A stretch of 64,000 nucleotides of DNA, taken from the NCBI RefSeq assembly GCF_037044555.1, contig NZ_CP146276.1:62001-126000 (forward strand). Direction: 5' to 3'. The notes under the pieces are model-generated. The model worked only from the letters and a program-made list of their open reading frames with translations. It did not search any database and was not told the DNA's origin. The position numbers were made by a program, and so were the translations under genes. The DNA comes from Pelagibacterium nitratireducens (GTDB lineage Bacteria > Pseudomonadota > Alphaproteobacteria > Rhizobiales > Devosiaceae). This document shows positions 1 through 64,000 of this stretch, one piece after another. The stretch's first letter is position 1; each line of letters opens with the position of its first letter.

Positions 1-1158
1 TCGTCCGGCCTGCGCCGGTTTTTCTGGCTGCTGGCGCCCCTGCTGGTGCTGGCCATTGCCATTATCTGGGTTGCTGCGGCAGACCCGCTTCGAAGCTTCA
101 ACAATGGCGCCCCTCCGGTCGAAGCGATCACCTTTGAGAGGACGGTCCTGAATGACGGTGGCATCCAGGTCCAGGTCCGTGCCGGCGGCTCCGAGGACAT
201 GACGGTCGCGCAGGTCCAGGTAGACGACGCCTATTGGGATTTCGCCATGACCCCCTCCGGCCCGCTGGCGCGCGGATCGACCGCATGGATAGACATTCCC
301 TATCCCTGGGTGCTGGGCGAAGCGCACCGTGTCAAACTGATGACCAATACCGGCGCTACCTTCGAGCACGAAATCGCCGTCGCGGTGCACACGCCGGTTG
401 CCACCCAAAGACAACTCCTCCAGCAGGCCGTGGTCGGTGCGATCGTCGGTATTTTGCCTGTCGCCATCGGTTTGATGTTCTATCCGGCCATGCGCAACAT
501 GGGCACGTCAGGCATGGGTTTCGTGCTGGCCCTCACAGTGGGCTTACTCGCCTTCCTGCTCGTCGACATGACCCTCGAGGCGTTGGAGTTGGCTGCCGAG
601 TCGGCGCCTCTTTTCCAGGGGCCGGCAATGGTCATCCTCGCGGCTCTGGCGACGTTCCTGATTCTCATGGGTATCAGCCGCCGCGGCGGGCGGCCCGAAG
701 GGCTGGCTTTGGCATTTTACATCGCCTTCGGGATCGGCCTGCACAATTTTGGAGAGGGCCTCGCCATTGGCGCAGCCTTCGCCGCTGGCTCTGCAGGTCT
801 CGGGACCTTCCTCGTTCTCGGTTTCGCCATTCACAATGTCACCGAGGGTATCGGCATTGCCGCTCCCATCGTTCGACAAAAGCCACCGCTTTGGGCCTTC
901 GGTGCCCTTACATTGGTCGCTGGTGCACCTGCGGTTTTTGGCATGTGGATCGGCAGCCTCGCCTACGGCTCCCAATGGTCAGCCCTCGCCCTGGGGGTTG
1001 GGGCCGGTGCCATTCTCCAAGTGATCGTCGAAGTGAGCGCCTTTTTCCTGCGCAGCAGCGGGGGCCGGGGGCCATCCTGGTTATCGCCGCCGGTCCTGTC
1101 GGGCTTTCTGGTCGGCGTGGCGTTCATGTACGTCACAGCTGCCGCCATCAAGGTGTAG
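1..1158 (+). CDS. ZIP-family metal transporter (5' end outside the window)
   Basis: The reading frame is open from base 1, so the true start may lie upstream; a GTG at 46 is the first start-like codon inside. The visible protein has an N-terminal hydrophobic segment, a soluble domain of about 100 residues (to about residue 120 counted from the GTG), then about eight hydrophobic segments. Two ZIP signatures are present: HNFGEG near residue 233 and HNVTEG near residue 262, which supply the His/Glu metal ligands of ZIP transporters. It probably moves divalent metal across the inner membrane; the metal cannot be told from sequence. The extra N-terminal soluble domain is not part of a minimal ZIP protein. 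It is separated from the tra genes by about 470 bp and is probably not part of the conjugation functions. Confidence 0.75.
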   Translation, partial: SSGLRRFFWLLAPLLVLAIAIIWVAAADPLRSFNNGAPPVEAITFERTVLNDGGIQVQVRAGGSEDMTVAQVQVDDAYWDFAMTPSGPLARGSTAWIDIPYPWVLGEAHRVKLMTNTGATFEHEIAVAVHTPVATQRQLLQQAVVGAIVGILPVAIGLMFYPAMRNMGTSGMGFVLALTVGLLAFLLVDMTLEALELAAESAPLFQGPAMVILAALATFLILMGISRRGGRPEGLALAFYIAFGIGLHNFGEGLAIGAAFAAGSAGLGTFLVLGFAIHNVTEGIGIAAPIVRQKPPLWAFGALTLVAGAPAVFGMWIGSLAYGSQWSALALGVGAGAILQVIVEVSAFFLRSSGGRGPSWLSPPVLSGFLVGVAFMYVTAAAIKV

Positions 1159-1632
1159 CGGGAGCCCCATCGATTGAAAGGCGACGCTTTTGCGGGCACT
1201 CCTGCTGTATTCATTCTGCACAAGCGCAACGCAACACTTGTGAATGTCATGTTTCTCGTTGGCTCCACTCCCTTTCATGAAGATTTTTGGGACCGTGCTT
1301 CGGCGCAATTGGCAAGACCTATGGAGGAGGCTACCTCTTTTCGCCGTGAATTGCCGCTTGGTAGCGCGCGTCCGACGTCCGCTTTTAGTCGACCGCTGAA
1401 GCGGCAAACCTGTCTGATTTGGTGAAGGTTCAACCGCAATCCGCGCATGGAAACCGTGTGGCAAACTCTGCTGCGACCGCGGCAGTCGGCAATCCAGTCA
1501 TCGGCCAAGTGTATGAAGCGCAGGGCTACTTCGCGGGTCAGGTCACGCCGGATTGGATCGCCATCCCAAATCCGGTTTTCAGCCGGTTTGCATTGAAGGT
1601 GCAGAGCAAGATGGTGACGATGATATGGCTGT
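1159..1632. other. intergenic stretch without a convincing gene
   Basis: This 474-bp gap lies between the 3' end of the ZIP gene and the 3' end of traH, so two convergent units meet here. The open frames in it are short, overlap in several frames and show no family resemblance. I see no clear repeat or hairpin with a T-run. Confidence 0.5.
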
Positions 1633-2265
1633 TCATTGGCTCGAGGGAGGCTCCTGATTGTGGACACGGATGCCGGATAGATCAATTCGGATAGAAGCGG
1701 AGTTGGGGTCCTGATAGCTAAAGGGCGGCTCCGACGGCCCCGCCTCGGCCTCAGCCTGGGCGGCATCGCCGGTTCCGGGTTCCGCCTGCGCCGTCGAGCG
1801 CTCGGGCGCCATGACCTCGACTTCCGGATCTTCGGCATAGAAGATGCGTTCGCCCTCGAACCAGCCGGTGCGATAGGCATAGATTGCGTCCTCAAAGGCC
1901 GGTTCAGCCGGACCGCCATACCATTGCGTCACCACGCGCAGCACCTTGTCGAAAAGCTCGGTGCCCATGCGCAGGTTTTCGCAACTGTCGAACAGCTCAT
2001 GGCTGATCTGGCTCGGATCAGTCACACCCAAACCGGCTGGGTATTGCGTTACCCCGACGCGCACATTCGCCTGCCCTACCCACTCCCGCGTCGTCTCAAC
2101 GGCCTGCTCGATCGTCTCGGGCTTGGGTACGAGGATTGTGCGCTTGCCTTGGGAAACATGGATGGTCAGATGGTCGGAAGCGTTCATTTCGGAAACGAAC
2201 TGCTGAACAATTTCGACCTCAAGCCGGGGATCAGCACAGAGCTGGATCAATTCAGGATCGATCAT
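1633..2265 (-). CDS. traH: TraH-type conjugal transfer protein
   Basis: This 210-residue protein is the last gene of a traA-traF-traB-traH series, the order known from Ti and Sym plasmids. The N-terminal 140 residues are compact and match the TraH pattern (starts MIDPELIQLCADP). The C-terminal 70 residues are low-complexity, rich in Ala, Glu and Pro, and probably disordered. The start at 2265 is supported by a very strong Shine-Dalgarno, AAGGAGG, a few bases upstream. It begins 10 bp after the traB stop, so it is in the same operon. The biochemical role of TraH is not established; it is dispensable or accessory in some Ti systems. Confidence 0.8.
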   Translation of the reverse strand: MIDPELIQLCADPRLEVEIVQQFVSEMNASDHLTIHVSQGKRTILVPKPETIEQAVETTREWVGQANVRVGVTQYPAGLGVTDPSQISHELFDSCENLRMGTELFDKVLRVVTQWYGGPAEPAFEDAIYAYRTGWFEGERIFYAEDPEVEVMAPERSTAQAEPGTGDAAQAEAEAGPSEPPFSYQDPNSASIRIDLSGIRVHNQEPPSSQ

Positions 2266-2275
2266 CGGGCCCTCC

Positions 2276-3499
2276 TTAATGGTTGAAAGCCATTACCAGT
2301 GGCACGCCGAAAAGCGCGGCCCACGCCTCGGCGCTCGCCTTCTGAATGGCGACGATGTTGGTATCACCCGTCCACCAGCCGTTCCCCGTCGCAACGATGA
2401 CCTCCGGGCCAAACAGCATGGATTGCAGGATCGGCCAGATAACGAGTTGTTCGTAGCAGATGAGCGGCGCTATCGAAACGCCGGCAAAGTCAACGACCGG
2501 ATTGGCGAAGAAATGCGCATTCGCCCCCCCTGTAGTCCAAGGCTGCCACATGGAGATCGGCACAGGCATTCGCTCATAATAGATGACCTCGCTGCCCTCT
2601 CCGGACACTTGCACCATGACGTTATCGTAGCCGGAGTGGTCGATGACAATTGCACCGCCATTGATCATCACATCGGTTCCGGCCAACTCGCGGGTCCACA
2701 GGCGCTCGGTAGTCGCGGTCCAGATTCCGAATGCGCTTTCGGGCAAAACAACAACGCTTGCCCCCTGCCCTGCGGCCTCCTTCACCATGGCGATGGTCGC
2801 CATGTGCTGCGCATAGTCGGCGTACTGGCCCGCTTCACTGAACTGGAAGCTCGTATCGATCCCTTGCCAGCCTTCCGGCACTGTCGGCAGGGTCCAGCTT
2901 GCGGCGGACCATGCGAACGCTCCTCCCAGGGCGAGCGCGGCGATCGGCCATAATCTCGTCGTCATGATGAGAAGGCCAGTCGCTGTCGCTGCAAGGCCGA
3001 ACCAGCCCCAGCCGGGAAACAAGACGCCGGCCGCCGTGATCGGGCTCGCCCATCCGGCTATGCCGAATGGTGGCAAGCTCATGAGGATCGTGGCTATCGC
3101 GTAGCGAATGGGGCGCTGCCACCCTGCCTTTCGAGTCCAGACAATGGTGTGAACCGCAACAAACATGAGTGAGGCCAACAGCCAAAGCACAAGGCCCATC
3201 CCCATATCCGAACCGTAGAAGATCGCGACGCCTTCGGGCAGGCCGCGCGATGCGGCGAGGAAATGGGCAAGAGCGACAAGCGCGGCAACGGCGCGCGACG
3301 GTGCGAAGGCCCAAAGCGCCGGGAAAAGAACGCCGGCAGCAAGGGCGAGTGTATGACCGCTCCACCCGACGGCTCCGGTGAAGATCCCGCCCGCAATGAA
3401 TGCGGCCGAAAGCGCGATGCTACGGGGCGAAGGTGAAAACTTCGCGGGCAAGCCCAAGTGTCCCCTCGGCCGGGAGCGGCCCGAAATAGCGTGAGTCAT
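2276..3499 (-). CDS. traB: TraB, membrane protein of the conjugal transfer operon with a CN-hydrolase-like domain
   Basis: The protein has about six hydrophobic segments in its first half and a carbon-nitrogen-hydrolase-like second half, the layout of apolipoprotein N-acyltransferase and of Ti-plasmid TraB. The motif VVLPESAFG carries the expected catalytic Glu and PLICYEQ the expected Cys. At the place of the catalytic Lys (usually K in a KxxLVP-like motif) I read YYERMPVP, so the Lys appears to be missing. The frame is open back to 3739, but residues before the ATG at 3499 are the shadow of traF; 3499 is preferred and overlaps traF by about 80 bp. A TTG near 3457 is an alternative. It is thought to assist pilus or mating-pair maturation in the inner membrane. 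Confidence 0.8.
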   Translation of the reverse strand: MTHAISGRSRPRGHLGLPAKFSPSPRSIALSAAFIAGGIFTGAVGWSGHTLALAAGVLFPALWAFAPSRAVAALVALAHFLAASRGLPEGVAIFYGSDMGMGLVLWLLASLMFVAVHTIVWTRKAGWQRPIRYAIATILMSLPPFGIAGWASPITAAGVLFPGWGWFGLAATATGLLIMTTRLWPIAALALGGAFAWSAASWTLPTVPEGWQGIDTSFQFSEAGQYADYAQHMATIAMVKEAAGQGASVVVLPESAFGIWTATTERLWTRELAGTDVMINGGAIVIDHSGYDNVMVQVSGEGSEVIYYERMPVPISMWQPWTTGGANAHFFANPVVDFAGVSIAPLICYEQLVIWPILQSMLFGPEVIVATGNGWWTGDTNIVAIQKASAEAWAALFGVPLVMAFNH

Positions 3500-3947
3500 A
3501 GGAACCGACAAAATCTGAGTGAACAAAAAGCGCGCCCGTTTCCACGGTCCCGCCGCCATGAACCGGCATTGCCCGCCCCTCGGCATCTGCCTCGAGGACG
3601 GCGGAGTGTGGAAGCGGCGTGCCGTCAATGATGACCTGGCCGTCAACCTCGACCGTTTGTCCGGAAAGGGCGACCACGGTTTTGATGAGCGGTCCAGATC
3701 CCGAAGGGCATAGGCCGCGCGGCAGATATCCGCGTTCAAGCGCCAGCTCGGCCGCCGCGCCCGGTGGCGGGCAGATAAATATTCGGTCCCCTACCCTCAC
3801 CTCGCGGTCCAGCGGCTCAATACGCCACAAGCCGTAGGCGTAGCTGGGCGTGAAATTGACGCGATAGCCCCCAAAGGCGAAGGCGGCCGCCATAGAACCG
3901 AGAACGACGACGCCGATGACGGCGATAGCAGCGCGCCGGCTGGTCAT
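3420..3947 (-). CDS. traF: TraF, signal-peptidase-like conjugal transfer protease
   Basis: This 175-residue protein has one N-terminal hydrophobic segment (about residues 7-26) followed by an S26-type peptidase domain. The probable nucleophile is Ser35 in TPSYAYGLW and the general base Lys89 in LIKTVVAL, with the later YFGP region of the family also visible. RP4 and Ti TraF proteins process and cyclise or mature the TrbC pilin, so its likely substrate is the TrbC encoded at 56366. It starts within the last bases of traA (4-bp ATGA-type overlap), which implies translational coupling. Confidence 0.88.
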   Translation of the reverse strand: MTSRRAAIAVIGVVVLGSMAAAFAFGGYRVNFTPSYAYGLWRIEPLDREVRVGDRIFICPPPGAAAELALERGYLPRGLCPSGSGPLIKTVVALSGQTVEVDGQVIIDGTPLPHSAVLEADAEGRAMPVHGGGTVETGALFVHSDFVGSYDSRYFGPLPAEGTLGLAREVFTFAP

Positions 3948-6900
3948 CGCGTCATCCCCTGATCGCGGGTTTGCGTCTGCGCCCGGGCTTGCTGTCGGGC
4001 CTGCTTCTGCTCATGGGCCGCGATCTGCTGGCTGGCATGGAACAGGGGCCATGCCGCTGCCAGCTTCGCCCGGTCGCCTTCGGTCACCTTCGACGCCGCC
4101 GCCTCAAAGGCTGGTCCACTCGGCTCTTTCGATGCGAAGGCGCGCTTGCCGAACTTTTCGTCCAGGGACGTGTTGAGCCGGTCGATCTCCCCTTTGACCA
4201 TCTTGTCGGCCAGGGCGTAGGCCATGCCGGAATCGATATCGTTGCGGTCGATCGCGTCTCGCACACGCTCCAAGACACCGTTCCCTGCCGACGAAATTGC
4301 CGGGACGTCGATGCGCTGAAGATCCCGCTCACGCGAAAGCTCGACCGTGCGAAGGTCCGCAATCTCGGCGCGCAACCGGACATAGTTGCCGATCTGATCA
4401 CGAAGCGCCGGCACGTTGTTGATGGCACGATCCCGCTCGGCCTTGGCGGCGCTCGATGCAAACAGGCCGGCTTTGCCGCGCAACGGGCCATAGGCTTCTG
4501 GATCACGGCCAAGCTGATTGCTGATCGCCTCGGCCGCCGCCCGGTCGCCCTGCAGGGCTTTTTCGAGCCCCATCGAGGCGATGGCCTCCTGCGGCTTCTC
4601 ATAGACGTTGTTCATGCGGTCCTGAATCTGCGTCCAGTGGACGGTGAGTTGAGCATCTGACTGCATCTTTGCCTCCGCGGCTTGGGGGATCGAAAGTCGC
4701 CACGTCGCGCGGCCGCGCAACCATGGCTGTGAGGGTGCAGGCATTGCCTGCGCGACAATTGTGCGGTCACGGCCAAACCGCTCGACAAAGGCCGCAAGCT
4801 TGCGACTGGCGGCGGCGAGGCGGTCACGCTGACGTGCCAGCCAGCGGGTTTGATTGACGGCCGCGGCCTTCATGACGCGAGCGCCATGCATCCCGCGACG
4901 GGTCGCATAGGCCACGGCCTGGCCGTAGAGTTTCGAGCCGACGAAATCGAGCGTCGTGGATTTGGCGGCCGAACGCGACATGCGCGCGACGAGCTGGCCA
5001 AACAAAGCTGACTTTTCAGGCTCTCTCGCAAGGCGGGCGGCGCGATCTGCAACTGTTTCCAGCCGGATCGCTTCCCACACATTGCGCTCCACAAGACGTT
5101 CCTCGAGCCGTGTCGCCCCGGTCGCGGCATCCTTGACCGGAACCTTTACAGTCACTTCCTCCGTACCACTGCGGCGAAGCGAAACCGTGTCGCCTGTCTC
5201 GGCCCCTGCCCTCGCTATGGCCTGCGGAAGTGCCACGCCCCAAAGCCGGTGAATGACACCATCGGGGGTTTTCACATCGGCATAAGGGGTGGGCTTGGCA
5301 TCGGGATCGTCACCGAACCCCGCCTCGCCCTTTTCGACCAGCTCGCCGGTGACACCCTGCGCATGGTCGACTTTGCCGGGGCGGCGGAACAGGATCTCGG
5401 CGCCCACGGCAGCAAGCGCCGGGTCGCCCGCCTCAATGACATTGGCGGTCCAGACATTGCGCTCGGCAAGACGTTCCTCGAAACGCTTCTCGCCGGTTGC
5501 TTCGTCCACGACGGCAACTCGAACCGTAACCTCTTCCGTGCCGTCCTGGCGCAGCGTGATCGTGTCACCAATCCGGGCATTGGCATTGCCAGTCGCCTCC
5601 GGCAAGCTCACGCCCCAAAGCCGATGTGTGATCCCGGCCAGGTCGCGCAAATCGACATAGGGCGTCGGCCTGGCGTCCTCCGCATCGTGGAACTTAGCCT
5701 CCCCTGCGTCGATCATCTGGCCGGTAACACCAGCAGCATGATCGACGCGGACCGAACGTTTGAACTCGTCGGCACCTGCATAAAGCTGAACCTCGTCACG
5801 GTGCCGGGTGAGCGCCACATAGGTCAGGTGACGATCGAACATGGATGACGCCAGGACCTTCACCTTGTCGATGGTAACGCCCTGGCTCTTGTGGATCGTG
5901 GTGGCGTAGCCGTGATCGATCTTGGAATAGATATGCTGCTCGATCGTGACGCGGCGCGTCCCTTCCCCACTACGTGGGTCCCCACTCTGTGGGTCGCCAA
6001 CCTCGGCAATGATCTTGCCGCGCTCGGCCTCGACGACACGGCCGATCATGCCGTTCATAACGCCAAGCGAACCTTCGTTTTCCAGGAACACGATCTGGTC
6101 GCCGGCTGCGAAATTGCGCACGCCACTGGCCGTTCGGAACGCATGGCCTTCCTCGATCAGCCCTTTCGCGCGCAAGCCTTCGCGGGCGAGCGCATTGAGC
6201 GCCGCCACGTCCCTGTGCATGAAAGCCATCATGAGGGTGGTGCGGTTCGGATCGTAATCGGCAACCCAATCGCCCACCATGGACGCAATAGCCTCGTCCT
6301 TGGTGGCCTTCTCGATGATATGTCCCTTCTCCTGATAGGCCGCCAAAGCATCGCTCACATTGCCTCGTGCCAGGGCCATGGACGCATCGCGCATCCACTG
6401 CTCACGCTGGCGGTAGATGGTCGAAAGCTCGGCAAAACCGATCTGTTCGGACAGGGCTCGGAACGCTCCGCCCGCCTCGATCGGTTGAAGCTGGTCGGCA
6501 TCGCCAACCAGAACGATCTTTGCTCCGGCATGAGCTGCGGCCGATATGAAATTGGCCATCTGGCGCGAGGACACCATGCCCGCTTCGTCCATGACGAAGA
6601 CGGTCTTGTCGTCCAGCTTCAAGCGGCCCTGCTCCCATTGGAGCGCCCAGGACGCGAGCGTTCGGCTTTCAATGCCGGCCTCCTTTTGAAGCCCCTCGGC
6701 GGCCTTACCGGCCAGCGCGCCACCCACGACGCGATAGCCGAATGCTTCCCAAATTTCCCGCGCCGCTTTCATCATCGTTGTTTTGCCTGCACCGGCGCGA
6801 CCGACGACCAGCGCGAGCCGTTCATTGCCGGTTGCAAGCTCGATGGCGTTGCGCTGCTCATCGGAAAGCTGGCGATGATTTGCCAGAACCTCGTTGCGGA

Positions 6901-8011
6901 TATGGACCTCGGCGCCGAACGCACCATGCGTCGAAAGATGCACCGCCTGCCGGGACATGGCGTCCTCGATCCGCACCATCTCCCGCGTGGCGAATTGTGC
7001 CGGCCGCACTTCGCCGGTCTCAAAATCGACGCCCTCGCTGGCGAGCATGACAAGCTCCGGGCTTGCCATGATCTGCGCCAACAGGTTCTGAAACTGCTGA
7101 CCATCATCAATCCAGCGATGCAGATGCTTGGCGATATCGCGCTCGTCAAAGACGCTCTTTTCCCGCGATAGGGCATCAATCACGATCCCCGGTCGGCGGG
7201 CGATCCGGGCGGCATTATCCCGACGCAAATCCTCATGAAGCGCCATGCGATCAAGGTCGACTTCGCGACCTTGCGCCAGCGCCTCCTTGGCAATGTTCCG
7301 CGTCCGAATGCCAATCTTTCCCTGTGGCGTAAGGTCGATGCCCTGCTCGGCATAGGAGCGGTGATCGACGCGCGCATCGATGCCGTGTTGGGCAAGATGG
7401 ACATTCTGAACCTGAGCCCAGGCCGCGCGCATCTCGTTGAGGGTTCCACGATCACCGGCCCACAGCCGGTATTGAATCTTGCCGTTCTTGCCGCGCTGAG
7501 GGTTCCCGTAATTGTCGAGAACCGGCACCTTCTTCGCTCCGAAACCCTCTTGGGTGAGCGGGCGCAAGGTCGTCATGATATGAACGTGCGGATTAGCTTC
7601 GACATCGTGATAGACCCAATCGGCCACCATTCCCCGGAGCAACATCTGCTGCCCAATGAAGTCGCGCACCAGCTCAATGTTCTGATCCTTGGTCAGCTCC
7701 TTCGGCAGCGCCAGGACGAACTCTTTCGAGAGCTGCGCGTCACGCCGCGTCTCGAAATCTTCGACCATGTTCCAGAACGCCTCTGAAACCTCGACGGCGC
7801 TGCGGCCCTCCATCATCGAGTGCAACCACTCTGGCGCATCCTCTGGGGCCATGAACTCCGAATAGGCGACATTCTTCTTGTTCGAAAAGTCCGCAACGCG
7901 GTCCTCTCGCTCAAACTCCATACGGGCGGCGTGCCGGTAGGCAGCGGCGGCCACAGCGCTGCGGCCCTCGCCTCGGCTGATGACTTGGCTTTCAAGGTGG
8001 TAGATCGCCAT
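3944..8011 (-). CDS. traA: TraA relaxase-helicase (MobA/MobL nickase fused to a TraI-like helicase)
   Basis: This 1355-residue protein is the relaxase of the plasmid. The first 250 residues are a MobA/MobL domain with a His triad around NPHVHIMTT. A superfamily I helicase follows, with Walker A GRAGAGKTT near residue 405, FVMDEAGM (Walker B) and VLVGDADQLQP. The C-terminal third contains two copies of a domain of about 94 residues (761-854 and 886-979), each with HRLWGV, GTEEVTV and ending in ERNVW. This helps explain why the protein is longer than the roughly 1100 residues usual for Ti TraA. It should nick at the oriT mapped 80 bp upstream, stay bound to the 5' end and unwind the plasmid. 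ATG at 8011 is the only sensible start. Confidence 0.93.
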   Translation of the reverse strand: MAIYHLESQVISRGEGRSAVAAAAYRHAARMEFEREDRVADFSNKKNVAYSEFMAPEDAPEWLHSMMEGRSAVEVSEAFWNMVEDFETRRDAQLSKEFVLALPKELTKDQNIELVRDFIGQQMLLRGMVADWVYHDVEANPHVHIMTTLRPLTQEGFGAKKVPVLDNYGNPQRGKNGKIQYRLWAGDRGTLNEMRAAWAQVQNVHLAQHGIDARVDHRSYAEQGIDLTPQGKIGIRTRNIAKEALAQGREVDLDRMALHEDLRRDNAARIARRPGIVIDALSREKSVFDERDIAKHLHRWIDDGQQFQNLLAQIMASPELVMLASEGVDFETGEVRPAQFATREMVRIEDAMSRQAVHLSTHGAFGAEVHIRNEVLANHRQLSDEQRNAIELATGNERLALVVGRAGAGKTTMMKAAREIWEAFGYRVVGGALAGKAAEGLQKEAGIESRTLASWALQWEQGRLKLDDKTVFVMDEAGMVSSRQMANFISAAAHAGAKIVLVGDADQLQPIEAGGAFRALSEQIGFAELSTIYRQREQWMRDASMALARGNVSDALAAYQEKGHIIEKATKDEAIASMVGDWVADYDPNRTTLMMAFMHRDVAALNALAREGLRAKGLIEEGHAFRTASGVRNFAAGDQIVFLENEGSLGVMNGMIGRVVEAERGKIIAEVGDPQSGDPRSGEGTRRVTIEQHIYSKIDHGYATTIHKSQGVTIDKVKVLASSMFDRHLTYVALTRHRDEVQLYAGADEFKRSVRVDHAAGVTGQMIDAGEAKFHDAEDARPTPYVDLRDLAGITHRLWGVSLPEATGNANARIGDTITLRQDGTEEVTVRVAVVDEATGEKRFEERLAERNVWTANVIEAGDPALAAVGAEILFRRPGKVDHAQGVTGELVEKGEAGFGDDPDAKPTPYADVKTPDGVIHRLWGVALPQAIARAGAETGDTVSLRRSGTEEVTVKVPVKDAATGATRLEERLVERNVWEAIRLETVADRAARLAREPEKSALFGQLVARMSRSAAKSTTLDFVGSKLYGQAVAYATRRGMHGARVMKAAAVNQTRWLARQRDRLAAASRKLAAFVERFGRDRTIVAQAMPAPSQPWLRGRATWRLSIPQAAEAKMQSDAQLTVHWTQIQDRMNNVYEKPQEAIASMGLEKALQGDRAAAEAISNQLGRDPEAYGPLRGKAGLFASSAAKAERDRAINNVPALRDQIGNYVRLRAEIADLRTVELSRERDLQRIDVPAISSAGNGVLERVRDAIDRNDIDSGMAYALADKMVKGEIDRLNTSLDEKFGKRAFASKEPSGPAFEAAASKVTEGDRAKLAAAWPLFHASQQIAAHEQKQARQQARAQTQTRDQGMTR

Positions 8012-8090
8012 TAGCCCTCGCCCGGCGCAGAAGCGCCCTCAAGCTGGCGGGGGTGGAAAGGCGAACACGGCAATCAAGCCTCCCGGCGCA

Positions 8091-8122
8091 CGTCGCGAAG
8101 CGACGTATAAGCGCGCCCTTGG
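8091..8122. other. oriT: oriT core with nic region (Ti/IncQ type)
   Basis: A perfect 6-bp inverted repeat, CGTCGC-GAA-GCGACG (8091-8105), is followed directly by TATAAGCGCGCCCTTGG (8106-8122). A hairpin followed by TAAGTGCGCCCT is the known layout of IncQ and Ti-type oriT. By that analogy nicking should occur within GCGCG/CCC at about 8115-8117 and the plus strand reading towards traC would be transferred first. It lies exactly between the divergent traA and traC genes, where Ti-type oriT is found. Confidence 0.85.
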
Positions 8123-8171
8123 ACCATTCTTCGAATGGCGGGATTTGTCGCAGACCTCATCGGTCTGCGCC

Positions 8172-8191
8172 TACTGTGGATTTCCACAGGT
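8172..8191. promoter_or_regulatory. lux-box-like site in the traA/traC divergent promoter region
   Basis: The sequence TACTGTGGATTTCCACAGGT is a near-perfect 20-bp dyad (CTGTGG...CCACAG) and resembles the lux box consensus ACCTGT-N8-ACAGGT. It ends 73 bp before the traC start. Two related sites lie before repA (53676) and luxI (54670). The likely binder is the LuxR-type protein encoded at 53840-54601. Confidence 0.65.
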
Positions 8192-8263
8192 GCGCGCCAT
8201 GCTTCCAATCGGGCAGTGTCCAGGCGAAGAACTACGCTTTTCGAAACAGGAGACACACCGCAT

Positions 8264-8512
8264 ATGAGACGTTCCTCGTCAGGCATCCGCGAAGAGATCG
8301 AACGGCTTCAGGAGCAGCTGAAACTCGCAGAAGCGAAAGAGGCCGAGCGCATCGGCCGGCTGGCGATGAAGGCGGGATTGGGCGATGTCAGTGTCGACGA
8401 CGCGGCGATTCTGAAGGGGTTTAAAGAACTCACCGTGCGATTTCAGAAGCAGGCCGAAACGCCCACGGGCGACCGGGCTTCTGGTGCTCAAACGAGCCGT
8501 TCTGATGCATGA
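8264..8512 (+). CDS. traC: TraC, small conjugal transfer accessory protein
   Basis: This 82-residue protein starts with RRSSSGIREEIERLQEQL, a heptad-like helix, and continues with a helical region (RLAMKAGLGDVSVDD). Size, position next to oriT and order traC-traD-traG match Ti-type plasmids, where TraC is a relaxosome or oriT accessory. The ATG at 8264 has AGGAG about 12 bp upstream; an in-frame extension to 8135 covers the lux-box region and is unlikely to be translated. The stop overlaps the start region of traD. Confidence 0.78.
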   Translation: MRRSSSGIREEIERLQEQLKLAEAKEAERIGRLAMKAGLGDVSVDDAAILKGFKELTVRFQKQAETPTGDRASGAQTSRSDA

Positions 8513-8786
8513 GCGGCGCTATCAGGCATCGCAAACAAACGCGCGGAAAAAGGATGCACGAGAGAAAATCCAGCTCGGCGGCCTTGTCGTCAAGGCTGGG
8601 CTTCGGCACGAAGACCGGGCCCTGATCCTCGGTGCACTCGTTGATGCGGCTTGTCGCATCAACGACGGGGCCGAACGGACACGCCTGATGGCCATTGGAA
8701 AGGCAGAGTTCAACAATGACAGCAAAGAGGCTGGCGCTGCTGATCGTCCCGGCGGCGCTAATGATCGGAGCGGTTCTGGCGCTTAG
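8505..8786 (+). CDS. traD: TraD, small conjugal transfer protein
   Basis: The protein has 93 residues from the ATG at 8505, which overlaps the traC stop (coupled translation); a GTG at 8484 in the same frame is an alternative. The core ARKKDAREKIQLGGLVVKAGLR is the recognisable signature of the small Ti-type TraD family (ParG/Arc-like accessory size). The C-terminal tail (after about residue 70) overlaps the start of traG in another frame. Its role is probably in the relaxosome; no catalytic motif is visible. Confidence 0.78.
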   Translation: MHERRYQASQTNARKKDAREKIQLGGLVVKAGLRHEDRALILGALVDAACRINDGAERTRLMAIGKAEFNNDSKEAGAADRPGGANDRSGSGA

Positions 8787-10632
8787 AGGCAGTGAAACCT
8801 GGCTCGCATCATTCGGTACGACGCCCTGGTCATACCAGACGCTCGGACGGCTCGGGCTCGCCCTTCCCTATGCCATGGCGGCCGTGATCGGCGTCACATT
8901 TCTGTTCGCTGCGCAAGGATCGCTTGTCATCCAGTTCGCGGGTCAAGGCGTCCTCATCGGAGGACTTGGTGCGCTCGCACTCGCGATCGTTTCGGAGGCT
9001 GCGCGCGTGTCCGGCTTCGCCGCACAGGTCCAAAGCGGATCGGCCATCGACTACCTCGATCTTTATTCCCTCGGAGGCGCGGCCATTGCCTTCGGAGCCG
9101 GAATGTTCGGCCTCAAGGTTGCACTCAAGGGAAATGCCGCTTTCGGTGCGACCGGTCCGAAACGGCTGACGGGCCGGCGGGCCATCCATGGCGATAGCGA
9201 ATGGATGGACAAGACGACGACCGTCCGCCTCTTTCCCGAGAGCGGCGGTATCGTCGTCGGTGAACGCTACCGTGTCGATCTCGATTCCGTATCGACCGTC
9301 AATTTCGATTCGCGCCGCAAGGAGACCTGGGGCAAGGGCGGGAACGTACCCCTGGTCTGTTTCGATTGCGGCTTCGGCTCGACCCACGGGATCGCTTTTG
9401 CCGGCTCCGGCGGCTACAAGACGACATCCGTCGTGATCCCGACCGCGCTCAAGTTCAAGGGCTCGATGATCGTCCTCGACCCCTCGACCGAGATTGCTCC
9501 CATGGTGGCCGAACATCGCGAAGCGCATGGGCAGGACGTTCTGATCCTCGATCCAAGGAGACCCAACGTTGGGTTTAACGTGCTCGACTGGATCGGCAGG
9601 TTCGGCAATTCGCCCGAAGAAGACATTGCCTCGGTCGCGGCATGGCTCATGTCGGAAAAACCGCGTGTCACGTCCGGCTCCGATGACTTCTTCCGCATCT
9701 CCGCCGAACAGCTCATCACCGGCGTCATCGCCGATGTGATGTTGTCGGATCCTGGCGACACGGTGAGCGAACGATCGCTGCGCGTCGTTCGTGCTCGCCT
9801 GGCCGAGCCGGAAGAGACCTTGAAGGAAAAACTCGCCGAGCTTTACGAGCGATCGACGTCGCGCTTCGTCAAGGAGGTCATTGCCCCTTTCATTAACATG
9901 ACGCCGCAGACCTTTTCAGGCGTTTACGCGACTGCCGCCAAGGAAACCCATTGGCTGTCTTATGACAGCTATGCCGCCATGGTGTCGGGCAACACTTTTT
10001 TGACCGACGACATCGCCAATGGCCGGATGACGGTGTTCATAAACGTCGACCTCTCGACCTTGGAAAACCATCCCGGCCTCGCGCGCGTCATCATCGGCGC
10101 ATTCCTCAAAGCCGTTTACAACCGCAACGGTGACCTTAAGGAGCGCGCCCTCTTCCTTCTCGATGAGGCCGCCCGCCTGGGTTACATGCGCGTAGTCGAA
10201 ACCGCCCGGGACGCTGGCCGCAAATACGGTATCACCCTCCTGATGCTGTTCCAGTCCCTCGGCCAGATGCGCGAGGCCTTCGGCGGCCGCGACGCGACCA
10301 GCAAGTGGTTCGAATCCGCATCCTGGGTATCATTCGCCGCGATCAACGATCCCGAAACCGCGAAATACATTTCCGACCGTTGCGGCCAGACCACCGTCGA
10401 GGTCAACCAAGTCAGCCGCACCTCGCGCGGCTCCGGATATTCGCGAACACGGTCAAAACAGCTCTCTCAGCGTCCGCTCATTCAGCCGCACGAAGTCATG
10501 CAGATGCGTTCCGACGAGCAAATTGTACTCACCAGCGGCAATCCACCTCTTCGGTGCGGTCGTGCGATATATTTCCGGCGGCCCGAACTCGCAGCACTCG
10601 TCGAGACAAACAGCTTTCAGGCGAGTGCATAA
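8716..10632 (+). CDS. traG: TraG, VirD4-type coupling protein
   Basis: This 638-residue ATPase links the relaxosome to the type IV secretion channel at the inner membrane. N-terminal hydrophobic segments (within about the first 125 residues) are followed by a TraG/VirD4 ATPase domain with Walker A FAGSGGYKTT near residue 229 and Walker B ALFLLDEAAR near residue 480. ATG 8716 is preferred over an in-frame ATG at 8695, since MTAKRLALLIVPAAL gives a typical membrane start; the gene overlaps traD. Length is normal for the family. Confidence 0.92.
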   Translation: MTAKRLALLIVPAALMIGAVLALRGSETWLASFGTTPWSYQTLGRLGLALPYAMAAVIGVTFLFAAQGSLVIQFAGQGVLIGGLGALALAIVSEAARVSGFAAQVQSGSAIDYLDLYSLGGAAIAFGAGMFGLKVALKGNAAFGATGPKRLTGRRAIHGDSEWMDKTTTVRLFPESGGIVVGERYRVDLDSVSTVNFDSRRKETWGKGGNVPLVCFDCGFGSTHGIAFAGSGGYKTTSVVIPTALKFKGSMIVLDPSTEIAPMVAEHREAHGQDVLILDPRRPNVGFNVLDWIGRFGNSPEEDIASVAAWLMSEKPRVTSGSDDFFRISAEQLITGVIADVMLSDPGDTVSERSLRVVRARLAEPEETLKEKLAELYERSTSRFVKEVIAPFINMTPQTFSGVYATAAKETHWLSYDSYAAMVSGNTFLTDDIANGRMTVFINVDLSTLENHPGLARVIIGAFLKAVYNRNGDLKERALFLLDEAARLGYMRVVETARDAGRKYGITLLMLFQSLGQMREAFGGRDATSKWFESASWVSFAAINDPETAKYISDRCGQTTVEVNQVSRTSRGSGYSRTRSKQLSQRPLIQPHEVMQMRSDEQIVLTSGNPPLRCGRAIYFRRPELAALVETNSFQASA

Positions 10633-10888
10633 GCGGCGATGTCCTAAGCGCAAGCCGACTCGCCCCCGTTTACCACAAGCTCCGGCCTTCTCTTCGGCGC
10701 TATGTGGAGAGCGCGTTCAGGCCTCCGCTTCGCTCCGCCCCTCGCGGGGTGGAAAACCGGGGCGGTCCCGGACTCCTGTATGTGCCGCCAAATGGTGGCA
10801 TGGCCGCTTGCCATTGTTCGTCGTTAGAACATTTGGCGCAATTTGGAGCGACGATGAGCGGAGTGTCGACCTTGTCTATAGGTTGATG

Positions 10889-11135
10889 TTACGCGGCGAT
10901 TTTGCTGTGTTGCAAGGGCAGATACTGAATTGTTTGTCGTTTGGTCCTTTCGCGGATTTCGATGATGGTTTGTGGTCCGCTGAAATAGGCGTCTACCCGA
11001 GATCATCTTGGTCAGGCTTCTGTGGTATCACTGGTGGTTGTGGTGTTCGATAAAGGCTTTGATCTTGGCCTCTTGGTCACAGGGCAAGAAGTGTAGTTCT
11101 CGAGCAAGACGTGGTTGAGGGTTCTCGGTACCTTC
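10889..11135 (-). pseudogene. relic of an IS3-like transposase C-terminus
   Basis: On the minus strand the segment translates, over shifting frames, to pieces typical of the end of an integrase-core transposase: LLENY, AKIKAFIEHHNHQ, DAYFSGPQTIIEIRER and TKRQTIQYLPLQ. At least two frameshifts and an internal stop interrupt it, so it is not functional. The rest of the element is missing. The 256 bp between traG and this relic hold no gene that I can support. It marks an old insertion at the border between the tra block and the accessory block. Confidence 0.6.
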
Positions 11136-11234
11136 GTGACGGTCCCTCCAACCATCAGCTTTTTGAATCACCGGGGCGCCATTGATTCAAGAAATTTGTT
11201 GGACCCAGCGGCCGAGCGAGGTGAAACTTCGGCC

Positions 11235-11489
11235 ATGACGCATTCCGCTCACAGGTCCATTCATCTTCGGCGCATCGATCCGGCCCGGAACATGCGTCGC
11301 TTCTATAGCCTCACTGTCCAGCCCACCCTCTTTGGCGGAACCTCGATTGTGCGCGAGTGGGGCCGGATCGGATACCGCGGCCAGATGATGGTGGAGACCT
11401 TCGACGCGGCATCCGATGCCGACGTGGCGATGAGCCGTCTGGAACGCGTGAAGCGGAGGCGCGGATATCGCGACATGCTTGCCGATTGA
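11235..11489 (+). CDS. WGR-domain protein
   Basis: This 84-residue protein consists of a single WGR domain: RFYSLTVQPTLFGG, then REWGRIGYRGQ (the WGR core) and a C-terminal helix FDAASDADVAMSRLERVKRRRGY. WGR domains occur in PARPs and in small stand-alone proteins of rhizobial plasmids and are thought to bind nucleic acid. ATG 11235 is chosen because the family starts close to this point; the frame is open to 11115 without resemblance. It is the only plus-strand gene between traG and 28 kb. Confidence 0.75.
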   Translation: MTHSAHRSIHLRRIDPARNMRRFYSLTVQPTLFGGTSIVREWGRIGYRGQMMVETFDAASDADVAMSRLERVKRRRGYRDMLAD

Positions 11490-11566
11490 TCGAAACCGGT
11501 CAAACCCGAATAGGTCGAGGAGGTGGGGAAGGTCCCGCCCGATCGGCGAGACCTTCCATATCGCGA

Positions 11567-11878
11567 TCAGTCCCGGTTCGGCCGGGACCAGATCAATTGC
11601 AGGCTCTCTTCGCCCTCCACCTCGATCAGGGTGGCGTAGATCGGGGCGGAGAAGCTCGGATCGTCCAGCTTGACCGAGAGGTAGTCGCGGCCCTCGCTAG
11701 AGGTCTTCTGCCAGGCAGCGCCCAACTCGACATTGGCGCCTGCCAAGATGCGGAAGTGCGGGCCCTTGTCGGAGGGGTTCTCGACGCGGACCAACTTGGC
11801 CTTGACGTTGAGGTTGAGGGTCTTGATAGCGCCGGTAAAGCCGTTGCTCGTGGAGGTGAAGGTGCCGATGGTAGCCAT
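11567..11878 (-). CDS. DUF736 family protein
   Basis: A 103-residue protein starting [20 protein letters not shown] and containing [15 protein letters not shown] and [14 protein letters not shown], which are hallmarks of DUF736. The family is almost confined to alphaproteobacterial plasmids and integrative elements; its function is unknown. ATG 11878 is preferred over the long upstream extension. A GC-rich hairpin (11954-11973) lies 76 bp upstream, like that of several neighbours. Confidence 0.85.
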
Positions 11879-11953
11879 GTGTCTCATTCCTATGTTTGCC
11901 GGGCCGCGTCCATCGCGACCTCGATGACGGTCGACAGACCGGGGGCGATCGGC

Positions 11954-11973
11954 CTGCACCCCGCAAGGGGCTG
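11954..11973 (-). repeat. leader hairpin upstream of the DUF736 gene (copy E)
   Basis: In gene orientation the core is CAGCCCCTTGCGGGGTGCAG, a CCCC/GGGG hairpin. The surrounding bases (about 11906-11993) align with the stretch 13515-13613 upstream of the ArdC gene, including the shared words GGAACG and AGTG after the hairpin on the plus strand. The distance to the start codon is 76 bp. The 500 bp between DUF736 and the ATPase relic hold no other feature. Confidence 0.5.
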
Positions 11974-12390
11974 GAACGAGAGTGGAAGACGGCCGGGAGG
12001 GACTTTCTTGTCCGCGAGGAATGGCGGTGCAGCCGCCAGGGGAAGAAAGTCGCGACGGTCGTTGCTGGGACAAGATCGAGAGCCCGCCAGAGCGGGATCG
12101 GTCTTCGGTCAGACCAGTCACATCGAGGACGCGGATGGGCGCGACTCTCGCGGAAACGGAATGATCATTGCCGGAACAGCGCGGCCGGACAACCCATTGC
12201 CAACGGCGCTCTAGCGAGGTGTGATCGAAATACAAATCGAGGTTCGACAGCGGTAACCAGGACGGGTGCAAAGGACGACCAGTCGCTTTCAACCCTGCGG
12301 CGGAGGTGCAGTCGCTTTCAGTCGACGGAACTTTAGCTTTCTATCTGCTGGGCTTTTGATTTCAATCGGTCGAAGAAAGTTGGCTCTCGA

Positions 12391-12555
12391 ATGTATCCCA
12401 GATTCGCAAAAACCAGGATAGAGGGAGCGCTGTCCGACACCCTTGTGGTTCTCATCTCGGGACCGCGGCAGTCCGGCAAGGCGACTCTGGCCATGGACAT
12501 AGCAGCTGACAAAACCCCATTTCTGACACTCGGTGACGCGACCGTCCTGCGGTCG
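12391..12555 (+). pseudogene. 5' fragment of an AAA ATPase (DUF4143-type) gene
   Basis: The first 55 residues of the frame read as the start of a DUF4143-type ATPase: MYPRFAKTRIEGALSDT, then VVLISGPRQSGKATLA with a Walker A motif and a later TLGDATVL. After about 12555 the frame runs into the antisense of the ArdC gene and all similarity stops. It is thus a truncated remnant joined to the 3' end of ardC by recombination. Confidence 0.6.
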
Positions 12556-12567
12556 GAGCGTGTAGCA

Positions 12568-13494
12568 TCAGACCGCCCTCCCCAATTCTTCCGCCTGCGG
12601 CTGGAGGTCGTGGAGATAATTGACCGCGCGCTGCGCATGGGCCGCGGACTGGAAGATGGCCCGCTTGTCAGAGCCAAGAATATCGATCCAACTCTGGATA
12701 TAGGCAGCGTGATCAAGCCTCGGCTCGAGCTCGGGAACAATGTCGAGGTCAGCGCAGAGCATGGCGGCTCCGAGCTCCACGAGCAATTCTTCGCGCGCGC
12801 GATCCGTAGCGTCCTTGTGGTAGCGGCTGAGATCCCTGTTCAGCCGGTGGGGAGCGGCTGTCCAATGCAGGGTTTCGTGCGCCCTGACGGCGACAAAAGA
12901 AGCCGCGTCTCGAAAGGATTCCGGTGACGGCAGCTGCACATGGTCGGACGAAGGCGCGTAATAGGCCTTGTCCCCGCCATAGCGAACGACCGCTCCGGTG
13001 TTGTCGAAGAAGCGGTCGGCATGCTCGATGCGCTGGACAGGATTGGCGACAGGGTCAGGCATCGCATAATACTGTGCGGGCAGACCCTCGATCTGGTCGG
13101 CACAAAAGACCGTATATGCCTTCAGAAACGGGATGCCGCGCTCGACTTCATCGCCCTGCGCGTCAACCTCGGTGCGCGTAAAGCGGTTGGCATAGACGAC
13201 CGTCGTGCCCGTTTCGCCCTTGCGGATGTGACCGCCAAGCTCGACGGATTGCTTGAACGTCATCCAGATCGGCGACACGAAACCCCGGGCCACCGTTTCC
13301 GACCACAGCAGCAGTGTATTGATGCCCTGGTACGGCAGGCCGTTGTGGCGTAGCGGGCGCGTGGTGCGGCCCGTTCCATTGCCCACACTCCATGGCTTCA
13401 CCCACGGGCGCACACCCTTATCCAGGTCCGCGACGATACGGTCGGTGATCTTCGCGTAAAGGTCGACGCGGGACTGCTTGTCTTTCCTGCTCAT
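12568..13494 (-). CDS. ArdC-like antirestriction protein
   Basis: A 308-residue protein with the ArdC layout: an N-terminal ssDNA-binding domain (ITDRIVADLDKG, then PWVKPW) and a C-terminal metallopeptidase-like domain with the zinc motif HETLH in VRAHETLHWT. ArdC proteins bind incoming single-stranded DNA and protect it from restriction in the recipient. ATG 13494 (MSRKDKQ) is preferred to an extension starting at 13542. It lies about 5 kb from oriT in the part expected to enter first and on the strand that the incoming DNA would template. A hairpin leader lies 80 bp upstream. Confidence 0.85.
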   Translation of the reverse strand: MSRKDKQSRVDLYAKITDRIVADLDKGVRPWVKPWSVGNGTGRTTRPLRHNGLPYQGINTLLLWSETVARGFVSPIWMTFKQSVELGGHIRKGETGTTVVYANRFTRTEVDAQGDEVERGIPFLKAYTVFCADQIEGLPAQYYAMPDPVANPVQRIEHADRFFDNTGAVVRYGGDKAYYAPSSDHVQLPSPESFRDAASFVAVRAHETLHWTAAPHRLNRDLSRYHKDATDRAREELLVELGAAMLCADLDIVPELEPRLDHAAYIQSWIDILGSDKRAIFQSAAHAQRAVNYLHDLQPQAEELGRAV

Positions 13495-13573
13495 TTTCGT
13501 GAACCTCCATTCTGGAGGCCGCGCCGATCGCGGCCCCGTCATGGCGATCCTTCAGCCGGGGGATCAGGAGGCG

Positions 13574-13593
13574 GGCGCACCCGCTACGGGCCG
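13574..13593 (-). repeat. leader hairpin upstream of the ArdC gene (copy F)
   Basis: In gene orientation the core is CGGCCCGTAGCGGGTGCGCC, a CCCG/CGGG hairpin. The longer stretch 13515-13613 resembles the region upstream of DUF736 (11906-11993). The distance to the start is 80 bp. Confidence 0.5.
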
Positions 13594-13811
13594 GAACGTC
13601 AGTGAAGGACGGCGAAGCCGTTGCGCGCGACACCGGACCCGGCAGGAGCGTCGTCCAGGACGGGGGCGTGGAGCGGCAAAACCCACACACTGTCTCTCAT
13701 CGGTTCGATACGCATTCGAGGCGCGGGCATGAGGGGGGCTTGGCGGGCGCCAGGGCGCTCCGCCCGGCGCGGCGTACCGCGGATGCGGGCCGCATCAAGG
13801 GCGAGGCCGGT

Positions 13812-13997
13812 TCAGTGAACCGAACGCGCACCGGCGAAAGGATCGTACTCAAAGAGCGGCGTGACTTCCCCGTCTTCAATCTCGTCGGCCGGTAGGACGC
13901 CGTATTCGTCGTGGGACTTGAAGAGGATGACGGTGGTCATCAGGGTGCGCGCGAGGCTCCAGGCGTGCTTCTGGGCGAGTTCGAGGTTGTGCGGCAT
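13812..13997 (-). CDS. small conserved plasmid protein, function unknown
   Basis: A 61-residue acidic protein starting MPHNLELAQKHAWSLARTLM and ending in FEYDPFAGARSVH. I recognise similar short proteins from rhizobial plasmids but know no function. ATG 13997 is chosen; the frame is open to 14072 through an inverted repeat. The start lies 6 bp from the inner edge of a 31-bp inverted repeat arm (14003-14033), which itself can form a GAGCGGG/CCCGCTC hairpin. Confidence 0.6.
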   Translation of the reverse strand: MPHNLELAQKHAWSLARTLMTTVILFKSHDEYGVLPADEIEDGEVTPLFEYDPFAGARSVH

Positions 13998-14002
13998 CTG
14001 GG

Positions 14003-14201
14003 GGCTCCATCTTGGGAGCGGGCCAATCCCGCTCGATGGCTCCTCAAAAGGCAGGCACCCGGGCGCGCTCACCGCAACGGCGAAGCCGGTGCGGCCGCAG
14101 CTTGGCTAGCGGACCCTTTACGGGTTGATCGTGGTAGTTCCGGGAGAATGCCAGGACGCCATCACAAGAGAGCGGGATTGGCCCGCTCCCAAGATGGAGC
14201 C
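14003..14201. repeat. 199-bp element bounded by perfect 31-bp inverted repeats
   Basis: The 31 bases at 14003-14033 are the exact reverse complement of 14171-14201, with 137 bp between them. Each arm contains a smaller hairpin, GAGCGGG-CCAAT-CCCGCTC. No transposase is encoded inside and no convincing target duplication flanks it. It could be a miniature mobile element or a large cruciform regulatory site. Confidence 0.8.
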
Positions 14202-14311
14202 GAGTGACGTGCAGAATTGGTCGCGCAGGCTGGATCAGCATGACATTCTCCCGCCCAACCGGCGTTATCTCAGAATGTGAAGAGTCAAGCTTATCCGACG
14301 CCGGCGAGCGG

Positions 14312-14694
14312 TCAGATCAGTTTGACGGCCCGAATGTCGACGCTTCGCGCCGCCTGCTTGATGGCTACGGCAATCTCACGCAGAAATGCGGCTCTCACGG
14401 AACCGATCGGCTTGGTGGAAACGAAATTGTAGTCCTTGTCCATCTCGACGCGATTGTATTGGTCGAGAAATATCCAGCACGGCGCGGCAAAACCAATGAG
14501 CCGGCATTCGGTACGCTCAGGGCCAGCTAACCTGCAACAAGCTCTTTCGAGGTGAAGGGAAAGAGAAACACCACATCCGGACTGCCCGGCGGGGTTATGA
14601 CGATGCAGACAGAGCGGGGCTACCGACCGCATTCCTCGCCCTTTTGCGCTTCGCGATGCCAGAGATAATGGAATCGGAGATGTGCCCTATTCAA
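14312..14694 (-). pseudogene. PemK/MazF-like toxin relic
   Basis: Read from a TTG at 14694, which overlaps the antitoxin stop, the frame gives NRAHLRFHYLWHREAQKGEE, then a TAG stop, then PRSVCIVITPPGSPDVVFLF and PFTSKELVAG, then another TAG. The similarity then continues in a second frame (LIGFAAPCWIFLDQYNRVEM, DKDYNFVSTKPIGSV) to the stop at 14312. The pattern of strands and the PITSK-like and LDEYNR-like blocks fit PemK/MazF-type plasmid toxins, though this is my reading, not a search result. Two stops and one frameshift mean no toxin can be made. Confidence 0.5.
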
Positions 14695-14942
14695 ACATCG
14701 GTCTTGTCAGGGTCGAGAATGGCGTCTATTCCCGCCATAAGCTCCTCATGAATATCGTCGGCTTCATGAAGCAAATAGGACTTCGTCGGGCTCGGCTCGC
14801 CGCGCATGCGGTGATGAATGCGGGCAGAGAGAACATATTGCTTTCCTTGCCGTGCTTGGTGAGCACGACCGGCTCGATCATCGCCGCCTCGAGGATTTCA
14901 CCCGAGGAGCGGTTCATATCGGAAAAAGGCGTATTGCTTCAT
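14691..14942 (-). pseudogene. Phd/YefM-like antitoxin gene with two single-base frameshifts
   Basis: From ATG 14942 the peptide MKQYAF... shifts frame in a run of five T (five A at 14923-14927 on the plus strand). It then reads SDMNRSSGEILEAAMIEPVV and LTKHGKE, the N-terminal signature of prevent-host-death antitoxins. A second shift at the run near 14842 restores YVLSARIHHRMRGEPSP and the tail HEADDIHEELMAGIDAILD. One base too many in the first run and one too few in the second explain both, so these may be real mutations or sequencing errors in homopolymers. Confidence 0.65.
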
Positions 14943-14962
14943 CACATGGCTCCAGCGCTTCA

Positions 14963-14982
14963 CGTAAAATAGGTATTTTACG
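14963..14982. promoter_or_regulatory. perfect palindrome upstream of the antitoxin relic
   Basis: CGTAAAATAGGTATTTTACG is a perfect 9-bp dyad with a 2-bp centre, 20 bp upstream of the antitoxin start. Phd/YefM antitoxins autorepress through short palindromes at this position, so it is the probable operator of the decayed toxin-antitoxin pair. Its A/T-rich sequence contrasts with the GC-rich surroundings. Confidence 0.65.
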
Positions 14983-15050
14983 CTGTTTTGCCAAATCGAG
15001 ACGTCGAAGCAACGAAGAAAGGGGCGGAGCCGGAACTCCGCCCCGGCCGC

Positions 15051-15638
15051 TCAATCCAGAGCCGCCATCTGCAGTTCGGCCGCCTTGCGATCGACGGTCT
15101 GCCCAGGATTGTCGACGTGGCGTTGGAACGGCTTCCAGGCTTCGCCGACGACCTCTTCATAGGCCGTCACGACACCTTCGGCCGCGCAGCGGAGCGCATG
15201 GGCCTGAATGCCCATATCGGCAGCGAACTCGCGCTTGCGTTGGGCATTGCTGTCGAACCCGACGGGACCGTCGAGATCATCGTCGCGGGCATCGCTGGCC
15301 GACTTCGCGGTCGCGTCTCGAGCTTCCGAGACCGCTCGGGAATAGAACTGGCCGGCGCCATGAGCGGAGCCGACATAAGAACCGACGATGCGCTGTAGGT
15401 GGATCTGCATGGCTCGTTCGCCGAGGCCTTCGCTCAGGGATTCGGCCGTGTCGACGATGATCTTGTGGTGGAGATCGCGGATACCGTCGCTGTCGACGAC
15501 GGGACGGCCGAAGCTTTCGGAGATGAGAAAAGCTTGCGCGCTGTCGGGACAGGCGAGCCGGACCATTTCGAGGGAGGCGCCCTTGCGGAGTTGGACGACC
15601 TTGCCCGATTGACGAGAGGGACGAGCGTTGCTGGTCAT
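15051..15638 (-). CDS. hypothetical protein of rhizobial plasmids
   Basis: A 195-residue soluble protein starting MTSNARPSRQSGKVVQLRKG. A central block (VVDSDGIRDLHHKIIVDTAE, SLSEGLGERAMQIHLQRIVG) and a helical C-terminus ending AAELQMAALD are visible; there is no signal peptide, membrane segment or known catalytic motif. Good codon bias and isolation from competing frames support it as real. A conserved hairpin (15783-15802) sits 145 bp upstream. Confidence 0.65.
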   Translation of the reverse strand: MTSNARPSRQSGKVVQLRKGASLEMVRLACPDSAQAFLISESFGRPVVDSDGIRDLHHKIIVDTAESLSEGLGERAMQIHLQRIVGSYVGSAHGAGQFYSRAVSEARDATAKSASDARDDDLDGPVGFDSNAQRKREFAADMGIQAHALRCAAEGVVTAYEEVVGEAWKPFQRHVDNPGQTVDRKAAELQMAALD

Positions 15639-16031
15639 GTGAGTTCCTTTCCTTCAAGATTGGACCGAAGGTTCGAGCCAGCCTCTGCCGGCCTCCCTTC
15701 GGGCGCGGGCAAAAGAGACCGGCGGAAAGACGGAGGGCTTCAGGGTCCGCGCGAACCGAGGCGAGCGAACCTGACTTGCGGGCCAGCAGGGCTTTCTGCC
15801 CTTGCGCAACCCGCGCGGGACAGGTTTGGCGAGAATGGTGCGTGCGGCCGCACCGCGGCGCGCCAGCGGCCTTGAAGGCTCCGCCCGCCGGTTTACGTCC
15901 GCGACAGAACCGAAGGGAGGCCGGCAGGAGCATCATTGCACCGGCACCCAATTTGAAAGAAAAGACCGTGGCCCCCCCGCAAACGCCCCTGCCGTCACTA
16001 TGGAGGTTGCGAGTCCGCTATGGTGCTCGTT
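15639..16031. other. gene-free leader region upstream of the 15051-15638 gene
   Basis: The 393 bp between two minus-strand genes contain no supported ORF. They are GC-rich and carry a conserved leader hairpin at 15783-15802. The length is unusual for an intergenic gap in this part of the plasmid. Confidence 0.6.
15783..15802 (-). repeat. leader hairpin (copy A)
   Basis: In gene orientation AGGGCAGAAAGCCCTGCTGG: stem GGGC/GCCC around AGAAA. It is nearly the same as the copy at 20037-20056 (AGGGCTGAAAGCCCCGCTTG), and similarity extends a further five or so bases on either side. It lies 145 bp upstream of the 15638 start. Confidence 0.6.
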
Positions 16032-16343
16032 TCATCGACAGTGGTCTTCGCCCTCACGGCTGGGATCGCGCGCTCCTGCCGGGTAGCTTTCGGCTGAGCT
16101 CATCGATTTCACCGCTCCGCTCGAAGCCGAGCTAGTCGACATAGGCGGGAACATGGCGTCATCGGATCGGGTCCAGCGCGATCCCCCGCGCGGATGCGCT
16201 TTCGCCTTCGTCTTGGCGATCGTCGTCATGTGTTCCGCCCTGGCCGAAATCTGACGTTCGATCCGTTCGAGATGCGCCCTCGTCTGCCGGTGTGCCGCTT
16301 CCATCCGGCAGAGCAAGTTCGTTAGCGTGGCGGCCATCATGAC
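16032..16343 (-). CDS. small hypothetical protein, last of a coupled series
   Basis: About 103 residues from ATG 16343/16340. The N-terminal part (LTNLLCRMEAAHRQTRAHLE, RIERQISARAEHM) is strongly helical; the C-terminal half is Ser-rich and low in structure. The start overlaps the stop of the preceding ORF in ATGA fashion, so it is translationally coupled to it. No family is recognised. Confidence 0.45.
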   Translation of the reverse strand, partial: VMMAATLTNLLCRMEAAHRQTRAHLERIERQISARAEHMTTIAKTKAKAHPRGGSRWTRSDDAMFPPMSTSSASSGAVKSMSSAESYPAGARDPSREGEDHCR

Positions 16344-16600
16344 GCGGCTCTTTTCGGCCCTACGGCGGACCATTGCGGAAACCGTGAGGTTCCGGGCCTA
16401 TAATCGGACGGGATGGTGACCGCGGCCATGGACGCGGCCAAGCCTTCGCCGGCGACGGCCCGGTCGAGAATGCGGCCTGCAGCCGGCACGGGTTGCGCGG
16501 GGCGGTCGAGGTGTGCCTCGAGCGCCGCAACGATGTCTGCTCGCGGATTGGAGCCATTCGTATCGACAACGAGGTGGACGGCGACGAGGAAGGTGGTCAC
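16337..16600 (-). CDS. small hypothetical protein, coupled
   Basis: An 87-residue protein with a GTG start (16600) that overlaps the stop of the upstream ORF (GTGA). It begins with a hydrophobic strand (TTFLVAVHLVVDTNG) and is rich in Ala and Pro later. I recognise no family. The run of stop/start overlaps is the main support. Confidence 0.45.
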   Translation of the reverse strand: MTTFLVAVHLVVDTNGSNPRADIVAALEAHLDRPAQPVPAAGRILDRAVAGEGLAASMAAVTIPSDYRPGTSRFPQWSAVGPKRAAS

Positions 16601-16800
16601 GAGCTTTGTCTCCCTTTTGGATTGATGAAGTCAGGCGCGCGGATCGAGATGAGAGCGGCGCATTTCCATGCGTCGGCGCCGGCGAGCCGATCGGGGTGGC
16701 GCCTGTGATGGATGACGAGGCGGGGATGGGTGCCCTCGAGCCGGAAGCTGGCTCGCCAGCCGAAAGCCATGGCGATGAGTTTCCAGGGGACGGACATCAT
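16597..16800 (-). CDS. small hypothetical protein, coupled
   Basis: A 67-residue basic protein from ATG 16800 or 16797 (MMSVPWKLIAMAFGWRASFR). The start overlaps the stop of the upstream DUF7007-like gene. Repeated Trp and His (RLVIHHRRHPDRL) are notable, but I recognise no family. Confidence 0.45.
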   Translation of the reverse strand: MMSVPWKLIAMAFGWRASFRLEGTHPRLVIHHRRHPDRLAGADAWKCAALISIRAPDFINPKGRQSS

Positions 16801-17663
16801 CGCCCCCATCCAACAAAGCTCAACGGGCCTTCGGAGATTTCGTGCCGGACGGGATCGGCGAGGAAACCTATACGACCGATCTCGTATTCTGCGGACGGAA
16901 CGAAGAACCGCCGTTTCTCAGCCTCTGGTCCGCGCCGGCCGCCGAGGGTTGCCACGACCTCGACATATCCGTCGCGCTGCTCCGACCTGATGGCGGAAAT
17001 CACGATCCAGTCGCCGGCGTGCCGCGCGTGGAACGCGCGCCGGTCCTTCTCATGGGACTGGCCGGGCCAGCGCACGGTTCCAAAGATCGCTTCCCAGGCA
17101 TCCGACCAGCTGTCTTTCACGGTCTGCTCGGCGCTCCGCCGCTCGAAGCTGGTGAACAAATGCCGAAAGGTGAGCGCGACGATCACCCATTCGGGCTCTT
17201 CCTCGTACCAGCCGCCCGGTCGGCGAAGCCGCCGGTCGACCTTCACATTGCGGTCGGCCGCGAGATGCAAGCCGCCATGGCGAGCAGTCGAATGGCAGAC
17301 GACACCCTCGGCAAAGACCGTTGCACCCTGGGACGATCCCAATGAGATGTTCGCATGTGAGCGGATTTCGCGGCGTCCGAGGGCACGTTTTTCACCGGCG
17401 TGTCCGGCCGGTTCGAGCACCTTGGCGCGGAACGCCTCTTCGCCGGCGAGCGCTTCACCATGCCCATAGAATTCATTGCGAACGAGTACCGCCAGCGGCC
17501 GGCGCACGCGCCAGGTTGTGGCAAGAAAGTGCGTTTCGCCGTGGCCGGCCGGCATGGCGAAAGCGGTATCGCCGAGATGTGCAACGGGAAATCCTTCGGC
17601 GCTGGTGGCGAAATGTACCTCCGGCGGCGCCGTAGAATCTGGCTGCGTTTGTGGAAGGGTCAT
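16797..17663 (-). CDS. DUF7007-like hypothetical protein
   Basis: A 288-residue soluble protein with an N-terminal region containing GETHFLATTWRVRRPLAV and a C-terminal domain containing YVEVVATLGGRRGPEAEKRR and FFVPSAEYEIGRIGF. The C-terminal part resembles the DUF7007 proteins of rhizobial plasmids as I remember them; no activity is known. Start 17663 overlaps the stop of the upstream gene (17660) by 4 bp. Confidence 0.6.
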   Translation of the reverse strand: MTLPQTQPDSTAPPEVHFATSAEGFPVAHLGDTAFAMPAGHGETHFLATTWRVRRPLAVLVRNEFYGHGEALAGEEAFRAKVLEPAGHAGEKRALGRREIRSHANISLGSSQGATVFAEGVVCHSTARHGGLHLAADRNVKVDRRLRRPGGWYEEEPEWVIVALTFRHLFTSFERRSAEQTVKDSWSDAWEAIFGTVRWPGQSHEKDRRAFHARHAGDWIVISAIRSEQRDGYVEVVATLGGRRGPEAEKRRFFVPSAEYEIGRIGFLADPVRHEISEGPLSFVGWGR

Positions 17664-18133
17664 GCCGCCCTCCCCTCGCCGCGATCGGCGGCGATCTCAT
17701 CGGCGGTCACTTCGTGCAGCACGGCGTTGGGATAGCCGTGGCGCGACAGCCATTCGTCGGCCGCCTGTTGGTTTTGGGCGACGTGAACCAGCTCGCCGGC
17801 ATCACCGGGACGATCGAGCACGAGGATCGAGCCAACAGAGGGCCGCTCGGTGATTGAGAACGCGAGCGCGCTGTCGACCGAAAACGTCCTGAAAACCCGG
17901 AGCACGATGACGGCCTTGCTGCCGAAATCCCCCTCGTGAAGCGTGAAGCTGGCGGGGATGGTGGTCTCGCCGACGGCGCCACCGGCCTGTTTTTTTACCA
18001 GCCGGCCCGTGTTGTTGTGGCGCTCCCAGGCCCGAAGCTTTCGGCGGTGCCGTTCGGGTGGACGGGGCGTGCCGTCGGAATAGCGGATGATCGCACCGAG
18101 CGGTCCATTGTCGTAGATCAGTTGCCAGGACAT
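17660..18133 (-). CDS. hypothetical protein, first gene of the coupled series
   Basis: A 157-residue protein from ATG 18133 (MSWQLIYDNGPLGAIIRYSD). A basic patch, RPPERHRRKLRAWERHNNTG, is followed by two beta-rich segments and a C-terminus NQQAADEWLSRHGYPNAVLH. The in-frame extension to 18238 covers the 3' spacer of the ParB-like gene and is rejected. The family is not recognised. A GCCGCC/GGCGGC hairpin (about 18171-18193) lies upstream. Confidence 0.6.
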   Translation of the reverse strand: MSWQLIYDNGPLGAIIRYSDGTPRPPERHRRKLRAWERHNNTGRLVKKQAGGAVGETTIPASFTLHEGDFGSKAVIVLRVFRTFSVDSALAFSITERPSVGSILVLDRPGDAGELVHVAQNQQAADEWLSRHGYPNAVLHEVTADEIAADRGEGRAA

Positions 18134-18221
18134 GGGTGATGTCCTCCTGTTCGATGGATTGGAAACGAAAGCGCCGCCGGACGATGCGGCGGCGTGATGT
18201 GCGTTCGGAAGAAAAGGGCCG

Positions 18222-19901
18222 CTATTCGGCGGCTTCACGAAAACCCTCGGAGAAGGCGTCCGGGTCGGTGTGGCCCGTTTCCGGCTCGTCTACGGAGCCT
18301 TCGGTATCTCCGGCGTCTTCGTCCGCGGAGATCTCGTTGCGGGCCTTCCAGTCGGCGAGTTCGGCCGCCTCCGGCGCGAAAAGCGCGGAAGTGTGAACGA
18401 AGCGCTCTTGCCTGAAATGCTCGACGAGCGCGGCGCGGGTGTCGCGGACCTTGTTGCGCGGCAGGACCGATGTGTCCGCGCATGCCGCCTCCAGCGCCTG
18501 GCGGGACAGGCACTGGAGGAAGTCCTCGGTCCCCATATTGGGCAGGAAGCTGTCGGCTCCGACTAGAGCGCCGGCGATCCGCGAGACAATGCCGCTGTTC
18601 GACATGTTGCGGCGGCACGACAGTACCTCGATCAGCACCGAGCGGACAGCGATCCGGAGCGTCTCCATGTCGAAGCAAAGCTTGCCGGTCTCATCGACGA
18701 GCGATGCGGCGTGGGGAGCGATCTGGCTGCGCAACGAACCCGTGTTGCCCAATCCGGTATCGACGCGGACGTTCTGACCGGCAAAGGCGATGACGAGCAG
18801 CGCCATCAGCATGTCGTCCTCGATCGGTGCGCGGGCGAGCGCTTCGTGGAGCGCGTCGGTGCGAAAATCGCCGATCATGTCCTGACCCTTCTGGGTGACG
18901 TCTGGACGCTGCGTCGGCGCTAAGGCACCGCCCTCCTCGGCCTTGCCTTTTGCCGATTTTCCTTTCGTCGGTTGGGGTTCAGGCATGCGGTAGACGACGG
19001 ACTGCACCTTGCCGTCGCGGTCGAGATAAATCGCTGTGCAGTCCGACTTCTTCGGCTTGCCATAGACGCGCTCGGCCTTCTTGGGCAGCTCGGGATCGTT
19101 CCAGCCGTTAAGTTCGGTGATGATGCCGTTCTTGGGGAGGTTGTTGCTCATCCACTCCTGCTGGGCGCCGAGAAAAGCCTCGACATCGGTCGTGTAACGG
19201 CTGTCCTCGTCGGCGGGCGCGAAGAGATCCTCGACCCAGGCAATGCCGTACGCCTGCGCCAGTTCATCATCGAAACTGGCGTCGCGGGCACACATGCGCG
19301 TCTTCGAAAGGCCATTCGCGACCGACCACCAGGAGGTGGTTGCATGTCTCTGGGGCTTGTGCGCCTTCCAGACTTGCCTCTGCTCGTCGATCGAGGCGGC
19401 AGCGATTGTCCTGAGCTGCCGCTCGTCCGGCATGTCGCCCTTGGCCATTTGGTCGAGCATGGCGGGAAGCACATTGGCGAGAAGCCGGAGTTTCCTGATC
19501 TGGCGCACCGAAAGCGCAAGTGCCGAAGCGATCCCTTCTTCCGTCCAGCCGAGCGCAACCAGCCGCTCGATGGCGCGCCATTGATCGACCGGGTTGAGCG
19601 GCTCACGGGCGATGTTTTCGACCATAGAGCGCATGGCGCCGCCATCGTCGGTCGCATCGGTCACGATGACCTCGATCTCTTCGATCTCGGCGGCGATCGC
19701 CTGCTTCGTGCGCCGATGACCAGCCTGGATGACAAAACCGTTGCCGCCATCGCCTTCAGGAGAAACGACAGGCGGCTGGATGATGCCGACGGCCTTGATC
19801 GTCGCCAGCATCAGCGCGTCGGACTGGGGGTTGGATTTCGAGCGGCGGGCGTCGTCGGGATTGTCCTTCAGCGCGCGCGGATCGATCTTGATGATATACA
19901 T
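18222..19901 (-). CDS. ParB/RepB/Spo0J-like nuclease-domain protein of the leading region
   Basis: A 559-residue protein from ATG 19901, supported by AAGGAGC just upstream. The N-terminus is a ParB-like domain with the CTP-site-like QAGHRRTKQA, followed by ENIAREPLNPVDQWRAIERL and a helix-turn-helix region (EEGIASALALSVRQIRKLRL). The C-terminal 300 residues have no known domain apart from a helical segment. Since a complete RepA/RepB pair exists elsewhere, this is more likely an accessory ParB-like protein than the plasmid partition protein. A leader hairpin lies 136 bp upstream. Confidence 0.8.
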   Translation of the reverse strand: MYIIKIDPRALKDNPDDARRSKSNPQSDALMLATIKAVGIIQPPVVSPEGDGGNGFVIQAGHRRTKQAIAAEIEEIEVIVTDATDDGGAMRSMVENIAREPLNPVDQWRAIERLVALGWTEEGIASALALSVRQIRKLRLLANVLPAMLDQMAKGDMPDERQLRTIAAASIDEQRQVWKAHKPQRHATTSWWSVANGLSKTRMCARDASFDDELAQAYGIAWVEDLFAPADEDSRYTTDVEAFLGAQQEWMSNNLPKNGIITELNGWNDPELPKKAERVYGKPKKSDCTAIYLDRDGKVQSVVYRMPEPQPTKGKSAKGKAEEGGALAPTQRPDVTQKGQDMIGDFRTDALHEALARAPIEDDMLMALLVIAFAGQNVRVDTGLGNTGSLRSQIAPHAASLVDETGKLCFDMETLRIAVRSVLIEVLSCRRNMSNSGIVSRIAGALVGADSFLPNMGTEDFLQCLSRQALEAACADTSVLPRNKVRDTRAALVEHFRQERFVHTSALFAPEAAELADWKARNEISADEDAGDTEGSVDEPETGHTDPDAFSEGFREAAE

Positions 19902-20036
19902 GGGAAGCTCCTTGTTCGCGATTGTGGATCCGGCGCCGCGCCGGCTCCCTTTTTCGTCTTCTTCTCGAAAACATCCCCGGGACCGCGGAGCGGGCGGGCC
20001 GGTGCAACTGCGGCCAAGCATCCCTGCCCGGCCGGA

Positions 20037-20056
20037 CAAGCGGGGCTTTCAGCCCT
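20037..20056 (-). repeat. leader hairpin (copy B)
   Basis: In gene orientation AGGGCTGAAAGCCCCGCTTG, stem GGGCT/AGCCC. It is nearly the same as copy A at 15783. It lies 136 bp upstream of the ParB-like gene and just after the methylase-helicase stop. Confidence 0.6.
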
Positions 20057-20154
20057 GCGAAGGACGACGGGCCGGGACTGCCGAGGTCCGCGGTTGAGCG
20101 AAAGCGTCACCGGGCCCACCCGATCTGCGACCGGTCCCCTTCCCCCTTTCTTCT

Positions 20155-23100
20155 TCAGGCCGCCTCCCCGACTGTCTTCCCCACCCCCAAGACCTCATTC
20201 GCCAGGTCGGCCTCGATCGTCTCAAGCTGCCGTCGTTTTTCGGCTAGCTCGTCGTCGAAACCGAATTCCCCGCCCTGGCGCGACTGGTATGAGGCGAGAC
20301 GGCGCTTCGCGTCATCGAGGCGGAAACGGTATTGCGACCGTTCTTCCTCGAAGCCGGCAAGCACATGCTCGATGCGCGACACCGCGCCGAGCGGTGTGAC
20401 GGTCAACGCCAGATCGATTTCGGTTTCCGCGGCGTTCCGCTCGAGTGCGACGTCATATTGGAAGTCGTCCTGGCCGAAGCGCTGGCCAGAAAAGACCAGA
20501 TCGAAACCACCAATTGTCGCGATGGTCGTCTCGTCCTCTAGCCTCAAATGCACGAGGGTCATGACTTCCTTCAACAACGCGCGGCCTGCGAGCTTGCGAT
20601 CGGTGAAGGATTGTCCGCCAACGGTCATGGCGAAGGCGTCGCCCGCTGTCAGAACCCTGCGCGCGATGTCCTTGCCGATGTCAGCGATCCGCCGCGTGTC
20701 ATATTCAATGTCGCGCTCGGCGTTGCGGATCTGCCGGCGGACGGCGAAGAGATCGTCGCGATGCGCGGCGCGCAATCGCTCAAGCCGAGCAATGTCAGCT
20801 TCCAGGCCCGCCTTCTGCATCAGGCGCTGATCGCCCGACGCGATCGCCTTAGCCATGGCGAACTGGTTGGCTTGCCCCTCGCCGAGGTCTTCCAGCTGGC
20901 GCACGGACGTGTCGCCGGACAGCGCGGCGGCGATGAATCGGGCCTTGCGCTCGTTGTTCTGCCACATCTGCGCGTCCATCGAGCCTTCCGTGGCGTAGGC
21001 GAAGATGTCGGTCTCGTCATGCTGATTGCCCTGCCGCTCGATGCGGCCCTCGCGCTGCTCGATCTGGGACGGCAGCCAGGGAACGTCGAGATGGTGGAGC
21101 GCTTTCAGCCGCAATTGCGCATTGACGCCGGTGCCCATGGTTTCCGACGATCCGATCAGGAAGCGAACCTTGCCGGCATTGACGTCGGCAAAGAGCCGCT
21201 GCTTGGCCTCCGTCTTCTTGTAATCCTGCATGAAGGCTATTTCCGACGCCGGAACACCGCGGCGGACGAGTTCGTCGCGGATCCAGCGATAGGCGGAAAA
21301 GCCTCTGCTTTTCTCGACGCTGATCGTGCCGAGATCGGAGAAGATCATCTGCGCTGCGCCGGGCAGTTCGAAAGGTTTGCCGTCCTTGGCGAGATATGTG
21401 TTTCCGGCGGTTTCACGCCAGATGCGATAGGCATTGACGATCAGCTTGTTGAGCTTGTTGTCGGGCTCATTATCACTGTCGGGATCGACAAGCCGAAGAT
21501 CGATCGCCGCGTGGCGGCCATCGGTGATGACGGAGAGAAGAATGTCGTCGCCGGGCTTGGCCGGACCGTCGCGCATCTCGATTGCCTTGATCCGCGCCTC
21601 GAGCACCTGCTGATAGAGCTTGAAGTCCTCGGTCGGCTTCGCGGTGACGATCTGGCGCTTGCCAGTGGAGACGGCGGGAACCTTCACATATTGCCGCAGA
21701 TCCTCGGGAAGCACCACGTCGGCGAAGGAGCGGAACATGGCGATCAGTTCCGGCACGTTGACGAAGGTGGCGAACCGCGAGACGGGTTTATACTTGCCCG
21801 ACGGCTGCAGTTCAAGCTCGGTCGCCACATCGCCGAAGGTCGAGGCCCAGGCGTCGAATTCGTGCAGGCCGCGTTCTTTCAGCGCCGAATGCCCAAGGAA
21901 GCGCTGGACGGAGAACATTTCGCCGAGCGTGTTGGTGATCGGCGTGCCCGAGGCGAGCACGAGCGCACGGCCGGGGTTCTTCGTCTCGACGAACCTCGAT
22001 TTCACATAGAGGTCCCAGGCGCGCTGCGAGCCGTTGGGATCGACACCTTTCAGCGTCGACATATTGGTCGCAAAGGAGAGCTTGCGGAACTCTTGCGCCT
22101 CGTCGACGATGATCTGATCGACGCCGATCTCGGAAATGGTCAGGAGGTCGTCCTTGACGGTCGCCAGCGATTCCAGCCGGTCCCGCAGCCCTTCCTTCAG
22201 CCGTTCCAGGCGCTTGCGCGATACCCGGTCGTCACTCTCGACCTTGTTCAGCAGCTCTTCGTAGAGCGTCAGTTCATCCTCGATCATTTGCTTTTCGAAG
22301 TCGGCGGGAACGGCGACGAACTTGAAGGCCGAATGGGTGATGATGATCGCGTCCCAAGTGGCCGTCGCCGCGCGCGACAGGAACCGGTGACGCTTGTCTT
22401 TGGTGAAGTTCGTCTCGTCAGCGACAAGGATGCGCGCGGTTGGATAGAGCGCCAGGAATTCGCGAGCGGCCTGCGCGAGGCAGTGACCGGGCACGACCAG
22501 CATGGCTTTCGAGATCAGCCCGAGGCGGCGCTGCTCCATGATCGCGGCAGCCATGGTCATCGTCTTGCCCGCGCCGACGGCGTGGGCGAGATAGGTCGCG
22601 CCCGCCGATATGATGCGCCAGATGCCCCGCTTCTGGTGACCATAAAGAACAAAGGCGCCTGAGGCGCCCGGTAACTGGAGATGATCCCCGTTGAAGGACC
22701 GGGGTGCGATGTTGTTGAAGCGGTCATTATAGACCCGCGCCAGGCGGTCGGTGCGATCGGGATCGGACCAGACCCAGGTCTGGAAGGCGATCTTAATCTT
22801 GGTGAGCTTTTCCTTGGCCGCCTCGGTGTCGACGACATTGAGGACCCGGCGCTCACTGTCGCCGTCCCTGATCGTGTCGAAGATTTGCGGAACACGGCTG
22901 TTGAGCGCGTCGGCGAGCAGTTCACCGGCGTGCCGTCTCTTCGTGCCCCATTCGGAGGTGCCTTCGGCGCGGTAGGCGAGCATGCGGGCATCTACCGTCC
23001 AGGAGGCGAGTTCGGGCATATGGCGAATGGCGATCTCGACCCCCATCGCCTCCTTGACGAAGTCGGCGACATCGCTGGCCGGAATCCATGGTGCACCGAG

Positions 23101-25257
23101 CCGCGCGGTGATGTCGGAGGGGCTGAGATCGGCCGGCTGGACGGCCTGAAGCGCCTCGACATTACGCCGGTAAGCCGGATCGAGTTCGGCGGCTGCCTCG
23201 GCGATTGCAAGCCTGTCCCGCACGGGGCCGGAGAGATAGGCGTCGGATGTCTGCCAGGTTCCGTCCGCCGAATCGCAATAGATCGCGCTGCCCAACTCCT
23301 CGACGACCGTGTCCCGGTCCTCTTGTAACAGCTCGGCGATATGATCGATGTCGACATGACCGCGCTCGTTAAGGACGACGGCGAGCGCGTCGGCGGCATT
23401 CGTGATTACCGGCGGCGAAGGCGGTGCGATCACGCGTTCGGAAAAGATCGGGCCGGGCTTGGCGGTATCCGTATCGAGATCATAATTCTCTATCGAAGCG
23501 ACCAGCCAGCAATCAGGATCGTCGAGGAAGGGCTGCAGGTTCGGGCGGCGATGCGTCTGGCGGAATTCGCCCGACTCGCCATTCTCCGAGATCGACACCT
23601 TGGTGTGATTAATCGGCCCGAAATCGCGGACGAAGCTCGACCAGGCGATCCGCAGCTCGACCTGAAGGTCCCGCCACGGTTGATCGGTCTCCTGCGCCTT
23701 GAGGACCGCGCGCACCGCGTCGCGGACCGGGATCAGCTTCTTGACGATCCGGACCTGCTTTTCCGAAAGGCCATCCCCGGACCGCCCCCTGCGGACGGTG
23801 ACGGGGGCGGGCTTACCGTCCAATACCTGCATGAGCCCCCTCGACGCGTCGAAGAAGAAGCTGCCCTCACGGACAGGTGCCTCGTCCGGTTTGCCGATAT
23901 CAGCGTCAATCGGACCAAGCTCGAGATCGACATCGATCTCTCCGGGTTCGCCGTCATAGATGGCTTCCGGAAGAGAGAGGATGGCGGCGTCCAGGTCGGC
24001 CTCGAGATCGCCCTCACCGGCCAGGCAGGTATAGGTTTCGCCGAATGGGCCGGAGGTGGTCGCGTGGCGGCCGAGGACATGGTCAGGACGGTCGGCGAAC
24101 CAGCGATTGACCCGGATGGCTTCGCTATCCTCTGTGGCGGGAATGACCTCGGCGAGATCAAGCCACGATGCACCGCCCCGCGGCTCGCCCGCCTTGCGCT
24201 TGCGGAAAAACAGGATGTCGACAACAACGTCGGTGCCGGCATCCTGCCGGAAGCTGCCTTCGGGCAGACGGATCGCGGCAATGAGATCGGCGGATTTGGC
24301 GATGTGCTCTCGCGCCGTGGCGTCCGCCTTATCCATCGTGCCCGACGAGGTGACGAAGGCGGCGAACGCGCCGGGTTTCAGGAGATCGATCGACTTCGCG
24401 ATGAAATAATCGTGCAGTCGTAGGCCCAACGATCGATAGGCGCGATCTGAGCGGACGATCCGGTCGGAAAAGGGCGGATTGCCGATCACCAGATCGAAAT
24501 GTGCCGGCAGATCGGTGCGCGCGAAATCGCCCTCGATGATGCGGGCAGCCGGCTGCAGAAGCCGGGCGATCCGCACGGTGACCGGATCGAGCTCGACGCC
24601 GGTAACGAGCGAGGTCTCCCGAAGCCCCGCCGACATCAGCGCCGGGAACAGGCCCGTCCCGAGCCCCGGTTCGAGAACGCGGCCGCCGCGCCAACCGAGG
24701 CGCTGCAGTCCTTTCCAGATCGCCCGGATGATGAACTCCGGCGTGAAATGGGCATATTGCGTGCAGCGCGCGAGCGAGGCGCAGTCGGCCTCGCTGACGG
24801 ATTCCTGCAGTCTCTCACCGAGGTCTTCCCATCCCTTCCGAAACCCGTCCTCGCCCGGCCGGGTGAAGATCGTATTCGCAAGATCGGTGGCGCCGAAGCC
24901 GGTGAACCGGATGAGTCGCGCCTGTTCCTCAGCTGTTGCAGGCCGGTCCTGGGCCGCGATCGACGTGGAAAGGAGGATTGCATCGAGATTGTCGCGTGCT
25001 CGGGCCTTCCAACCCTTCGCCAGATCCCGGCTTCCGGAAAGATGGAAGTTGCTGCCGCGTTCGTTCGCGTTGCCGACATGCTGATCAGTGAGCTTTTCGG
25101 ACGCTGGCGGCCTTGATGAATCCGGCGGCGGTACGTCCTCATCGGGTTCGGTCGCCGGCCTTTCGGCAAATGCCGTGACGCCGAAGCCCAGGCCGGAAGA
25201 CAGGGCGTTCTGCGAAGTTCCCAACATGTCGAGGGTGAACGGATCGTGGTCTGACAT
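20155..25257 (-). CDS. giant N6-adenine methylase-like / SNF2-type helicase fusion
   Basis: About 1700 residues from ATG 25257 (MSDHDPFTLDML; CAGGAA upstream). The N-terminal part is a Rossmann methyltransferase with motif I VLEPGLGTG near residue 197 and the catalytic NPPF in VIGNPPFSD near 258. The middle holds a DEAD-like helicase with AVGAGKT near 896, IIVDEAQEF near 1050 and the arginine-finger motif REGRIERQGNQ near 1403. A coiled coil ends the protein. The architecture resembles the phage P1 DarB antirestriction protein and strawberry-notch-like plasmid proteins. A role in protecting incoming DNA from restriction is plausible but unproven. There is no separate target-recognition domain that I can see. 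Confidence 0.85.
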   Translation of the reverse strand: MSDHDPFTLDMLGTSQNALSSGLGFGVTAFAERPATEPDEDVPPPDSSRPPASEKLTDQHVGNANERGSNFHLSGSRDLAKGWKARARDNLDAILLSTSIAAQDRPATAEEQARLIRFTGFGATDLANTIFTRPGEDGFRKGWEDLGERLQESVSEADCASLARCTQYAHFTPEFIIRAIWKGLQRLGWRGGRVLEPGLGTGLFPALMSAGLRETSLVTGVELDPVTVRIARLLQPAARIIEGDFARTDLPAHFDLVIGNPPFSDRIVRSDRAYRSLGLRLHDYFIAKSIDLLKPGAFAAFVTSSGTMDKADATAREHIAKSADLIAAIRLPEGSFRQDAGTDVVVDILFFRKRKAGEPRGGASWLDLAEVIPATEDSEAIRVNRWFADRPDHVLGRHATTSGPFGETYTCLAGEGDLEADLDAAILSLPEAIYDGEPGEIDVDLELGPIDADIGKPDEAPVREGSFFFDASRGLMQVLDGKPAPVTVRRGRSGDGLSEKQVRIVKKLIPVRDAVRAVLKAQETDQPWRDLQVELRIAWSSFVRDFGPINHTKVSISENGESGEFRQTHRRPNLQPFLDDPDCWLVASIENYDLDTDTAKPGPIFSERVIAPPSPPVITNAADALAVVLNERGHVDIDHIAELLQEDRDTVVEELGSAIYCDSADGTWQTSDAYLSGPVRDRLAIAEAAAELDPAYRRNVEALQAVQPADLSPSDITARLGAPWIPASDVADFVKEAMGVEIAIRHMPELASWTVDARMLAYRAEGTSEWGTKRRHAGELLADALNSRVPQIFDTIRDGDSERRVLNVVDTEAAKEKLTKIKIAFQTWVWSDPDRTDRLARVYNDRFNNIAPRSFNGDHLQLPGASGAFVLYGHQKRGIWRIISAGATYLAHAVGAGKTMTMAAAIMEQRRLGLISKAMLVVPGHCLAQAAREFLALYPTARILVADETNFTKDKRHRFLSRAATATWDAIIITHSAFKFVAVPADFEKQMIEDELTLYEELLNKVESDDRVSRKRLERLKEGLRDRLESLATVKDDLLTISEIGVDQIIVDEAQEFRKLSFATNMSTLKGVDPNGSQRAWDLYVKSRFVETKNPGRALVLASGTPITNTLGEMFSVQRFLGHSALKERGLHEFDAWASTFGDVATELELQPSGKYKPVSRFATFVNVPELIAMFRSFADVVLPEDLRQYVKVPAVSTGKRQIVTAKPTEDFKLYQQVLEARIKAIEMRDGPAKPGDDILLSVITDGRHAAIDLRLVDPDSDNEPDNKLNKLIVNAYRIWRETAGNTYLAKDGKPFELPGAAQMIFSDLGTISVEKSRGFSAYRWIRDELVRRGVPASEIAFMQDYKKTEAKQRLFADVNAGKVRFLIGSSETMGTGVNAQLRLKALHHLDVPWLPSQIEQREGRIERQGNQHDETDIFAYATEGSMDAQMWQNNERKARFIAAALSGDTSVRQLEDLGEGQANQFAMAKAIASGDQRLMQKAGLEADIARLERLRAAHRDDLFAVRRQIRNAERDIEYDTRRIADIGKDIARRVLTAGDAFAMTVGGQSFTDRKLAGRALLKEVMTLVHLRLEDETTIATIGGFDLVFSGQRFGQDDFQYDVALERNAAETEIDLALTVTPLGAVSRIEHVLAGFEEERSQYRFRLDDAKRRLASYQSRQGGEFGFDDELAEKRRQLETIEADLANEVLGVGKTVGEAA

Positions 25258-25354
25258 TTCCTGGTTTCTCCTGATGTGCGGGCGCACCGAGCCGCGCCAC
25301 CGGGAGAACCGGTCGCGGTGACAACGTGCGGATTTGAAAGAGTCGTTCGAGGGA

Positions 25355-25385
25355 GAACAGAAAAAGTTGCAGACTTTTTCTGTTC
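25355..25385. promoter_or_regulatory. perfect 13-bp inverted repeat upstream of the methylase-helicase
   Basis: GAACAGAAAAAGT (25355-25367) is followed by a 5-base loop and its exact complement (25373-25385). It lies 98 bp upstream of the methylase-helicase start. There is no long T-run beyond the stem, so a terminator is less likely than an operator or a structured leader. Its A-rich composition differs from the GC-rich leader hairpins of the neighbours, although its position is the same. Confidence 0.6.
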
Positions 25386-25407
25386 GATCTCCCGACCAAA
25401 CAAGACC

Positions 25408-25436
25408 AAGAGACCGGTTCGAGGAACCGGGCTCTT
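25408..25436 (-). terminator. hairpin at the end of the DUF3085 gene
   Basis: AAGAG-CCGGTTC-GAG-GAACCGG-CTCTT forms a stem of about 12 bp with one mismatch, and overlaps the TAA stop of the DUF3085 gene. On the minus strand it is followed by TTGGTCTTGTTT, a weak U-tract. It probably ends the DUF1419-DUF3085 transcript. Confidence 0.5.
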
Positions 25437-25833
25437 AACGCGTGATCAGCGAGAACGAGATGTCGTTCTCGGTGAGCTGGATCCTGAGATGGGTGGCCCC
25501 GAAATCGCGGTTGAAGCTCGGGATCAGCAGGTCGGAATCGATGAACTCGATCCCGTCATCGCCCCCGAAATGCCGGCGCTTGTAATCCCACCAGTCGGGA
25601 TTGCCTTTGGGGTGGCACTCGGTCGAATAGACGACGATCGGCTTTTGTCCTTCGGCAAGCTTGCCGTTCGACATGATGTAGACGCCTTCGTCTCCGACGA
25701 GCCAGAAGCCGGCCTTCCCGCCCTCGCCCGGGCGGGTGCCATAATAGGGATTACGGAAGCCGCCATTGGCGGCCGCATCCTCTTCGCCGCGCGCGATGAC
25801 CTTGCGCACCGCCATGATCGGAAATGTGAACAT
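25435..25833 (-). CDS. DUF3085 family protein
   Basis: A 132-residue protein from ATG 25833 (MFTFPIMAVRKVIARGEEDA). GGFRNPYYGTRPGEGGKAGF and VVYSTECHPKGNPDWWDYKR are typical of DUF3085 as I know it. The function is unknown. It directly follows the DUF1419 gene with a gap of 8 bp, so the two form an operon. Confidence 0.75.
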   Translation of the reverse strand: MFTFPIMAVRKVIARGEEDAAANGGFRNPYYGTRPGEGGKAGFWLVGDEGVYIMSNGKLAEGQKPIVVYSTECHPKGNPDWWDYKRRHFGGDDGIEFIDSDLLIPSFNRDFGATHLRIQLTENDISFSLITR

Positions 25834-25841
25834 GGCGGACC

Positions 25842-26444
25842 TCACGCGGCTTCAGGCAGCGGCAGGTGACGCAAATGAACGGGCAGCTTCTCAGAGATCT
25901 GCGCATCGGTCAGGTGGTCAAGCAGCTGGAAGCTGGTGCCCGGCTTGCCGTAGACGATGACGGTACGCTTGCCGCGATGTTCGGGCCGGAAGTCCGCCCC
26001 GGCATAGCCGCGATAATCATCATGGGTGGCGCTCCAGATGTGCTCGATGCGCTCGTCGCGGGTCATCGCCTTGACCGGCCAGCGCTCACGCTCGACGATG
26101 GCGTCGCGCATCTCATAGGCCGAGCGCGGATCGGACAGATCGCAATAGGAGTGAAAGTAGCGCGTTACGTCATTGACGCTGAGCGTGTAGAAGACGCTGG
26201 TGATGCTGCCGGTCAGGAATTCGCGCATGGCGAACATTTCGCCGCGCATCCAGAGCGGCGGCAGTATCTCAAGCATGTAGTCATGCTCGGCACGGGCGAT
26301 TTCGAACCATTCGCCGGCGTAGAGCGCGCTGTCGTCGTTCTGCCAGCGGCTGGGCCGCTGTGCATGGCGGTCGAAGAGTCTGAACATCTGGTGGCGGTCG
26401 GTGATGCCGAAATGGATTTTTCGGATGGGTGGAAGAGAGGTCAT
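25842..26444 (-). CDS. DUF1419 family protein
   Basis: A 200-residue protein from ATG 26444 (MTSLPPIRKIHFGITDRHQM). The blocks LFDRHAQRPSRWQNDDSALY, AGEWFEIARAEHDYMLEILP and PPLWMRGEMFAMREF identify DUF1419, a family restricted largely to rhizobial plasmids. Function unknown. Hairpin copy D lies 117 bp upstream. Confidence 0.8.
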   Translation of the reverse strand: MTSLPPIRKIHFGITDRHQMFRLFDRHAQRPSRWQNDDSALYAGEWFEIARAEHDYMLEILPPLWMRGEMFAMREFLTGSITSVFYTLSVNDVTRYFHSYCDLSDPRSAYEMRDAIVERERWPVKAMTRDERIEHIWSATHDDYRGYAGADFRPEHRGKRTVIVYGKPGTSFQLLDHLTDAQISEKLPVHLRHLPLPEAA

Positions 26445-26560
26445 GGCGAGCTCCATTGAGGCCTGTCTCGGGCTGGAGCGCGGCGCACCCTGTCGGCATC
26501 ACCATCTTCTTCAGCCCTTCCGGACCCCTTCCCGCGGCCGCCTCTCCGTCCGGCCGGGTC

Positions 26561-26580
26561 AAGGGCCGGCGTCAGCCGGG
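26561..26580 (-). repeat. leader hairpin (copy D)
   Basis: In gene orientation CCCGGCTGACGCCGGCCCTT, stem CCGGC/GCCGG. It overlaps the stop of the DUF3991 gene and lies 117 bp upstream of the DUF1419 start. Confidence 0.45.
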
Positions 26581-27546
26581 CGGAGCTTCACCCTTGAGGC
26601 GGCCGGCGAGCATGCGGCAGCCGTCCTTCTCCTCCTCGCTTCCATCCTTCTTTCTTCTTTTTGCCTTCAGATCCTCGTTCCAATCCTCGCGCTCCGGTCG
26701 CGGCCGCTCGAAGCCGGACCCTGCATCGACCGCGAGTCCCTTGAGCCGCGCGGCAAAGATATCGCCCTGCCGGTTGTTGTCGCTGGCTGCCACGATTTCG
26801 GCGCCCGGATGCCTGGCCAACGCGAACAGCATCTCGGTCGTGGCGGGCGACCAGCCGCCGCCGGTGCTGAGATAGAGCGTGTCGGGCCGCAACCCCTCGA
26901 GCGCGCCGAGACTCATCGCGTCGATCGCGGCCTCGGTGACGCACAGGCGCAACGACGACAGGTCGCCGAGTGCAAAGAGCAGCTTGGTGCCGCCGGACGC
27001 AAAGCCGCGCCAGTCGGGACCTCGCTCTTCCCATCCGGTCACGATCCCTGCAGCGTCCCGGTGGACGGCCCACATGCTGCCCTGCGGTCCTTCGCGAAGA
27101 AGATCCTGGGCGACGGCCGCGCGCAGAACGGTCTCTGGAAGCGCCCGCGCGTCCTGCAGGTAACGCCATGTTGCCGAGCCGGGCCATGGCTTTCGACGCG
27201 CGGACCAGCGCTCGGGAACCGACAGGTCGGGCATACGCTCACGCGATTGCCGCTTCCACTCCGGTTCAGAAGGAACGAAGCCGATCAGATCGGCGACGAC
27301 ATAAAGCGCAGCGGCGAATGGAAGGCCGTCGAGATGTTCGACAAGGCGAAAGACGTCGCCCTTGGCGTCGGACAGGGGATCGAACCACCCCTGGCCGTCA
27401 TGGAAGACGATGATGATGTCGTCGCCGCGGCGGTACTTCACCGCGCGGCGCGTGCTTTCCTTGGGGTCGACAGCAAAGCCGGCGGTCTCGAGCACTGCAC
27501 CGCAGGCGACCTTTCCCCTCAACTCTTCCAGCTCTGCTTTTTCCAT
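26572..27546 (-). CDS. DUF3991 and TOPRIM domain protein
   Basis: A 324-residue protein. The N-terminal part carries a zinc-finger-less primase-like module (RGDDIIIVFHDGQGWFDPLS, DAKGDVFRLVEHLDG). The second half is a TOPRIM fold with LCVTEAAIDAMSLGALEG (Glu) and EIVAASDNNRQGD (Asp pair region). The last 40 residues are rich in Lys and Glu. Plasmid proteins of this type may act as primases on incoming single-stranded DNA, but this is inference. Start 27546 is the only ATG near the family start. Copy C hairpin lies 108 bp upstream. Confidence 0.78.
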   Translation of the reverse strand: MEKAELEELRGKVACGAVLETAGFAVDPKESTRRAVKYRRGDDIIIVFHDGQGWFDPLSDAKGDVFRLVEHLDGLPFAAALYVVADLIGFVPSEPEWKRQSRERMPDLSVPERWSARRKPWPGSATWRYLQDARALPETVLRAAVAQDLLREGPQGSMWAVHRDAAGIVTGWEERGPDWRGFASGGTKLLFALGDLSSLRLCVTEAAIDAMSLGALEGLRPDTLYLSTGGGWSPATTEMLFALARHPGAEIVAASDNNRQGDIFAARLKGLAVDAGSGFERPRPEREDWNEDLKAKRRKKDGSEEEKDGCRMLAGRLKGEAPPG

Positions 27547-27932
27547 TCTCTCTTCCGCGTCAGACGCGTCCTCTGTTCAGATTCCCGCTCCCGATCTTTT
27601 CGGGCCGAAACCCGGAGGCCGCGAAGAGCAAGGCAGGACAAGGGCGCGCCTGGCAAGCCGGCATTTGTGCCGGGTCGCAGTTTTCATGGCCAGGAGCGGC
27701 GAAGCTTCCCTTGCCGGCCGATGCGCGCAAGCGGCACCAAGGTGTTTTCGCAATTCTCCAATCCTTCCGACCGCCCCCGCGTCAGGGATGGCGGCCCCAA
27801 TGGGGGAAGACCGCTTGCGGGCTTCAGCTTTGCCAACAGCCCGGCCCGAAGAGCGACGCCAGACATCCGCCAAAAAAGTCGCGCTCAGCTTTGCTGGCGA
27901 CCCCGCCGCCTCGGGCTACCTCCCGATCGCCC
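27547..27932. other. gene-free leader region upstream of DUF3991
   Basis: A gap of 386 bp without a supported ORF, GC-rich, containing leader hairpin copy C (27654-27673). I see no promoter consensus that I would trust. Confidence 0.55.
27654..27673 (-). repeat. leader hairpin (copy C)
   Basis: In gene orientation CCGGCACAAATGCCGGCTTG, stem CCGGCA/TGCCGG around CAAA. The tail GCTTG is shared with copy B. It lies 108 bp upstream of the DUF3991 start. Confidence 0.55.
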
Positions 27933-28337
27933 TCAATCATCTTCGCCCGTAAGTTCCTTCCATCGGCCGATGTCGACATCGATATATCCCGGCGGATAGG
28001 ACGTTCCGATCGCTGCAAAGGCGTCATCGCCTTCCGTGTGAACCGCAAGCACAGAGCCTGGCTCGAGTGGCTCGTTTACGTAGAGGTCGAAATCCGATTT
28101 CTCGGGACTTGCCCCGGCTGTCCGACCAAAGGTCGCAACAGCCGCCGTGGCGGCCGAGTGAGAATGCCTGGTCTTTCCGAGGGGCACTGCCATCTCAATC
28201 ACCCGCGCTGTGCCGATCTGTGCCAAAGAAGCGGACAAGCGCGGATCGCGGAGCCAAAATGATGCGACTTCCCCGCCCCACCGTTCCATCAGCGGCACAA
28301 CACCGCGGTCTTCCACGGAAACGGGATGCGAGGTCAT
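27933..28337 (-). CDS. hypothetical plasmid protein
   Basis: A 134-residue protein from ATG 28337 (MTSHPVSVEDRGVVPLMERW). It has GGEVASFWLRDPRLSASLAQ and ends PPGYIDVDIGRWKELTGEDD. No membrane segment or known motif is visible. An extension to 28403 is possible but shows no support. It is the last gene of the minus-strand leading block. Confidence 0.6.
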   Translation of the reverse strand: MTSHPVSVEDRGVVPLMERWGGEVASFWLRDPRLSASLAQIGTARVIEMAVPLGKTRHSHSAATAAVATFGRTAGASPEKSDFDLYVNEPLEPGSVLAVHTEGDDAFAAIGTSYPPGYIDVDIGRWKELTGEDD

Positions 28338-28446
28338 CCAGAATTTGCCGGTTCTGCCTTGACGCTGTTCACTGTGAAACGGGCTCTTTGTGCTTTGAGC
28401 CAAGCGATCGTTTCGGTCATGTCATCGAAAATCCGGCCAAGGCAGT

Positions 28447-28875
28447 TTAGGGCTTTCCTTTAAACAGGGACCGATACCCTTCGAAGCGGTGGCAGCTGTA
28501 ACCGAATTCTCCGCGAGGATGCTGCTCCGCCCAAGAAAGAACCTCTGCCGTTGGAACGACAAGTGAGGTTTGGCCTTTCGGATGGAAGCAGTTCTTTCCG
28601 TGTTTGGAATAGAACGCACCAAATTGCCTGACGTACACACGCCCACGCGACGGGTTGATCCCTTCGATTTCGGCTACTTTGTAGATCAGCATGTGGCCCT
28701 GTGTTTGTCGAACGATGGCTTTGTCCTTCTCTTTGGCGGTGCGGTAGTAGGCTGCTATCTCTTCCTCGGTCTGATCGATACAGGGGGAGTATTTCGTTTG
28801 ATTACGTCGTTCAATCACAATGACACCTTCACGGATGTTTGAGTTTCGGCGCCTGATACGACAAAGAAACGACAA
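28447..28875 (-). CDS. hypothetical protein
   Basis: A 142-residue basic protein. The second ATG-like start at about residue 19 (VIVIERRNQTKYSPCID) may be the true one. It contains AAYYRTAKEKDKAIVRQTQG and a C-terminal GEFGYSCHRFEGYRSLFKGK with conserved-looking Cys and His. It is unlike the leading block in base composition (lower GC) and probably belongs to the defence island. Function unknown. Confidence 0.55.
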   Translation of the reverse strand: MSFLCRIRRRNSNIREGVIVIERRNQTKYSPCIDQTEEEIAAYYRTAKEKDKAIVRQTQGHMLIYKVAEIEGINPSRGRVYVRQFGAFYSKHGKNCFHPKGQTSLVVPTAEVLSWAEQHPRGEFGYSCHRFEGYRSLFKGKP

Positions 28876-28929
28876 GACCGCGGCAACGGACCGACCAAAA
28901 TTTAAATCGAAACTTTGGTCAGTAGCGCC

Positions 28930-29370
28930 CTAGCGTGCAGTCAGTAGTCGGCAGGCGAGCTCCCTGTCACCCCAACGTGTTGAAAAGGTCTCGGAGACTT
29001 CGAACCAGCTGCCATCGTTGCCGGCTCCATGGTTTGCGCCCATGCACGAGCATTGACACTCATGGCCGCGGGCCTCTTGGCAGGCGCGCGCGCATATCTC
29101 CTGCTCACGGTAAGGCTGGATAATGTAGACTTTGCCAAAACGCTCCAGGGCCCGGTCCACGAAATCATTGAACCACGCTTTCGGTAGTTCCCAATAAGCG
29201 TGCTTGCCACCGGTCCATTCGGGTTGGGTTCTTCGACCGTTCTGCAGCCAGTGTCGATTAGTCTCCGCAAATGGCAATCTCACCCGCAGACGCTCTCCCT
29301 TTCTGGTGCGTCGCAAGACGACCGGGGTCTCTTTCTGATTCCAGACATAGTTGAGTGTGAGCCGATCCAT
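28930..29370 (-). CDS. hypothetical protein with a Cys-rich motif
   Basis: A 146-residue protein. The first 90 residues include RLRVRLPFAETNRHWLQNGR and HAYWELPKAWFNDFVDRALE. A cluster of cysteines, ICARACQEARGHECQCSCMG, precedes ANHGAGNDGSWFEVSETF. The Cys pattern suggests metal binding. I remember similar stand-alone proteins from diverse bacteria without known function. It is 5 bp from the downstream end of the next upstream gene (29376), so the two are probably co-transcribed. Confidence 0.6.
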   Translation of the reverse strand: MDRLTLNYVWNQKETPVVLRRTRKGERLRVRLPFAETNRHWLQNGRRTQPEWTGGKHAYWELPKAWFNDFVDRALERFGKVYIIQPYREQEICARACQEARGHECQCSCMGANHGAGNDGSWFEVSETFSTRWGDRELACRLLTAR

Positions 29371-29375
29371 CTTGC

Positions 29376-30278
29376 CTACCGCGGATCACCGACCATTGAC
29401 CAATATTCCCGCTCCTGTTCGGCCTGCAGCTCTTCGAGGGTCACCGGAATGATTGAGAAGTCGAGATTGTACATCGGGATCTGCCATTCGTTGTAGAGCG
29501 TTCGGACATGTCGATCCTCCGCGGTGTCGAGGATGAGCTTCTCTTCGTCCAGTCTGGTCAGGAGTTTTTCGGTGAGAACCCTTCCATGGTGGTGATCCTC
29601 GCTTTCCCTGTACTCAAGTGAACCCCAGATTTCGGATGTTGCCCTCAAGCCTTGGGCAGAGAATAGGCCAAGATGTTGCATAGCCTCCGCCACTTGCAGC
29701 GCTCCCGGCGTCATTGAGGGGAATATCGAACGATCGAGTTCGGATCGACGGGGTTCGCTCCAAAGAAGGGTATCGTCCTGGTATGCTTCAACATCAGCGT
29801 ATAGACCACTTTCGCGCTCATAGACTGCCCAATTGGGCATGATGTATTCGCCCGCATATCCTTCGACGTAGTGTCCGCGGCGTTGACGGTCGACGTATTC
29901 GCGCAATTGAGCGAGGTTCATCGGTTTCCAGTTGACCGCATCGGCGTAGATGAGACGCGCGAGATGATCATAGAACCATCCGATGATGCGGTTGAGCTTC
30001 GAGGATATCAGTTTGGGCGGACACCGCACCGCATCCATGAGGATGAGGATCTTCGCGGCCTCCTCTTCGGCGAACCCTTCAAGGACCTTGGCTTCGCGTG
30101 GGAGATCTTCCAGCTTCTGCGACGCGGCCCAAAAGCCCTGCGCGCTGTCCAGGATGATGGGCAAGCCTTCTGCGATGAAGTCTAAGCGTTGCTGCTGGGG
30201 TAACTGACAGAGCCGTTTGGCTTGATGCAATCCAATGTCGGGACCCCTTGCTTTTCTGTTGCTCAAGACGTTGTCCAA
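29376..30278 (-). CDS. hypothetical protein, AbiV-like N-terminus
   Basis: A 300-residue soluble protein. Residues about 35-85 (FIAEGLPIILDSAQGFWAAS, then EGFAEEEAAKILILMDAVRC) show the helical pattern of AbiV-type abortive infection proteins, where an 'EE.AK' motif is typical. The rest has no recognised domain. It is divergent from hipB and shares the 180-bp operator-rich gap with it. The assignment is tentative; it may be a HEPN-like helical protein of another family. Confidence 0.45.
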   Translation of the reverse strand: MDNVLSNRKARGPDIGLHQAKRLCQLPQQQRLDFIAEGLPIILDSAQGFWAASQKLEDLPREAKVLEGFAEEEAAKILILMDAVRCPPKLISSKLNRIIGWFYDHLARLIYADAVNWKPMNLAQLREYVDRQRRGHYVEGYAGEYIMPNWAVYERESGLYADVEAYQDDTLLWSEPRRSELDRSIFPSMTPGALQVAEAMQHLGLFSAQGLRATSEIWGSLEYRESEDHHHGRVLTEKLLTRLDEEKLILDTAEDRHVRTLYNEWQIPMYNLDFSIIPVTLEELQAEQEREYWSMVGDPR

Positions 30279-30321
30279 TTCTCGAAAGCCGTCAGGGGAT
30301 TAATCTCTATCTCATTTTAAT

Positions 30322-30464
30322 CGGTCATATACGACCGATAACGATTGATTTTGAATATAAACGGTCTTATATGTCCGATTGAAGTATTTCCTTTGTTGCA
30401 TAGCGAGCGGCCATATATGGCCTGCAAACGCCGCGAAATCGGATTATGAGGTCATATATGGCCG
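30322..30464. promoter_or_regulatory. four HipB-operator-like palindromes
   Basis: Four 16-bp dyads share the pattern cGGyC-N6-GrCCg: CGGTCATATACGACCG (30322), CGGTCTTATATGTCCG (30362), CGGCCATATATGGCCT (30408) and AGGTCATATATGGCCG (30449). Centres are 40, 46 and 41 bp apart, close to four helical turns. The last one covers the preferred hipB start codon (30458). Such a series fits cooperative autorepression by HipB and HipA; it may also repress the divergent gene at 29376. Confidence 0.75.
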
Positions 30465-30814
30465 ATAATAGACAAATGAGTGCGAAAACACCAGAAACAA
30501 TCTCGCGGGACATCGGCGAAAGGCTCGAGCGGCTGCGTCTCTCCCGAAACATTACGCAGGCCGAGCTCGCCCAGGACGCAGGCATTTCCGAGCGCACATT
30601 GAGACGCCTCGAATCCGGAGATAATCCGACATTCGACTCGCTAATCCGCGTGCTGATTTCTCTGAAAATCCAGCAAAACATCGACCTCCTTGTTCCAGAT
30701 CCGCGTGTCAGGCCAATTGAGCGGGTGCGGACAAAAGGGGGCGAGCGACAACGATCGAGTTCGACCAAGCCAACAAAGACGACCAAGCAATGGGAATGGG
30801 GCGCAAAGAAGTAG
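30458..30814 (+). CDS. hipB: HipB-type antitoxin, XRE-family repressor
   Basis: A 118-residue protein with a clear XRE helix-turn-helix (RLERLRLSRNITQAELAQDA, GISERTLRRLESGDNPTFDS) and a basic C-terminal tail. Start ATG 30458 is preferred, though 30446 and 30476 are in frame. It is 3 bp from hipA, the antitoxin-before-toxin order of hipBA. It should neutralise HipA and repress its own promoter through the four palindromes upstream. Confidence 0.85.
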   Translation: MADNRQMSAKTPETISRDIGERLERLRLSRNITQAELAQDAGISERTLRRLESGDNPTFDSLIRVLISLKIQQNIDLLVPDPRVRPIERVRTKGGERQRSSSTKPTKTTKQWEWGAKK

Positions 30815-30817
30815 ACC

Positions 30818-32140
30818 ATGGCTGAACCTTCAACCGATGCATCCATCAATCTCTGGGGACGAGAGGTCGCCGCCGTTTCGTGGCTGCCGGAGGATGGGTT
30901 TGCCGTCTTCCAGTATGATCCCGAATTCGCCCTATCTGGGATAGAGCTGTCGCCGCTCGTAATGCCTTTGAGTCCGGACCCCTATTCCTTTCCGGCCCTG
31001 CCCCGGACAACGTTCAAAGGACTACCGGGAATGCTAGCGGATGCCCTTCCCGACAAATATGGCGATCGGCTGATCAACGCTTGGCTGGCGGAGCAGGGCC
31101 GCAGGCCTGAAAGCTTCAATCCGGTGGAGCGCCTTTGCTATGTCGGAACCCGCGGCATGGGAGCCCTTGAATTCAAGCCGGCGCTGATGGGTTCGAACCG
31201 GAGAGCCCGAAAAGTTGAGGTCGCAAACCTCGTTCGCCTGGCCAATCTGGTGTTGAACGAGAAAGCCAGTCTGGAAGGCGTGCTCGAGGGCGAAAACGAC
31301 ATTGCCGCGATCGACGATATTCTCAGAGTTGGCACATCGGCTGGCGGAGCGCGCGCGAAGGCAATATTGGCGTGGAACCAGAGTACAGGCGAATTCCGTC
31401 ATGGCCAGATAGATGCCGGTGACGGTTTCGAACACTGGTTGATGAAGTTCGATGGCATCGACAATAACCGCGACAAGGAAGAACCCGACCCGCAGGGGTT
31501 CGGCCTGATCGAGTACAGCTACTATCTGATGGCAACGGCCGCAGGAATCGAAATGACGCCATGCCGTTTGCATCATGAGGGTGGACGCAGCCATTTCATG
31601 ACACGGCGATTTGACCGGCCCGTCGATGAGAACGGCGTGACACATAAGCTCCACATGCAATCGCTTTGTGCCCTGCAGCATTACGACTTCAACGATCCAC
31701 GCGGCTACTCCTACGAGCAGGCCATCCTGACCATTCGCGAGCTCGGCATTGGCGCTCTCGCACTGGAGCAGCAGTTTCTCCGGGCAGTCTTCAACATCAT
31801 CGCCAGAAACCAGGACGACCACGTCAAAAACATCGCCTTCCTCATGGACCAGGCTGGTGAGTGGACGCTGTCGCCAGCATTCGACGTGAACTACTCCTAC
31901 AATCCGAGTGGCGATTGGACCGGTCAACATCAGATGAGCCTGAACAGCAAACGCGACGGCTTCGCTATGGCCGACCTGCTGGCCTTCGCGGAAACAGCAT
32001 CCATAAAACCAGCCAAAGCAAAGACACTCATTTCCAATATCAGCGAGGTTGTTGCGAACTGGCCGCAATATGCGCAGGACGCCGGGGTTGACGACGAGAC
32101 AACACGAAGGATTGGAAACGCTCACCGATCATTTCGCTGA
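30818..32140 (+). CDS. hipA: HipA-type kinase toxin
   Basis: A 440-residue protein with the HipA fold: P-loop-like GGARAKAILAW, the catalytic ARNQDDHVKNIAFL and the metal-binding SPAFDVNYSY. HipA of E. coli phosphorylates glutamyl-tRNA synthetase and halts translation. Length is normal. All the visible catalytic residues are present, so it may be active. Confidence 0.88.
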   Translation: MAEPSTDASINLWGREVAAVSWLPEDGFAVFQYDPEFALSGIELSPLVMPLSPDPYSFPALPRTTFKGLPGMLADALPDKYGDRLINAWLAEQGRRPESFNPVERLCYVGTRGMGALEFKPALMGSNRRARKVEVANLVRLANLVLNEKASLEGVLEGENDIAAIDDILRVGTSAGGARAKAILAWNQSTGEFRHGQIDAGDGFEHWLMKFDGIDNNRDKEEPDPQGFGLIEYSYYLMATAAGIEMTPCRLHHEGGRSHFMTRRFDRPVDENGVTHKLHMQSLCALQHYDFNDPRGYSYEQAILTIRELGIGALALEQQFLRAVFNIIARNQDDHVKNIAFLMDQAGEWTLSPAFDVNYSYNPSGDWTGQHQMSLNSKRDGFAMADLLAFAETASIKPAKAKTLISNISEVVANWPQYAQDAGVDDETTRRIGNAHRSFR

Positions 32141-32234
32141 AGCTTTCAGCAGACCCGAGACGGGAATTGGATCGACTTAACTCAGGAAACGACGGCCCCG
32201 AAGATGAAGGCGCTGAAGTGTAGCAGGTAAAAAC

Positions 32235-33632
32235 TTGGCCAAGCCAAACGCATATGTGTTGAGACTGGACAAAGCGCGGGCAGAGGTCTTCGCCGATGCG
32301 TTGAATGAATCTGGCCTTTTTGCCGAGGCAGTTCCATCCTTTTCACATAGCCGCAATGTCCCTCTCGTCTGCTTCATCGTGGGATCGCAGGGACGGATCA
32401 CCCACATAGCGAGCGGACGTCGCGGCGCGAACGCCGGCACACAGCAAAGTCGCCTGAATGTGAATGATGTCGAATCGCTCAAGACCCGGCTGACGGTGCA
32501 GAAGGTAATCAATGGCGTCCCTGCAAGAAACAGGAAGGTCGTCGCCGACAGGTTCCGAAATGGCGGACTGCTGACACCCAAGGCGTTTGATGAGGTGATC
32601 GATCTGATCGTCCGCCTCGCCCCGGAAACAGGGAAGTCAATCGACCGCTTCACAAAGACCACGCGAGATCGGCTCTCCAGGCTCAGCGGTGAGGCGCGAG
32701 AAGCTCTAGGGCAGCAGAAGGAAGCCGTGGCGACAGCCATGTCGCTTGCCGGGATAGACCGCGCACCCTTGCGGGAATGGGCGCTGCACGAGGATGCGGC
32801 ACCGCAGTCGTTCCTCGATGGATTATCGGAATCGCGCCAACGCGAGGATGAAATGATCGTAAGGGACCTTTCGATGGTCCCGGGCTACGAATTCATTCGT
32901 CGCGTGCCAAATGCGTCGGCGGCCGTGTTTCAAGACGAAGAAACGGGGAACAGGCTAACGGTTGTCCTCGCCAATCGGCTCCGACTCGAGGAGCAAACCG
33001 GCACCGACCTGATTTACTACAATGAAAGGTTCAAGTCCTTCGTGCTGGTACAGTACAAGGCCATGGAACCCGACGAGAACGAAGGGTCAATCTTTCGGTT
33101 TCCAGAAAAGAAGCTTTCCGAAGAAATCGAACGCATGGAAGCGTTTCTCGAAGAGCTGACAAAGCTGGAAGAGTCCGGGACCACAGACGACTTCCGTCTG
33201 AACAACGATCCCTTCTTCCTGAAGTTTTGCCCCCGAATTCAGTTCGAACCGGATTCAAGCGCACTCACAAAGGGGATGTACGTCCCCCTGTCTTACTGGA
33301 AGCGGCTTTCCGATGACGACGCGCTTTTGGGGCCGAAGGGCGGTCGGCGCCTCGCCTATTCGAACGTGCGGAGATATTTCGACAATTCAGCGTTTGTCAG
33401 CGTGGTCAAAGGCGCTTGGGTGGGTACGTGCGTCGATCAATCGGCCGTCATCGAGCAATGGATGCGAGCAATCATTGAGACGGGTCGCTCGATTACCTTC
33501 GCGGTCAAACCCGACGATGAACCTGACGGCGAAAAAGAATCTGTCGGCATTGCGCCGGATTTAGGCCTCGACGGCCTAGAAATCGAAGATGATGCAGAAG
33601 AATTGATCCGGGTTATTATCGAGCGCGACTGA
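32235..33632 (+). CDS. PD-(D/E)XK-like nuclease candidate, first gene of a defence-type operon
   Basis: A 465-residue protein with a TTG start at 32235. Residues about 255-275 read GTDLIYYNERFKSFVLVQYK, which fits the D...(E/Q)xK core of PD-(D/E)XK nucleases, and an acidic residue lies upstream in NRLRLEEQ. The N-terminal 150 residues (KTRLTVQKVINGVPAR region) have no recognised fold. It precedes the OLD ATPase by 49 bp. I do not recognise the whole family; the nuclease call rests on one motif. Confidence 0.5.
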   Translation: MAKPNAYVLRLDKARAEVFADALNESGLFAEAVPSFSHSRNVPLVCFIVGSQGRITHIASGRRGANAGTQQSRLNVNDVESLKTRLTVQKVINGVPARNRKVVADRFRNGGLLTPKAFDEVIDLIVRLAPETGKSIDRFTKTTRDRLSRLSGEAREALGQQKEAVATAMSLAGIDRAPLREWALHEDAAPQSFLDGLSESRQREDEMIVRDLSMVPGYEFIRRVPNASAAVFQDEETGNRLTVVLANRLRLEEQTGTDLIYYNERFKSFVLVQYKAMEPDENEGSIFRFPEKKLSEEIERMEAFLEELTKLEESGTTDDFRLNNDPFFLKFCPRIQFEPDSSALTKGMYVPLSYWKRLSDDDALLGPKGGRRLAYSNVRRYFDNSAFVSVVKGAWVGTCVDQSAVIEQWMRAIIETGRSITFAVKPDDEPDGEKESVGIAPDLGLDGLEIEDDAEELIRVIIERD

Positions 33633-35085
33633 AGACTTCCGGGCGCATGCATCGCGGAAGACAACGCCGGGGGATGGATTTATGGCGGTCATCCGAAAAG
33701 TAGAGATCAGGAACTTCAGATCAATCAGGTCACTCGATTGGCGCCCGACCGAAGGCGTGAACTGTCTCATCGGAGCCGGCGATGCTGGCAAGAGCAGCGT
33801 GCTGGATGCCATCGACTATTGCCTCAGCGCGCGGCGTTCTCTCGCGATCGGTGATTCTGACTTTCACAACCTCAGCGTCGAGAACGACATATCGATCACG
33901 CTGGTTCTCGGTCGGTTGGACGACAATCTGAAGAACTATGAGACCTACGGAGATTTTCTTTCGGGAATGCGAGCCGCCGATGGGAGCATTGAAGATGAAC
34001 CTGGGCACGGTCTGGAGACCGTCCTCAGACTCAATCTTTCCGTGGCTGGCGACCTAGAGCCGAAATGGCGCTTGATATCGAAGCGGGCGGAGGACAAAGG
34101 GCTCGATCGCGGCTTGAACTGGGGCGATTGGATCGCCCTCTCCCCAACCCGGCTCGGACCCTGGTCGGAAAACAATCTCGCATGGCGGCGCGGGTCGGTC
34201 CTAAACCGGCTTAGCGAGGAGAAGCCCGATGCCTCGAAAGCGTTGTCGAACGCGGCTCGAGATGCTCGGAAGAACTTCGGTACCGAGGCAGATAGGCAAC
34301 TCGGAGATGCGCTTGCGGTCGTCACCCGGACAGAAAACGAGCTCGGCGTGCCGATCGGCGCTGCGGCAAAAGCCCTTCTCGACACCCATTCAGTATCCAC
34401 GAGCGGGGGAACGATTGCGCTTCACAACGAGCTTGGTGTGCCTCTGCGAGGCCTCGGAACGGGATCGACACGCCTGCTGATCGCCGGTCTTCAGCGCCAA
34501 GTGGCGGACAAGACGTCTATCCTCCTTGTCGACGAAGTCGAACACGGATTGGAGCCGCACAGGATCCTGCGGCTCATTGGCTCATTCGGTGCGAAAACCA
34601 ATCCGCCACCTCAACAGGTATTCGCCACGTCGCACTCGCCTGTCGTATTGCGCGAGCTTGGCTCGGAGCAACTGTTCATTCTCAGGAAGTCGGCTGACGG
34701 ACAGCATTTGCCCCTGCCTGTGCCCGCCGAGGCGCAGGGTACACTTCGCGCGTTTCCCGGCGCTTTCCTGGCGCCCTCTGTCCTCATCTGCGAAGGTGCG
34801 ACCGAGGTAGGGTTTGTGCGGGGATTCGATCAATTCTGCGTGGCGCACGGCCGCGTTTCTCTGCAGGCCGCTGGTGTTGCGATCGTTGACTGCGGTGGCG
34901 GGCACGCTGATCGACCCTATGAGCGGGCGAAGGCACTCACCGCTCTCGGATACCGCGTTGCCGTCTTTCGCGACGATGACGTCAGCCCCTCTGCCGCTCT
35001 GATCGCTGAAGCTGCCCAGGCAGGATGCTCGACCTTCACATGGGACGATGGATGAATAGCCCCGAGTTTCGTGGACACCCTCGGG

Positions 35086-36093
35086 TTAGATTTCCTGCTG
35101 CCGTTCGAACTCGACGGGTGACAGCATCCCGTTCCTGACGTGCTTGCGTTTTGGGTTGTAGAACATTTCGATGTAGTCGAACACGTCCTGCCTTGCCTCT
35201 TGGCGTGTTCGATAGGTTCTGCGCCGTATTCGCTCACGCTTGAGCAGATTGAAGAAGCTTTCTGCCACAGCGTTGTCGTGGCAATTCCCCCGTCGGCTCA
35301 TCGAGTGCTCAAGATTGTGATGCTTAAGAAAGGCTGCCCAGTCCATGCTGGTGAACTGGGAGCCCTGATCGGAATGGATCAAGACCTTGCTCTTGGGCTT
35401 TCGACGCCATACTGCCATGAGCAAAGCCTGCAACACGACGTCGGTTGTCTGGCGGCTCTGCAACGACCAACCGATGACGCGACGAGAGAACAGATCGATG
35501 ACAACGGCCAGATAGGAGAAGCCTTCCTGGGTCCTGATGTAGGTGATGTCTGTCACCCACGCCCTGTCCGGGGCCTTCACATCGAACTGGCGAGCCAAGG
35601 TATTGTCGACCACGATCGAGGGCCTGCCGCCATAGGAGCCGGGCCGTCGTTTGTAGCCGATCTGCGCCTTGATCCCGGCAAGCCTCGCAAGACGAGCGAT
35701 GCGGTTAGCACAACTGGTCTCTCCCTGATCGAGAAGGTCATCATGGAGCTTGCGGTAGCCATAGACCCTGCCGCTTTCCTTCCAGGCATTGCTGATGAGC
35801 TCGGTCTGACGTGCATCTTCCAACGCCCGCTTGCTCAGCGGAGCCTTCAGCCAGGCGTAGAAACCGCTGGGTCGGATACGCAAGCAACGGCACATCGCCC
35901 GAACCGTGAATTGCTGGCGATGCTCGGCAATGAACGCGTATCTCACTTTGCATCCTTGGCGAAATACGCGGTGGCTTTTTTTAAGATGTCGCGCTCCTCG
36001 GTGACGCGCGCCAGCTCCTTCTTCAGTCGCCGGATCTCGGTTGCTTGATCCGCATCGCCCAACCCAGAAGGCTTCGAGAACTTCTTCTTCCAA
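35086..36093 (-). CDS. IS3-family transposase OrfB (DDE integrase core)
   Basis: The frame encodes HTH_21-like and rve domains: VTDITYIRTQEGFSYLAVVI contains the first Asp, VLIHSDQGSQF the second, and NAVAESFFNLLKRE the Glu. Translation should come from a -1 slip on the A7 run (minus strand; T7 at 35976-35982) at the end of OrfA, so the first residues of the open frame (before about 35980) are not expected in the product. The catalytic residues are all there. Confidence 0.85.
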   Translation of the reverse strand: MEEEVLEAFWVGRCGSSNRDPATEEGAGARHRGARHLKKSHRVFRQGCKVRYAFIAEHRQQFTVRAMCRCLRIRPSGFYAWLKAPLSKRALEDARQTELISNAWKESGRVYGYRKLHDDLLDQGETSCANRIARLARLAGIKAQIGYKRRPGSYGGRPSIVVDNTLARQFDVKAPDRAWVTDITYIRTQEGFSYLAVVIDLFSRRVIGWSLQSRQTTDVVLQALLMAVWRRKPKSKVLIHSDQGSQFTSMDWAAFLKHHNLEHSMSRRGNCHDNAVAESFFNLLKRERIRRRTYRTRQEARQDVFDYIEMFYNPKRKHVRNGMLSPVEFERQQEI

Positions 36094-36215
36094 GCGTAGA
36101 GCGAGTGTGGGCTCACGCCGAGGCGCTTCGAAACCTCGGCAACGGGGTATCCCCGCTCGGTAATCTGCGCGACTGCATCACGCTTGAACTCGTCACTGAA
36201 ATTGCCAGACCCCAT
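35943..36215 (-). CDS. IS3-family OrfA (helix-turn-helix)
   Basis: A 90-residue protein with FSDEFKRDAVAQITERGYPV, the HTH GVSPHSLYAWKKKFSKP and a leucine-zipper-like RRLKKELARVTEERDILKKA. It binds the element ends and provides the N-terminus of the OrfAB fusion. It overlaps OrfB by 151 bp. Confidence 0.88.
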   Translation of the reverse strand: MGSGNFSDEFKRDAVAQITERGYPVAEVSKRLGVSPHSLYAWKKKFSKPSGLGDADQATEIRRLKKELARVTEERDILKKATAYFAKDAK

Positions 36216-36269
36216 TATGGCCTCCTTGCCTCAAATTTAGGGAAGAAGGCGTCCAGAAATCTAGGGGCT

Positions 36270-36542
36270 TCTGTGGTTGCCGCCCGTGATGCAAGTAGTT
36301 TTTGAGCCATTGGGGTGTGATCGAGTGCGGTCTTCTGTCAGGCCTTCAATTGCGGCGCTTCGGAAGCCGCTGGCCGATATGGTGATTAGCGGATCAGGTC
36401 CAAATCTATTCAGCGAGCTGAATGGCTCCTAGCCCCTAACTGGTTTTCCTGTTCCAGATCTGTTCGATCATTTTGCCCATATGGGTCTTTGACTTCTCAC
36501 ACCTCCGTCACCGGCACCCATCTACCTCGCGCTGCACCTCTG
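36270..36542 (-). ncRNA. candidate bridge RNA region of the IS1111-type element
   Basis: These 273 bp follow the transposase stop and have no ORF that I can support. IS110-family elements encode a guide ('bridge') RNA in a long non-coding end; in the IS1111 group this is the end downstream of the transposase. I infer it from position only and have not folded it. Confidence 0.35.
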
Positions 36543-37574
36543 TCATGCAACAGCAGCCTGTGCCGGATTCTCGTAATCCTTTCTCTTCGTCACCATGGCC
36601 CAGATCGCTCGCGCCATCTTGTTTGCCAGCGCAATCGCCACAAGCATTCTCGGCTTCCTGGCCAGCATCCGAGACAACCATGACCTCTCTGGAATGGTCT
36701 TTCGCCCGAGCCAGTTCAATCGAGACATCGCTCCCATGATCAGGAGCCTCCTGATGTCGGCTTGCCCGGCCTTCGATATGCGCCCAAGCCGCTCTTTTCC
36801 TCCGGACGAATGCTGCCGCGGCACCAATCCCAACCACGCAGCGAAGTCTCGCCCACGCCGAAAGCTCTCCATTGGCGGTGCGAAAGCCTCAACGGCCAAC
36901 GCGCTCATCGGTCCGACCCCCGGCATCGTTTGCAAACGACGCGCCGTATCAGTCTGAGTTGCCAGAGCAACGATCTGTTTGGTTTTGGCCTGAATTCGTT
37001 CCGTCTTCTCCGAGACCTGCAGCAAAAGATCACGGCACTCCTCGCGAACCCGTGCTGGCAAGTCGCTGTTGTCAGCTTCGATGATCGCCTCAATCCGCTT
37101 TAGATGGCCAATCCCCGGCGGGGTCGGATGGCCGAACTCATACAGCACCGAGCGTAGAGCGTTCACCAGCTCTGTACGCTGACGAACAAGTCGTTCTCTT
37201 CCGCGAAAGAGAACCGCCTGCGCTTGCTGCTCTTCCGCCTTGGGCGTGATGAAGCGCATCTCGGGTCGCTGCGCGGCGACAACGATCGCTTCGGCATCAG
37301 CCGCGTCATTCTTCTGACGCTTGACGAAAGGCCGCACATATTGGGGAGCGATCAGCTTTACCTCATGGCCATGCTTGGCGATCTCGCGAGCCCAATAATG
37401 CGCGCTGCCGCATGCTTCCATCACAACGACCGCCCTAGGATGCCCAGCAATGAATCTGCGGAATTGCATCCGAGATAGCTTCTTGCGGAACTTCACTTCC
37501 CCAGTCATTGAGGCTCCATGCACCTGGAAAACGTTCTTCGCCAGGTCGATCCCCATCATTGTCTCTGTTGTCAT
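36543..37574 (-). CDS. IS110/IS1111-family transposase (DEDD recombinase)
   Basis: About 343 residues from ATG 37574. The N-terminal RuvC-like domain shows GIDLAKNVFQVHG (D), VVMEACGSAHYW (E) and KNDAADAEAI (D,D). The C-terminal Tnp20 domain contains MPGVGPMSALAVEAF and the probable serine nucleophile in PRQHSSGGKERLG. All key residues are present, so it may be active. Confidence 0.9.
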   Translation of the reverse strand: MTTETMMGIDLAKNVFQVHGASMTGEVKFRKKLSRMQFRRFIAGHPRAVVVMEACGSAHYWAREIAKHGHEVKLIAPQYVRPFVKRQKNDAADAEAIVVAAQRPEMRFITPKAEEQQAQAVLFRGRERLVRQRTELVNALRSVLYEFGHPTPPGIGHLKRIEAIIEADNSDLPARVREECRDLLLQVSEKTERIQAKTKQIVALATQTDTARRLQTMPGVGPMSALAVEAFAPPMESFRRGRDFAAWLGLVPRQHSSGGKERLGRISKAGQADIRRLLIMGAMSRLNWLGRKTIPERSWLSRMLARKPRMLVAIALANKMARAIWAMVTKRKDYENPAQAAVA

Positions 37575-38024
37575 CTTCGCTGTCCTTCCCATCCCGTTTG
37601 GTCAGACCGACAATTCTCCAACAGAAGTTGTCGGCTGGGTAGGGCGGCAACCACTCCATCTATTCAGGACAGGACATTGAGACTGCCATCGTCGCCAACG
37701 TAAACGAAGCCATTCTATTGCAGGTGATCGACTACGCGATTTCTGTTCACGGACAAGGCTTGGTCGACGATCACATCAAGTCGGCATCGCAAGGGGCCGC
37801 GACCGTCGAGAACATCAGGGCTGTTCTGTATTCGCAACAACAAACGCTCACCGGAGATCAGCGCGTTGTCGTTGCTCGGGCTGCGGGCGGAAAAAACGGC
37901 TGGTTCAAATCAGTCGGCGATATGGAACATGTCGCCAAAGAGATCCTCGCGCCAAATTTCGCTGGGGTGACTGAGGGGTTCAAGGCCCGGGTGAACAACC
38001 TCTTGATCTGGGCGCAGACGGTTC

Positions 38025-39434
38025 ATGGATGAACTAACGGTTCTCAGCGCAAGCAAGGGGAGCGTGTCCGCGCCAGCGGGATGTGGAAAGACGCATTTGA
38101 TTGCTGCATGCATAAGAGCCTCAACGGACGAAAAGCCAATCCTGATCCTGACGCACACCAATGCCGGTGTTGCCGCCCTGCGGGGGCGATTAGACGCCGC
38201 GGGCGTGCTGCGAACTCGTTATCGGATCACTACGATCGACGGATGGGCAATGCGCCTGGTCGGGACCTTTCCGCAACGGAGTGAGCAACATACAAATATC
38301 TTGAAGTTGAAGAATCCGGGAACCGACTATCCAGCGCTTCGAGCTGGCGCGCTCGCCATTATCAATGGGCAGCATCTGTCGGGTGTAATCGATGCGACTT
38401 ACTCCAGGCTTGTCGTTGACGAGTATCAGGACTGCATTGTCCAGCAGCACGGAATGATCGCGCAGCTGTCTGAGTTGTTGCCTACGTGTGTCTTGGGCGA
38501 CGACATGCAGGCGATCTTCGGCTGGGGAACGAACGTTCTCGTGGATTGGTCGAATGCAGTGGAAGCTTCGTTTCCACCGATCGGTCAGCTCTCGACACCG
38601 TGGCGTTGGGACAACGCAGGTGCTCCGAGGTTGGGACAATGGCTCTTGTGGGCGCGGTCAGCGCTGCAGACCGGTACTCCGATCGATCTCCGGAGCGCAC
38701 CGGATGAAGTGACTTGGATGCAGATCTCCGGTCCCGATGATATCCAAACGCTTACACGGGCTGCCTATGCTGCTTCACCGGTGGCAGATGGTGGGGCGCT
38801 TATTATCTGCGACAGCCGTCGGCCGAATCGACACAGGGATATCGCCAGCCGGGTGAAAGGTGCCGTCGTCGTTGAAAATGCCGACCTGTCTGATTTCATA
38901 AGATTTGCCGAGCGATTTGATTTCGATGCGCCGTCCGCTACCGATGATTTGATTGACTTCGCCGCCAGTACGCTCACCGGGGTTGGGGCGGGGCAACTCA
39001 AACAGCGGTTGGTGTCACTTCTTGCCGGCAGGGCCCAAAAGGCGCCGACCGAAGTGGAAGAGGCGGCAATTGCCTTTTCCAAAAACCCGGTCCCCATAGC
39101 GGCAGTGGAATTACTCGTTGAGATCAACAAGCAAGCAGGCGTTTCGCCCCTTCGCCCCGCAATTCTGCGCGCCGCGATTCAAGCTCTTAACGGCTGTGTC
39201 TACAAAGCAGACTTCTATGAGATGGCTGTTCGTGCTCGAGAGCAGTCACGCGTCCTTGGACGCTCCGTTCCCAGGCGGGCCGTCGGCAGCACTCTGCTAC
39301 TGAAGGGCTTGGAAGCCGACATTTCAGTTGTCCTCGATACCGACGTTCTGGACGCACGTAACTTGTATGTGGCTCTGACGCGAGGCTCACGGCGGTTGGT
39401 TGTTTGTTCGACCAGCCCGGTGCTTCAACGGTAA
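38025..39434 (+). CDS. UvrD/Rep-like helicase (GajB-like)
   Basis: A 469-residue superfamily I helicase with Walker A SAPAGCGKTHL, LVVDEYQDC and VLGDDMQAIFGW, and a C-terminal NLYVALTRGSRRLVVC. It starts inside the last codons of the OLD gene (8-bp overlap), so expression is coupled. An OLD nuclease followed by a short UvrD-like helicase is the Gabija arrangement. Here the IS inside the OLD gene probably reduces or abolishes its translation. Confidence 0.8.
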   Translation: MDELTVLSASKGSVSAPAGCGKTHLIAACIRASTDEKPILILTHTNAGVAALRGRLDAAGVLRTRYRITTIDGWAMRLVGTFPQRSEQHTNILKLKNPGTDYPALRAGALAIINGQHLSGVIDATYSRLVVDEYQDCIVQQHGMIAQLSELLPTCVLGDDMQAIFGWGTNVLVDWSNAVEASFPPIGQLSTPWRWDNAGAPRLGQWLLWARSALQTGTPIDLRSAPDEVTWMQISGPDDIQTLTRAAYAASPVADGGALIICDSRRPNRHRDIASRVKGAVVVENADLSDFIRFAERFDFDAPSATDDLIDFAASTLTGVGAGQLKQRLVSLLAGRAQKAPTEVEEAAIAFSKNPVPIAAVELLVEINKQAGVSPLRPAILRAAIQALNGCVYKADFYEMAVRAREQSRVLGRSVPRRAVGSTLLLKGLEADISVVLDTDVLDARNLYVALTRGSRRLVVCSTSPVLQR

Positions 39435-39618
39435 GTTTGGCGATCCTAGAGGCTCCACGCGGGGACCTTTGCTGCTTTCGCAGCCTTATAGGCCGATACC
39501 ATCGGCCGCGATGAGAAAAGTTCGATGGCAACCAGAAGGCTGCATAGTAGGCGACCGGCCGGGTGGTCCGATCACGCGCTCATTGCCGCTCACGCGGAAT
39601 TTCCCGTGAGGCTACATG

Positions 39619-40683
39619 TCAAGAGGCTGATAAAATATGCTGGGTGCTGGGCGGGCAAGCCGGGCACGCGACGGAAGGCTCTGTCGATTCATGGCGGACC
39701 ACGGTGCGTAAAACTGGCCGGCCATTCATGATGGCATTGATCTGATTTTGGAACTCGCGAGGCTCGACCAAATACATACCACCGCGGGCGCCTTCAAAGG
39801 CGCAATTCCAAGCGGCAAGAGCTTGGCCATAGCGAAGTGCCTTCGACAAACCTTGAGCGTCCATTTTCTTGAGTCCCAACAACCCCTGTTTGGCGCCTAA
39901 GGCCAGAATGCCAGCCGTGCACCAGTCGCCGGAGCCGCACGTGTCCACGAGGCTTGGCGCAGGGAACGCGGGGCAAATGCTCCAGTCGGAAATTTGCCCG
40001 TCGAGACGGTGTCTGTACCGCAGACCTTGCGAGCCAAGCGTCTGAATCTCGAGCAAAGTCGCAGTTGAGGCGGTCATGGCGCCACCCGCCTCGGAAAGGC
40101 GCTGATCCGAGTACTTCACGATGTGTGCGATTTTCATCGCTTCCGCAAACTGCTTTTCGTCCGACTTTCCGGAAGGTTCAAACAGAACTACGGCACCATT
40201 TTGCGCTGCTTCTGCTGCGAGCGTTAATGCAGCTCTCGACAGCCGATCCATGAAGAAAACCGCAGAGCCCGGTAGTGCGAGGGTGATATCCTCCACTGCA
40301 TGCTGTGTGACGGGCCTGTAGCTGGGCAGACGCTTTCCGCAGTGCGGGCACGTCCAGAGGAACCGGTGTGTCGGTGATCCGTCACGAGCGCGCCTAATTT
40401 GTTGAATTATGATCGGTGTATGGCCCGTCGGAGCGCAATTGGCAAAGTCCAATTTCACCCCCCATTTGGCCATGTCCGCCCGAACACGTTCTGACGCGGG
40501 ATCACCATTCATTCGTGCGATTGGGTAGGCATCCCAACCCAGGTATCTCATTATCGTGAGAACGTTGCCGCATGTTCCGCCGGCCCATGAGTGAACTGGC
40601 GCTTCACTGTCGAGCCCAATTACAAGATCGAGCGCGATCAAGCCCGTGCCAAAGATCTTCGGCCTTTCCTCTGGATGGTTCAT
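39619..40683 (-). CDS. PfkB-family kinase with an inserted zinc ribbon, last gene of the five-gene operon
   Basis: A 354-residue protein with a ribokinase-like fold: FGTGLIALDLVIGLD at the start, AGGTCGNVLTIMRYLGWDAY, and near residue 244 DTCGSGDWCTAGIL, the PfkB motif with the catalytic Asp. An insertion contains CPHCGKRLPSYRPV, half of a zinc ribbon; a second CPAC lies at the C-terminus. The substrate is unknown (sugar or nucleoside by family). The start overlaps the previous gene's stop (ATGA, 40680-40683). Confidence 0.7.
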   Translation of the reverse strand: MNHPEERPKIFGTGLIALDLVIGLDSEAPVHSWAGGTCGNVLTIMRYLGWDAYPIARMNGDPASERVRADMAKWGVKLDFANCAPTGHTPIIIQQIRRARDGSPTHRFLWTCPHCGKRLPSYRPVTQHAVEDITLALPGSAVFFMDRLSRAALTLAAEAAQNGAVVLFEPSGKSDEKQFAEAMKIAHIVKYSDQRLSEAGGAMTASTATLLEIQTLGSQGLRYRHRLDGQISDWSICPAFPAPSLVDTCGSGDWCTAGILALGAKQGLLGLKKMDAQGLSKALRYGQALAAWNCAFEGARGGMYLVEPREFQNQINAIMNGRPVLRTVVRHESTEPSVACPACPPSTQHILSAS

Positions 40684-41789
40684 GGGACGTGTCCTTTTTT
40701 CAGCCTGGGGCGCGGCTGCGGGTAGACCTCTCCCTCCAACCAGACATGAATGATATGGGGCGTCGGCGAAGCAAGATCCGCGGACGCATCGAAATCATAC
40801 CCTATCGATTCGAGGTAAGCGACTGGTAAATCTCGCTCGAGGGCCGCCATCAGGGCGCCGAGGGACATGACTTTGCTACCCAGCGGAGAAAGAACCAGGA
40901 TCGAGCCTCCGGCATCTCGAAACACCGGCTTGCGTAAATCGTCCAACCGCAGAATTGTGCGATAAAGGTGTAGGGGATCCTGTTCATCCGCGTACACGAC
41001 GTCGCGGGCATCAACTGACCAACCGCTCTCGAACTCTGCCAAGTATTCCTCTGCCAGCATGTCTCCGAGGCGCGGGTCGCGCGCCGGAAAAGGCAGGATT
41101 GGGCATGTGTCGTGCGGAGCGACGAAATCGTGGACCCGAGATAGGGCCTGCTGGCGCCCCATTGCGAGCTGTGGGAGCCATAACTTCGCTGCCCGAGAGG
41201 CAGCGTCGAGCGTCAGCCCCCCTTTGAACCCATGAACATAGCCTGGAACGTCGCTCGCCACAGAGGATATCTGCGCGTCAAGATTGGGATCATGCGACAC
41301 AAAGAGATGCAGGTTCTGCGGATCCTTGCCTCGATTAATCCGCTCAACGAACAATCTGATCAAAGGGAACGCTGTGCCCACTGAAAGGGCGCTGATGTCG
41401 ACGATCACGTCGGTGACTTCGGTCAGATCGTACCGCGAAACGCCCAGTGTAACATTGCGTCCACCGACAACAGCGCCATCAGCTCCGAAAATTTCGACGG
41501 CAAGGATATCGTTCGAGGGAAGCAGCGTCTGAAGCTTCTCGATATTTTTTTCGGCGCGGCGAGTGAGCTCAGAATCTGGATTGGGCCGGTTCTCTCTGAT
41601 GAACAATGCTTGAGCATCGGCACCGGCGGCAGCGAGACGTTCAGCAATCTGGGTCGCGCGTGGATCAAATCCACCACCTGCGATTAACAGCGCTTTCCTG
41701 CCATTCTGCGAGAAATATTCGGACGCAAAGCTTTCAGCTTCTGAGCCATCGTGGGAAATGCAAGGATCCCATCGCCACCCGTGCGCCAT
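40680..41789 (-). CDS. unknown Rossmann-like protein, fourth gene of the operon
   Basis: A 369-residue protein without a family that I recognise. The N-terminal part has alternating strands and helices (RKALLIAGGGFDPRATQIAE; DVIVDISALSVGTAFPLIRL), suggesting a Rossmann-like nucleotide-binding or sensor fold. The C-terminal part has SILVLSPLGSKVMSLGALMA and a conserved-looking YLESIGYDF. It starts with TAATG, overlapping the ATPase stop by one base. It could be a sensor or a second enzyme of the pathway. Confidence 0.6.
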   Translation of the reverse strand: MAHGWRWDPCISHDGSEAESFASEYFSQNGRKALLIAGGGFDPRATQIAERLAAAGADAQALFIRENRPNPDSELTRRAEKNIEKLQTLLPSNDILAVEIFGADGAVVGGRNVTLGVSRYDLTEVTDVIVDISALSVGTAFPLIRLFVERINRGKDPQNLHLFVSHDPNLDAQISSVASDVPGYVHGFKGGLTLDAASRAAKLWLPQLAMGRQQALSRVHDFVAPHDTCPILPFPARDPRLGDMLAEEYLAEFESGWSVDARDVVYADEQDPLHLYRTILRLDDLRKPVFRDAGGSILVLSPLGSKVMSLGALMAALERDLPVAYLESIGYDFDASADLASPTPHIIHVWLEGEVYPQPRPRLKKGHVP

Positions 41790-43702
41790 TATTTGGCCTC
41801 GCCCAGCAAACGGGTGAGATCTTCCACGCGTCGTTCAAGAAATCCTCCTCTTTTCAGGGTCAAGCCGCTCTTGATGAGTACCACCCCGGATAGTTCGACG
41901 AGACACCAGAGCTTGTTCTTAGCCCCATGGTTCGGAATGAGAACGAATGCGTTGTAGGCAACTCCAAACTGAAGGACCTTTGCGAGGTCGGGCTGCAGCT
42001 TCGGGATCTGATCAAATTCTTCCTGAGGAATCCCGAACGCGTTCGCGCCGCCATTGAGCGACGCGTTGCCCTCCAAGCTCTTTTCGATGCACTGGTCGGC
42101 GATGCCTTGAGACAGCCGTTTCACAAGATGATGGAGAGGAAAATCCCATTCGCGGATCATCTCGTCCGCGCGATCGCGCAGCAAGTTGTGTTGGACCTGA
42201 CTGGTCAGTGTCGGCGCCTTCGACCGTATCAACTGGGTCTCCGACTGCGCGACGAGCCGTGCGGCGAGGTGCAGAAACTGCTCTGCGTTCTCCGAGCTCG
42301 CATCGCAAAGAGCATCGATGCCGTAGTAGTATGGTCGGTCAAATTGGTGAAGCAGATGGATCTTGGCGCCGTCAGCGATCGCCGCGCTCGCTGTCACGGG
42401 CCGTGAAGGCTCGACGTCGGTCGCCTCCTCGAAGAGACCGCGTTGGGGAGTTCGGTTTGCATATCGTTCGAGAAGTATGGCGAGCATCGACAGCCTTAGG
42501 TCGTTGGCGGGTTCCCCAGTTTTCGCCAGGTACTCGGAAACCTCCCGTTCGAGCGCTTCTCGGCGCTCAGCAGTGATCGAATTTCGTCGCTGAATAGCGT
42601 CGACTTTCTTCGCTAGCTTGCCGGCCTTTGAAGGCGGGAGATCATCGACATGCGTCGAGAGAAGATCACCAAGGGTGTTCAAGCCCCGGCGATTAAAGAC
42701 GTCCATCTGGCTGAGATACCGGCCAGCCATGTCCTTCGCCATTTTCCGGAAGGCTCGCCGCTGGCTCGATCTCCCCTCGCTGCTTTGCATCCAGATGGTG
42801 GTGATTTCCCGAGCGCGCTTCAGACCGGGCTCACTTTCGTCGAAAGCGTTCTGTCCCTCGATGAGTACATCCGCGGGAGCCAATGCGTCCAGGCGGGTGA
42901 GGATCCACCGGGCCACCCGCAATTCCCTGCGCGCAAGCCACCGTTGGAGCGCAGCTAGCTGGCTCGGGTGCAAGAAATGTGCATCGTCGAAGACAACCAA
43001 CGGGGTCAGTTGCAGGTCTCCCGACCCATCCGTGACCCGGAACGCGTCTATGACATCCAGCGGTCGATACGCTGCCGCCGCGGCATTCTGTTCAACCTCA
43101 TCTATGTCTGGAGGAACAAGGGCGGCCGAGATTTCGTAAATCGCTGTTTCCATCTCTCGGGCGCGCCGCTGCAGCCCGATGCCGTTTTCGCCGCCAATCG
43201 CTTCAAGGGCAGCATCAGCATCGGGCCGAGCGACGATCTCTATGTTCTCAAGGCTGATGCCGGCTGCCTGGGCATCTCGCAACCAGGCAAGCACTGCCCG
43301 CGCCTGAAGTAGCGCAACGGTTAGCGAGGACTTTAAACTGTCCGGATAAGGGAACTCCCAAAACTCGCGATATTCACTTTCGAGCGAAATCCGGCAGCCG
43401 ATAACTGAGGGCTTGCCATCACGGATCGCGTCACAAGATGTAAGCGCGTCGATCAGGGTCTTGTAGGTTTCGAATCCACGATTCCGAAGCAAGACCTGAA
43501 GCGTTGAGAATTTGAACAATCGCGCGAGGGTCGTCTTCCCGCTTCCGGGCGTCCCGATCACCATGGATAGCCGGTCGTAGAGCTTTCCCTCTTTCGCCGG
43601 CTTCTTGAAAAACGTAGACAACGGCTCCGGGGTAACGACAGCCAGAAAGGCTTCGTCTTGCAGCAAATACTCGGTTGCCCGTTTTTCAAATGGATTTACC
43701 AA
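41789..43702 (-). CDS. P-loop ATPase (ORC/AAA-like), third gene of the operon
   Basis: A 637-residue protein with Walker A VIGTPGSGKTTLARLF near residue 50 and Walker B LVVFDDAHFL near 236, the layout of AAA_16 or STAND-like ATPases. The C-terminal 350 residues are helical and may be a winged-helix or sensor part (VRPVTASAAIADGAKIHLLH region). The start is a TTG at 43702, 7 bp after the PRTase stop; no ATG fits. In defence systems such ATPases often sense or switch. Confidence 0.65.
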   Translation of the reverse strand: MVNPFEKRATEYLLQDEAFLAVVTPEPLSTFFKKPAKEGKLYDRLSMVIGTPGSGKTTLARLFKFSTLQVLLRNRGFETYKTLIDALTSCDAIRDGKPSVIGCRISLESEYREFWEFPYPDSLKSSLTVALLQARAVLAWLRDAQAAGISLENIEIVARPDADAALEAIGGENGIGLQRRAREMETAIYEISAALVPPDIDEVEQNAAAAAYRPLDVIDAFRVTDGSGDLQLTPLVVFDDAHFLHPSQLAALQRWLARRELRVARWILTRLDALAPADVLIEGQNAFDESEPGLKRAREITTIWMQSSEGRSSQRRAFRKMAKDMAGRYLSQMDVFNRRGLNTLGDLLSTHVDDLPPSKAGKLAKKVDAIQRRNSITAERREALEREVSEYLAKTGEPANDLRLSMLAILLERYANRTPQRGLFEEATDVEPSRPVTASAAIADGAKIHLLHQFDRPYYYGIDALCDASSENAEQFLHLAARLVAQSETQLIRSKAPTLTSQVQHNLLRDRADEMIREWDFPLHHLVKRLSQGIADQCIEKSLEGNASLNGGANAFGIPQEEFDQIPKLQPDLAKVLQFGVAYNAFVLIPNHGAKNKLWCLVELSGVVLIKSGLTLKRGGFLERRVEDLTRLLGEAK

Positions 43703-43709
43703 GTCGCAC

Positions 43710-44858
43710 CTATACGTGTCTCTGGCGGCGGCGGAAAAGCGGACTCATCGGAGGCGCCGTCGCGCCGCCTTCCCGTTCTCCGCCCTCGGTTTCAGCCCAC
43801 AGCAGACCCACTGAGTTGTTTGGCGTGTTGTGGTCCAAAACTAATGGCAACGCGCACCCGGCGTAGCCGAGCCCCAAATGCGTTACTCCTCCGACGTCGG
43901 TGTGTTTCGTTCGGATGGCAGGATCATAGTAGATATTCGTCAACTCGATGAAGTCACCGAAATCGTTTCCCGGCGCATTTATCGGCAGGTTTTCGGGTAG
44001 GATCGTTCCGAACGAGAAATGAACTTCCGATGCCCAGCCTTCGGTCTGAAACGACGATCGCGCTTCTTGTTCGCGTTCTATTGCCGTTCGAGACGCTGCA
44101 TCCGTACCTATATAATGATGGATGCAGAGCTGCCAATCGTCGGAAAAAATCTTCTGGTCTGAAAGCTGAGCCTGGGCATGAACGATCGATTCTTTGAATT
44201 TTTTCAGTTTCCCTGACCACTTCTTCTTCTCTTCATTGTACCGAAGGAACGAAGATCCGCTGCCCATGAAATCGTCGATCAGATAGACAAGCCGAAACCT
44301 CGCATCTGGATCGCCAATGGCCTCTCCCAATTGGCTGAGTAGGTCTTGCCATTTCTCAGTGTCGAGCTGAGTCGAGACGACCATTTGCTCGTTGTTCAGC
44401 ACCCCAACATTGCTGTGTCTCAATCCGTCGATGCGAGCCCCGTCGCTTAGACCCATGAACAGCGTTTGGCGTCGCAGTCGCTCGACCGCAGCCCTCGCAT
44501 CCGCGTCGGCATAAACCCTGTAAGGTGGAATCCCTTTTTCATTGGCGACCATACGAACCAGGCGGTCTCGAACGAACTTCGGATACATCTGCTCGACAAG
44601 CCTTTGCATCTCGCTCGGGCCAACGTAGACGATTGCATTTCGGGCAAATTCATAGGCCGTCTTTCGCTGGTCCGCAGTGGAAAATTGTTGCAGCCAGGTG
44701 GCAAGGCTCTCGATAAAACGCATTCCGGCTTGGAAGTCGCGATAACCGTCGTATTTCAAGCGGGCCATCAAGCGCAGCCAACGAAATTCCTTTCGAGCCT
44801 CGTCGTCACTCCACTGCATGATTTCGCTGAGGATCCGAAGGCCGAGGTCTTCGTTCAT
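43710..44858 (-). CDS. phosphoribosyltransferase-like protein, second gene of the operon
   Basis: A 382-residue protein. LVYLIDDFMGSGSSFLRYNE near residue 190 fits the PRPP-binding loop (hydrophobic strand, two acidic residues, G-S-G-S) of type I phosphoribosyltransferases. A helical N-terminal 100 residues and a C-terminal extension of 150 residues do not resemble housekeeping PRTases. ATG 44858 overlaps the upstream stop (ATGA). I recall predicted immunity systems with PRTases that carry C-terminal extensions; whether this is one needs a profile search. Confidence 0.65.
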   Translation of the reverse strand: MNEDLGLRILSEIMQWSDDEARKEFRWLRLMARLKYDGYRDFQAGMRFIESLATWLQQFSTADQRKTAYEFARNAIVYVGPSEMQRLVEQMYPKFVRDRLVRMVANEKGIPPYRVYADADARAAVERLRRQTLFMGLSDGARIDGLRHSNVGVLNNEQMVVSTQLDTEKWQDLLSQLGEAIGDPDARFRLVYLIDDFMGSGSSFLRYNEEKKKWSGKLKKFKESIVHAQAQLSDQKIFSDDWQLCIHHYIGTDAASRTAIEREQEARSSFQTEGWASEVHFSFGTILPENLPINAPGNDFGDFIELTNIYYDPAIRTKHTDVGGVTHLGLGYAGCALPLVLDHNTPNNSVGLLWAETEGGEREGGATAPPMSPLFRRRQRHV

Positions 44859-46798
44859 AGCAGCGCCCCCTTTCGAAACCGCAGACCTTTCTCTGCGGAA
44901 TCCAATGCGCCAAGATACATGCGGGTGACGGCGATCCCACGTTGCCCGGGTTCCGCCAGATTCCAGCAATTGCTCGGGTCCACGCTTACTTCGTCAACGC
45001 TGAGCCCCATGGGGGTACTGAGGAGCGCATAGTCGTTGCCCGGCCATTTTCCGCGGTCACCGATCGTGAGAATGTCGCGGCCTCTCACCTGATCCTGCAG
45101 ATGACGGACCACATTCTTTTTTGAAACGCCGCTTGCAACAATATCGATCGAGTGGCTCGACCGGGTAATAATGGCGTCAGTACAGCCGACTTGAAGGACG
45201 ACCTGATGTGCAATATCCCATAGCCTGTTTTCTGCCATGAAACGGATCGGCTCCAGCGTAATTTGGTAGCGGCGATTGGTCTGCCTTGCCGAGCCAGAAA
45301 GTTCGTGGCTTTCGGCAAGGGCATCTGCCAAGGTCTTCAGTTCTGGGCAAACTTCATCGGTTCCATCTGGCTGCGAATCATCCGCGAGCGAGCCAATCAT
45401 GGCGCCGTTGTAGTAACCGACCACAACGTTCTCCCAAACCTTATTGGGCAACACCGTTCTGAGGTCATTCCGTACCGATACACCCCGACCGGTGGCGATG
45501 GCCAATATGGCGTCGCTGTCAGCAATCCTTTGGAGCTCGCCAGCAATTTCGGGTCGGGCGGGTTCAAATCGCTCGCGCGTATCAACGACCGTTCCGTCGT
45601 AATCCAACACGACTGCACCGAAGGTCTTCTTCTCCAGCCGGTCCACAAAATCGGCATGCGCGTGTTGCCAGAAGCGTAAGGTGTTCTTCTCGTGGAGGAG
45701 ATGGACACTCTCGCCGGTCTTTCGCCGGATTGCCGCAGCGGCGGTTGCTTCGATCCGCGGCGCTGTACCTCGACGTTCTCTCTTTGGCAGCTTCAAGTGA
45801 TACAGCTTGCGGCCGAACTCCGGAACTCCGGGCTGCCCAGGATCGATTTCACGAGCCTGGCCCGCCCACCCGGTGACGCGTAGCGCAGCAAGGAGTGATC
45901 CGAGCAGCGCCGCCGGACCGGTGCCCGGGATGTCAAGGCTCGCGACAGGCACCTCCTTGGGGATGAGTCTCAGCGTTTTTTTGGCAAGCTCACGGTCGTC
46001 TTCGGCGACGAGTGCCAAGACTGAAGTTTGATCCTCACGCTTTGCGAGCCAGTGGTGCCGTCCATGAGCAAAGTTGCGGTAGTCCGCCAGTTGAATGTTT
46101 CCGAGCGCGGCCTCAGTGAATTTTGACTCAATGTCTGTGGCGCCGACTTTCGTGGCCGGTCCATAGAGGACGATCGTCGTTGATCGCTGCCACAGGGCGT
46201 CCGCTGCGCCGCGCCAAGTCAGAACTGGTTTGCTCGACGCATCAAGGAGGGGTGCGACGAGATCGGAAACTTCATTCCAATCTGCGGGGTCGCCGAAGAC
46301 CGAAACGTAGGCTCGCGCGAGAAGTGTTGAGAAGGCGAGCAGGGAGTTGGTGGCCAGAAATCCATCCTTTCCCGCCGGCGGAGGAAAAACCAAGAGGTCT
46401 ACGAACGGGTGTCGCTCGCAGATAGCCGTTATCGGGCTGTTGGCGCGCCCGCACAGAACGGCGATTTGACGATGCTCTCGCTCAATAAGTGATTTCGCCG
46501 CAGCGTTGATGTCGACATTGGTACCTCCGGCACTCAAGAGCCATTGGCTGACGGAGGCTTCGAACACGGTATCGACGGCCTCAAGCGGCGTTTGAACAAT
46601 TCCAGGCTTCCCAGTATAGAATTGATGCAGCGCTACGAGCGCCTGCGCGGCCGTCAGAGACCCCCCAGACCCTATCGCCGCCAGCGCCGAAAGACCCGCA
46701 AGCTTGACCGCCCTTTCAAGACCACCAATGTCGGCCGTACTGGCCCATCGAAAAGTCTCTTCTAGCCGCGATATTTCCAGTTCGTATGGCTTTGCCAC
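44855..46798 (-). CDS. SIS-domain and HAD-hydrolase fusion, first gene of the operon
   Basis: About 647 residues from a GTG at 46798 with GGGGGT upstream; the open frame reaches 46846. The N-terminal half is a double SIS (sugar isomerase) domain with AIGSGGSLTAAQALVALHQF. The C-terminal half is a HAD phosphatase with VVLDYDGTVVDT near residue 398 (nucleophile Asp), AIATGRGVSVRNDL, and ILTIGDRGKWPGND. The combination suggests handling of a phosphorylated sugar or nucleotide sugar. I know no characterised enzyme with this fusion. Confidence 0.7.
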   Translation of the reverse strand: MAKPYELEISRLEETFRWASTADIGGLERAVKLAGLSALAAIGSGGSLTAAQALVALHQFYTGKPGIVQTPLEAVDTVFEASVSQWLLSAGGTNVDINAAAKSLIEREHRQIAVLCGRANSPITAICERHPFVDLLVFPPPAGKDGFLATNSLLAFSTLLARAYVSVFGDPADWNEVSDLVAPLLDASSKPVLTWRGAADALWQRSTTIVLYGPATKVGATDIESKFTEAALGNIQLADYRNFAHGRHHWLAKREDQTSVLALVAEDDRELAKKTLRLIPKEVPVASLDIPGTGPAALLGSLLAALRVTGWAGQAREIDPGQPGVPEFGRKLYHLKLPKRERRGTAPRIEATAAAAIRRKTGESVHLLHEKNTLRFWQHAHADFVDRLEKKTFGAVVLDYDGTVVDTRERFEPARPEIAGELQRIADSDAILAIATGRGVSVRNDLRTVLPNKVWENVVVGYYNGAMIGSLADDSQPDGTDEVCPELKTLADALAESHELSGSARQTNRRYQITLEPIRFMAENRLWDIAHQVVLQVGCTDAIITRSSHSIDIVASGVSKKNVVRHLQDQVRGRDILTIGDRGKWPGNDYALLSTPMGLSVDEVSVDPSNCWNLAEPGQRGIAVTRMYLGALDSAEKGLRFRKGALL

Positions 46799-47031
46799 TT
46801 GATTACCCCCAAACCTCACGAGAACATAACAGGAACACCCTATCACATCCCAGCGAAGTCAATACCCCTTTTTATATCGCCAACCTGGTTCGCGGAGTGC
46901 ACCGCCGCACCTCGAGAAGAATATGAACAGTTGTTTTCGGCATTCCTCGTTGCCGCTTGTTAGAATCAGAAAACAATGAGGGCACTCTGGCAAATTGAAT
47001 GTCAATTGGGTGACGTAGCTGCGTATTCCGA

Positions 47032-48138
47032 TCAAATAATTCCCCACGCCCGATACCGGCCCCTTCCCGTCATCTCGCGCACGCCCAGCTCTCCGATCAA
47101 ATTCAACGCGCCGCGAGGGGATATCTTCGCCGACTTCGCAATCATGTGCGCCGAGACGATCGGGCGCGACAGAAGCAGGTGGATGGCAACCGGAAGACTG
47201 CTCGTCGATCGCTTGCCCAGAGCCTTCCGCTCAAGCTGCCGTTTTGCCAGTGTCAGTCGATCGATGTCCTTCATCCCCGCAGCCGCAGCGGCACTCATTG
47301 CATCGAGAGAAGCTATCAGCCTCGTCGTTCGATCGCGAGCACGGCGGCGCTCGCGTGGAATTTCTCGCAGGCCAACCGCATAGGCCAGCAGGTGCGAACG
47401 AACCTTTCTGCGCGATCGCAGGAAATCCGAAACAAGCAACAGTCCGAGCCAGTGCTGGCGCTGCAGCGATTCGAGATGTTCCCATGCATCCCAGAGAACC
47501 GCCGCTGCCAAGGTGGCCGGGAACCGTTCCACCTTCTTGGCCAGCTCGAGCCACTCGCCGATCCGCTCGCCTTCATCCCAATCCGGATCGCGAATGAGCA
47601 GCTCGCCGACACTGAGCTCGGGCTCATGCTTCCTCGGCTCGGCGGGCTCGTTGCAATCAACAAGCCATTTGGTGCGAGCGAGGACTTGGTCGATCTCGGC
47701 CAGCTCGGGCGACAGTGCATCGTGATAGACCAAGTCGAGCTCCACCCCCTCCCCTTCCCTGTCGGCCGACACGGCCTCGATGGAGGACTCCTCCGCGACG
47801 CCAGCCAGCGCCATGATCCCTGATCGCGAAACTGCCCAGCCGGGATCGTTCCGCGAGACCTGGCGCCTCGCGCGCACGATGCGGTGCGCGATGACGAGCT
47901 CGTGGCTCGGCGCACGAATGTCCATCCGTGCGTCGTGGAGAACCAGGTCCTCAAGATGGACGAGCTCACCGGCGACCCACATACTAGCGATGGAATCGAA
48001 AAAGTCCGCCCGTTCGGCAAAGCCTGCACCGACCTCGGACCGGGCGACGCGCTCATCGAGCCGGGCAAGAGCATCCTCAGCGGCCGCCAACGGCCCCAGA
48101 AGGATCTTATGGGTCAGATTTCCGATTTCATAAACCAT
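47032..48138 (-). CDS. DUF1612 / RHE_PE00001-type DNA-binding protein
   Basis: A 368-residue protein from ATG 48138 (MVYEIGNLTHKILLGPLAAA). It contains ERADFFDSIASMWVAGELVH, LEDLVLHDARMDIRAPSHEL and a C-terminal helix-turn-helix (MIAKSAKISPRGALNLIGEL). Proteins of this type are common on rhizobial plasmids and are annotated as DUF1612 with HTH; their role is unknown, perhaps regulatory. It faces away from the serine recombinase across a 280-bp spacer. Confidence 0.78.
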   Translation of the reverse strand: MVYEIGNLTHKILLGPLAAAEDALARLDERVARSEVGAGFAERADFFDSIASMWVAGELVHLEDLVLHDARMDIRAPSHELVIAHRIVRARRQVSRNDPGWAVSRSGIMALAGVAEESSIEAVSADREGEGVELDLVYHDALSPELAEIDQVLARTKWLVDCNEPAEPRKHEPELSVGELLIRDPDWDEGERIGEWLELAKKVERFPATLAAAVLWDAWEHLESLQRQHWLGLLLVSDFLRSRRKVRSHLLAYAVGLREIPRERRRARDRTTRLIASLDAMSAAAAAGMKDIDRLTLAKRQLERKALGKRSTSSLPVAIHLLLSRPIVSAHMIAKSAKISPRGALNLIGELGVREMTGRGRYRAWGII

Positions 48139-48164
48139 TGATAACACGACGCTTCGATTACGCT

Positions 48165-48193
48165 ACGGAAGCTAACACGCTTTTCGCTTCCGT
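48165..48193. promoter_or_regulatory. inverted repeat between the DUF1612 gene and the recombinase gene
   Basis: ACGGAAGC and GCTTCCGT form a perfect 8-bp dyad with a 13-bp spacer, 27 bp upstream of the DUF1612 start. It may be an operator or part of a res site. A TATAAT lies at 48223-48228 in plus orientation and could be the -10 of the recombinase promoter. Confidence 0.4.
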
Positions 48194-48342
48194 CACACCG
48201 GTAATTCTTACGCCCCTCTATATATAATGAGCGCTGCGGCCTTCGGGATTGAACAAGAGGCCCGGCAATCGATGCTCAGATCGACGAGAGAGCCCGCTTT
48301 TCGGGGGTTTTTGGCGCGTTCGGCTGTCAAAAACGCACCTAA

Positions 48343-48397
48343 GAGACGTTTACAAACGATCGGTTATTCGTGTCTTCTATATTTGTAATTTCGTCTC
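48343..48397. promoter_or_regulatory. imperfect long dyad upstream of the serine recombinase
   Basis: GAGACGTTTACAAA (48343-48356) and TTTGTAATTTCGTCTC (48382-48397) are near-complementary arms about 25 bp apart. They end 25 bp before the recombinase start. Serine resolvases act on dyads next to their own gene, so this may be a res subsite and autoregulatory site. Confidence 0.4.
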
Positions 48398-48421
48398 CGA
48401 TCCAGCTCTCAGGCGCTCCAA

Positions 48422-49363
48422 ATGGCCAAAACACCACGGAATCACTCCTCCCGTCGGCCACAGGGCCGGCTTATCGGCTATGCGCGCGTCTCAACAGACG
48501 AGCAGGCTACGGAAGCGCAGGAGATGGAGCTGAGGGCGGCCGGATGCGACACAATCATCCAGGAGCATGGTTCCGGCGCCTCGCGTACCCGCCCTGCCCT
48601 CGCCCGGCTTGTTCGCGAGATCGGCGCCGGCGACACCCTCGTTGTGGTTCGGCTCGACCGCCTGGCACGCTCGGTAAGCCATCTGCTTGATGTCATCGAG
48701 GACCTGACGGCAAAAGGTGCGCATTTCCGGTCGCTCAGCGACCCGATCGACACCACGACGCCGCAAGGGATGTTTTCCCTTCAGGTTCTTGGCGCCGTAG
48801 CCCAGCTGGAGCGGGCTCTCAACTCCGAACGGACCAAGGCAGGCATCAAAGCCGCCAAGGCAAAAGGTCGGCTACCAGGCAATCCAGGGCTCCGGGAAGG
48901 TCGGCCGGAAACGCTCGCCAAGATGACGGCCGCTCAAAAGGCAGCCTATGGAGTGCGTCTACAGTCATCCGCCAATCAATGGCTTCCCATCGTGCGGCGC
49001 ATGCGACCCGACCACACCTGGGACGACATCTCGCGCGTTCTCAGACAACGTGGTCTCGATTGGACACCAGAGCGTTTGCGGCGCGCGGTGAAATGGATGG
49101 TCAGCGAAGGAATGGCCGACAAGTCGCTTTTGAGGAAGTCGCCGCCTCGGCCAGCTGAGGATCGTCTGATGACCCTCGTGGCGGGTATCCATTCCTCCAA
49201 TCCCGAGCTAACCTTGCGCGAAATCGCCAACCAACTCGAACGACTTCATGAGCGCACCCCCCGTGGCGGTACGAAATGGGCGCCATCGTCCGTCAAGAAC
49301 CTCATCGATCGGGCAAAGCGCAGCGGCTTGCTAGCGGCGCCAGAACACGCAGGCGAGGAATGA
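48422..49363 (+). CDS. serine recombinase (resolvase/invertase family)
   Basis: A 313-residue protein. The catalytic domain begins LIGYARVSTDEQ with the nucleophile Ser, then VVRLDRLARSVSHLLDVI and GAVAQLERALNSERTKAGIK. A C-terminal extension of about 150 residues replaces the short HTH of Tn3 resolvases and contains LTLREIANQLERLHERTPRG, a likely winged helix. Its position close to repABC suggests multimer resolution of the plasmid. Confidence 0.85.
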   Translation: MAKTPRNHSSRRPQGRLIGYARVSTDEQATEAQEMELRAAGCDTIIQEHGSGASRTRPALARLVREIGAGDTLVVVRLDRLARSVSHLLDVIEDLTAKGAHFRSLSDPIDTTTPQGMFSLQVLGAVAQLERALNSERTKAGIKAAKAKGRLPGNPGLREGRPETLAKMTAAQKAAYGVRLQSSANQWLPIVRRMRPDHTWDDISRVLRQRGLDWTPERLRRAVKWMVSEGMADKSLLRKSPPRPAEDRLMTLVAGIHSSNPELTLREIANQLERLHERTPRGGTKWAPSSVKNLIDRAKRSGLLAAPEHAGEE

Positions 49364-49459
49364 TTTTGTGGCGCGTACGCAGTACAATTCGCGCAGCTCA
49401 ATCTTATCCAGAACAGTCCGAACAATCCGTAAACGCCGGAGCGCGCAGCAGTGGAAGCC

Positions 49460-49666
49460 ATGACCATCAACAGCCGGGACGATTTCGCGCAATGGGCGAT
49501 TGAGAGAACCAGGTCGATCCTGGCTGACCAAGGATCGGATCTCGCTTCCGCGGCGCGGGCCGGAGATGATGCCAGGACGGGCGAAGCGGCAAATGTCCTC
49601 GGCCAGGCAATCTTAGATGCACTCCTCGACACATTCGACTATCTGCTCGACGACGACCGAGCCTGA
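49460..49666 (+). CDS. small acidic hypothetical protein
   Basis: A 68-residue protein (MTINSRDDFAQWAIERTRSI) that is helical and acidic, ending LDALLDTFDYLLDDDRA. It follows the recombinase by about 95 bp on the same strand and ends 38 bp before the repC stop. Function unknown; possibly a plasmid addiction or partition accessory. Confidence 0.5.
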   Translation: MTINSRDDFAQWAIERTRSILADQGSDLASAARAGDDARTGEAANVLGQAILDALLDTFDYLLDDDRA

Positions 49667-49703
49667 GCCAAGTACCGTTCCCGAAATCCGAATCGATCAG
49701 CCA

Positions 49704-51008
49704 TCAGGATCTGGGCTTTTTGAGCGACTTCAGAAGGGCTTCCGAGACCTCGAGCCGTCCTTCCCCGCTTGGTGGTTGGTGGTCAGCCTTCCTCGTCGAT
49801 TTATCGGCGTCCAGTTTGGCGCGCAGCAGCGCCATGATCATGGGCCAGGTGGAGAATTTGCCGTCCCGTGCTTTGTCGGTGAGGCTGCGCAGATAGCCGC
49901 CAGCGCTGTTGATCTGGTCTGTTCGCTGGTAGATCGCGGCAAGCGTGATCGCCGCGTGCTGATCGCCCATGACCTCGCAGGCGTCTCGCCATGCGCTCGG
50001 GCTGATCGCCAGCATCGGCCGCGCAAGTTCCGCCGCAGCCAGGAAATCCCGCCAGTGTCGGATATCGCCGCCTTGCGTCAATTCGCTCAGGTTGGGACAG
50101 GCATCCAGCACGATCCCCAAAGGCAATTCCCGCTTCGGCAAGCTCCGCACGTTGCCGGTTTCTGCAGCGCTGCCGCCCACTTCTTCTTTATTTCGGGAGC
50201 CGTATTCAGATTCAGATATGGAGTCTGGGTTTGAATTCTGTATGTGGCGACCAGAATGGGACTCATTGGCATCCGGATTCTGTGTTTTTGCAAATGATTC
50301 CAGTACCTCGATGATCTCCATGTAGAGGCCGTGGAGATCGCAGCAGATATCCTCGACGAGTTGCCGTGGCGCTGAGCGCGGCAAGCGGCCGACGATAGCC
50401 TGATAAGTCTGATGGACCCTGCCCCAATTGCCTGGAACGTTCTCCTCGAGGCCAGTCTCGATGAGCTTGACGACATCGCGCCGAAGGAGCGTTAGGCGCT
50501 CCTTGGCAACCCGGAGCGCTTTCTTCTCGGCCCGTACCGTGTCTGCCAACTCCTGGAATTCCTCAGCCCGGGCGACGATCGGGGACAGGTCAAAACCATA
50601 GGCCTGTTCGACCTGCCCTCCCCTGCCCTTACGGGCGAAGCGCTTGCCGTTCGGACTATCGCGGCGAATGATCAGGCCACTGTCGACCAGGACGGCCAGA
50701 TGGCGTCGCAGCGTCGTCGCCGGCATCCCATTGGCACGGGCCATGAGTTGCTCGTTGGATGGCCAGACGATCAGTTCGCCGTTGCCGGTGAGCTCTGTTT
50801 CCGGATGGAAGGACAGCAGCGCATTGAGAATGGAGAGCGAGCGGTCCGTGGCGCCAAGCGGTTCGCGCGCTTCGCGGATCGAATGGAACACGTTCCACTT
50901 ATGAACCTGAGCGCCTTCCGGCACCGTTTTCGCTACGGCCTGGTTTGCCATCATGCCAAGCGACATCGTTCGCCGCCCAAAAGGCGTCGTTGGGGTATGC
51001 GTCTGCAT
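49704..51008 (-). CDS. repC: RepC replication initiator
   Basis: A 434-residue initiator. The N-terminal DNA-binding domain is recognisable by LFRW-less but typical DRSLSILNALLSFHPETEL, VWPSNEQLMARANGMPATTL and RRHLAVLVDSGLIIRRDSPN. A variable linker (about residues 240-285, coded by an AT-richer segment) and a C-terminal domain follow. RepC binds oriV inside its own gene. It is separated from repB by 186 bp that hold the antisense RNA. Confidence 0.93.
   Translation of the reverse strand: MQTHTPTTPFGRRTMSLGMMANQAVAKTVPEGAQVHKWNVFHSIREAREPLGATDRSLSILNALLSFHPETELTGNGELIVWPSNEQLMARANGMPATTLRRHLAVLVDSGLIIRRDSPNGKRFARKGRGGQVEQAYGFDLSPIVARAEEFQELADTVRAEKKALRVAKERLTLLRRDVVKLIETGLEENVPGNWGRVHQTYQAIVGRLPRSAPRQLVEDICCDLHGLYMEIIEVLESFAKTQNPDANESHSGRHIQNSNPDSISESEYGSRNKEEVGGSAAETGNVRSLPKRELPLGIVLDACPNLSELTQGGDIRHWRDFLAAAELARPMLAISPSAWRDACEVMGDQHAAITLAAIYQRTDQINSAGGYLRSLTDKARDGKFSTWPMIMALLRAKLDADKSTRKADHQPPSGEGRLEVSEALLKSLKKPRS
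50190..50310. other. candidate oriV in the AT-richer part of repC
   Basis: In repABC plasmids replication starts in an AT-rich segment in the middle of repC. Here 50190-50310 is clearly poorer in GC than its surroundings and carries several related words (CAGATTCAGA, GAATTCTG, GGATTCTG, GATTCCAG). It codes for the variable linker of RepC. Exact borders are guesses. Confidence 0.4.
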
Positions 51009-51078
51009 TTTTCTTCACCTATCGCTAGGCAAAAGAAACCTGCTCACCGAATTGGCGCTCAAACCGACCGGAATGGTC

Positions 51079-51107
51079 TTGACTATGATTCGCGGAAATG
51101 GGATTCT
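51079..51107 (+). promoter_or_regulatory. promoter of the repABC antisense RNA
   Basis: TTGACT (51079-51084) and GATTCT (51102-51107), 17 bp apart, face away from repABC on the plus strand and point into the repB-repC gap from within the repC leader. This is where ctRNA promoters lie in repABC plasmids. Confidence 0.55.
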
Positions 51108-51113
51108 CTTAGT

Positions 51114-51165
51114 CGCCAAACTTAAAGAGAAGGTCTTCCGGAATGCCGTTTCGGGGGCCTTTTTC
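51114..51165 (+). ncRNA. antisense counter-transcribed RNA (incA/ctRNA)
   Basis: A transcript from about 51114 would run to a strong hairpin at 51130-51161 (AAGGTCTTCCGGAA pairing with TTTCGGGGGCCTT) followed by TTTTTCTTTT. The length of about 50 nt, the position between repB and repC and the opposite orientation match the ctRNA that represses repC and sets incompatibility. Confidence 0.75.
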
Positions 51166-51169
51166 TTTT
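51130..51169 (+). terminator. rho-independent terminator of the antisense RNA
   Basis: A stem of about 13 bp with one or two G-U or mismatched pairs, loop TGCCG, followed by a T-rich tail (51160-51169). Confidence 0.75.
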
Positions 51170-51194
51170 GCGCTCAATCTCCGTTAGTGGTTGC

Positions 51195-52184
51195 TCATTT
51201 CTCCCGACGGAAAGCCTCATACAACTCGCTGAGATTTTCCGAGAGGTAGTCGCCGAACGCTGTTGCGTCGGCCCCCTTCGCCTTAATAGCGATGGTGAAT
51301 TTCCTGCCGGTGGTCAGCATCTCCGCAGCGACACGACCATCCGATGGCGCCCACGTGCGTTTGGATGACGCCAGTGCGGCACGACGGCGCGGCTTAGAGG
51401 CTTTCAGTTTCACGACGATCGCATCGAACCGCGCTTCGCTTGGCAACCTCCGAAAATCGGAACTTGACGCCAAGGCCCGGGCAGTGTCGACATTGGCCGG
51501 TTTGTCGAGAAGCAGCTTGAGCTCATACCAGCGATCGCGACCGACGGCCTTGGCGCGGCCGATCACTTCGAGCAGGTCCTTTGGTATCGACGCAACAGAG
51601 AGCATTTTCGAAAGCGTCGGTCGATCGACACCGATCGCGGCGAGGGCGGTCGCGTTGTCCTCGTCGAATCTTCGTTGAACGATGTCGGCGGCAAACAACG
51701 CTTTCTCGATGAAGGATGTGTTCGCTCGCGCATTGTTTTCCTGTCCTTGGGCGATCACATGATCGCGCTCGGATATCTCCTTGATGACAGCGCGTAGCTT
51801 GAGACCAAGCTCGGTTGCCGCGCGCCAGCGGAGGCGACCGAAGACCAGCATGTAGCGGCCGGGCCGTTCGGGATGCGGGCGAAGGAGGGCAGGGGAGTTC
51901 TGGCCGGAACTGCGGATCGACTCCAGGACCTGGGCGTAGTCGGCCTCATAGTCTTCCTGGTCGACGTTGAGCCTGTCGTTAGCAAAGGATTGGTCGACCA
52001 AATCGGGGTCAACCTCGATTATCGTCTCGCCCTCGAGCAGCTTGCCTGCCTGAGCCGCCATTTCGTCGATCGAGCTTATGAGCGAGCGCGATGCACCCTT
52101 GAAGGTATAGTCCCTCGCGACCGGGCGCTCGACGGGAACGTCGCCGCTGTCCATAATGTTGGCGAAGGGATTTTTCCGCGCCAT
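51195..52184 (-). CDS. repB: RepB partition protein (ParB type)
   Basis: A 329-residue protein. It has a ParB N-terminal domain (YMLVFGRLRWRAATELGLKL, with QGQENNARANTSFIEKALFA) and a helix-turn-helix region (LAAIGVDRPTLSKMLSVASI). The C-terminal part is the RepB dimer region. It binds parS sites and works with RepA in segregation. It starts 75 bp after the repA stop. Confidence 0.93.
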   Translation of the reverse strand: MARKNPFANIMDSGDVPVERPVARDYTFKGASRSLISSIDEMAAQAGKLLEGETIIEVDPDLVDQSFANDRLNVDQEDYEADYAQVLESIRSSGQNSPALLRPHPERPGRYMLVFGRLRWRAATELGLKLRAVIKEISERDHVIAQGQENNARANTSFIEKALFAADIVQRRFDEDNATALAAIGVDRPTLSKMLSVASIPKDLLEVIGRAKAVGRDRWYELKLLLDKPANVDTARALASSSDFRRLPSEARFDAIVVKLKASKPRRRAALASSKRTWAPSDGRVAAEMLTTGRKFTIAIKAKGADATAFGDYLSENLSELYEAFRREK

Positions 52185-52242
52185 TTGACTAGCACTCCCT
52201 TATACGGCTTATGCACCTGAAACAGCTCACCTTTTCAGCGGT

Positions 52243-52258
52243 TTTGACGGCGGTCAAC
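52243..52258 (-). promoter_or_regulatory. parS: parS-like palindrome between repA and repB
   Basis: On the minus strand GTTGACCGCCGTCAAA matches the repABC parS pattern GTTNNNNGCNNNNAAC in all but the last base. A TTGAC/GTCAA dyad is centred here. It lies two bases downstream of repA's stop, a known place for parS. Other matches may exist outside the window. Confidence 0.5.
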
Positions 52259-52259
52259 A

Positions 52260-53537
52260 TCACAATCGCCCCCATGCCTGGTGGATCAGCCCCTGAATCT
52301 CAAAATTCACGGCATCCATGCTGTCAATCGCTCGATCATATGTGTCTCGATTGAAGTTCGACCGCTCGACCTCATAGAGCGTCTGCTTGGTGAGGCCAGC
52401 ATCCGAGATCGCCGTGGACTTGAGCATAGGACTCTTCAGGATTTCCTCGGCGAGCATTGACTGCATAAATCCGACCATCTGCGCCTGAGGGACGTCCGTT
52501 GGCTCGTATCGGGTGATGAGATAACGTAACCAGTCGAGCCGCACTTCGGCGCCAGCATTCTTTATCGATTTCAAGATATTGCCAAGCATCAGCAGAAACT
52601 GGCTCATGGACATCAGGTCCAACATTTGTGGATGCACGGTGATCAGAACCGACGTCGCGGCCGAGAGGGCGGAAAGCGTGAGATATCCGAGCTGGGGCGG
52701 GCAATCGATGACGACGATGTCATAGCGTTCACTGACTGAGTCCAACGCGCGGGCGATCCTTGTGAAGAAACGCTTACCCTCTTGAGACGACGACTGCATT
52801 GCAAGAGGCGTCTCATACTCGTATTCTTGGAGCTCGAGGTTCGCTGGAATGATGTCGAGCAACGGAAAGTTCGTCTGGCGGATCACCTCTTCGACCGGGA
52901 CGGGATTATCGTATCGGATCGAATCGTAGAGCGAGGGGTTCTTATCGAGCTCCGGCTGGAAACCATGGAGGGCTGAAAGCGACGCCTGCGGATCAAGATC
53001 CACCGTCAATACTCTATGACCGGTAAGGGCAAGGTGTTGCGCGAGGTGCGCCGCAGTGGTGGTCTTTCCTGATCCGCCTTTGAAATTGACGACCGCGATG
53101 ACCTGGAGCTTTTCGTCAGGCTTGCGGTAGGGCACGTACTTTTTTGAGTCCGAGCGTCCGTTCTTATCGAGATAGTGCCGAAGTTCGGTCATCTGCTCGG
53201 CCGAATAGAAGCGCCGGCCGCCGGCCACGACCAAAGGATCAGGCCCCTTCTTTTCAAGATGAAGTCGTTTTAGATTATTCGGACTGACACCTAAATAGTG
53301 GGCGGCTTCAGCCATCGAGAACCGCCGAAGTGTCTTTTGCCCCTCGGAGGGAAACTTTTCGACCCGAAGTTGATCGAGCTTGCGCGAGATCTCGGCCCCT
53401 TGGGCGAGAATTTTATCGTCAAACTCAAATTCTGGGAGAAATGCCATCTCCGCTTTGTCCCTCGACGAGAAAATAGCGCCAAATTCGACCATTTGGCCAA
53501 TCTGGCGCCAGTATGAGCGATTCCCGTTCTCTGGCAA
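52260..53537 (-). CDS. repA: RepA partition ATPase (ParA type)
   Basis: Up to 425 residues. N-terminal MerR-like HTH (FSMAEAAHYLGVSPNNLKRL) precedes the deviant Walker A NFKGGSGKTTTAAHL, then DLDPQASLSALHG and VVIDCPPQLGYLTLSAL. RepA autorepresses repABC and, with RepB and parS, drives segregation. The start is uncertain: 53537, or in-frame ATG at 53447 (MAFLPEFEFDDKIL). A lux-box-like site lies 139 bp upstream of 53537. Confidence 0.93.
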   Translation of the reverse strand: MPENGNRSYWRQIGQMVEFGAIFSSRDKAEMAFLPEFEFDDKILAQGAEISRKLDQLRVEKFPSEGQKTLRRFSMAEAAHYLGVSPNNLKRLHLEKKGPDPLVVAGGRRFYSAEQMTELRHYLDKNGRSDSKKYVPYRKPDEKLQVIAVVNFKGGSGKTTTAAHLAQHLALTGHRVLTVDLDPQASLSALHGFQPELDKNPSLYDSIRYDNPVPVEEVIRQTNFPLLDIIPANLELQEYEYETPLAMQSSSQEGKRFFTRIARALDSVSERYDIVVIDCPPQLGYLTLSALSAATSVLITVHPQMLDLMSMSQFLLMLGNILKSIKNAGAEVRLDWLRYLITRYEPTDVPQAQMVGFMQSMLAEEILKSPMLKSTAISDAGLTKQTLYEVERSNFNRDTYDRAIDSMDAVNFEIQGLIHQAWGRL

Positions 53538-53675
53538 GCGATTTTAGGTTAACAAAAGGTTGCCACAGGAATGGCCGCCACCCACAGAAGCCCTGATACT
53601 TCCTGCTTTTTCCCTTTATATCAATGGTTTAATCAGGTTCCCTGAAGATGCGCGGGGCGAATTGAAGCCGCCGCC

Positions 53676-53695
53676 GCCTGGGAAGTTTCACAGGT
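53676..53695. promoter_or_regulatory. lux-box-like site upstream of repABC
   Basis: GCCTGGGAAGTTTCACAGGT shares its right half (AGTTTCACAGGT) exactly with the luxI-upstream box at 54670; the left half is degenerate. It lies in the 302-bp gap between luxR and repA, which has no gene. On Ti plasmids TraR activates repABC from tra boxes at this place. Confidence 0.6.
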
Positions 53696-53839
53696 CTCCC
53701 TTCCTCCGGATGAAAGATTTCTCGCCAGGCATTGCGTCAGAATCACCATCCGCATGATTGACTAAATCGAGCACCCTGCGCGGCGAACCCGACTGCAAGC
53801 GATGCGAAGATCGCGCACCCGACGCTCGCCCAAGTTCGG

Positions 53840-54601
53840 TCAAACCAGCTTTTGGCGCACAGCGAGCGCAACCGCATGGGTGAGATTGACCGCGCCCAGT
53901 TTTTCTCGCGCGTTTTGAAGATGGTATTCGACAGTCCGCGTGGTCGTACCAATGATCTGCGCAACTTCCGACATGCGCTTGCCTTTGGCCGTCCACGCCA
54001 AACACACCCGCTCGCGCTGGGTCAGCCGGACCCCTTGCGCGACCGCCGGCTCAAGCATCCATCGGCGCACATAAACATCGACATGCAAGCCAATCGCTTC
54101 AGCGGCTAGAGGACAGTCTTCGAGGCAGTTATCCGGACGACCAGACGATGCAAGCGTAAACAGGACACTCCGCCCGAAACCGGCTCGTATCGGAACCGAA
54201 ACGCCCGAAGTAATACCGAACGCACGCGCCTCTCCGAAGAAGCAGCGCCCCTCTCTAGACAAGTCGTCGTCCAGCTTGCCCTCGGACCACGCATAACAGC
54301 CCGTTGCTGTCCGGGCCAATTGCACCACCGGATCGATGCCGGCATAACCATTCGCCAGATAATTGCGCTGCCACGCACGCGGATACGTTGAGAACGTCTC
54401 AACTTCTGTGCCGCAGACCGAAAGATAGGCAAACCACTCAAAGCCGAGATCGGCCGCCAAATCCTTCAGCGACGATTTCACTCCGGTCATATCGCTTGCT
54501 GCTTCCAGCGAATCTCGAAGGTGATCAAGTGTCTGATTCCGCAAGCGTTCACTCCGACGTCTGTTAAACGATGCGCGCGCAAGCGCCCAGGTCTCATACA
54601 A
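53840..54601 (-). CDS. LuxR-family quorum-sensing regulator
   Basis: Up to 253 residues with an autoinducer-binding domain (FEWFAYLSVCG, TYPRAWQRNYLANGYAGIDP with the conserved W, Y and D) and a C-terminal LuxR HTH (RLTQRERVCLAWTAKGKRMS, TRTVEYHLQNAREKLGA). It resembles TraR in role and position. The first start is TTG 54601; an in-frame TTG at 54544 gives a more usual N-terminus. It is divergent from luxI and upstream of repABC. With the acyl-homoserine lactone made by the neighbouring LuxI it should bind the three lux-box-like sites. Confidence 0.88.
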   Translation of the reverse strand: MYETWALARASFNRRRSERLRNQTLDHLRDSLEAASDMTGVKSSLKDLAADLGFEWFAYLSVCGTEVETFSTYPRAWQRNYLANGYAGIDPVVQLARTATGCYAWSEGKLDDDLSREGRCFFGEARAFGITSGVSVPIRAGFGRSVLFTLASSGRPDNCLEDCPLAAEAIGLHVDVYVRRWMLEPAVAQGVRLTQRERVCLAWTAKGKRMSEVAQIIGTTTRTVEYHLQNAREKLGAVNLTHAVALAVRQKLV

Positions 54602-54669
54602 GTTTAGCCAATCCGGCAGCGCACTTCACCATTGCAGAACCATCTGTGCATGTGAGTCCACAAAGATTT

Positions 54670-54689
54670 ACCTGTGGAGTTTCACAGGT
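54670..54689. promoter_or_regulatory. lux box between luxR and luxI
   Basis: ACCTGTGGAGTTTCACAGGT is a perfect 7-bp dyad (ACCTGTG/CACAGGT) and nearly the consensus lux box. It ends 61 bp before the luxI start, where it can activate the luxI-trb operon. Confidence 0.85.
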
Positions 54690-54750
54690 GGCGAAGCGGG
54701 CCGTAGCTCGATTCAAGTGCCCCACGGGAAAACCATAATCGGGGGTCGTA

Positions 54751-55380
54751 ATGCAGGCATTCGCCATACGAGGGACAACAAGTGACACGAACGAACGGGC
54801 ACTTCTCACGCAGATGCACGTCCTTCGAACCCGGGTGTTCAAAGACCGGCTCGGCTGGGATGTCAAAGTCCGCAATGGGCAGGAGTTCGATGAGTACGAC
54901 GCGCTGAACCCGATTTATCTTGTGCTTTGTGATGGTCGTTCTCAGGTGATCGGCTGCGCCCGCTTACTGCCCTCAACGGGTCCCACCATGTTGGCAGGCA
55001 CGTTTCGGTTTCTGCTCGGCGATAGCCCCGTGCCGAAATCCCGCACGATCGTCGAGAGCTCCCGGTTCTGCGTCGAAACGAGTTCATCAACAGCTACGTC
55101 CGCGTCGGGACTACGTGAGGCAACATTGGCCCTTTTAGCGGGAGTCATCGAATTAGCGCGAAGCAATGGCTTCGACCAGATCGTCACCGTTACGGACACG
55201 CGCTTTGAGCGCGTCCTCAAGAGGGCTGCTTGGCCGCTCGAGCGGCTCAGCCCGCCGCACCCGGTCGGCAACACGATAGCGGTCGCTGGCACACTCATGG
55301 CCGACCTTGCCAGCTTCAATCGTGTGAAGCCCGACAGTTATCGTGGCCTTCTGCCCTCCGCCAAGGAAATCGCCGCCTAG
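54751..55380 (+). CDS. LuxI-family acyl-homoserine-lactone synthase (TraI type)
   Basis: A 209-residue synthase with the conserved residues of the family: RTRVFKDRLGWDV (R, F, W), EFDEYD (two Asp), VIGCARLLP (R) and TIVESSRFCV (E, R). It makes the AHL signal from SAM and an acyl-ACP; the acyl chain cannot be told. It is the first gene of the trb operon (16 bp before trbB), the same arrangement as traI-trb on Ti plasmids. Confidence 0.9.
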   Translation: MQAFAIRGTTSDTNERALLTQMHVLRTRVFKDRLGWDVKVRNGQEFDEYDALNPIYLVLCDGRSQVIGCARLLPSTGPTMLAGTFRFLLGDSPVPKSRTIVESSRFCVETSSSTATSASGLREATLALLAGVIELARSNGFDQIVTVTDTRFERVLKRAAWPLERLSPPHPVGNTIAVAGTLMADLASFNRVKPDSYRGLLPSAKEIAA

Positions 55381-55395
55381 TGCGGTGACCGTGGA

Positions 55396-56376
55396 ATGAG
55401 CGAATCCCTGAGAAGGTTGGTCTTCAGCCTGCGCGACTCCCTTGGCGCGACGATCACTGCTGCACTCGATGACGAGCAGGTCGTCGAGGTGATGCTAAAC
55501 CCTGATGGCAAACTGTTTATCGAACGGGCAGGGCAGGGGATCGTGCATGCTGGCATGATGCTGCCCTCTGACGCCGAGATCGTCATCGGCAAGGTGGCCC
55601 ACGCGCTAATAACCGAAGTGCACCGAAACCGCCCTATCATTTCCGGGGAGCTTCCGCTTGGCGGGCATCGCTTTGAGGGCATTCTGCCGCCGGCTGCGCC
55701 GAAACCCATGTTCACCATCCGAAAGCGGGCCTCGATGCTGTTCCGGCTCGATCGCTATGTTGCCGATGGCATCATGACGCCGGGCCAGGTCGAGGTCATC
55801 CGCGAAGCGATCACGAACCGGCTCAATATCGTGATCTCTGGCGGCACCGGCACCGGCAAAACCACCCTGACCAACGCAATTCTGGCAGAGCTGGTCGAGG
55901 TCACGCCGGATCATCGTCTGGTGATCCTTGAGGACACCGCCGAGATCCAGTGTTCGGCAAAGAACCATGTGTCCCTGCACACCACCGATACGGTCGATAT
56001 GGGCCGTTTGCTGAAATCGACGATGCGGCTCCGTCCGGACCGCATCATCGTGGGCGAGGTTCGCGACGGTGCGGCCCTGACGCTCCTAAAGGCGTGGAAC
56101 ACCGGCCATCCGGGCGGAGTGACGACGGTTCACTCCAATTCGGCTCTCGCGGCTTTGACCCGCCTCGAGCAGCTTGTTGCGGAAGTGTCCACGCAACCGA
56201 TGCCCGAAGTCATCGGGGAGGCGGTTGATCTGATCGTTTCCATCGAGCGCGCGCCGCAAGGCCGCGTGGTTCGGGAAATCCTCAAGGTCGATGGGTTCCG
56301 TAATGGAACCTACCAGACGAGGCCGATTGGCAATCCAAAATCCGACAGTATGCAGGGAAAGCTCCATGTCGCGTAA
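55396..56376 (+). CDS. trbB: TrbB, VirB11-type ATPase
   Basis: A 326-residue traffic ATPase with Walker [17 protein letters not shown], Asp box [12 protein letters not shown], and Walker [17 protein letters not shown]; the His box [14 protein letters not shown] is complete. It forms a hexamer at the base of the type IV secretion channel and switches pilus assembly and DNA transfer. It overlaps trbC by 11 bp. Confidence 0.93.
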
Positions 56377-56722
56377 AATCCTATCGCTCACGCTCGCCCT
56401 CGCCGCAGCGTCTGTTTTCATGATTGAACCGGCGCTTGCTGGCGGCGGCGGCGGTCTTCCGTGGGAAGGCCCGCTTCAACAGATCCAGCAATCGATTACC
56501 GGCCCGGTCGCTGGCGCCATCGCGCTTGCCGCGGTCGCCATTGCCGGCGGCATGTTGATCTTCGGTGGCGAGCTAAACGACTTTGCCCGCCGTCTTGTCT
56601 TTGTCGTACTCGTCGCCGGCATTCTGCTCGGCGCAACACAGATTGTTGCTCTATTCGGTGCTGGCGGCGCCTCGATTGGCGTGCCAGAGGTCGCCGCCGC
56701 CACAACGTCGGAACTTCGCTAG
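56366..56722 (+). CDS. trbC: TrbC, VirB2-type pilin
   Basis: A 118-residue pre-pilin from ATG 56366 with a signal peptide ([20 protein letters not shown] ending in ALA-G) and two hydrophobic segments ([17 protein letters not shown] and [20 protein letters not shown]). In related systems the mature pilin is processed by TraF. The stop overlaps the trbD start by one base. Confidence 0.88.
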
Positions 56723-57021
56723 TGGCTGAGATTGGCGACAACCTTGATAGGGCGCGGATTCACCGCGCCCTATCAAGGCCGACCCTCCTGTTCGGGGCGG
56801 ATCGTGAACTTGCGCTGGTGACTGGCCTTCTGGCCGTCATCCTCGTTTTCGTGGTCCTGACGATTGTTTCTGCGGTCCTGGGGGCGGTGATCTGGATCGT
56901 GGTCGTTGGGCTGCTGCGCATGATGGCCAAATCCGATCCGTTCCTGCGGCACGTCTATGTGCGCCACATCAAGTACCGGTCCTATTACCGGCCAACCTCG
57001 ACCCCTTGGCGGAAATACTGA
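56722..57021 (+). CDS. trbD: TrbD, VirB3-type protein
   Basis: A 99-residue inner-membrane protein from GTG 56722 (TAGTG overlap). The motif IHRALSRPTLLFGADRELAL is typical of VirB3/TrbD, followed by two hydrophobic stretches (ALVTGLLAVILVFVVLTIV, GAVIWIVVVGLLRMM). Assists the VirB4 ATPase. Confidence 0.88.
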   Translation: MAEIGDNLDRARIHRALSRPTLLFGADRELALVTGLLAVILVFVVLTIVSAVLGAVIWIVVVGLLRMMAKSDPFLRHVYVRHIKYRSYYRPTSTPWRKY

Positions 57022-57025
57022 TACA

Positions 57026-59464
57026 ATGGTTGCGCTAAAGAAATTTCGGCACGCGGGGCCGTCATTCTCCGACCTTTTGCCCTACGCGGCACTGGTCGAA
57101 AACGGCATCATGCTCCTAAAGGACGGTTCGCTGATGGCGGGCTGGTATTTCGCCGGGCCGGACAGTGAAAGCTCGACCGATTTCGAGCGCAACGAGGTTT
57201 CGCGCCAGATCAATACCATCCTCGCCCGCCTCGGGACGGGCTGGATGATACAGGTCGAAGCGATCCGCATCCCAACGACAAGCTATCCCTCGCCGGAGCA
57301 ATGCTATTTCCCCGACCCTGTATCGCGCCTGATTGACGATGAGCGGCGCAGGCGCTTTGAGCGTGCGGACGGCCATTTTGCGAGCCAGCACGCCATCATC
57401 CTGACCTATCGCGAGCCCGAACAGCGCAAGTCGGGATTGGTCAAATATGTTTACTCCGATGCCGACTCCCGGCGCGAAACGAACGCCGATCGCATCCTGA
57501 ACAAGTTCAAGACCGCGATACGGGAATTTGAGCAATACATGGCGAACGTTGTGCAGATACGGCGGATGCAGACCCATGAGGTTGAAGAACGGGGCGGAGC
57601 CAAGATCGCCAAATATGACGATCTTTTGCAGTTCGCCCGCTTCTGCATCGTGGGGGAAACCCACCCGATCCGGCTTCCCGATATCCCGATGTATCTCGAC
57701 TACGTCGTGACGGCCGAGTTCCACCATGGCCTCTCGCCACTGGTGGACAATCGCTATGTCGGCGTTGTGGCGATTGACGGTTTTCCGGCCGAGAGCTGGC
57801 CGGGCATTCTCAATTCGCTCGATCTCATGCCACTGACCTATCGCTGGTCGTCTCGCTTCATGTTCCTCGATCCCGTCGAAGCACGACAAAAGCTCGAACG
57901 GACGCGCAAAAAGTGGGTACAGAAGGTCCGGCCCTTCATGGATCAGCTTTTCCAGACCAATTCGGGCGCCATCGACCAGGACGCCGCTTTGATGGTGGCC
58001 GAAAGTGAGGACGCCATCGCGGCGGCCAATAGCCAGCTCATCGCCTATGGCTATTACACGCCGGTCATCATGATATTCGAGACCGATGAGGCTCGCCTGC
58101 GCGAAAAGTGCGAGGGCGTTCGGCGTTTGATCCAGGCCGAAGGTTTTGCCGCGCGGATCGAAACGCTCAACGCCACCGAAGCCTATTTGGGGAGCTTGCC
58201 GGGCAACTGGTACGCCAATATCCGCGAACCGCTGATCCACACACGCAATCTCGCTGACATGGTGCCGCTCAATTCGGTGTGGTCTGGTGAAGCCGAAGCG
58301 CCGTGCCCGTTCTATCCGGAAGGCTCGCCCCCGCTGATGCAGGTGGCCTCTGGCTCAAGCCCGTTCCGGCTCAACCTGCATGTTGGCGACGTCGGCCACA
58401 CCCTGATTTTCGGGCCAACCGGTTCGGGCAAATCCACTTTGCTCGCGCTGATCGCAGCACAGTTCCGACGCTACAAAGACGCGCAGGTTTTTGCCTTCGA
58501 CAAGGGCAAGTCCATGTACCCGCTCACCGTCGCGGTTGGCGGCGATCATTACGATGTTGGCTCGGACGATGTTCTGGCCTTCGCGCCGCTTTCCGAACTG
58601 GAAACGGATTCGGACAAGGCTTGGGCGGCCGAATGGATCGAAACGCTGATTACGATGCAGGGGGTCAAGGTCGATCCTGACCATCGCAACGCGATCAGCC
58701 ATCAGATTGATCTTATGGCCAGCTCCGAACATCGGTCCCTCTCGGACTTCGTGTCGGGCGTTCAGAAGCGCGATATCAAGGATGCGCTTCAACACTACAC
58801 CGTTGAAGGCCCGATGGGGAACCTGCTCGACGCCGAAAGGGATACCCTCAAGCTTTCCGCGTTCCAGACTTTTGAAATCGAAGAGCTGATGAACATGGGG
58901 GACCGCAACCTTGTGCCGGTCCTGCTCTACCTGTTCCGTCGGATCGAAAAGCGCCTGACGGGCGAGCCCAGCCTTATCATTCTCGATGAGGCTTGGCTGA
59001 TGCTTGGTCATCCCGCTTTCAGGGAAAAGATCAGAGAATGGCTCAAGGTTCTGCGCAAGGCCAATTGCGCCGTTATCCTTGCCACGCAGTCGATATCAGA
59101 CGCGACCGGCTCGGGCATTATCGACGTTCTCAAAGAGAGCTGCCCGACCAAGATTTGCCTGCCAAACGGGGCAGCCCGCGAATCTGGCACGCGCGAGTTT
59201 TATGAACGGATCGGCTTCAACGAGCGGCAAATTGAGATCGTCGCAACCGCCACTCCCAAGCGCGAATACTATGTGGCCTCGCCGGACGGGCGGCGGCTGT
59301 TCGACATGGCCCTGGGGCCAATCACCCTGTCTTTCGTGGGCGCGTCCGGAAAGGACGACATCAAGCGGATCAAGGATCTGCGGCAAGCCTACGGCGACGA
59401 CTGGACTACCCATTGGCTTTTATCGAGAGGAATCGAAGATGCGACTCTACGCCAAGCTTGGTAG
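57026..59464 (+). CDS. trbE: TrbE, VirB4-type ATPase
   Basis: An 812-residue ATPase from ATG 57026. An N-terminal CagE/TrbE/VirB domain is followed by Walker A GPTGSGKSTLLALIAAQF and Walker B LIILDEAWLMLG, then ATQSISDATGSG. It powers pilus biogenesis at the inner membrane. Its end overlaps trbJ by 26 bp. Confidence 0.93.
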   Translation: MVALKKFRHAGPSFSDLLPYAALVENGIMLLKDGSLMAGWYFAGPDSESSTDFERNEVSRQINTILARLGTGWMIQVEAIRIPTTSYPSPEQCYFPDPVSRLIDDERRRRFERADGHFASQHAIILTYREPEQRKSGLVKYVYSDADSRRETNADRILNKFKTAIREFEQYMANVVQIRRMQTHEVEERGGAKIAKYDDLLQFARFCIVGETHPIRLPDIPMYLDYVVTAEFHHGLSPLVDNRYVGVVAIDGFPAESWPGILNSLDLMPLTYRWSSRFMFLDPVEARQKLERTRKKWVQKVRPFMDQLFQTNSGAIDQDAALMVAESEDAIAAANSQLIAYGYYTPVIMIFETDEARLREKCEGVRRLIQAEGFAARIETLNATEAYLGSLPGNWYANIREPLIHTRNLADMVPLNSVWSGEAEAPCPFYPEGSPPLMQVASGSSPFRLNLHVGDVGHTLIFGPTGSGKSTLLALIAAQFRRYKDAQVFAFDKGKSMYPLTVAVGGDHYDVGSDDVLAFAPLSELETDSDKAWAAEWIETLITMQGVKVDPDHRNAISHQIDLMASSEHRSLSDFVSGVQKRDIKDALQHYTVEGPMGNLLDAERDTLKLSAFQTFEIEELMNMGDRNLVPVLLYLFRRIEKRLTGEPSLIILDEAWLMLGHPAFREKIREWLKVLRKANCAVILATQSISDATGSGIIDVLKESCPTKICLPNGAARESGTREFYERIGFNERQIEIVATATPKREYYVASPDGRRLFDMALGPITLSFVGASGKDDIKRIKDLRQAYGDDWTTHWLLSRGIEDATLRQAW

Positions 59465-60224
59465 CGCGGCCCTGTCCGCTGTCCTGTCGGCCGGCCTGAC
59501 TGGCGCTGCCCATGCCGGGGCGGCGGCGGGCGGCGCGACCGAATGGACGCAGCTACTCAACAACGCCCAGCTCATCGACCTGGCCGGCACCAATGTTGAA
59601 CAGGTCGGGCAGAATGCGCAGCAGATTGCCAACCAGCTCACTCAAATCCAGAACCAGATCGACCAGTACCGCACGATGCTGCAAAATCTGGAACAACTTC
59701 CAGAAAACATCTGGGGTGATGCGGTTGCCGATCTGAACCAGCTTCAACAGCTTGTCGCCCAAGGCGACGGTATCGCCTTTTCCATGGGCAATCTCGATGA
59801 CGTTCTCAAAGAGCGTTTTGGTTCATATGCGGATTTCCAGGGCAGTCTGCCGGAAGATTTCTCGTCCATGTACGATTCATGGTCGCGGACCAATCGCGAC
59901 ACGATCGCCGGCACGCTCGCCGGGGCGGGCCTGACGGCCGATCAGTTCCAAACCGAAGCGCAAACCATGGCGCAATTGCAGCGCCAGTCGGAAACCGCTG
60001 TCGGCCAGATGCAGGCTTTGCAGGTCGGCCATTCAATCGCCAGTCAGCAAGTTGAGCAGATGCAGAAGCTTCGCGGGCTTTTGTCTCAGCAAACCACGAT
60101 GATGGGCACCTGGTATCAGTCGGAACAGGCTGAACGCGATTTGGCGCAGGCCCGCCGCGACGCCTTCTTTAACAGCAATGTTCCCTCGACCTCGGGCGGC
60201 CAGGAAATGGCCCCCAGGTGGTGA
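59439..60224 (+). CDS. trbJ: TrbJ, VirB5-type protein
   Basis: A 261-residue secreted protein from ATG 59439, with a signal peptide (YAKLGSAALSAVLSAGLTGA, AHA-G) and long helices rich in Gln (QNAQQIANQLTQIQNQIDQY), typical of VirB5 minor pilins. The last residues SGGQEMAPRW recur at the end of the next gene. Confidence 0.88.
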   Translation: MRLYAKLGSAALSAVLSAGLTGAAHAGAAAGGATEWTQLLNNAQLIDLAGTNVEQVGQNAQQIANQLTQIQNQIDQYRTMLQNLEQLPENIWGDAVADLNQLQQLVAQGDGIAFSMGNLDDVLKERFGSYADFQGSLPEDFSSMYDSWSRTNRDTIAGTLAGAGLTADQFQTEAQTMAQLQRQSETAVGQMQALQVGHSIASQQVEQMQKLRGLLSQQTTMMGTWYQSEQAERDLAQARRDAFFNSNVPSTSGGQEMAPRW

Positions 60225-60226
60225 AT

Positions 60227-60487
60227 ATGCCGGCGATATCTCTGCCCGTTGTCGTCGTGATCGCGCTTCTTTCGGCTGTCGCCGGAAGCGCGGTCACCTA
60301 TGTCGTCGTGCCCACCGATGACCCGCAAGCGCGGGCGCTGTTGGCCCGGCAGGTCGAACTTCTCGAACAGGAAGCCGCCGCGCGCGAAGCGGCGGCCGAA
60401 CGCCGTCAGGACTTCTTTGGGTCCAATCCCGACACCTTTCCCACATCGGGCGGCCAGGAAATGGCTCCTCGGTTCGGGACGAACTGA
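60227..60487 (+). CDS. trbK: TrbK-position protein, small membrane-anchored
   Basis: An 86-residue protein with one N-terminal hydrophobic helix (ISLPVVVVIALLSAVAGSAV) and a charged helix. It stands where trbK (entry exclusion) lies in trb operons. It lacks the lipobox Cys seen in some TrbK, so the gene name rests on position. It ends SGGQEMAPRFGTN, copying the trbJ C-terminus. An in-frame GTG at 60218 is an alternative start that overlaps the trbJ stop. Confidence 0.6.
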   Translation: MPAISLPVVVVIALLSAVAGSAVTYVVVPTDDPQARALLARQVELLEQEAAAREAAAERRQDFFGSNPDTFPTSGGQEMAPRFGTN

Positions 60488-60498
60488 GGGGTATCGTC

Positions 60499-61668
60499 AT
60501 GCGCGCTGGCACTCTCCTGAAGATCTCAGGCGTCTTCCTCGGCTTGGCTGTGCTGGTCGATCCTGCCATTGCGCAGGACGGATCGGTGCTAACAGAGATG
60601 GAGAACCAGGTCGTTGCCGCAACGCAAGGGTGGCAGGATCGGGTGCTTGACGCGGCAACCTCGCTGTTCTGGATTCTGGCCGGCATCGAGGTCGGCATAG
60701 CCGCCGTTATGCTGGCCATTCAGGCTCCGGCGATCGAAGCGTGGTTTGGCGAGCTGGTGCGCCGCATCCTTTTCATCGGCTTCTTCCTGTTCGTCCTGCA
60801 GGTCGGGCCTGAGTTTGCACGGGCCGTTGTCGATAGCCTCTTCCAGATTGGTGCTGACGGAGGCTCTGCGTCGCCGGCCAATGTTTTCAATGCCGGCATT
60901 CGTGTTGCATCGCAGCTCTCGGATAACGCGCAGTTCGGCCTCTTCGAGGACAATGCCATGGCCATGGCAGCGGTCTTTGCCATGATCGTGGTGGTGATCT
61001 GCTTCGCGCTCGTGGCCGCAATCTTCGTTTCCGTTCTCGTAGAGATGTATGTCGGCCTGCTGGCCGGGATGATTATGCTCGGCCTCGGCGGCTCGTCCTT
61101 CACCAAGGACTTCGCAGTCCGCTACCTCGTTTATGCATTTTCGGTCGGCATGAAGTTGATGGCGCTCGTGATGATCGCGCGCATCGGCTCGGAAGTGCTG
61201 ATCGGCATGTCCAACAACACCACGAGCGAAGACCAGTTTCTGACGACGCTCACGATCGCGGGGATCTCGGTCGTCGTCTTCATGATCGCGATGTACGTCC
61301 CCAACATCATTCAAGGCGTGGTCCAGGGGGTATCGGTCAGCAACGGCATGGAAACATTCCGGGCCGGGGCACAGATCGGGTCCTTCGCAGCTCTCGGGGC
61401 CGGGGCCGCTCTTGGGGCGGCGGGCGTTGCCAAGGGCGGCATGGCCGCCGCTAGCGCGGCAAAGGCTGGCGGGGCCGGCTTCGGCGGTCAAGCCTCGGTG
61501 GCAATGAAGGCGATGGGCGGCTCTGTGGGCGGTGCCGCCGCCGACAAGCTCATGGGCATTCCCGGCGCGCGGATGGGTTCGACCCTCGGGCTCGCCAATC
61601 AGAAGCTCCGCGACAGCCAACAGGGGCGCGGCGGAAACAGCAACAGAATGATGGACGACGGCAAATGA
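60499..61668 (+). CDS. trbL: TrbL, VirB6-type polytopic protein
   Basis: A 389-residue protein with a signal peptide (ISGVFLGLAVLVDPAIA) and about six to seven hydrophobic segments, among them AAVFAMIVVVICFALVAAIF and YVGLLAGMIMLGLGGSSF. The C-terminus is low-complexity, rich in Gly and Ala. It forms part of the inner-membrane channel. Confidence 0.9.
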   Translation: MRAGTLLKISGVFLGLAVLVDPAIAQDGSVLTEMENQVVAATQGWQDRVLDAATSLFWILAGIEVGIAAVMLAIQAPAIEAWFGELVRRILFIGFFLFVLQVGPEFARAVVDSLFQIGADGGSASPANVFNAGIRVASQLSDNAQFGLFEDNAMAMAAVFAMIVVVICFALVAAIFVSVLVEMYVGLLAGMIMLGLGGSSFTKDFAVRYLVYAFSVGMKLMALVMIARIGSEVLIGMSNNTTSEDQFLTTLTIAGISVVVFMIAMYVPNIIQGVVQGVSVSNGMETFRAGAQIGSFAALGAGAALGAAGVAKGGMAAASAAKAGGAGFGGQASVAMKAMGGSVGGAAADKLMGIPGARMGSTLGLANQKLRDSQQGRGGNSNRMMDDGK

Positions 61669-61698
61669 GCGTTCGCAAGCAACTTCGAGGCATAGCGC

Positions 61699-62358
61699 AT
61701 GGCTAAGAAAGTACCCGACAATCCCTATCTTGCCGCACGCTATGAATGGAACGAACGCTATGGCTCCTATGTGCGTGCAGCAACCGCTTGGCGCACCATC
61801 GGCCTTGTCTCGATGACCATGGCCGTGATCGGCTTCGGCTACGCGCTCTACCAGTCCACACAGGTCAAGCTCGTCCCCTACATTGTTGAGGTCGATCAGC
61901 TCGGCAATTCGGCCGCAGGCGGGTTCCCCGCGCAGATCGAATATGCCGATGAGCGCGTGGTGCGCGCGATGCTTGGCCAATGGGTGACGAACTTCCGCTC
62001 GATCACGCCCGATACGGTCGTGCAAACCGGGTACATCAACCAGACCTATGCGATGCTACGGCGGCAAGATCCTTCCACCGAGAAGGTCAACGCTTGGTTC
62101 CGCAATAACTCGCCCTTCGATCAGGCGCGAGAAAAGACGGTTTCCGTCGAAATCAACAATGTAGTGGCCCTGTCCAACCAGTCCTATCAGATCGACTGGA
62201 CCGAGATCGAGCGCGATAGGCAGGGCAGGGAATTGCAGACCCGACGCTGGCGCGGAGTTGCCACCGTTACACTATCGCCGCCTCAAGACGAGGCTATCAT
62301 TCGTCTCAATCCGATCGGTCTTTACCTGGCCGATTTCGATTGGACCGCTCAGCTTTAA
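61699..62358 (+). CDS. trbF: TrbF, VirB8-type protein
   Basis: A 219-residue bitopic protein: cytoplasmic N-terminus, one hydrophobic segment ([18 protein letters not shown]), and a periplasmic NTF2-like domain with [13 protein letters not shown]. It bridges the inner-membrane complex and the core. Confidence 0.9.
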
Positions 62359-62382
62359 TTTCCATCGCTCGCGGAGAGAGTA

Positions 62383-63207
62383 ATGTTCAACACCAGATAT
62401 TTGCGCGCGGGCGTGGGTGCGTTTGCCTTGATGGCGGCAAGCCTCGCCCCTTCGGCTAGTTTCGCGGCCGACCAGAACGCCCAACGGGGCACCCATCTGT
62501 CGGGCCAGTGGCAGAACGCCCCGGCCGTTGTGACGCGGGGCGCAGATGGCACCGTGATCTATCTCTATGGCGAAACTCAGCCGACCGTTGTTTGTTCCCC
62601 GTTGCAGCTCTGCGAAATTGCGTTGCAGGCCGGCGAAGCCGTTCGCGACGTCCTGGTGGGCGATACGGTTCGCTGGCAGGTCGAGCCGGCGTCGTCGGGC
62701 TCGCCCGAAGGCCCTCGCATCCATCTTGTGGTCAAGCCCGCCAAAGCGGGGCTTAAAACGTCCATGGTCGTCACCACGTCGCGGCGTACCTACCACATCA
62801 ACCTCGAGTCGCGCTCAAGCGGCTATATGGCTCGGGTCGCTTTCTCCTATCCGGAGGATATTCGCCAGCAAATCGCCGCCGTAAATCAGCAGATTCAGGA
62901 CAGCATCATTCCTGGCGCTGGCGTCGCCGCCGAAAACCTCAATTTCAACTTCTCGATCAGCGGCAATGCCCGGTGGAAGCCGTCGCGCATCTATACCGAC
63001 GGGATGAAGACCTACATTCAGTTCCCCGGCCACCTCGGCAGCGGCGATGCCCCGATCCTGTTCGTCCAGTCGGGCGGGCAAAACCAGATCGTCAATTACC
63101 GGCTCAACAACAACATGATGATCGTGGATTACCTGATCGATCGGGCCGTGCTGGTCAACGGCGTGGGCAATCAACAGCAGCGCATTACCATTCGGAGGAG
63201 GGGATAG
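62383..63207 (+). CDS. trbG: TrbG, VirB9-type protein
   Basis: A 274-residue periplasmic protein with a signal peptide ([20 protein letters not shown]), an N-terminal domain and a C-terminal domain containing [20 protein letters not shown] and MKTYIQFPG, the VirB9 signature. Component of the outer-membrane core complex. Confidence 0.92.
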
Positions 63208-63209
63208 TC

Positions 63210-63668
63210 ATGTCTGGCGTCTCCAAGATCACGCGCGCCCTTTCCGTGGCGTTTGTCTCGCTCTCGCTCGCCGGCTGCATGACGACTGGTGGCGGCTATT
63301 TTTCCGCCGCATCCAGCACCGATGCCGCCAATCTGAATGCTTACGCCGCCAATGCAGTCGCCGGCGACATGGTAGCCCAACTGGCCGAACACGTTGGACC
63401 GGGAACGGGAACCATCGCGCTCAAATCCGATGGCTCGCCCATGTCGGCCGCTCTCGAGGAACATCTTCGTGGCTGGGGCTATGCGATCGATCCTTCCGCC
63501 TCGGGGCAGGGGGCAATCCCGCTGGCCTATACCGTCGATGCTTTCGAGGGCCAGGTTCTCACGCGTATCTCGACCCCCTCGGTTGAGCTGGCGCGTACCT
63601 ACGCGATTACAGAGCTAGGTGCGCAACCGGCAAGCCCACTTTCGGTCATGCGCCGAACGACGACTTAA
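63210..63668 (+). CDS. trbH: TrbH, lipoprotein of the core complex
   Basis: A 152-residue lipoprotein from ATG 63210 with lipobox LAGC (SLSLAGCMTTGGG). Size, position between trbG and trbI, and lipidation match TrbH, which has the role of VirB7 in trb systems. The in-frame extension to 62973 is the shadow of trbG. Confidence 0.82.
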   Translation: MSGVSKITRALSVAFVSLSLAGCMTTGGGYFSAASSTDAANLNAYAANAVAGDMVAQLAEHVGPGTGTIALKSDGSPMSAALEEHLRGWGYAIDPSASGQGAIPLAYTVDAFEGQVLTRISTPSVELARTYAITELGAQPASPLSVMRRTTT

Positions 63669-63681
63669 GGGAGGAACGCCG

Positions 63682-64000
63682 GTGAGTTCGATCGATCTCG
63701 ATGGCGGCGGTGAAGACCAGCCAAAAATCCGCCGTCTCAACCGCCTTCCGGTGATCGCCTTCATCATCATTGTCGTCGTCTTTATCGGCGTCGTGTTTTG
63801 GGGCTTGTCGCAACGGGGCATAGGAAATCGAAGCGGCGGCATGGACGGCTCCCCCGGTCAGCCCGCCTCGGACCTTGCCGATGAACTGACGCGCGGCGTG
63901 CCGCCCGGCATTATCGGGGAACCAGCTCGGCCGACGCCGCCAGTTGCGGCACCACAGGTCGATGAAGATGGCCAGCCGGTCACTACCAATCCGTTCCAGC
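63682..64000 (+). CDS. trbI: TrbI, VirB10-type protein (cut by the window end)
   Basis: The frame from GTG 63682 (GGAGG upstream) encodes 106 visible residues: cytoplasmic N-terminus with PKIRRLNRLPVIAFIIIVVV (membrane segment) and a Pro-rich periplasmic linker. This is the N-terminus of VirB10/TrbI, and it is the expected gene after trbH. The 3' end is outside the window. Confidence 0.85.
   Translation, partial: MSSIDLDGGGEDQPKIRRLNRLPVIAFIIIVVVFIGVVFWGLSQRGIGNRSGGMDGSPGQPASDLADELTRGVPPGIIGEPARPTPPVAAPQVDEDGQPVTTNPFQ

Follow-up and report, generated by a model that had tools for sequence, protein, structure and literature searches.

What is the function of an operon that couples enzymes of sugar-phosphate chemistry to a P-loop ATPase and to a protein which the original prediction had left as unknown? 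The question is raised by positions 39619-46798 of a 64,000-nucleotide stretch of DNA from Pelagibacterium nitratireducens (NZ_CP146276.1), which is referred to as the window in the following. The replicon is a plasmid of a soil bacterium. Our analysis demonstrated that the gene set is rare but conserved, that it recurs as a unit in other plasmids and genomes, and that its CARF protein, ATPase and phosphoribosyltransferase (PRTase) travel together with swappable sugar-phosphate enzymes.

Operon structure and neighborhood

As originally described, five genes follow each other on the minus strand (Table 1), and the junctions from the SIS-HAD to the PfkB gene measure -4, +7, -1 and -4 bp. The SIS-HAD gene starts with GTG, the point at which its homologues begin with MAKPY, and the ATPase gene starts with TTG. 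Scans for promoters and terminators yielded matches at chance level. Among the neighboring genes, the HipA-like half of a claimed hipBA pair is real. The Gabija-like neighbor is genuine with regard to GajB, but the adjoining gajA is broken into two pieces, between which transposase-like ORFs are located. Gabija adjoins two copies of the operon, that of the window and that of locus L018, and Shedu resides about 6 kb from the operon in L026. In addition, repABC adjoins the operon in the window, and RHE_PE00001 genes are found near operon copies on several plasmids.

Table 1. Genes of the operon and its surroundings in the window.
Feature	Position	Strand	Assignment and evidence
SIS-HAD fusion	44855..46798	-	SIS phosphosugar isomerase/deaminase/deglycase-type domain, residues ~1-330; HAD-IIB phosphatase, residues ~390-630
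PRTase-CE phosphoribosyltransferase	43710..44858	-	Proposed effector; PF24390, 2.5e-15
ORC-CDC6-like P-loop ATPase	41789..43702	-	Proposed switch; PF24389, 3.1e-10
CARF6-type protein	40680..41789	-	Proposed ligand sensor; PADLOC PDLC01916, 5.1e-125
PfkB-family sugar/nucleoside kinase	39619..40683	-	PF00294, 4.5e-14
GajB (outside operon)	38025..39434	+	PADLOC GajB, 7.6e-175
gajA, in two pieces (33682-35055 and 37718-38032)	33682..38032	+	PADLOC GajA, positions 1-455 and 473-568 of one profile
HipA-like gene	30818-32140		PF07804, 5.4e-48
RHE_PE00001-family gene (upstream flank)	47032..48147	-	NF040876, 2e-151

The encoded proteins

The fourth gene could be assigned to the CARF superfamily, as the CARF6 profile of PADLOC covers residues 9-358 of the 369 residues of its product. 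A structural model, the C-terminal half of which is of low confidence, appears to adopt a Rossmann-like CARF fold and aligned best with Can2, Card1 and Csm6; however, CARF proteins were ranked first only by VIA in a second look, whereas Foldseek's own top matches were unrelated proteins (KCC3, DOT1L). A sequence search of the PDB with the CARF profile returned nothing significant. Based on profile and model, we propose that the protein is a predicted sensor of a nucleotide-like ligand. The window's genome, which is 99.98% complete, has no match to PF22335 (Cas10-palm), TIGR02577 (Cmr2) or PF18144 (SMODS), and thus a cyclic oligonucleotide made by Cas10 or a CD-NTase is unlikely to be this ligand.

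Both the PRTase and the ATPase pass the curated cut-offs of their Pfam families (57.5 bits versus 27 for PF24390, PRTase-CE; 39.9 bits versus 27 for PF24389, ORC-CDC6-like), which we take to be families defined as parts of conflict systems. With these families and the CARF6 profile at hand, the earlier statement that none of the proteins resembles known members was too strong. The PRTase loop is of the [DE]DF..SG type in all 29 relatives, and the ATPase relatives possess a Walker A motif in 29/29 and a Walker B pattern in 28/29 cases. PDB searches with the two profiles found nothing significant for the PRTase and weak P-loop matches only for the ATPase. In Pfam, none of the five proteins matches a nuclease, protease or membrane domain. 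The suggested pairing of a nucleotide-ligand sensor with an ATPase switch would fit the predicted CARF and ORC-CDC6-like assignments.

A double-domain fold and a conserved active-site region were recognized in the SIS part of the SIS-HAD protein, whose nearest SIS folds include GFAT/GlmS, NagB-II and FrlB, enzymes that form or cleave C-N bonds of phosphosugars. The profile of the PfkB protein finds fructokinases in the PDB (9.1e-21), and the G[AS]GD motif is present in 24 of 26 relatives, being absent from those of L080 and L082. A zinc ribbon, which had been ascribed to the kinase, was rejected as a general trait, as a first CPxC motif occurs in 19 and two such motifs in 13 of the 26 relatives.

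Recurrence and distribution

Forty-one loci (35 and 6) were read with profiles, requiring a profile coverage of 85% per gene. Twelve were left out: eight are cut by contig ends (L004, L005, L010, L011, L069, L070, L081 and L087, of which L010 and L069 belong to one contig), L016 is part of L077, L018 has broken reading frames, and L078 and L079 are lone incomplete copies. The remaining 29 complete loci all show the order PRTase-ATPase-CARF and all contain SIS-HAD; as the loci were found via CARF, its occurrence in 29/29 is given by construction, and the window's own copy stands outside the 29. PfkB is encoded in 26 and NADAR (PF08719) in 12 of these loci, and one or both always complete the set, so that NADAR may accompany or stand in for PfkB depending on the locus. 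The link between loss of PfkB and presence of NADAR is based on three loci, between which kinship is possible. No NADAR gene adjoins the operon in the window, and its profile gave no match in the window's genome. Thus, the five genes do travel together as had been supposed; they are, however, not of equal standing: the triad is invariant, whereas the remaining enzymes form a module that can be exchanged.

Among 72,556 plasmids, CARF was detected in 16 records, SIS-HAD in 17, the ATPase in 15 and the PRTase in 17. All 16 CARF records are also in the SIS-HAD and PRTase lists and 15 are in the ATPase list, the ATPase of the sixteenth being identified by profile; the two extra records are the lone incomplete copies L078 and L079. 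Loci were retrieved from 15 of these 16 plasmids, all except CP039919, and 8 of the 16 carriers are typed as conjugative. Occurrence in genomes is patchy, with 3/385 at the level of the class, 5/397 of the order and 6/398 of the phylum, the window's genome counted in each. The same 5/397 sampled genomes have CARF and a near-full-length PRTase, and the same 3/385 have CARF and a strong match to SIS-HAD. Within the sensitivity of the search, no whole SIS-HAD was matched outside CARF carriers in the 72,556 plasmids or the 385 genomes. At least one copy lies within a 5.4-Mb contig (L088), and L002 and L003 are near-identical to the window's copy (CARF 99%). No CARF6 relatives were found in the phage collection. 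Three contigs classed as viral by IMG/VR contain relatives of CARF: the set of five genes is complete in L080 and L082, and L081, which ends before any SIS-HAD, encodes the triad together with PfkB and NADAR.

The neighborhood search called for by the original prediction therefore shows that relatives of the five genes co-occur elsewhere, patchily and often on plasmids (16 records). Sixty-one flanking genes were hand-picked from annotated tables and scanned for families (the 25 commonest being listed); the count of flanking defence genes had no random plasmid genes as a control. Between the annotated plasmid loci, the flanking genes differ. Hence, the operon does not belong to a conserved metabolic cluster; such a setting would have spoken against a role in defence. 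No description of the gene set was recognized in the literature searched, the coverage of which was partial, and we therefore do not claim that it is not in print.

Two modules with separate histories

Pairwise distances, from which near-identical rows (distance of 0.1 or less) had been dropped, correlate strongly within PRTase, ATPase and CARF (Mantel r 0.95-0.97) and between SIS-HAD and PfkB (0.97), and less so across the two groups (0.63-0.79). Trees were calculated from 20 of 23 chosen rows, the three without PfkB being dropped, plus the second triad of L077. The module trees conflict at a support of 1.0 (L022/L073), and in an AU test with 2000 resamplings, fewer than the program advises, either data set rejects the topology of the other. 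The PRTase/ATPase/CARF and SIS-HAD/PfkB modules have exchanged partners.

Two loci, L077 and L017, harbor two divergent triads each, with CARF proteins that are 27-28% identical, beside one SIS-HAD/PfkB/NADAR set, and both records show a single place for SIS-HAD. Such an arrangement would be in line with enzymes that act on a diffusible compound shared by the two triads. The second triad of L017 may be inactive, since its PRTase is divided between two frames, which leaves L077 as the sole clean case. In L014, SIS-HAD changes frame before its end.

Discussion

We tentatively favor, at less than even confidence, a plasmid-borne anti-invader system of the abortive type, in which a CARF-sensed, ATPase-gated PRTase is the effector and accessory enzymes limit or undo its action. 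Binding of a nucleotide-like ligand by the CARF protein would be relayed by the ORC-CDC6-like ATPase as a switch to the PRTase-CE protein as executioner, which might move phosphoribose from PRPP onto a base or another nitrogen, resulting in a toxic N-ribosyl product, a loss of PRPP, or both. SIS-HAD and PfkB, joined or replaced by NADAR in some loci, would make or break bonds between sugar phosphates and nitrogen and remove or add phosphate; it might hence be proposed that they dispose of what the PRTase makes, or of the CARF ligand, and prevent harm by the core before it is triggered. We infer a defence role with the PRTase as effector and the accessory enzymes as antidote, and all substrates named here are likewise putative. 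More speculative, and rather less probable in our view, is that the operon represents a new immune chemistry: a CARF protein freed from cyclic oligonucleotides would gate a PRTase, immunity would have an N-ribosyl-phosphate product or substrate as its currency, and SIS-HAD, PfkB and NADAR, as a swappable de-ribosylation/deglycation module, would be an antidote common to several triads per cell.

Known systems share parts of this arrangement. Fructoselysine salvage by FrlD and FrlB combines a PfkB kinase with a SIS deglycase; in the operon, SIS is fused to HAD and other SIS enzymes score higher than FrlB. The toxin-antitoxin systems DarT-NADAR and YarT-YbiA resemble the 12 of 29 loci in which a ribosyl-transferring enzyme is near a NADAR N-glycosidase, but the operon encodes a phosphoribosyl- rather than an ADP-ribosyltransferase, has more parts and lacks NADAR in the window. 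The CARF fold, by profile and predicted structure, is shared with the type III CRISPR effectors Can2, Card1, Csm6 and Chp. Chp, the nearest studied CARF-HAD effector, likewise pairs CARF with a HAD phosphatase, lowers ATP and IMP and gives immunity, and its conserved HAD residues are non-essential for toxicity (PMC12715507). In contrast, the CARF protein of the operon is not fused to an effector, and type III CRISPR was rejected as an assignment, as was CBASS, in view of the missing Cas10 and SMODS matches in the genome. A PRTase is similarly proposed as the effector under a sensor in type III-A retrons and in the DprA-PRTase pair, the latter of which protects against T7 and lambda (PMC9122126, PMC12548924; retron PRTases as effectors and DprA-PRTase protection, PMC9122126). 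The PRTase of the window weakly matches the PRTase_III-A profiles (6.6e-10). However, the operon has an ATPase, CARF and sugar enzymes instead, and the five proteins have no Pfam match to a reverse transcriptase, winged-helix or DprA; for want of a reverse transcriptase match, a retron was rejected. The paper on the DefensePredictor systems names a PRTase in the legend to a figure on validated systems and also refers to NADAR domains and to a HAD phosphatase, while CARF and PfkB are absent from its main text (PMC13092281).

The combination of PRTase, SIS, HAD and kinase would be just as compatible with biosynthesis. A reading built on this, which we consider unlikely, is that the PRTase adds phosphoribose, SIS rearranges, HAD dephosphorylates and PfkB rephosphorylates to yield a modified nucleotide sensed by CARF, with the ATPase as effector and NADAR resetting the signal. 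The order of enzymes resembles the PRTase-isomerase-phosphatase logic of amino-acid pathways. A nucleoside-type signal has been proposed to be made by Ter-linked PRTases and HAD enzymes (PMC7824862). However, the ATPase would be the only effector left, and the PRTase tracks the history of ATPase and CARF more closely than that of SIS-HAD (r 0.79) and PfkB (r 0.77), which is unexpected if the four enzymes share one pathway. Alternatively, an activated PRTase might burn the PRPP or nucleobase pool, while the sugar phosphate or nucleoside thus released is recycled by SIS-HAD and PfkB, with or without NADAR, and no specific antidote exists. The Chp phosphatases offer a precedent for such depletion, but the recycling of common sugar phosphates would not obviously need a dedicated SIS-HAD in every complete locus, and we regard this reading as improbable.

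The adjoining repABC, the RHE_PE00001 genes and the conjugative carriers are also consistent with a cassette for plasmid maintenance, plasmid exclusion or stress response rather than a role against phages. Given the Gabija and Shedu neighbors, and CARF and PRTase families that are otherwise tied to defence, we assign a low probability to such a function. That the operon serves the ordinary metabolism of a sugar or nucleoside and simply happens to reside near defence genes appears very unlikely: SIS, HAD and PfkB are common catabolic families, with fructokinases among the profile matches, but the ever-present triad is not metabolic in type, and both the patchy distribution and the confinement of whole SIS-HAD matches to CARF carriers, within the sensitivity of the searches, point away from it. 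Housekeeping metabolism was therefore rejected as the main reading.

If the antidote reading of the favored model is true, toxicity would be expected to surface once the accessory genes are lost, and the compound to become visible by metabolomics. The swapping of accessory modules among triads amounts to an experiment of nature that bears on which parts depend on the same small molecule, and the gene set as a whole suggests an anti-invader system that is built on such a molecule.

Composition of the operon and its relatives

The five minus-strand genes, encoding SIS-HAD, PRTase, ATPase, CARF and PfkB proteins, adjoin each other with junctions of -4, +7, -1 and -4 bp, and at 57% the G+C content of the operon is slightly lower than that of the window (60%). 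The operon is carried on a 160-kb contig of the 3.85-Mb, two-contig genome. Two transposase-like ORFs, which from reading of the ORFs we take to be of IS3 and IS110 type, lie between the two pieces of the neighboring gajA; gajB matches its profile over the whole length. The gap separating gajB from pfkB holds a 77-nt stretch with 70% similarity to a part of the RHE_PE00001-family gene across the operon, perhaps a remnant from insertion.

Features of the window and of related loci
Feature	Position	Remark
Operon	39619-46798	five genes, minus strand
repABC		adjoins operon, same 160-kb contig; RP-C, RepB, ParA-type matches
Resolvase		beside operon, same 160-kb contig
HipA-like gene		beside operon, same 160-kb contig
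gajA, piece 1	33682-35055
Transposase-like ORFs	35086-36215, 36543-37592	between gajA pieces
gajA, piece 2	37718-38032
gajB	38025-39434
77-nt stretch	39467-39543	like 47125-47201
L012	1104-2324	nucleotidyltransferase (PF20697)
L017	6943-19120	two triads
L018	6972-14460	Rhizobium sp. CC-CFT758
L021	1287-2162	annotated nucleoside 2-deoxyribosyltransferase
L025	14965-15525	annotated nucleoside 2-deoxyribosyltransferase
L077	6390-20663	two triads

Among 41 loci of relatives, 12 were dropped and 29, found via CARF, were complete. In each of these, PRTase, ATPase and CARF form a contiguous triad in this order, and SIS-HAD is present either upstream or downstream of it. PfkB occurs in 26/29 and a NADAR gene in 12/29 loci (PF08719 in 7/7 sequences tested). 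The three loci without PfkB (L024, L072, L074) all have NADAR, which is suggestive of a tie between the two, three loci being too few for a test. In the dropped locus L018, PRTase, CARF and SIS-HAD are in pieces, and ATPase, PfkB and NADAR are apparently whole.

The genes recur as a group: relatives were identified in 16 (CARF), 17 (SIS-HAD), 15 (ATPase) and 17 (PRTase) of 72,556 plasmid records, the SIS-HAD and PRTase lists each including all 16 CARF records; two records beyond the 16 are lone incomplete copies. The sole CARF record outside the ATPase list, from Rhizobium lentis, has an ATPase gene recovered by profile and a NADAR gene; PfkB was not found there. The plasmid carriers are Alphaproteobacteria and Betaproteobacteria, with one Actinomycetota record. 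In overlapping genome samples, each counting the window's own genome, CARF occurred in 3/385 (class), 5/397 (order) and 6/398 (phylum) genomes. Strong SIS-HAD matches fell in the same 3/385 genomes (one copy cut by a contig end), and 21 others had partial or weak matches, the best covering 66 residues at 2.4e-18; near-full-length PRTase matches fell in the same 5/397, with weak matches in three others. One genome copy resides on a 5.4-Mb contig. Three contigs are classed as viral; two of them have the complete five-gene set, whereas the other is truncated. No CARF relative was detected in the 50,697 phage records searched.

Flanking genes

A second Gabija adjoins L018, with gajB in two ORFs. 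In L026, Shedu and the operon are some 6 kb apart; L015 has a caspase-family gene beside the operon, and L017 has a TmtA-like gene upstream. These defense genes are listed without claim of enrichment. RHE_PE00001-family genes are near the system on several plasmids (L012, L015, L017, L025, L026, L077), as in the window, and may mark an insertion hotspot. Nucleoside 2-deoxyribosyltransferase, annotated near L021 and L025, is another N-glycosidic-bond enzyme; PF05014 was found in 2/61 flanking proteins. In R. leguminosarum 9B (L012), the region upstream of the system encodes a conflict-type nucleotidyltransferase.

Two exchangeable modules

Pairwise distances correlate at 0.95-0.97 inside the triad and at 0.97 between SIS-HAD and PfkB, but only at 0.63-0.79 across these modules (n 22-27, each p 0.0005); NADAR correlates with the other genes at 0.52-0.70 (n 9-12). 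The module trees conflict at support 1.0: the triads of L022 and L073 group with Sulfitobacter and Sphingomonas copies, while their SIS-HAD and PfkB group with the window type. In addition, the data of each module reject the topology obtained from the other. The enzyme pair has thus switched triads, yet has stayed present. Such exchange would be expected if the modules meet via a diffusible metabolite and not via fitted protein surfaces. Two loci, L017 and L077, have two triads alongside a single SIS-HAD/PfkB/NADAR set, with one SIS-HAD place in each record, and the CARF proteins of the paired triads are 27-28% identical. L077 is the only clean case, since the PRTase of the second L017 triad is split over two frames; the first CARF of L077 is 64% like that of L021 and its second 59% like that of L015.

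Proposed mechanism and classification

As the Pfam hits of the operon proteins include no nuclease, protease or pore domain, the PRTase is predicted to be the likeliest executioner. PRTases form a ribose-nitrogen bond, and a PfkB kinase and a SIS deglycase make up the known salvage pair FrlD/FrlB. The nearest SIS folds to SIS-HAD include enzymes that form or cleave carbon-nitrogen bonds on phosphosugars. PRTases have been proposed as effectors in retrons, and one that acts with DprA guards against T7 and lambda by an unknown chemistry (PMC9122126, PMC12548924); NADAR enzymes are described as cutting ribose-nitrogen bonds and as antitoxins against ADP-ribosylating toxins (PMC11125620, PMC9503650). 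Based on these chemistries, a coherent reading would be that CARF and ATPase control a PRTase effector, and that the N-ribosyl product, or else the ligand, is undone or kept in check by the accessory module.

Conversely, the operon enzymes might make the CARF ligand. We consider this less probable, and the closer co-evolution of PRTase with ATPase and CARF than with SIS-HAD and PfkB argues mildly against it. A ligand from Cas10 or a SMODS CD-NTase is unlikely, as profile searches found neither in the window's genome.

PADLOC assigned its CARF6 profile to gene 4, retron PRTase profiles matched gene 2 weakly, the ATPase gave weak matches only, and SIS-HAD and PfkB matched no profile. No description of the whole gene set was found in the literature searched, which did not extend to Makarova 2020 and Burroughs & Aravind 2020, the two papers likeliest to mention parts of it. 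The DefensePredictor paper (PMC13092281) names a PRTase system in a figure legend. On these grounds we place the system, for which anti-phage activity is a prediction, among the known CARF/NTPase-gated conflict systems, as a version whose putative effector is a PRTase and whose sugar-nitrogen module can be exchanged.
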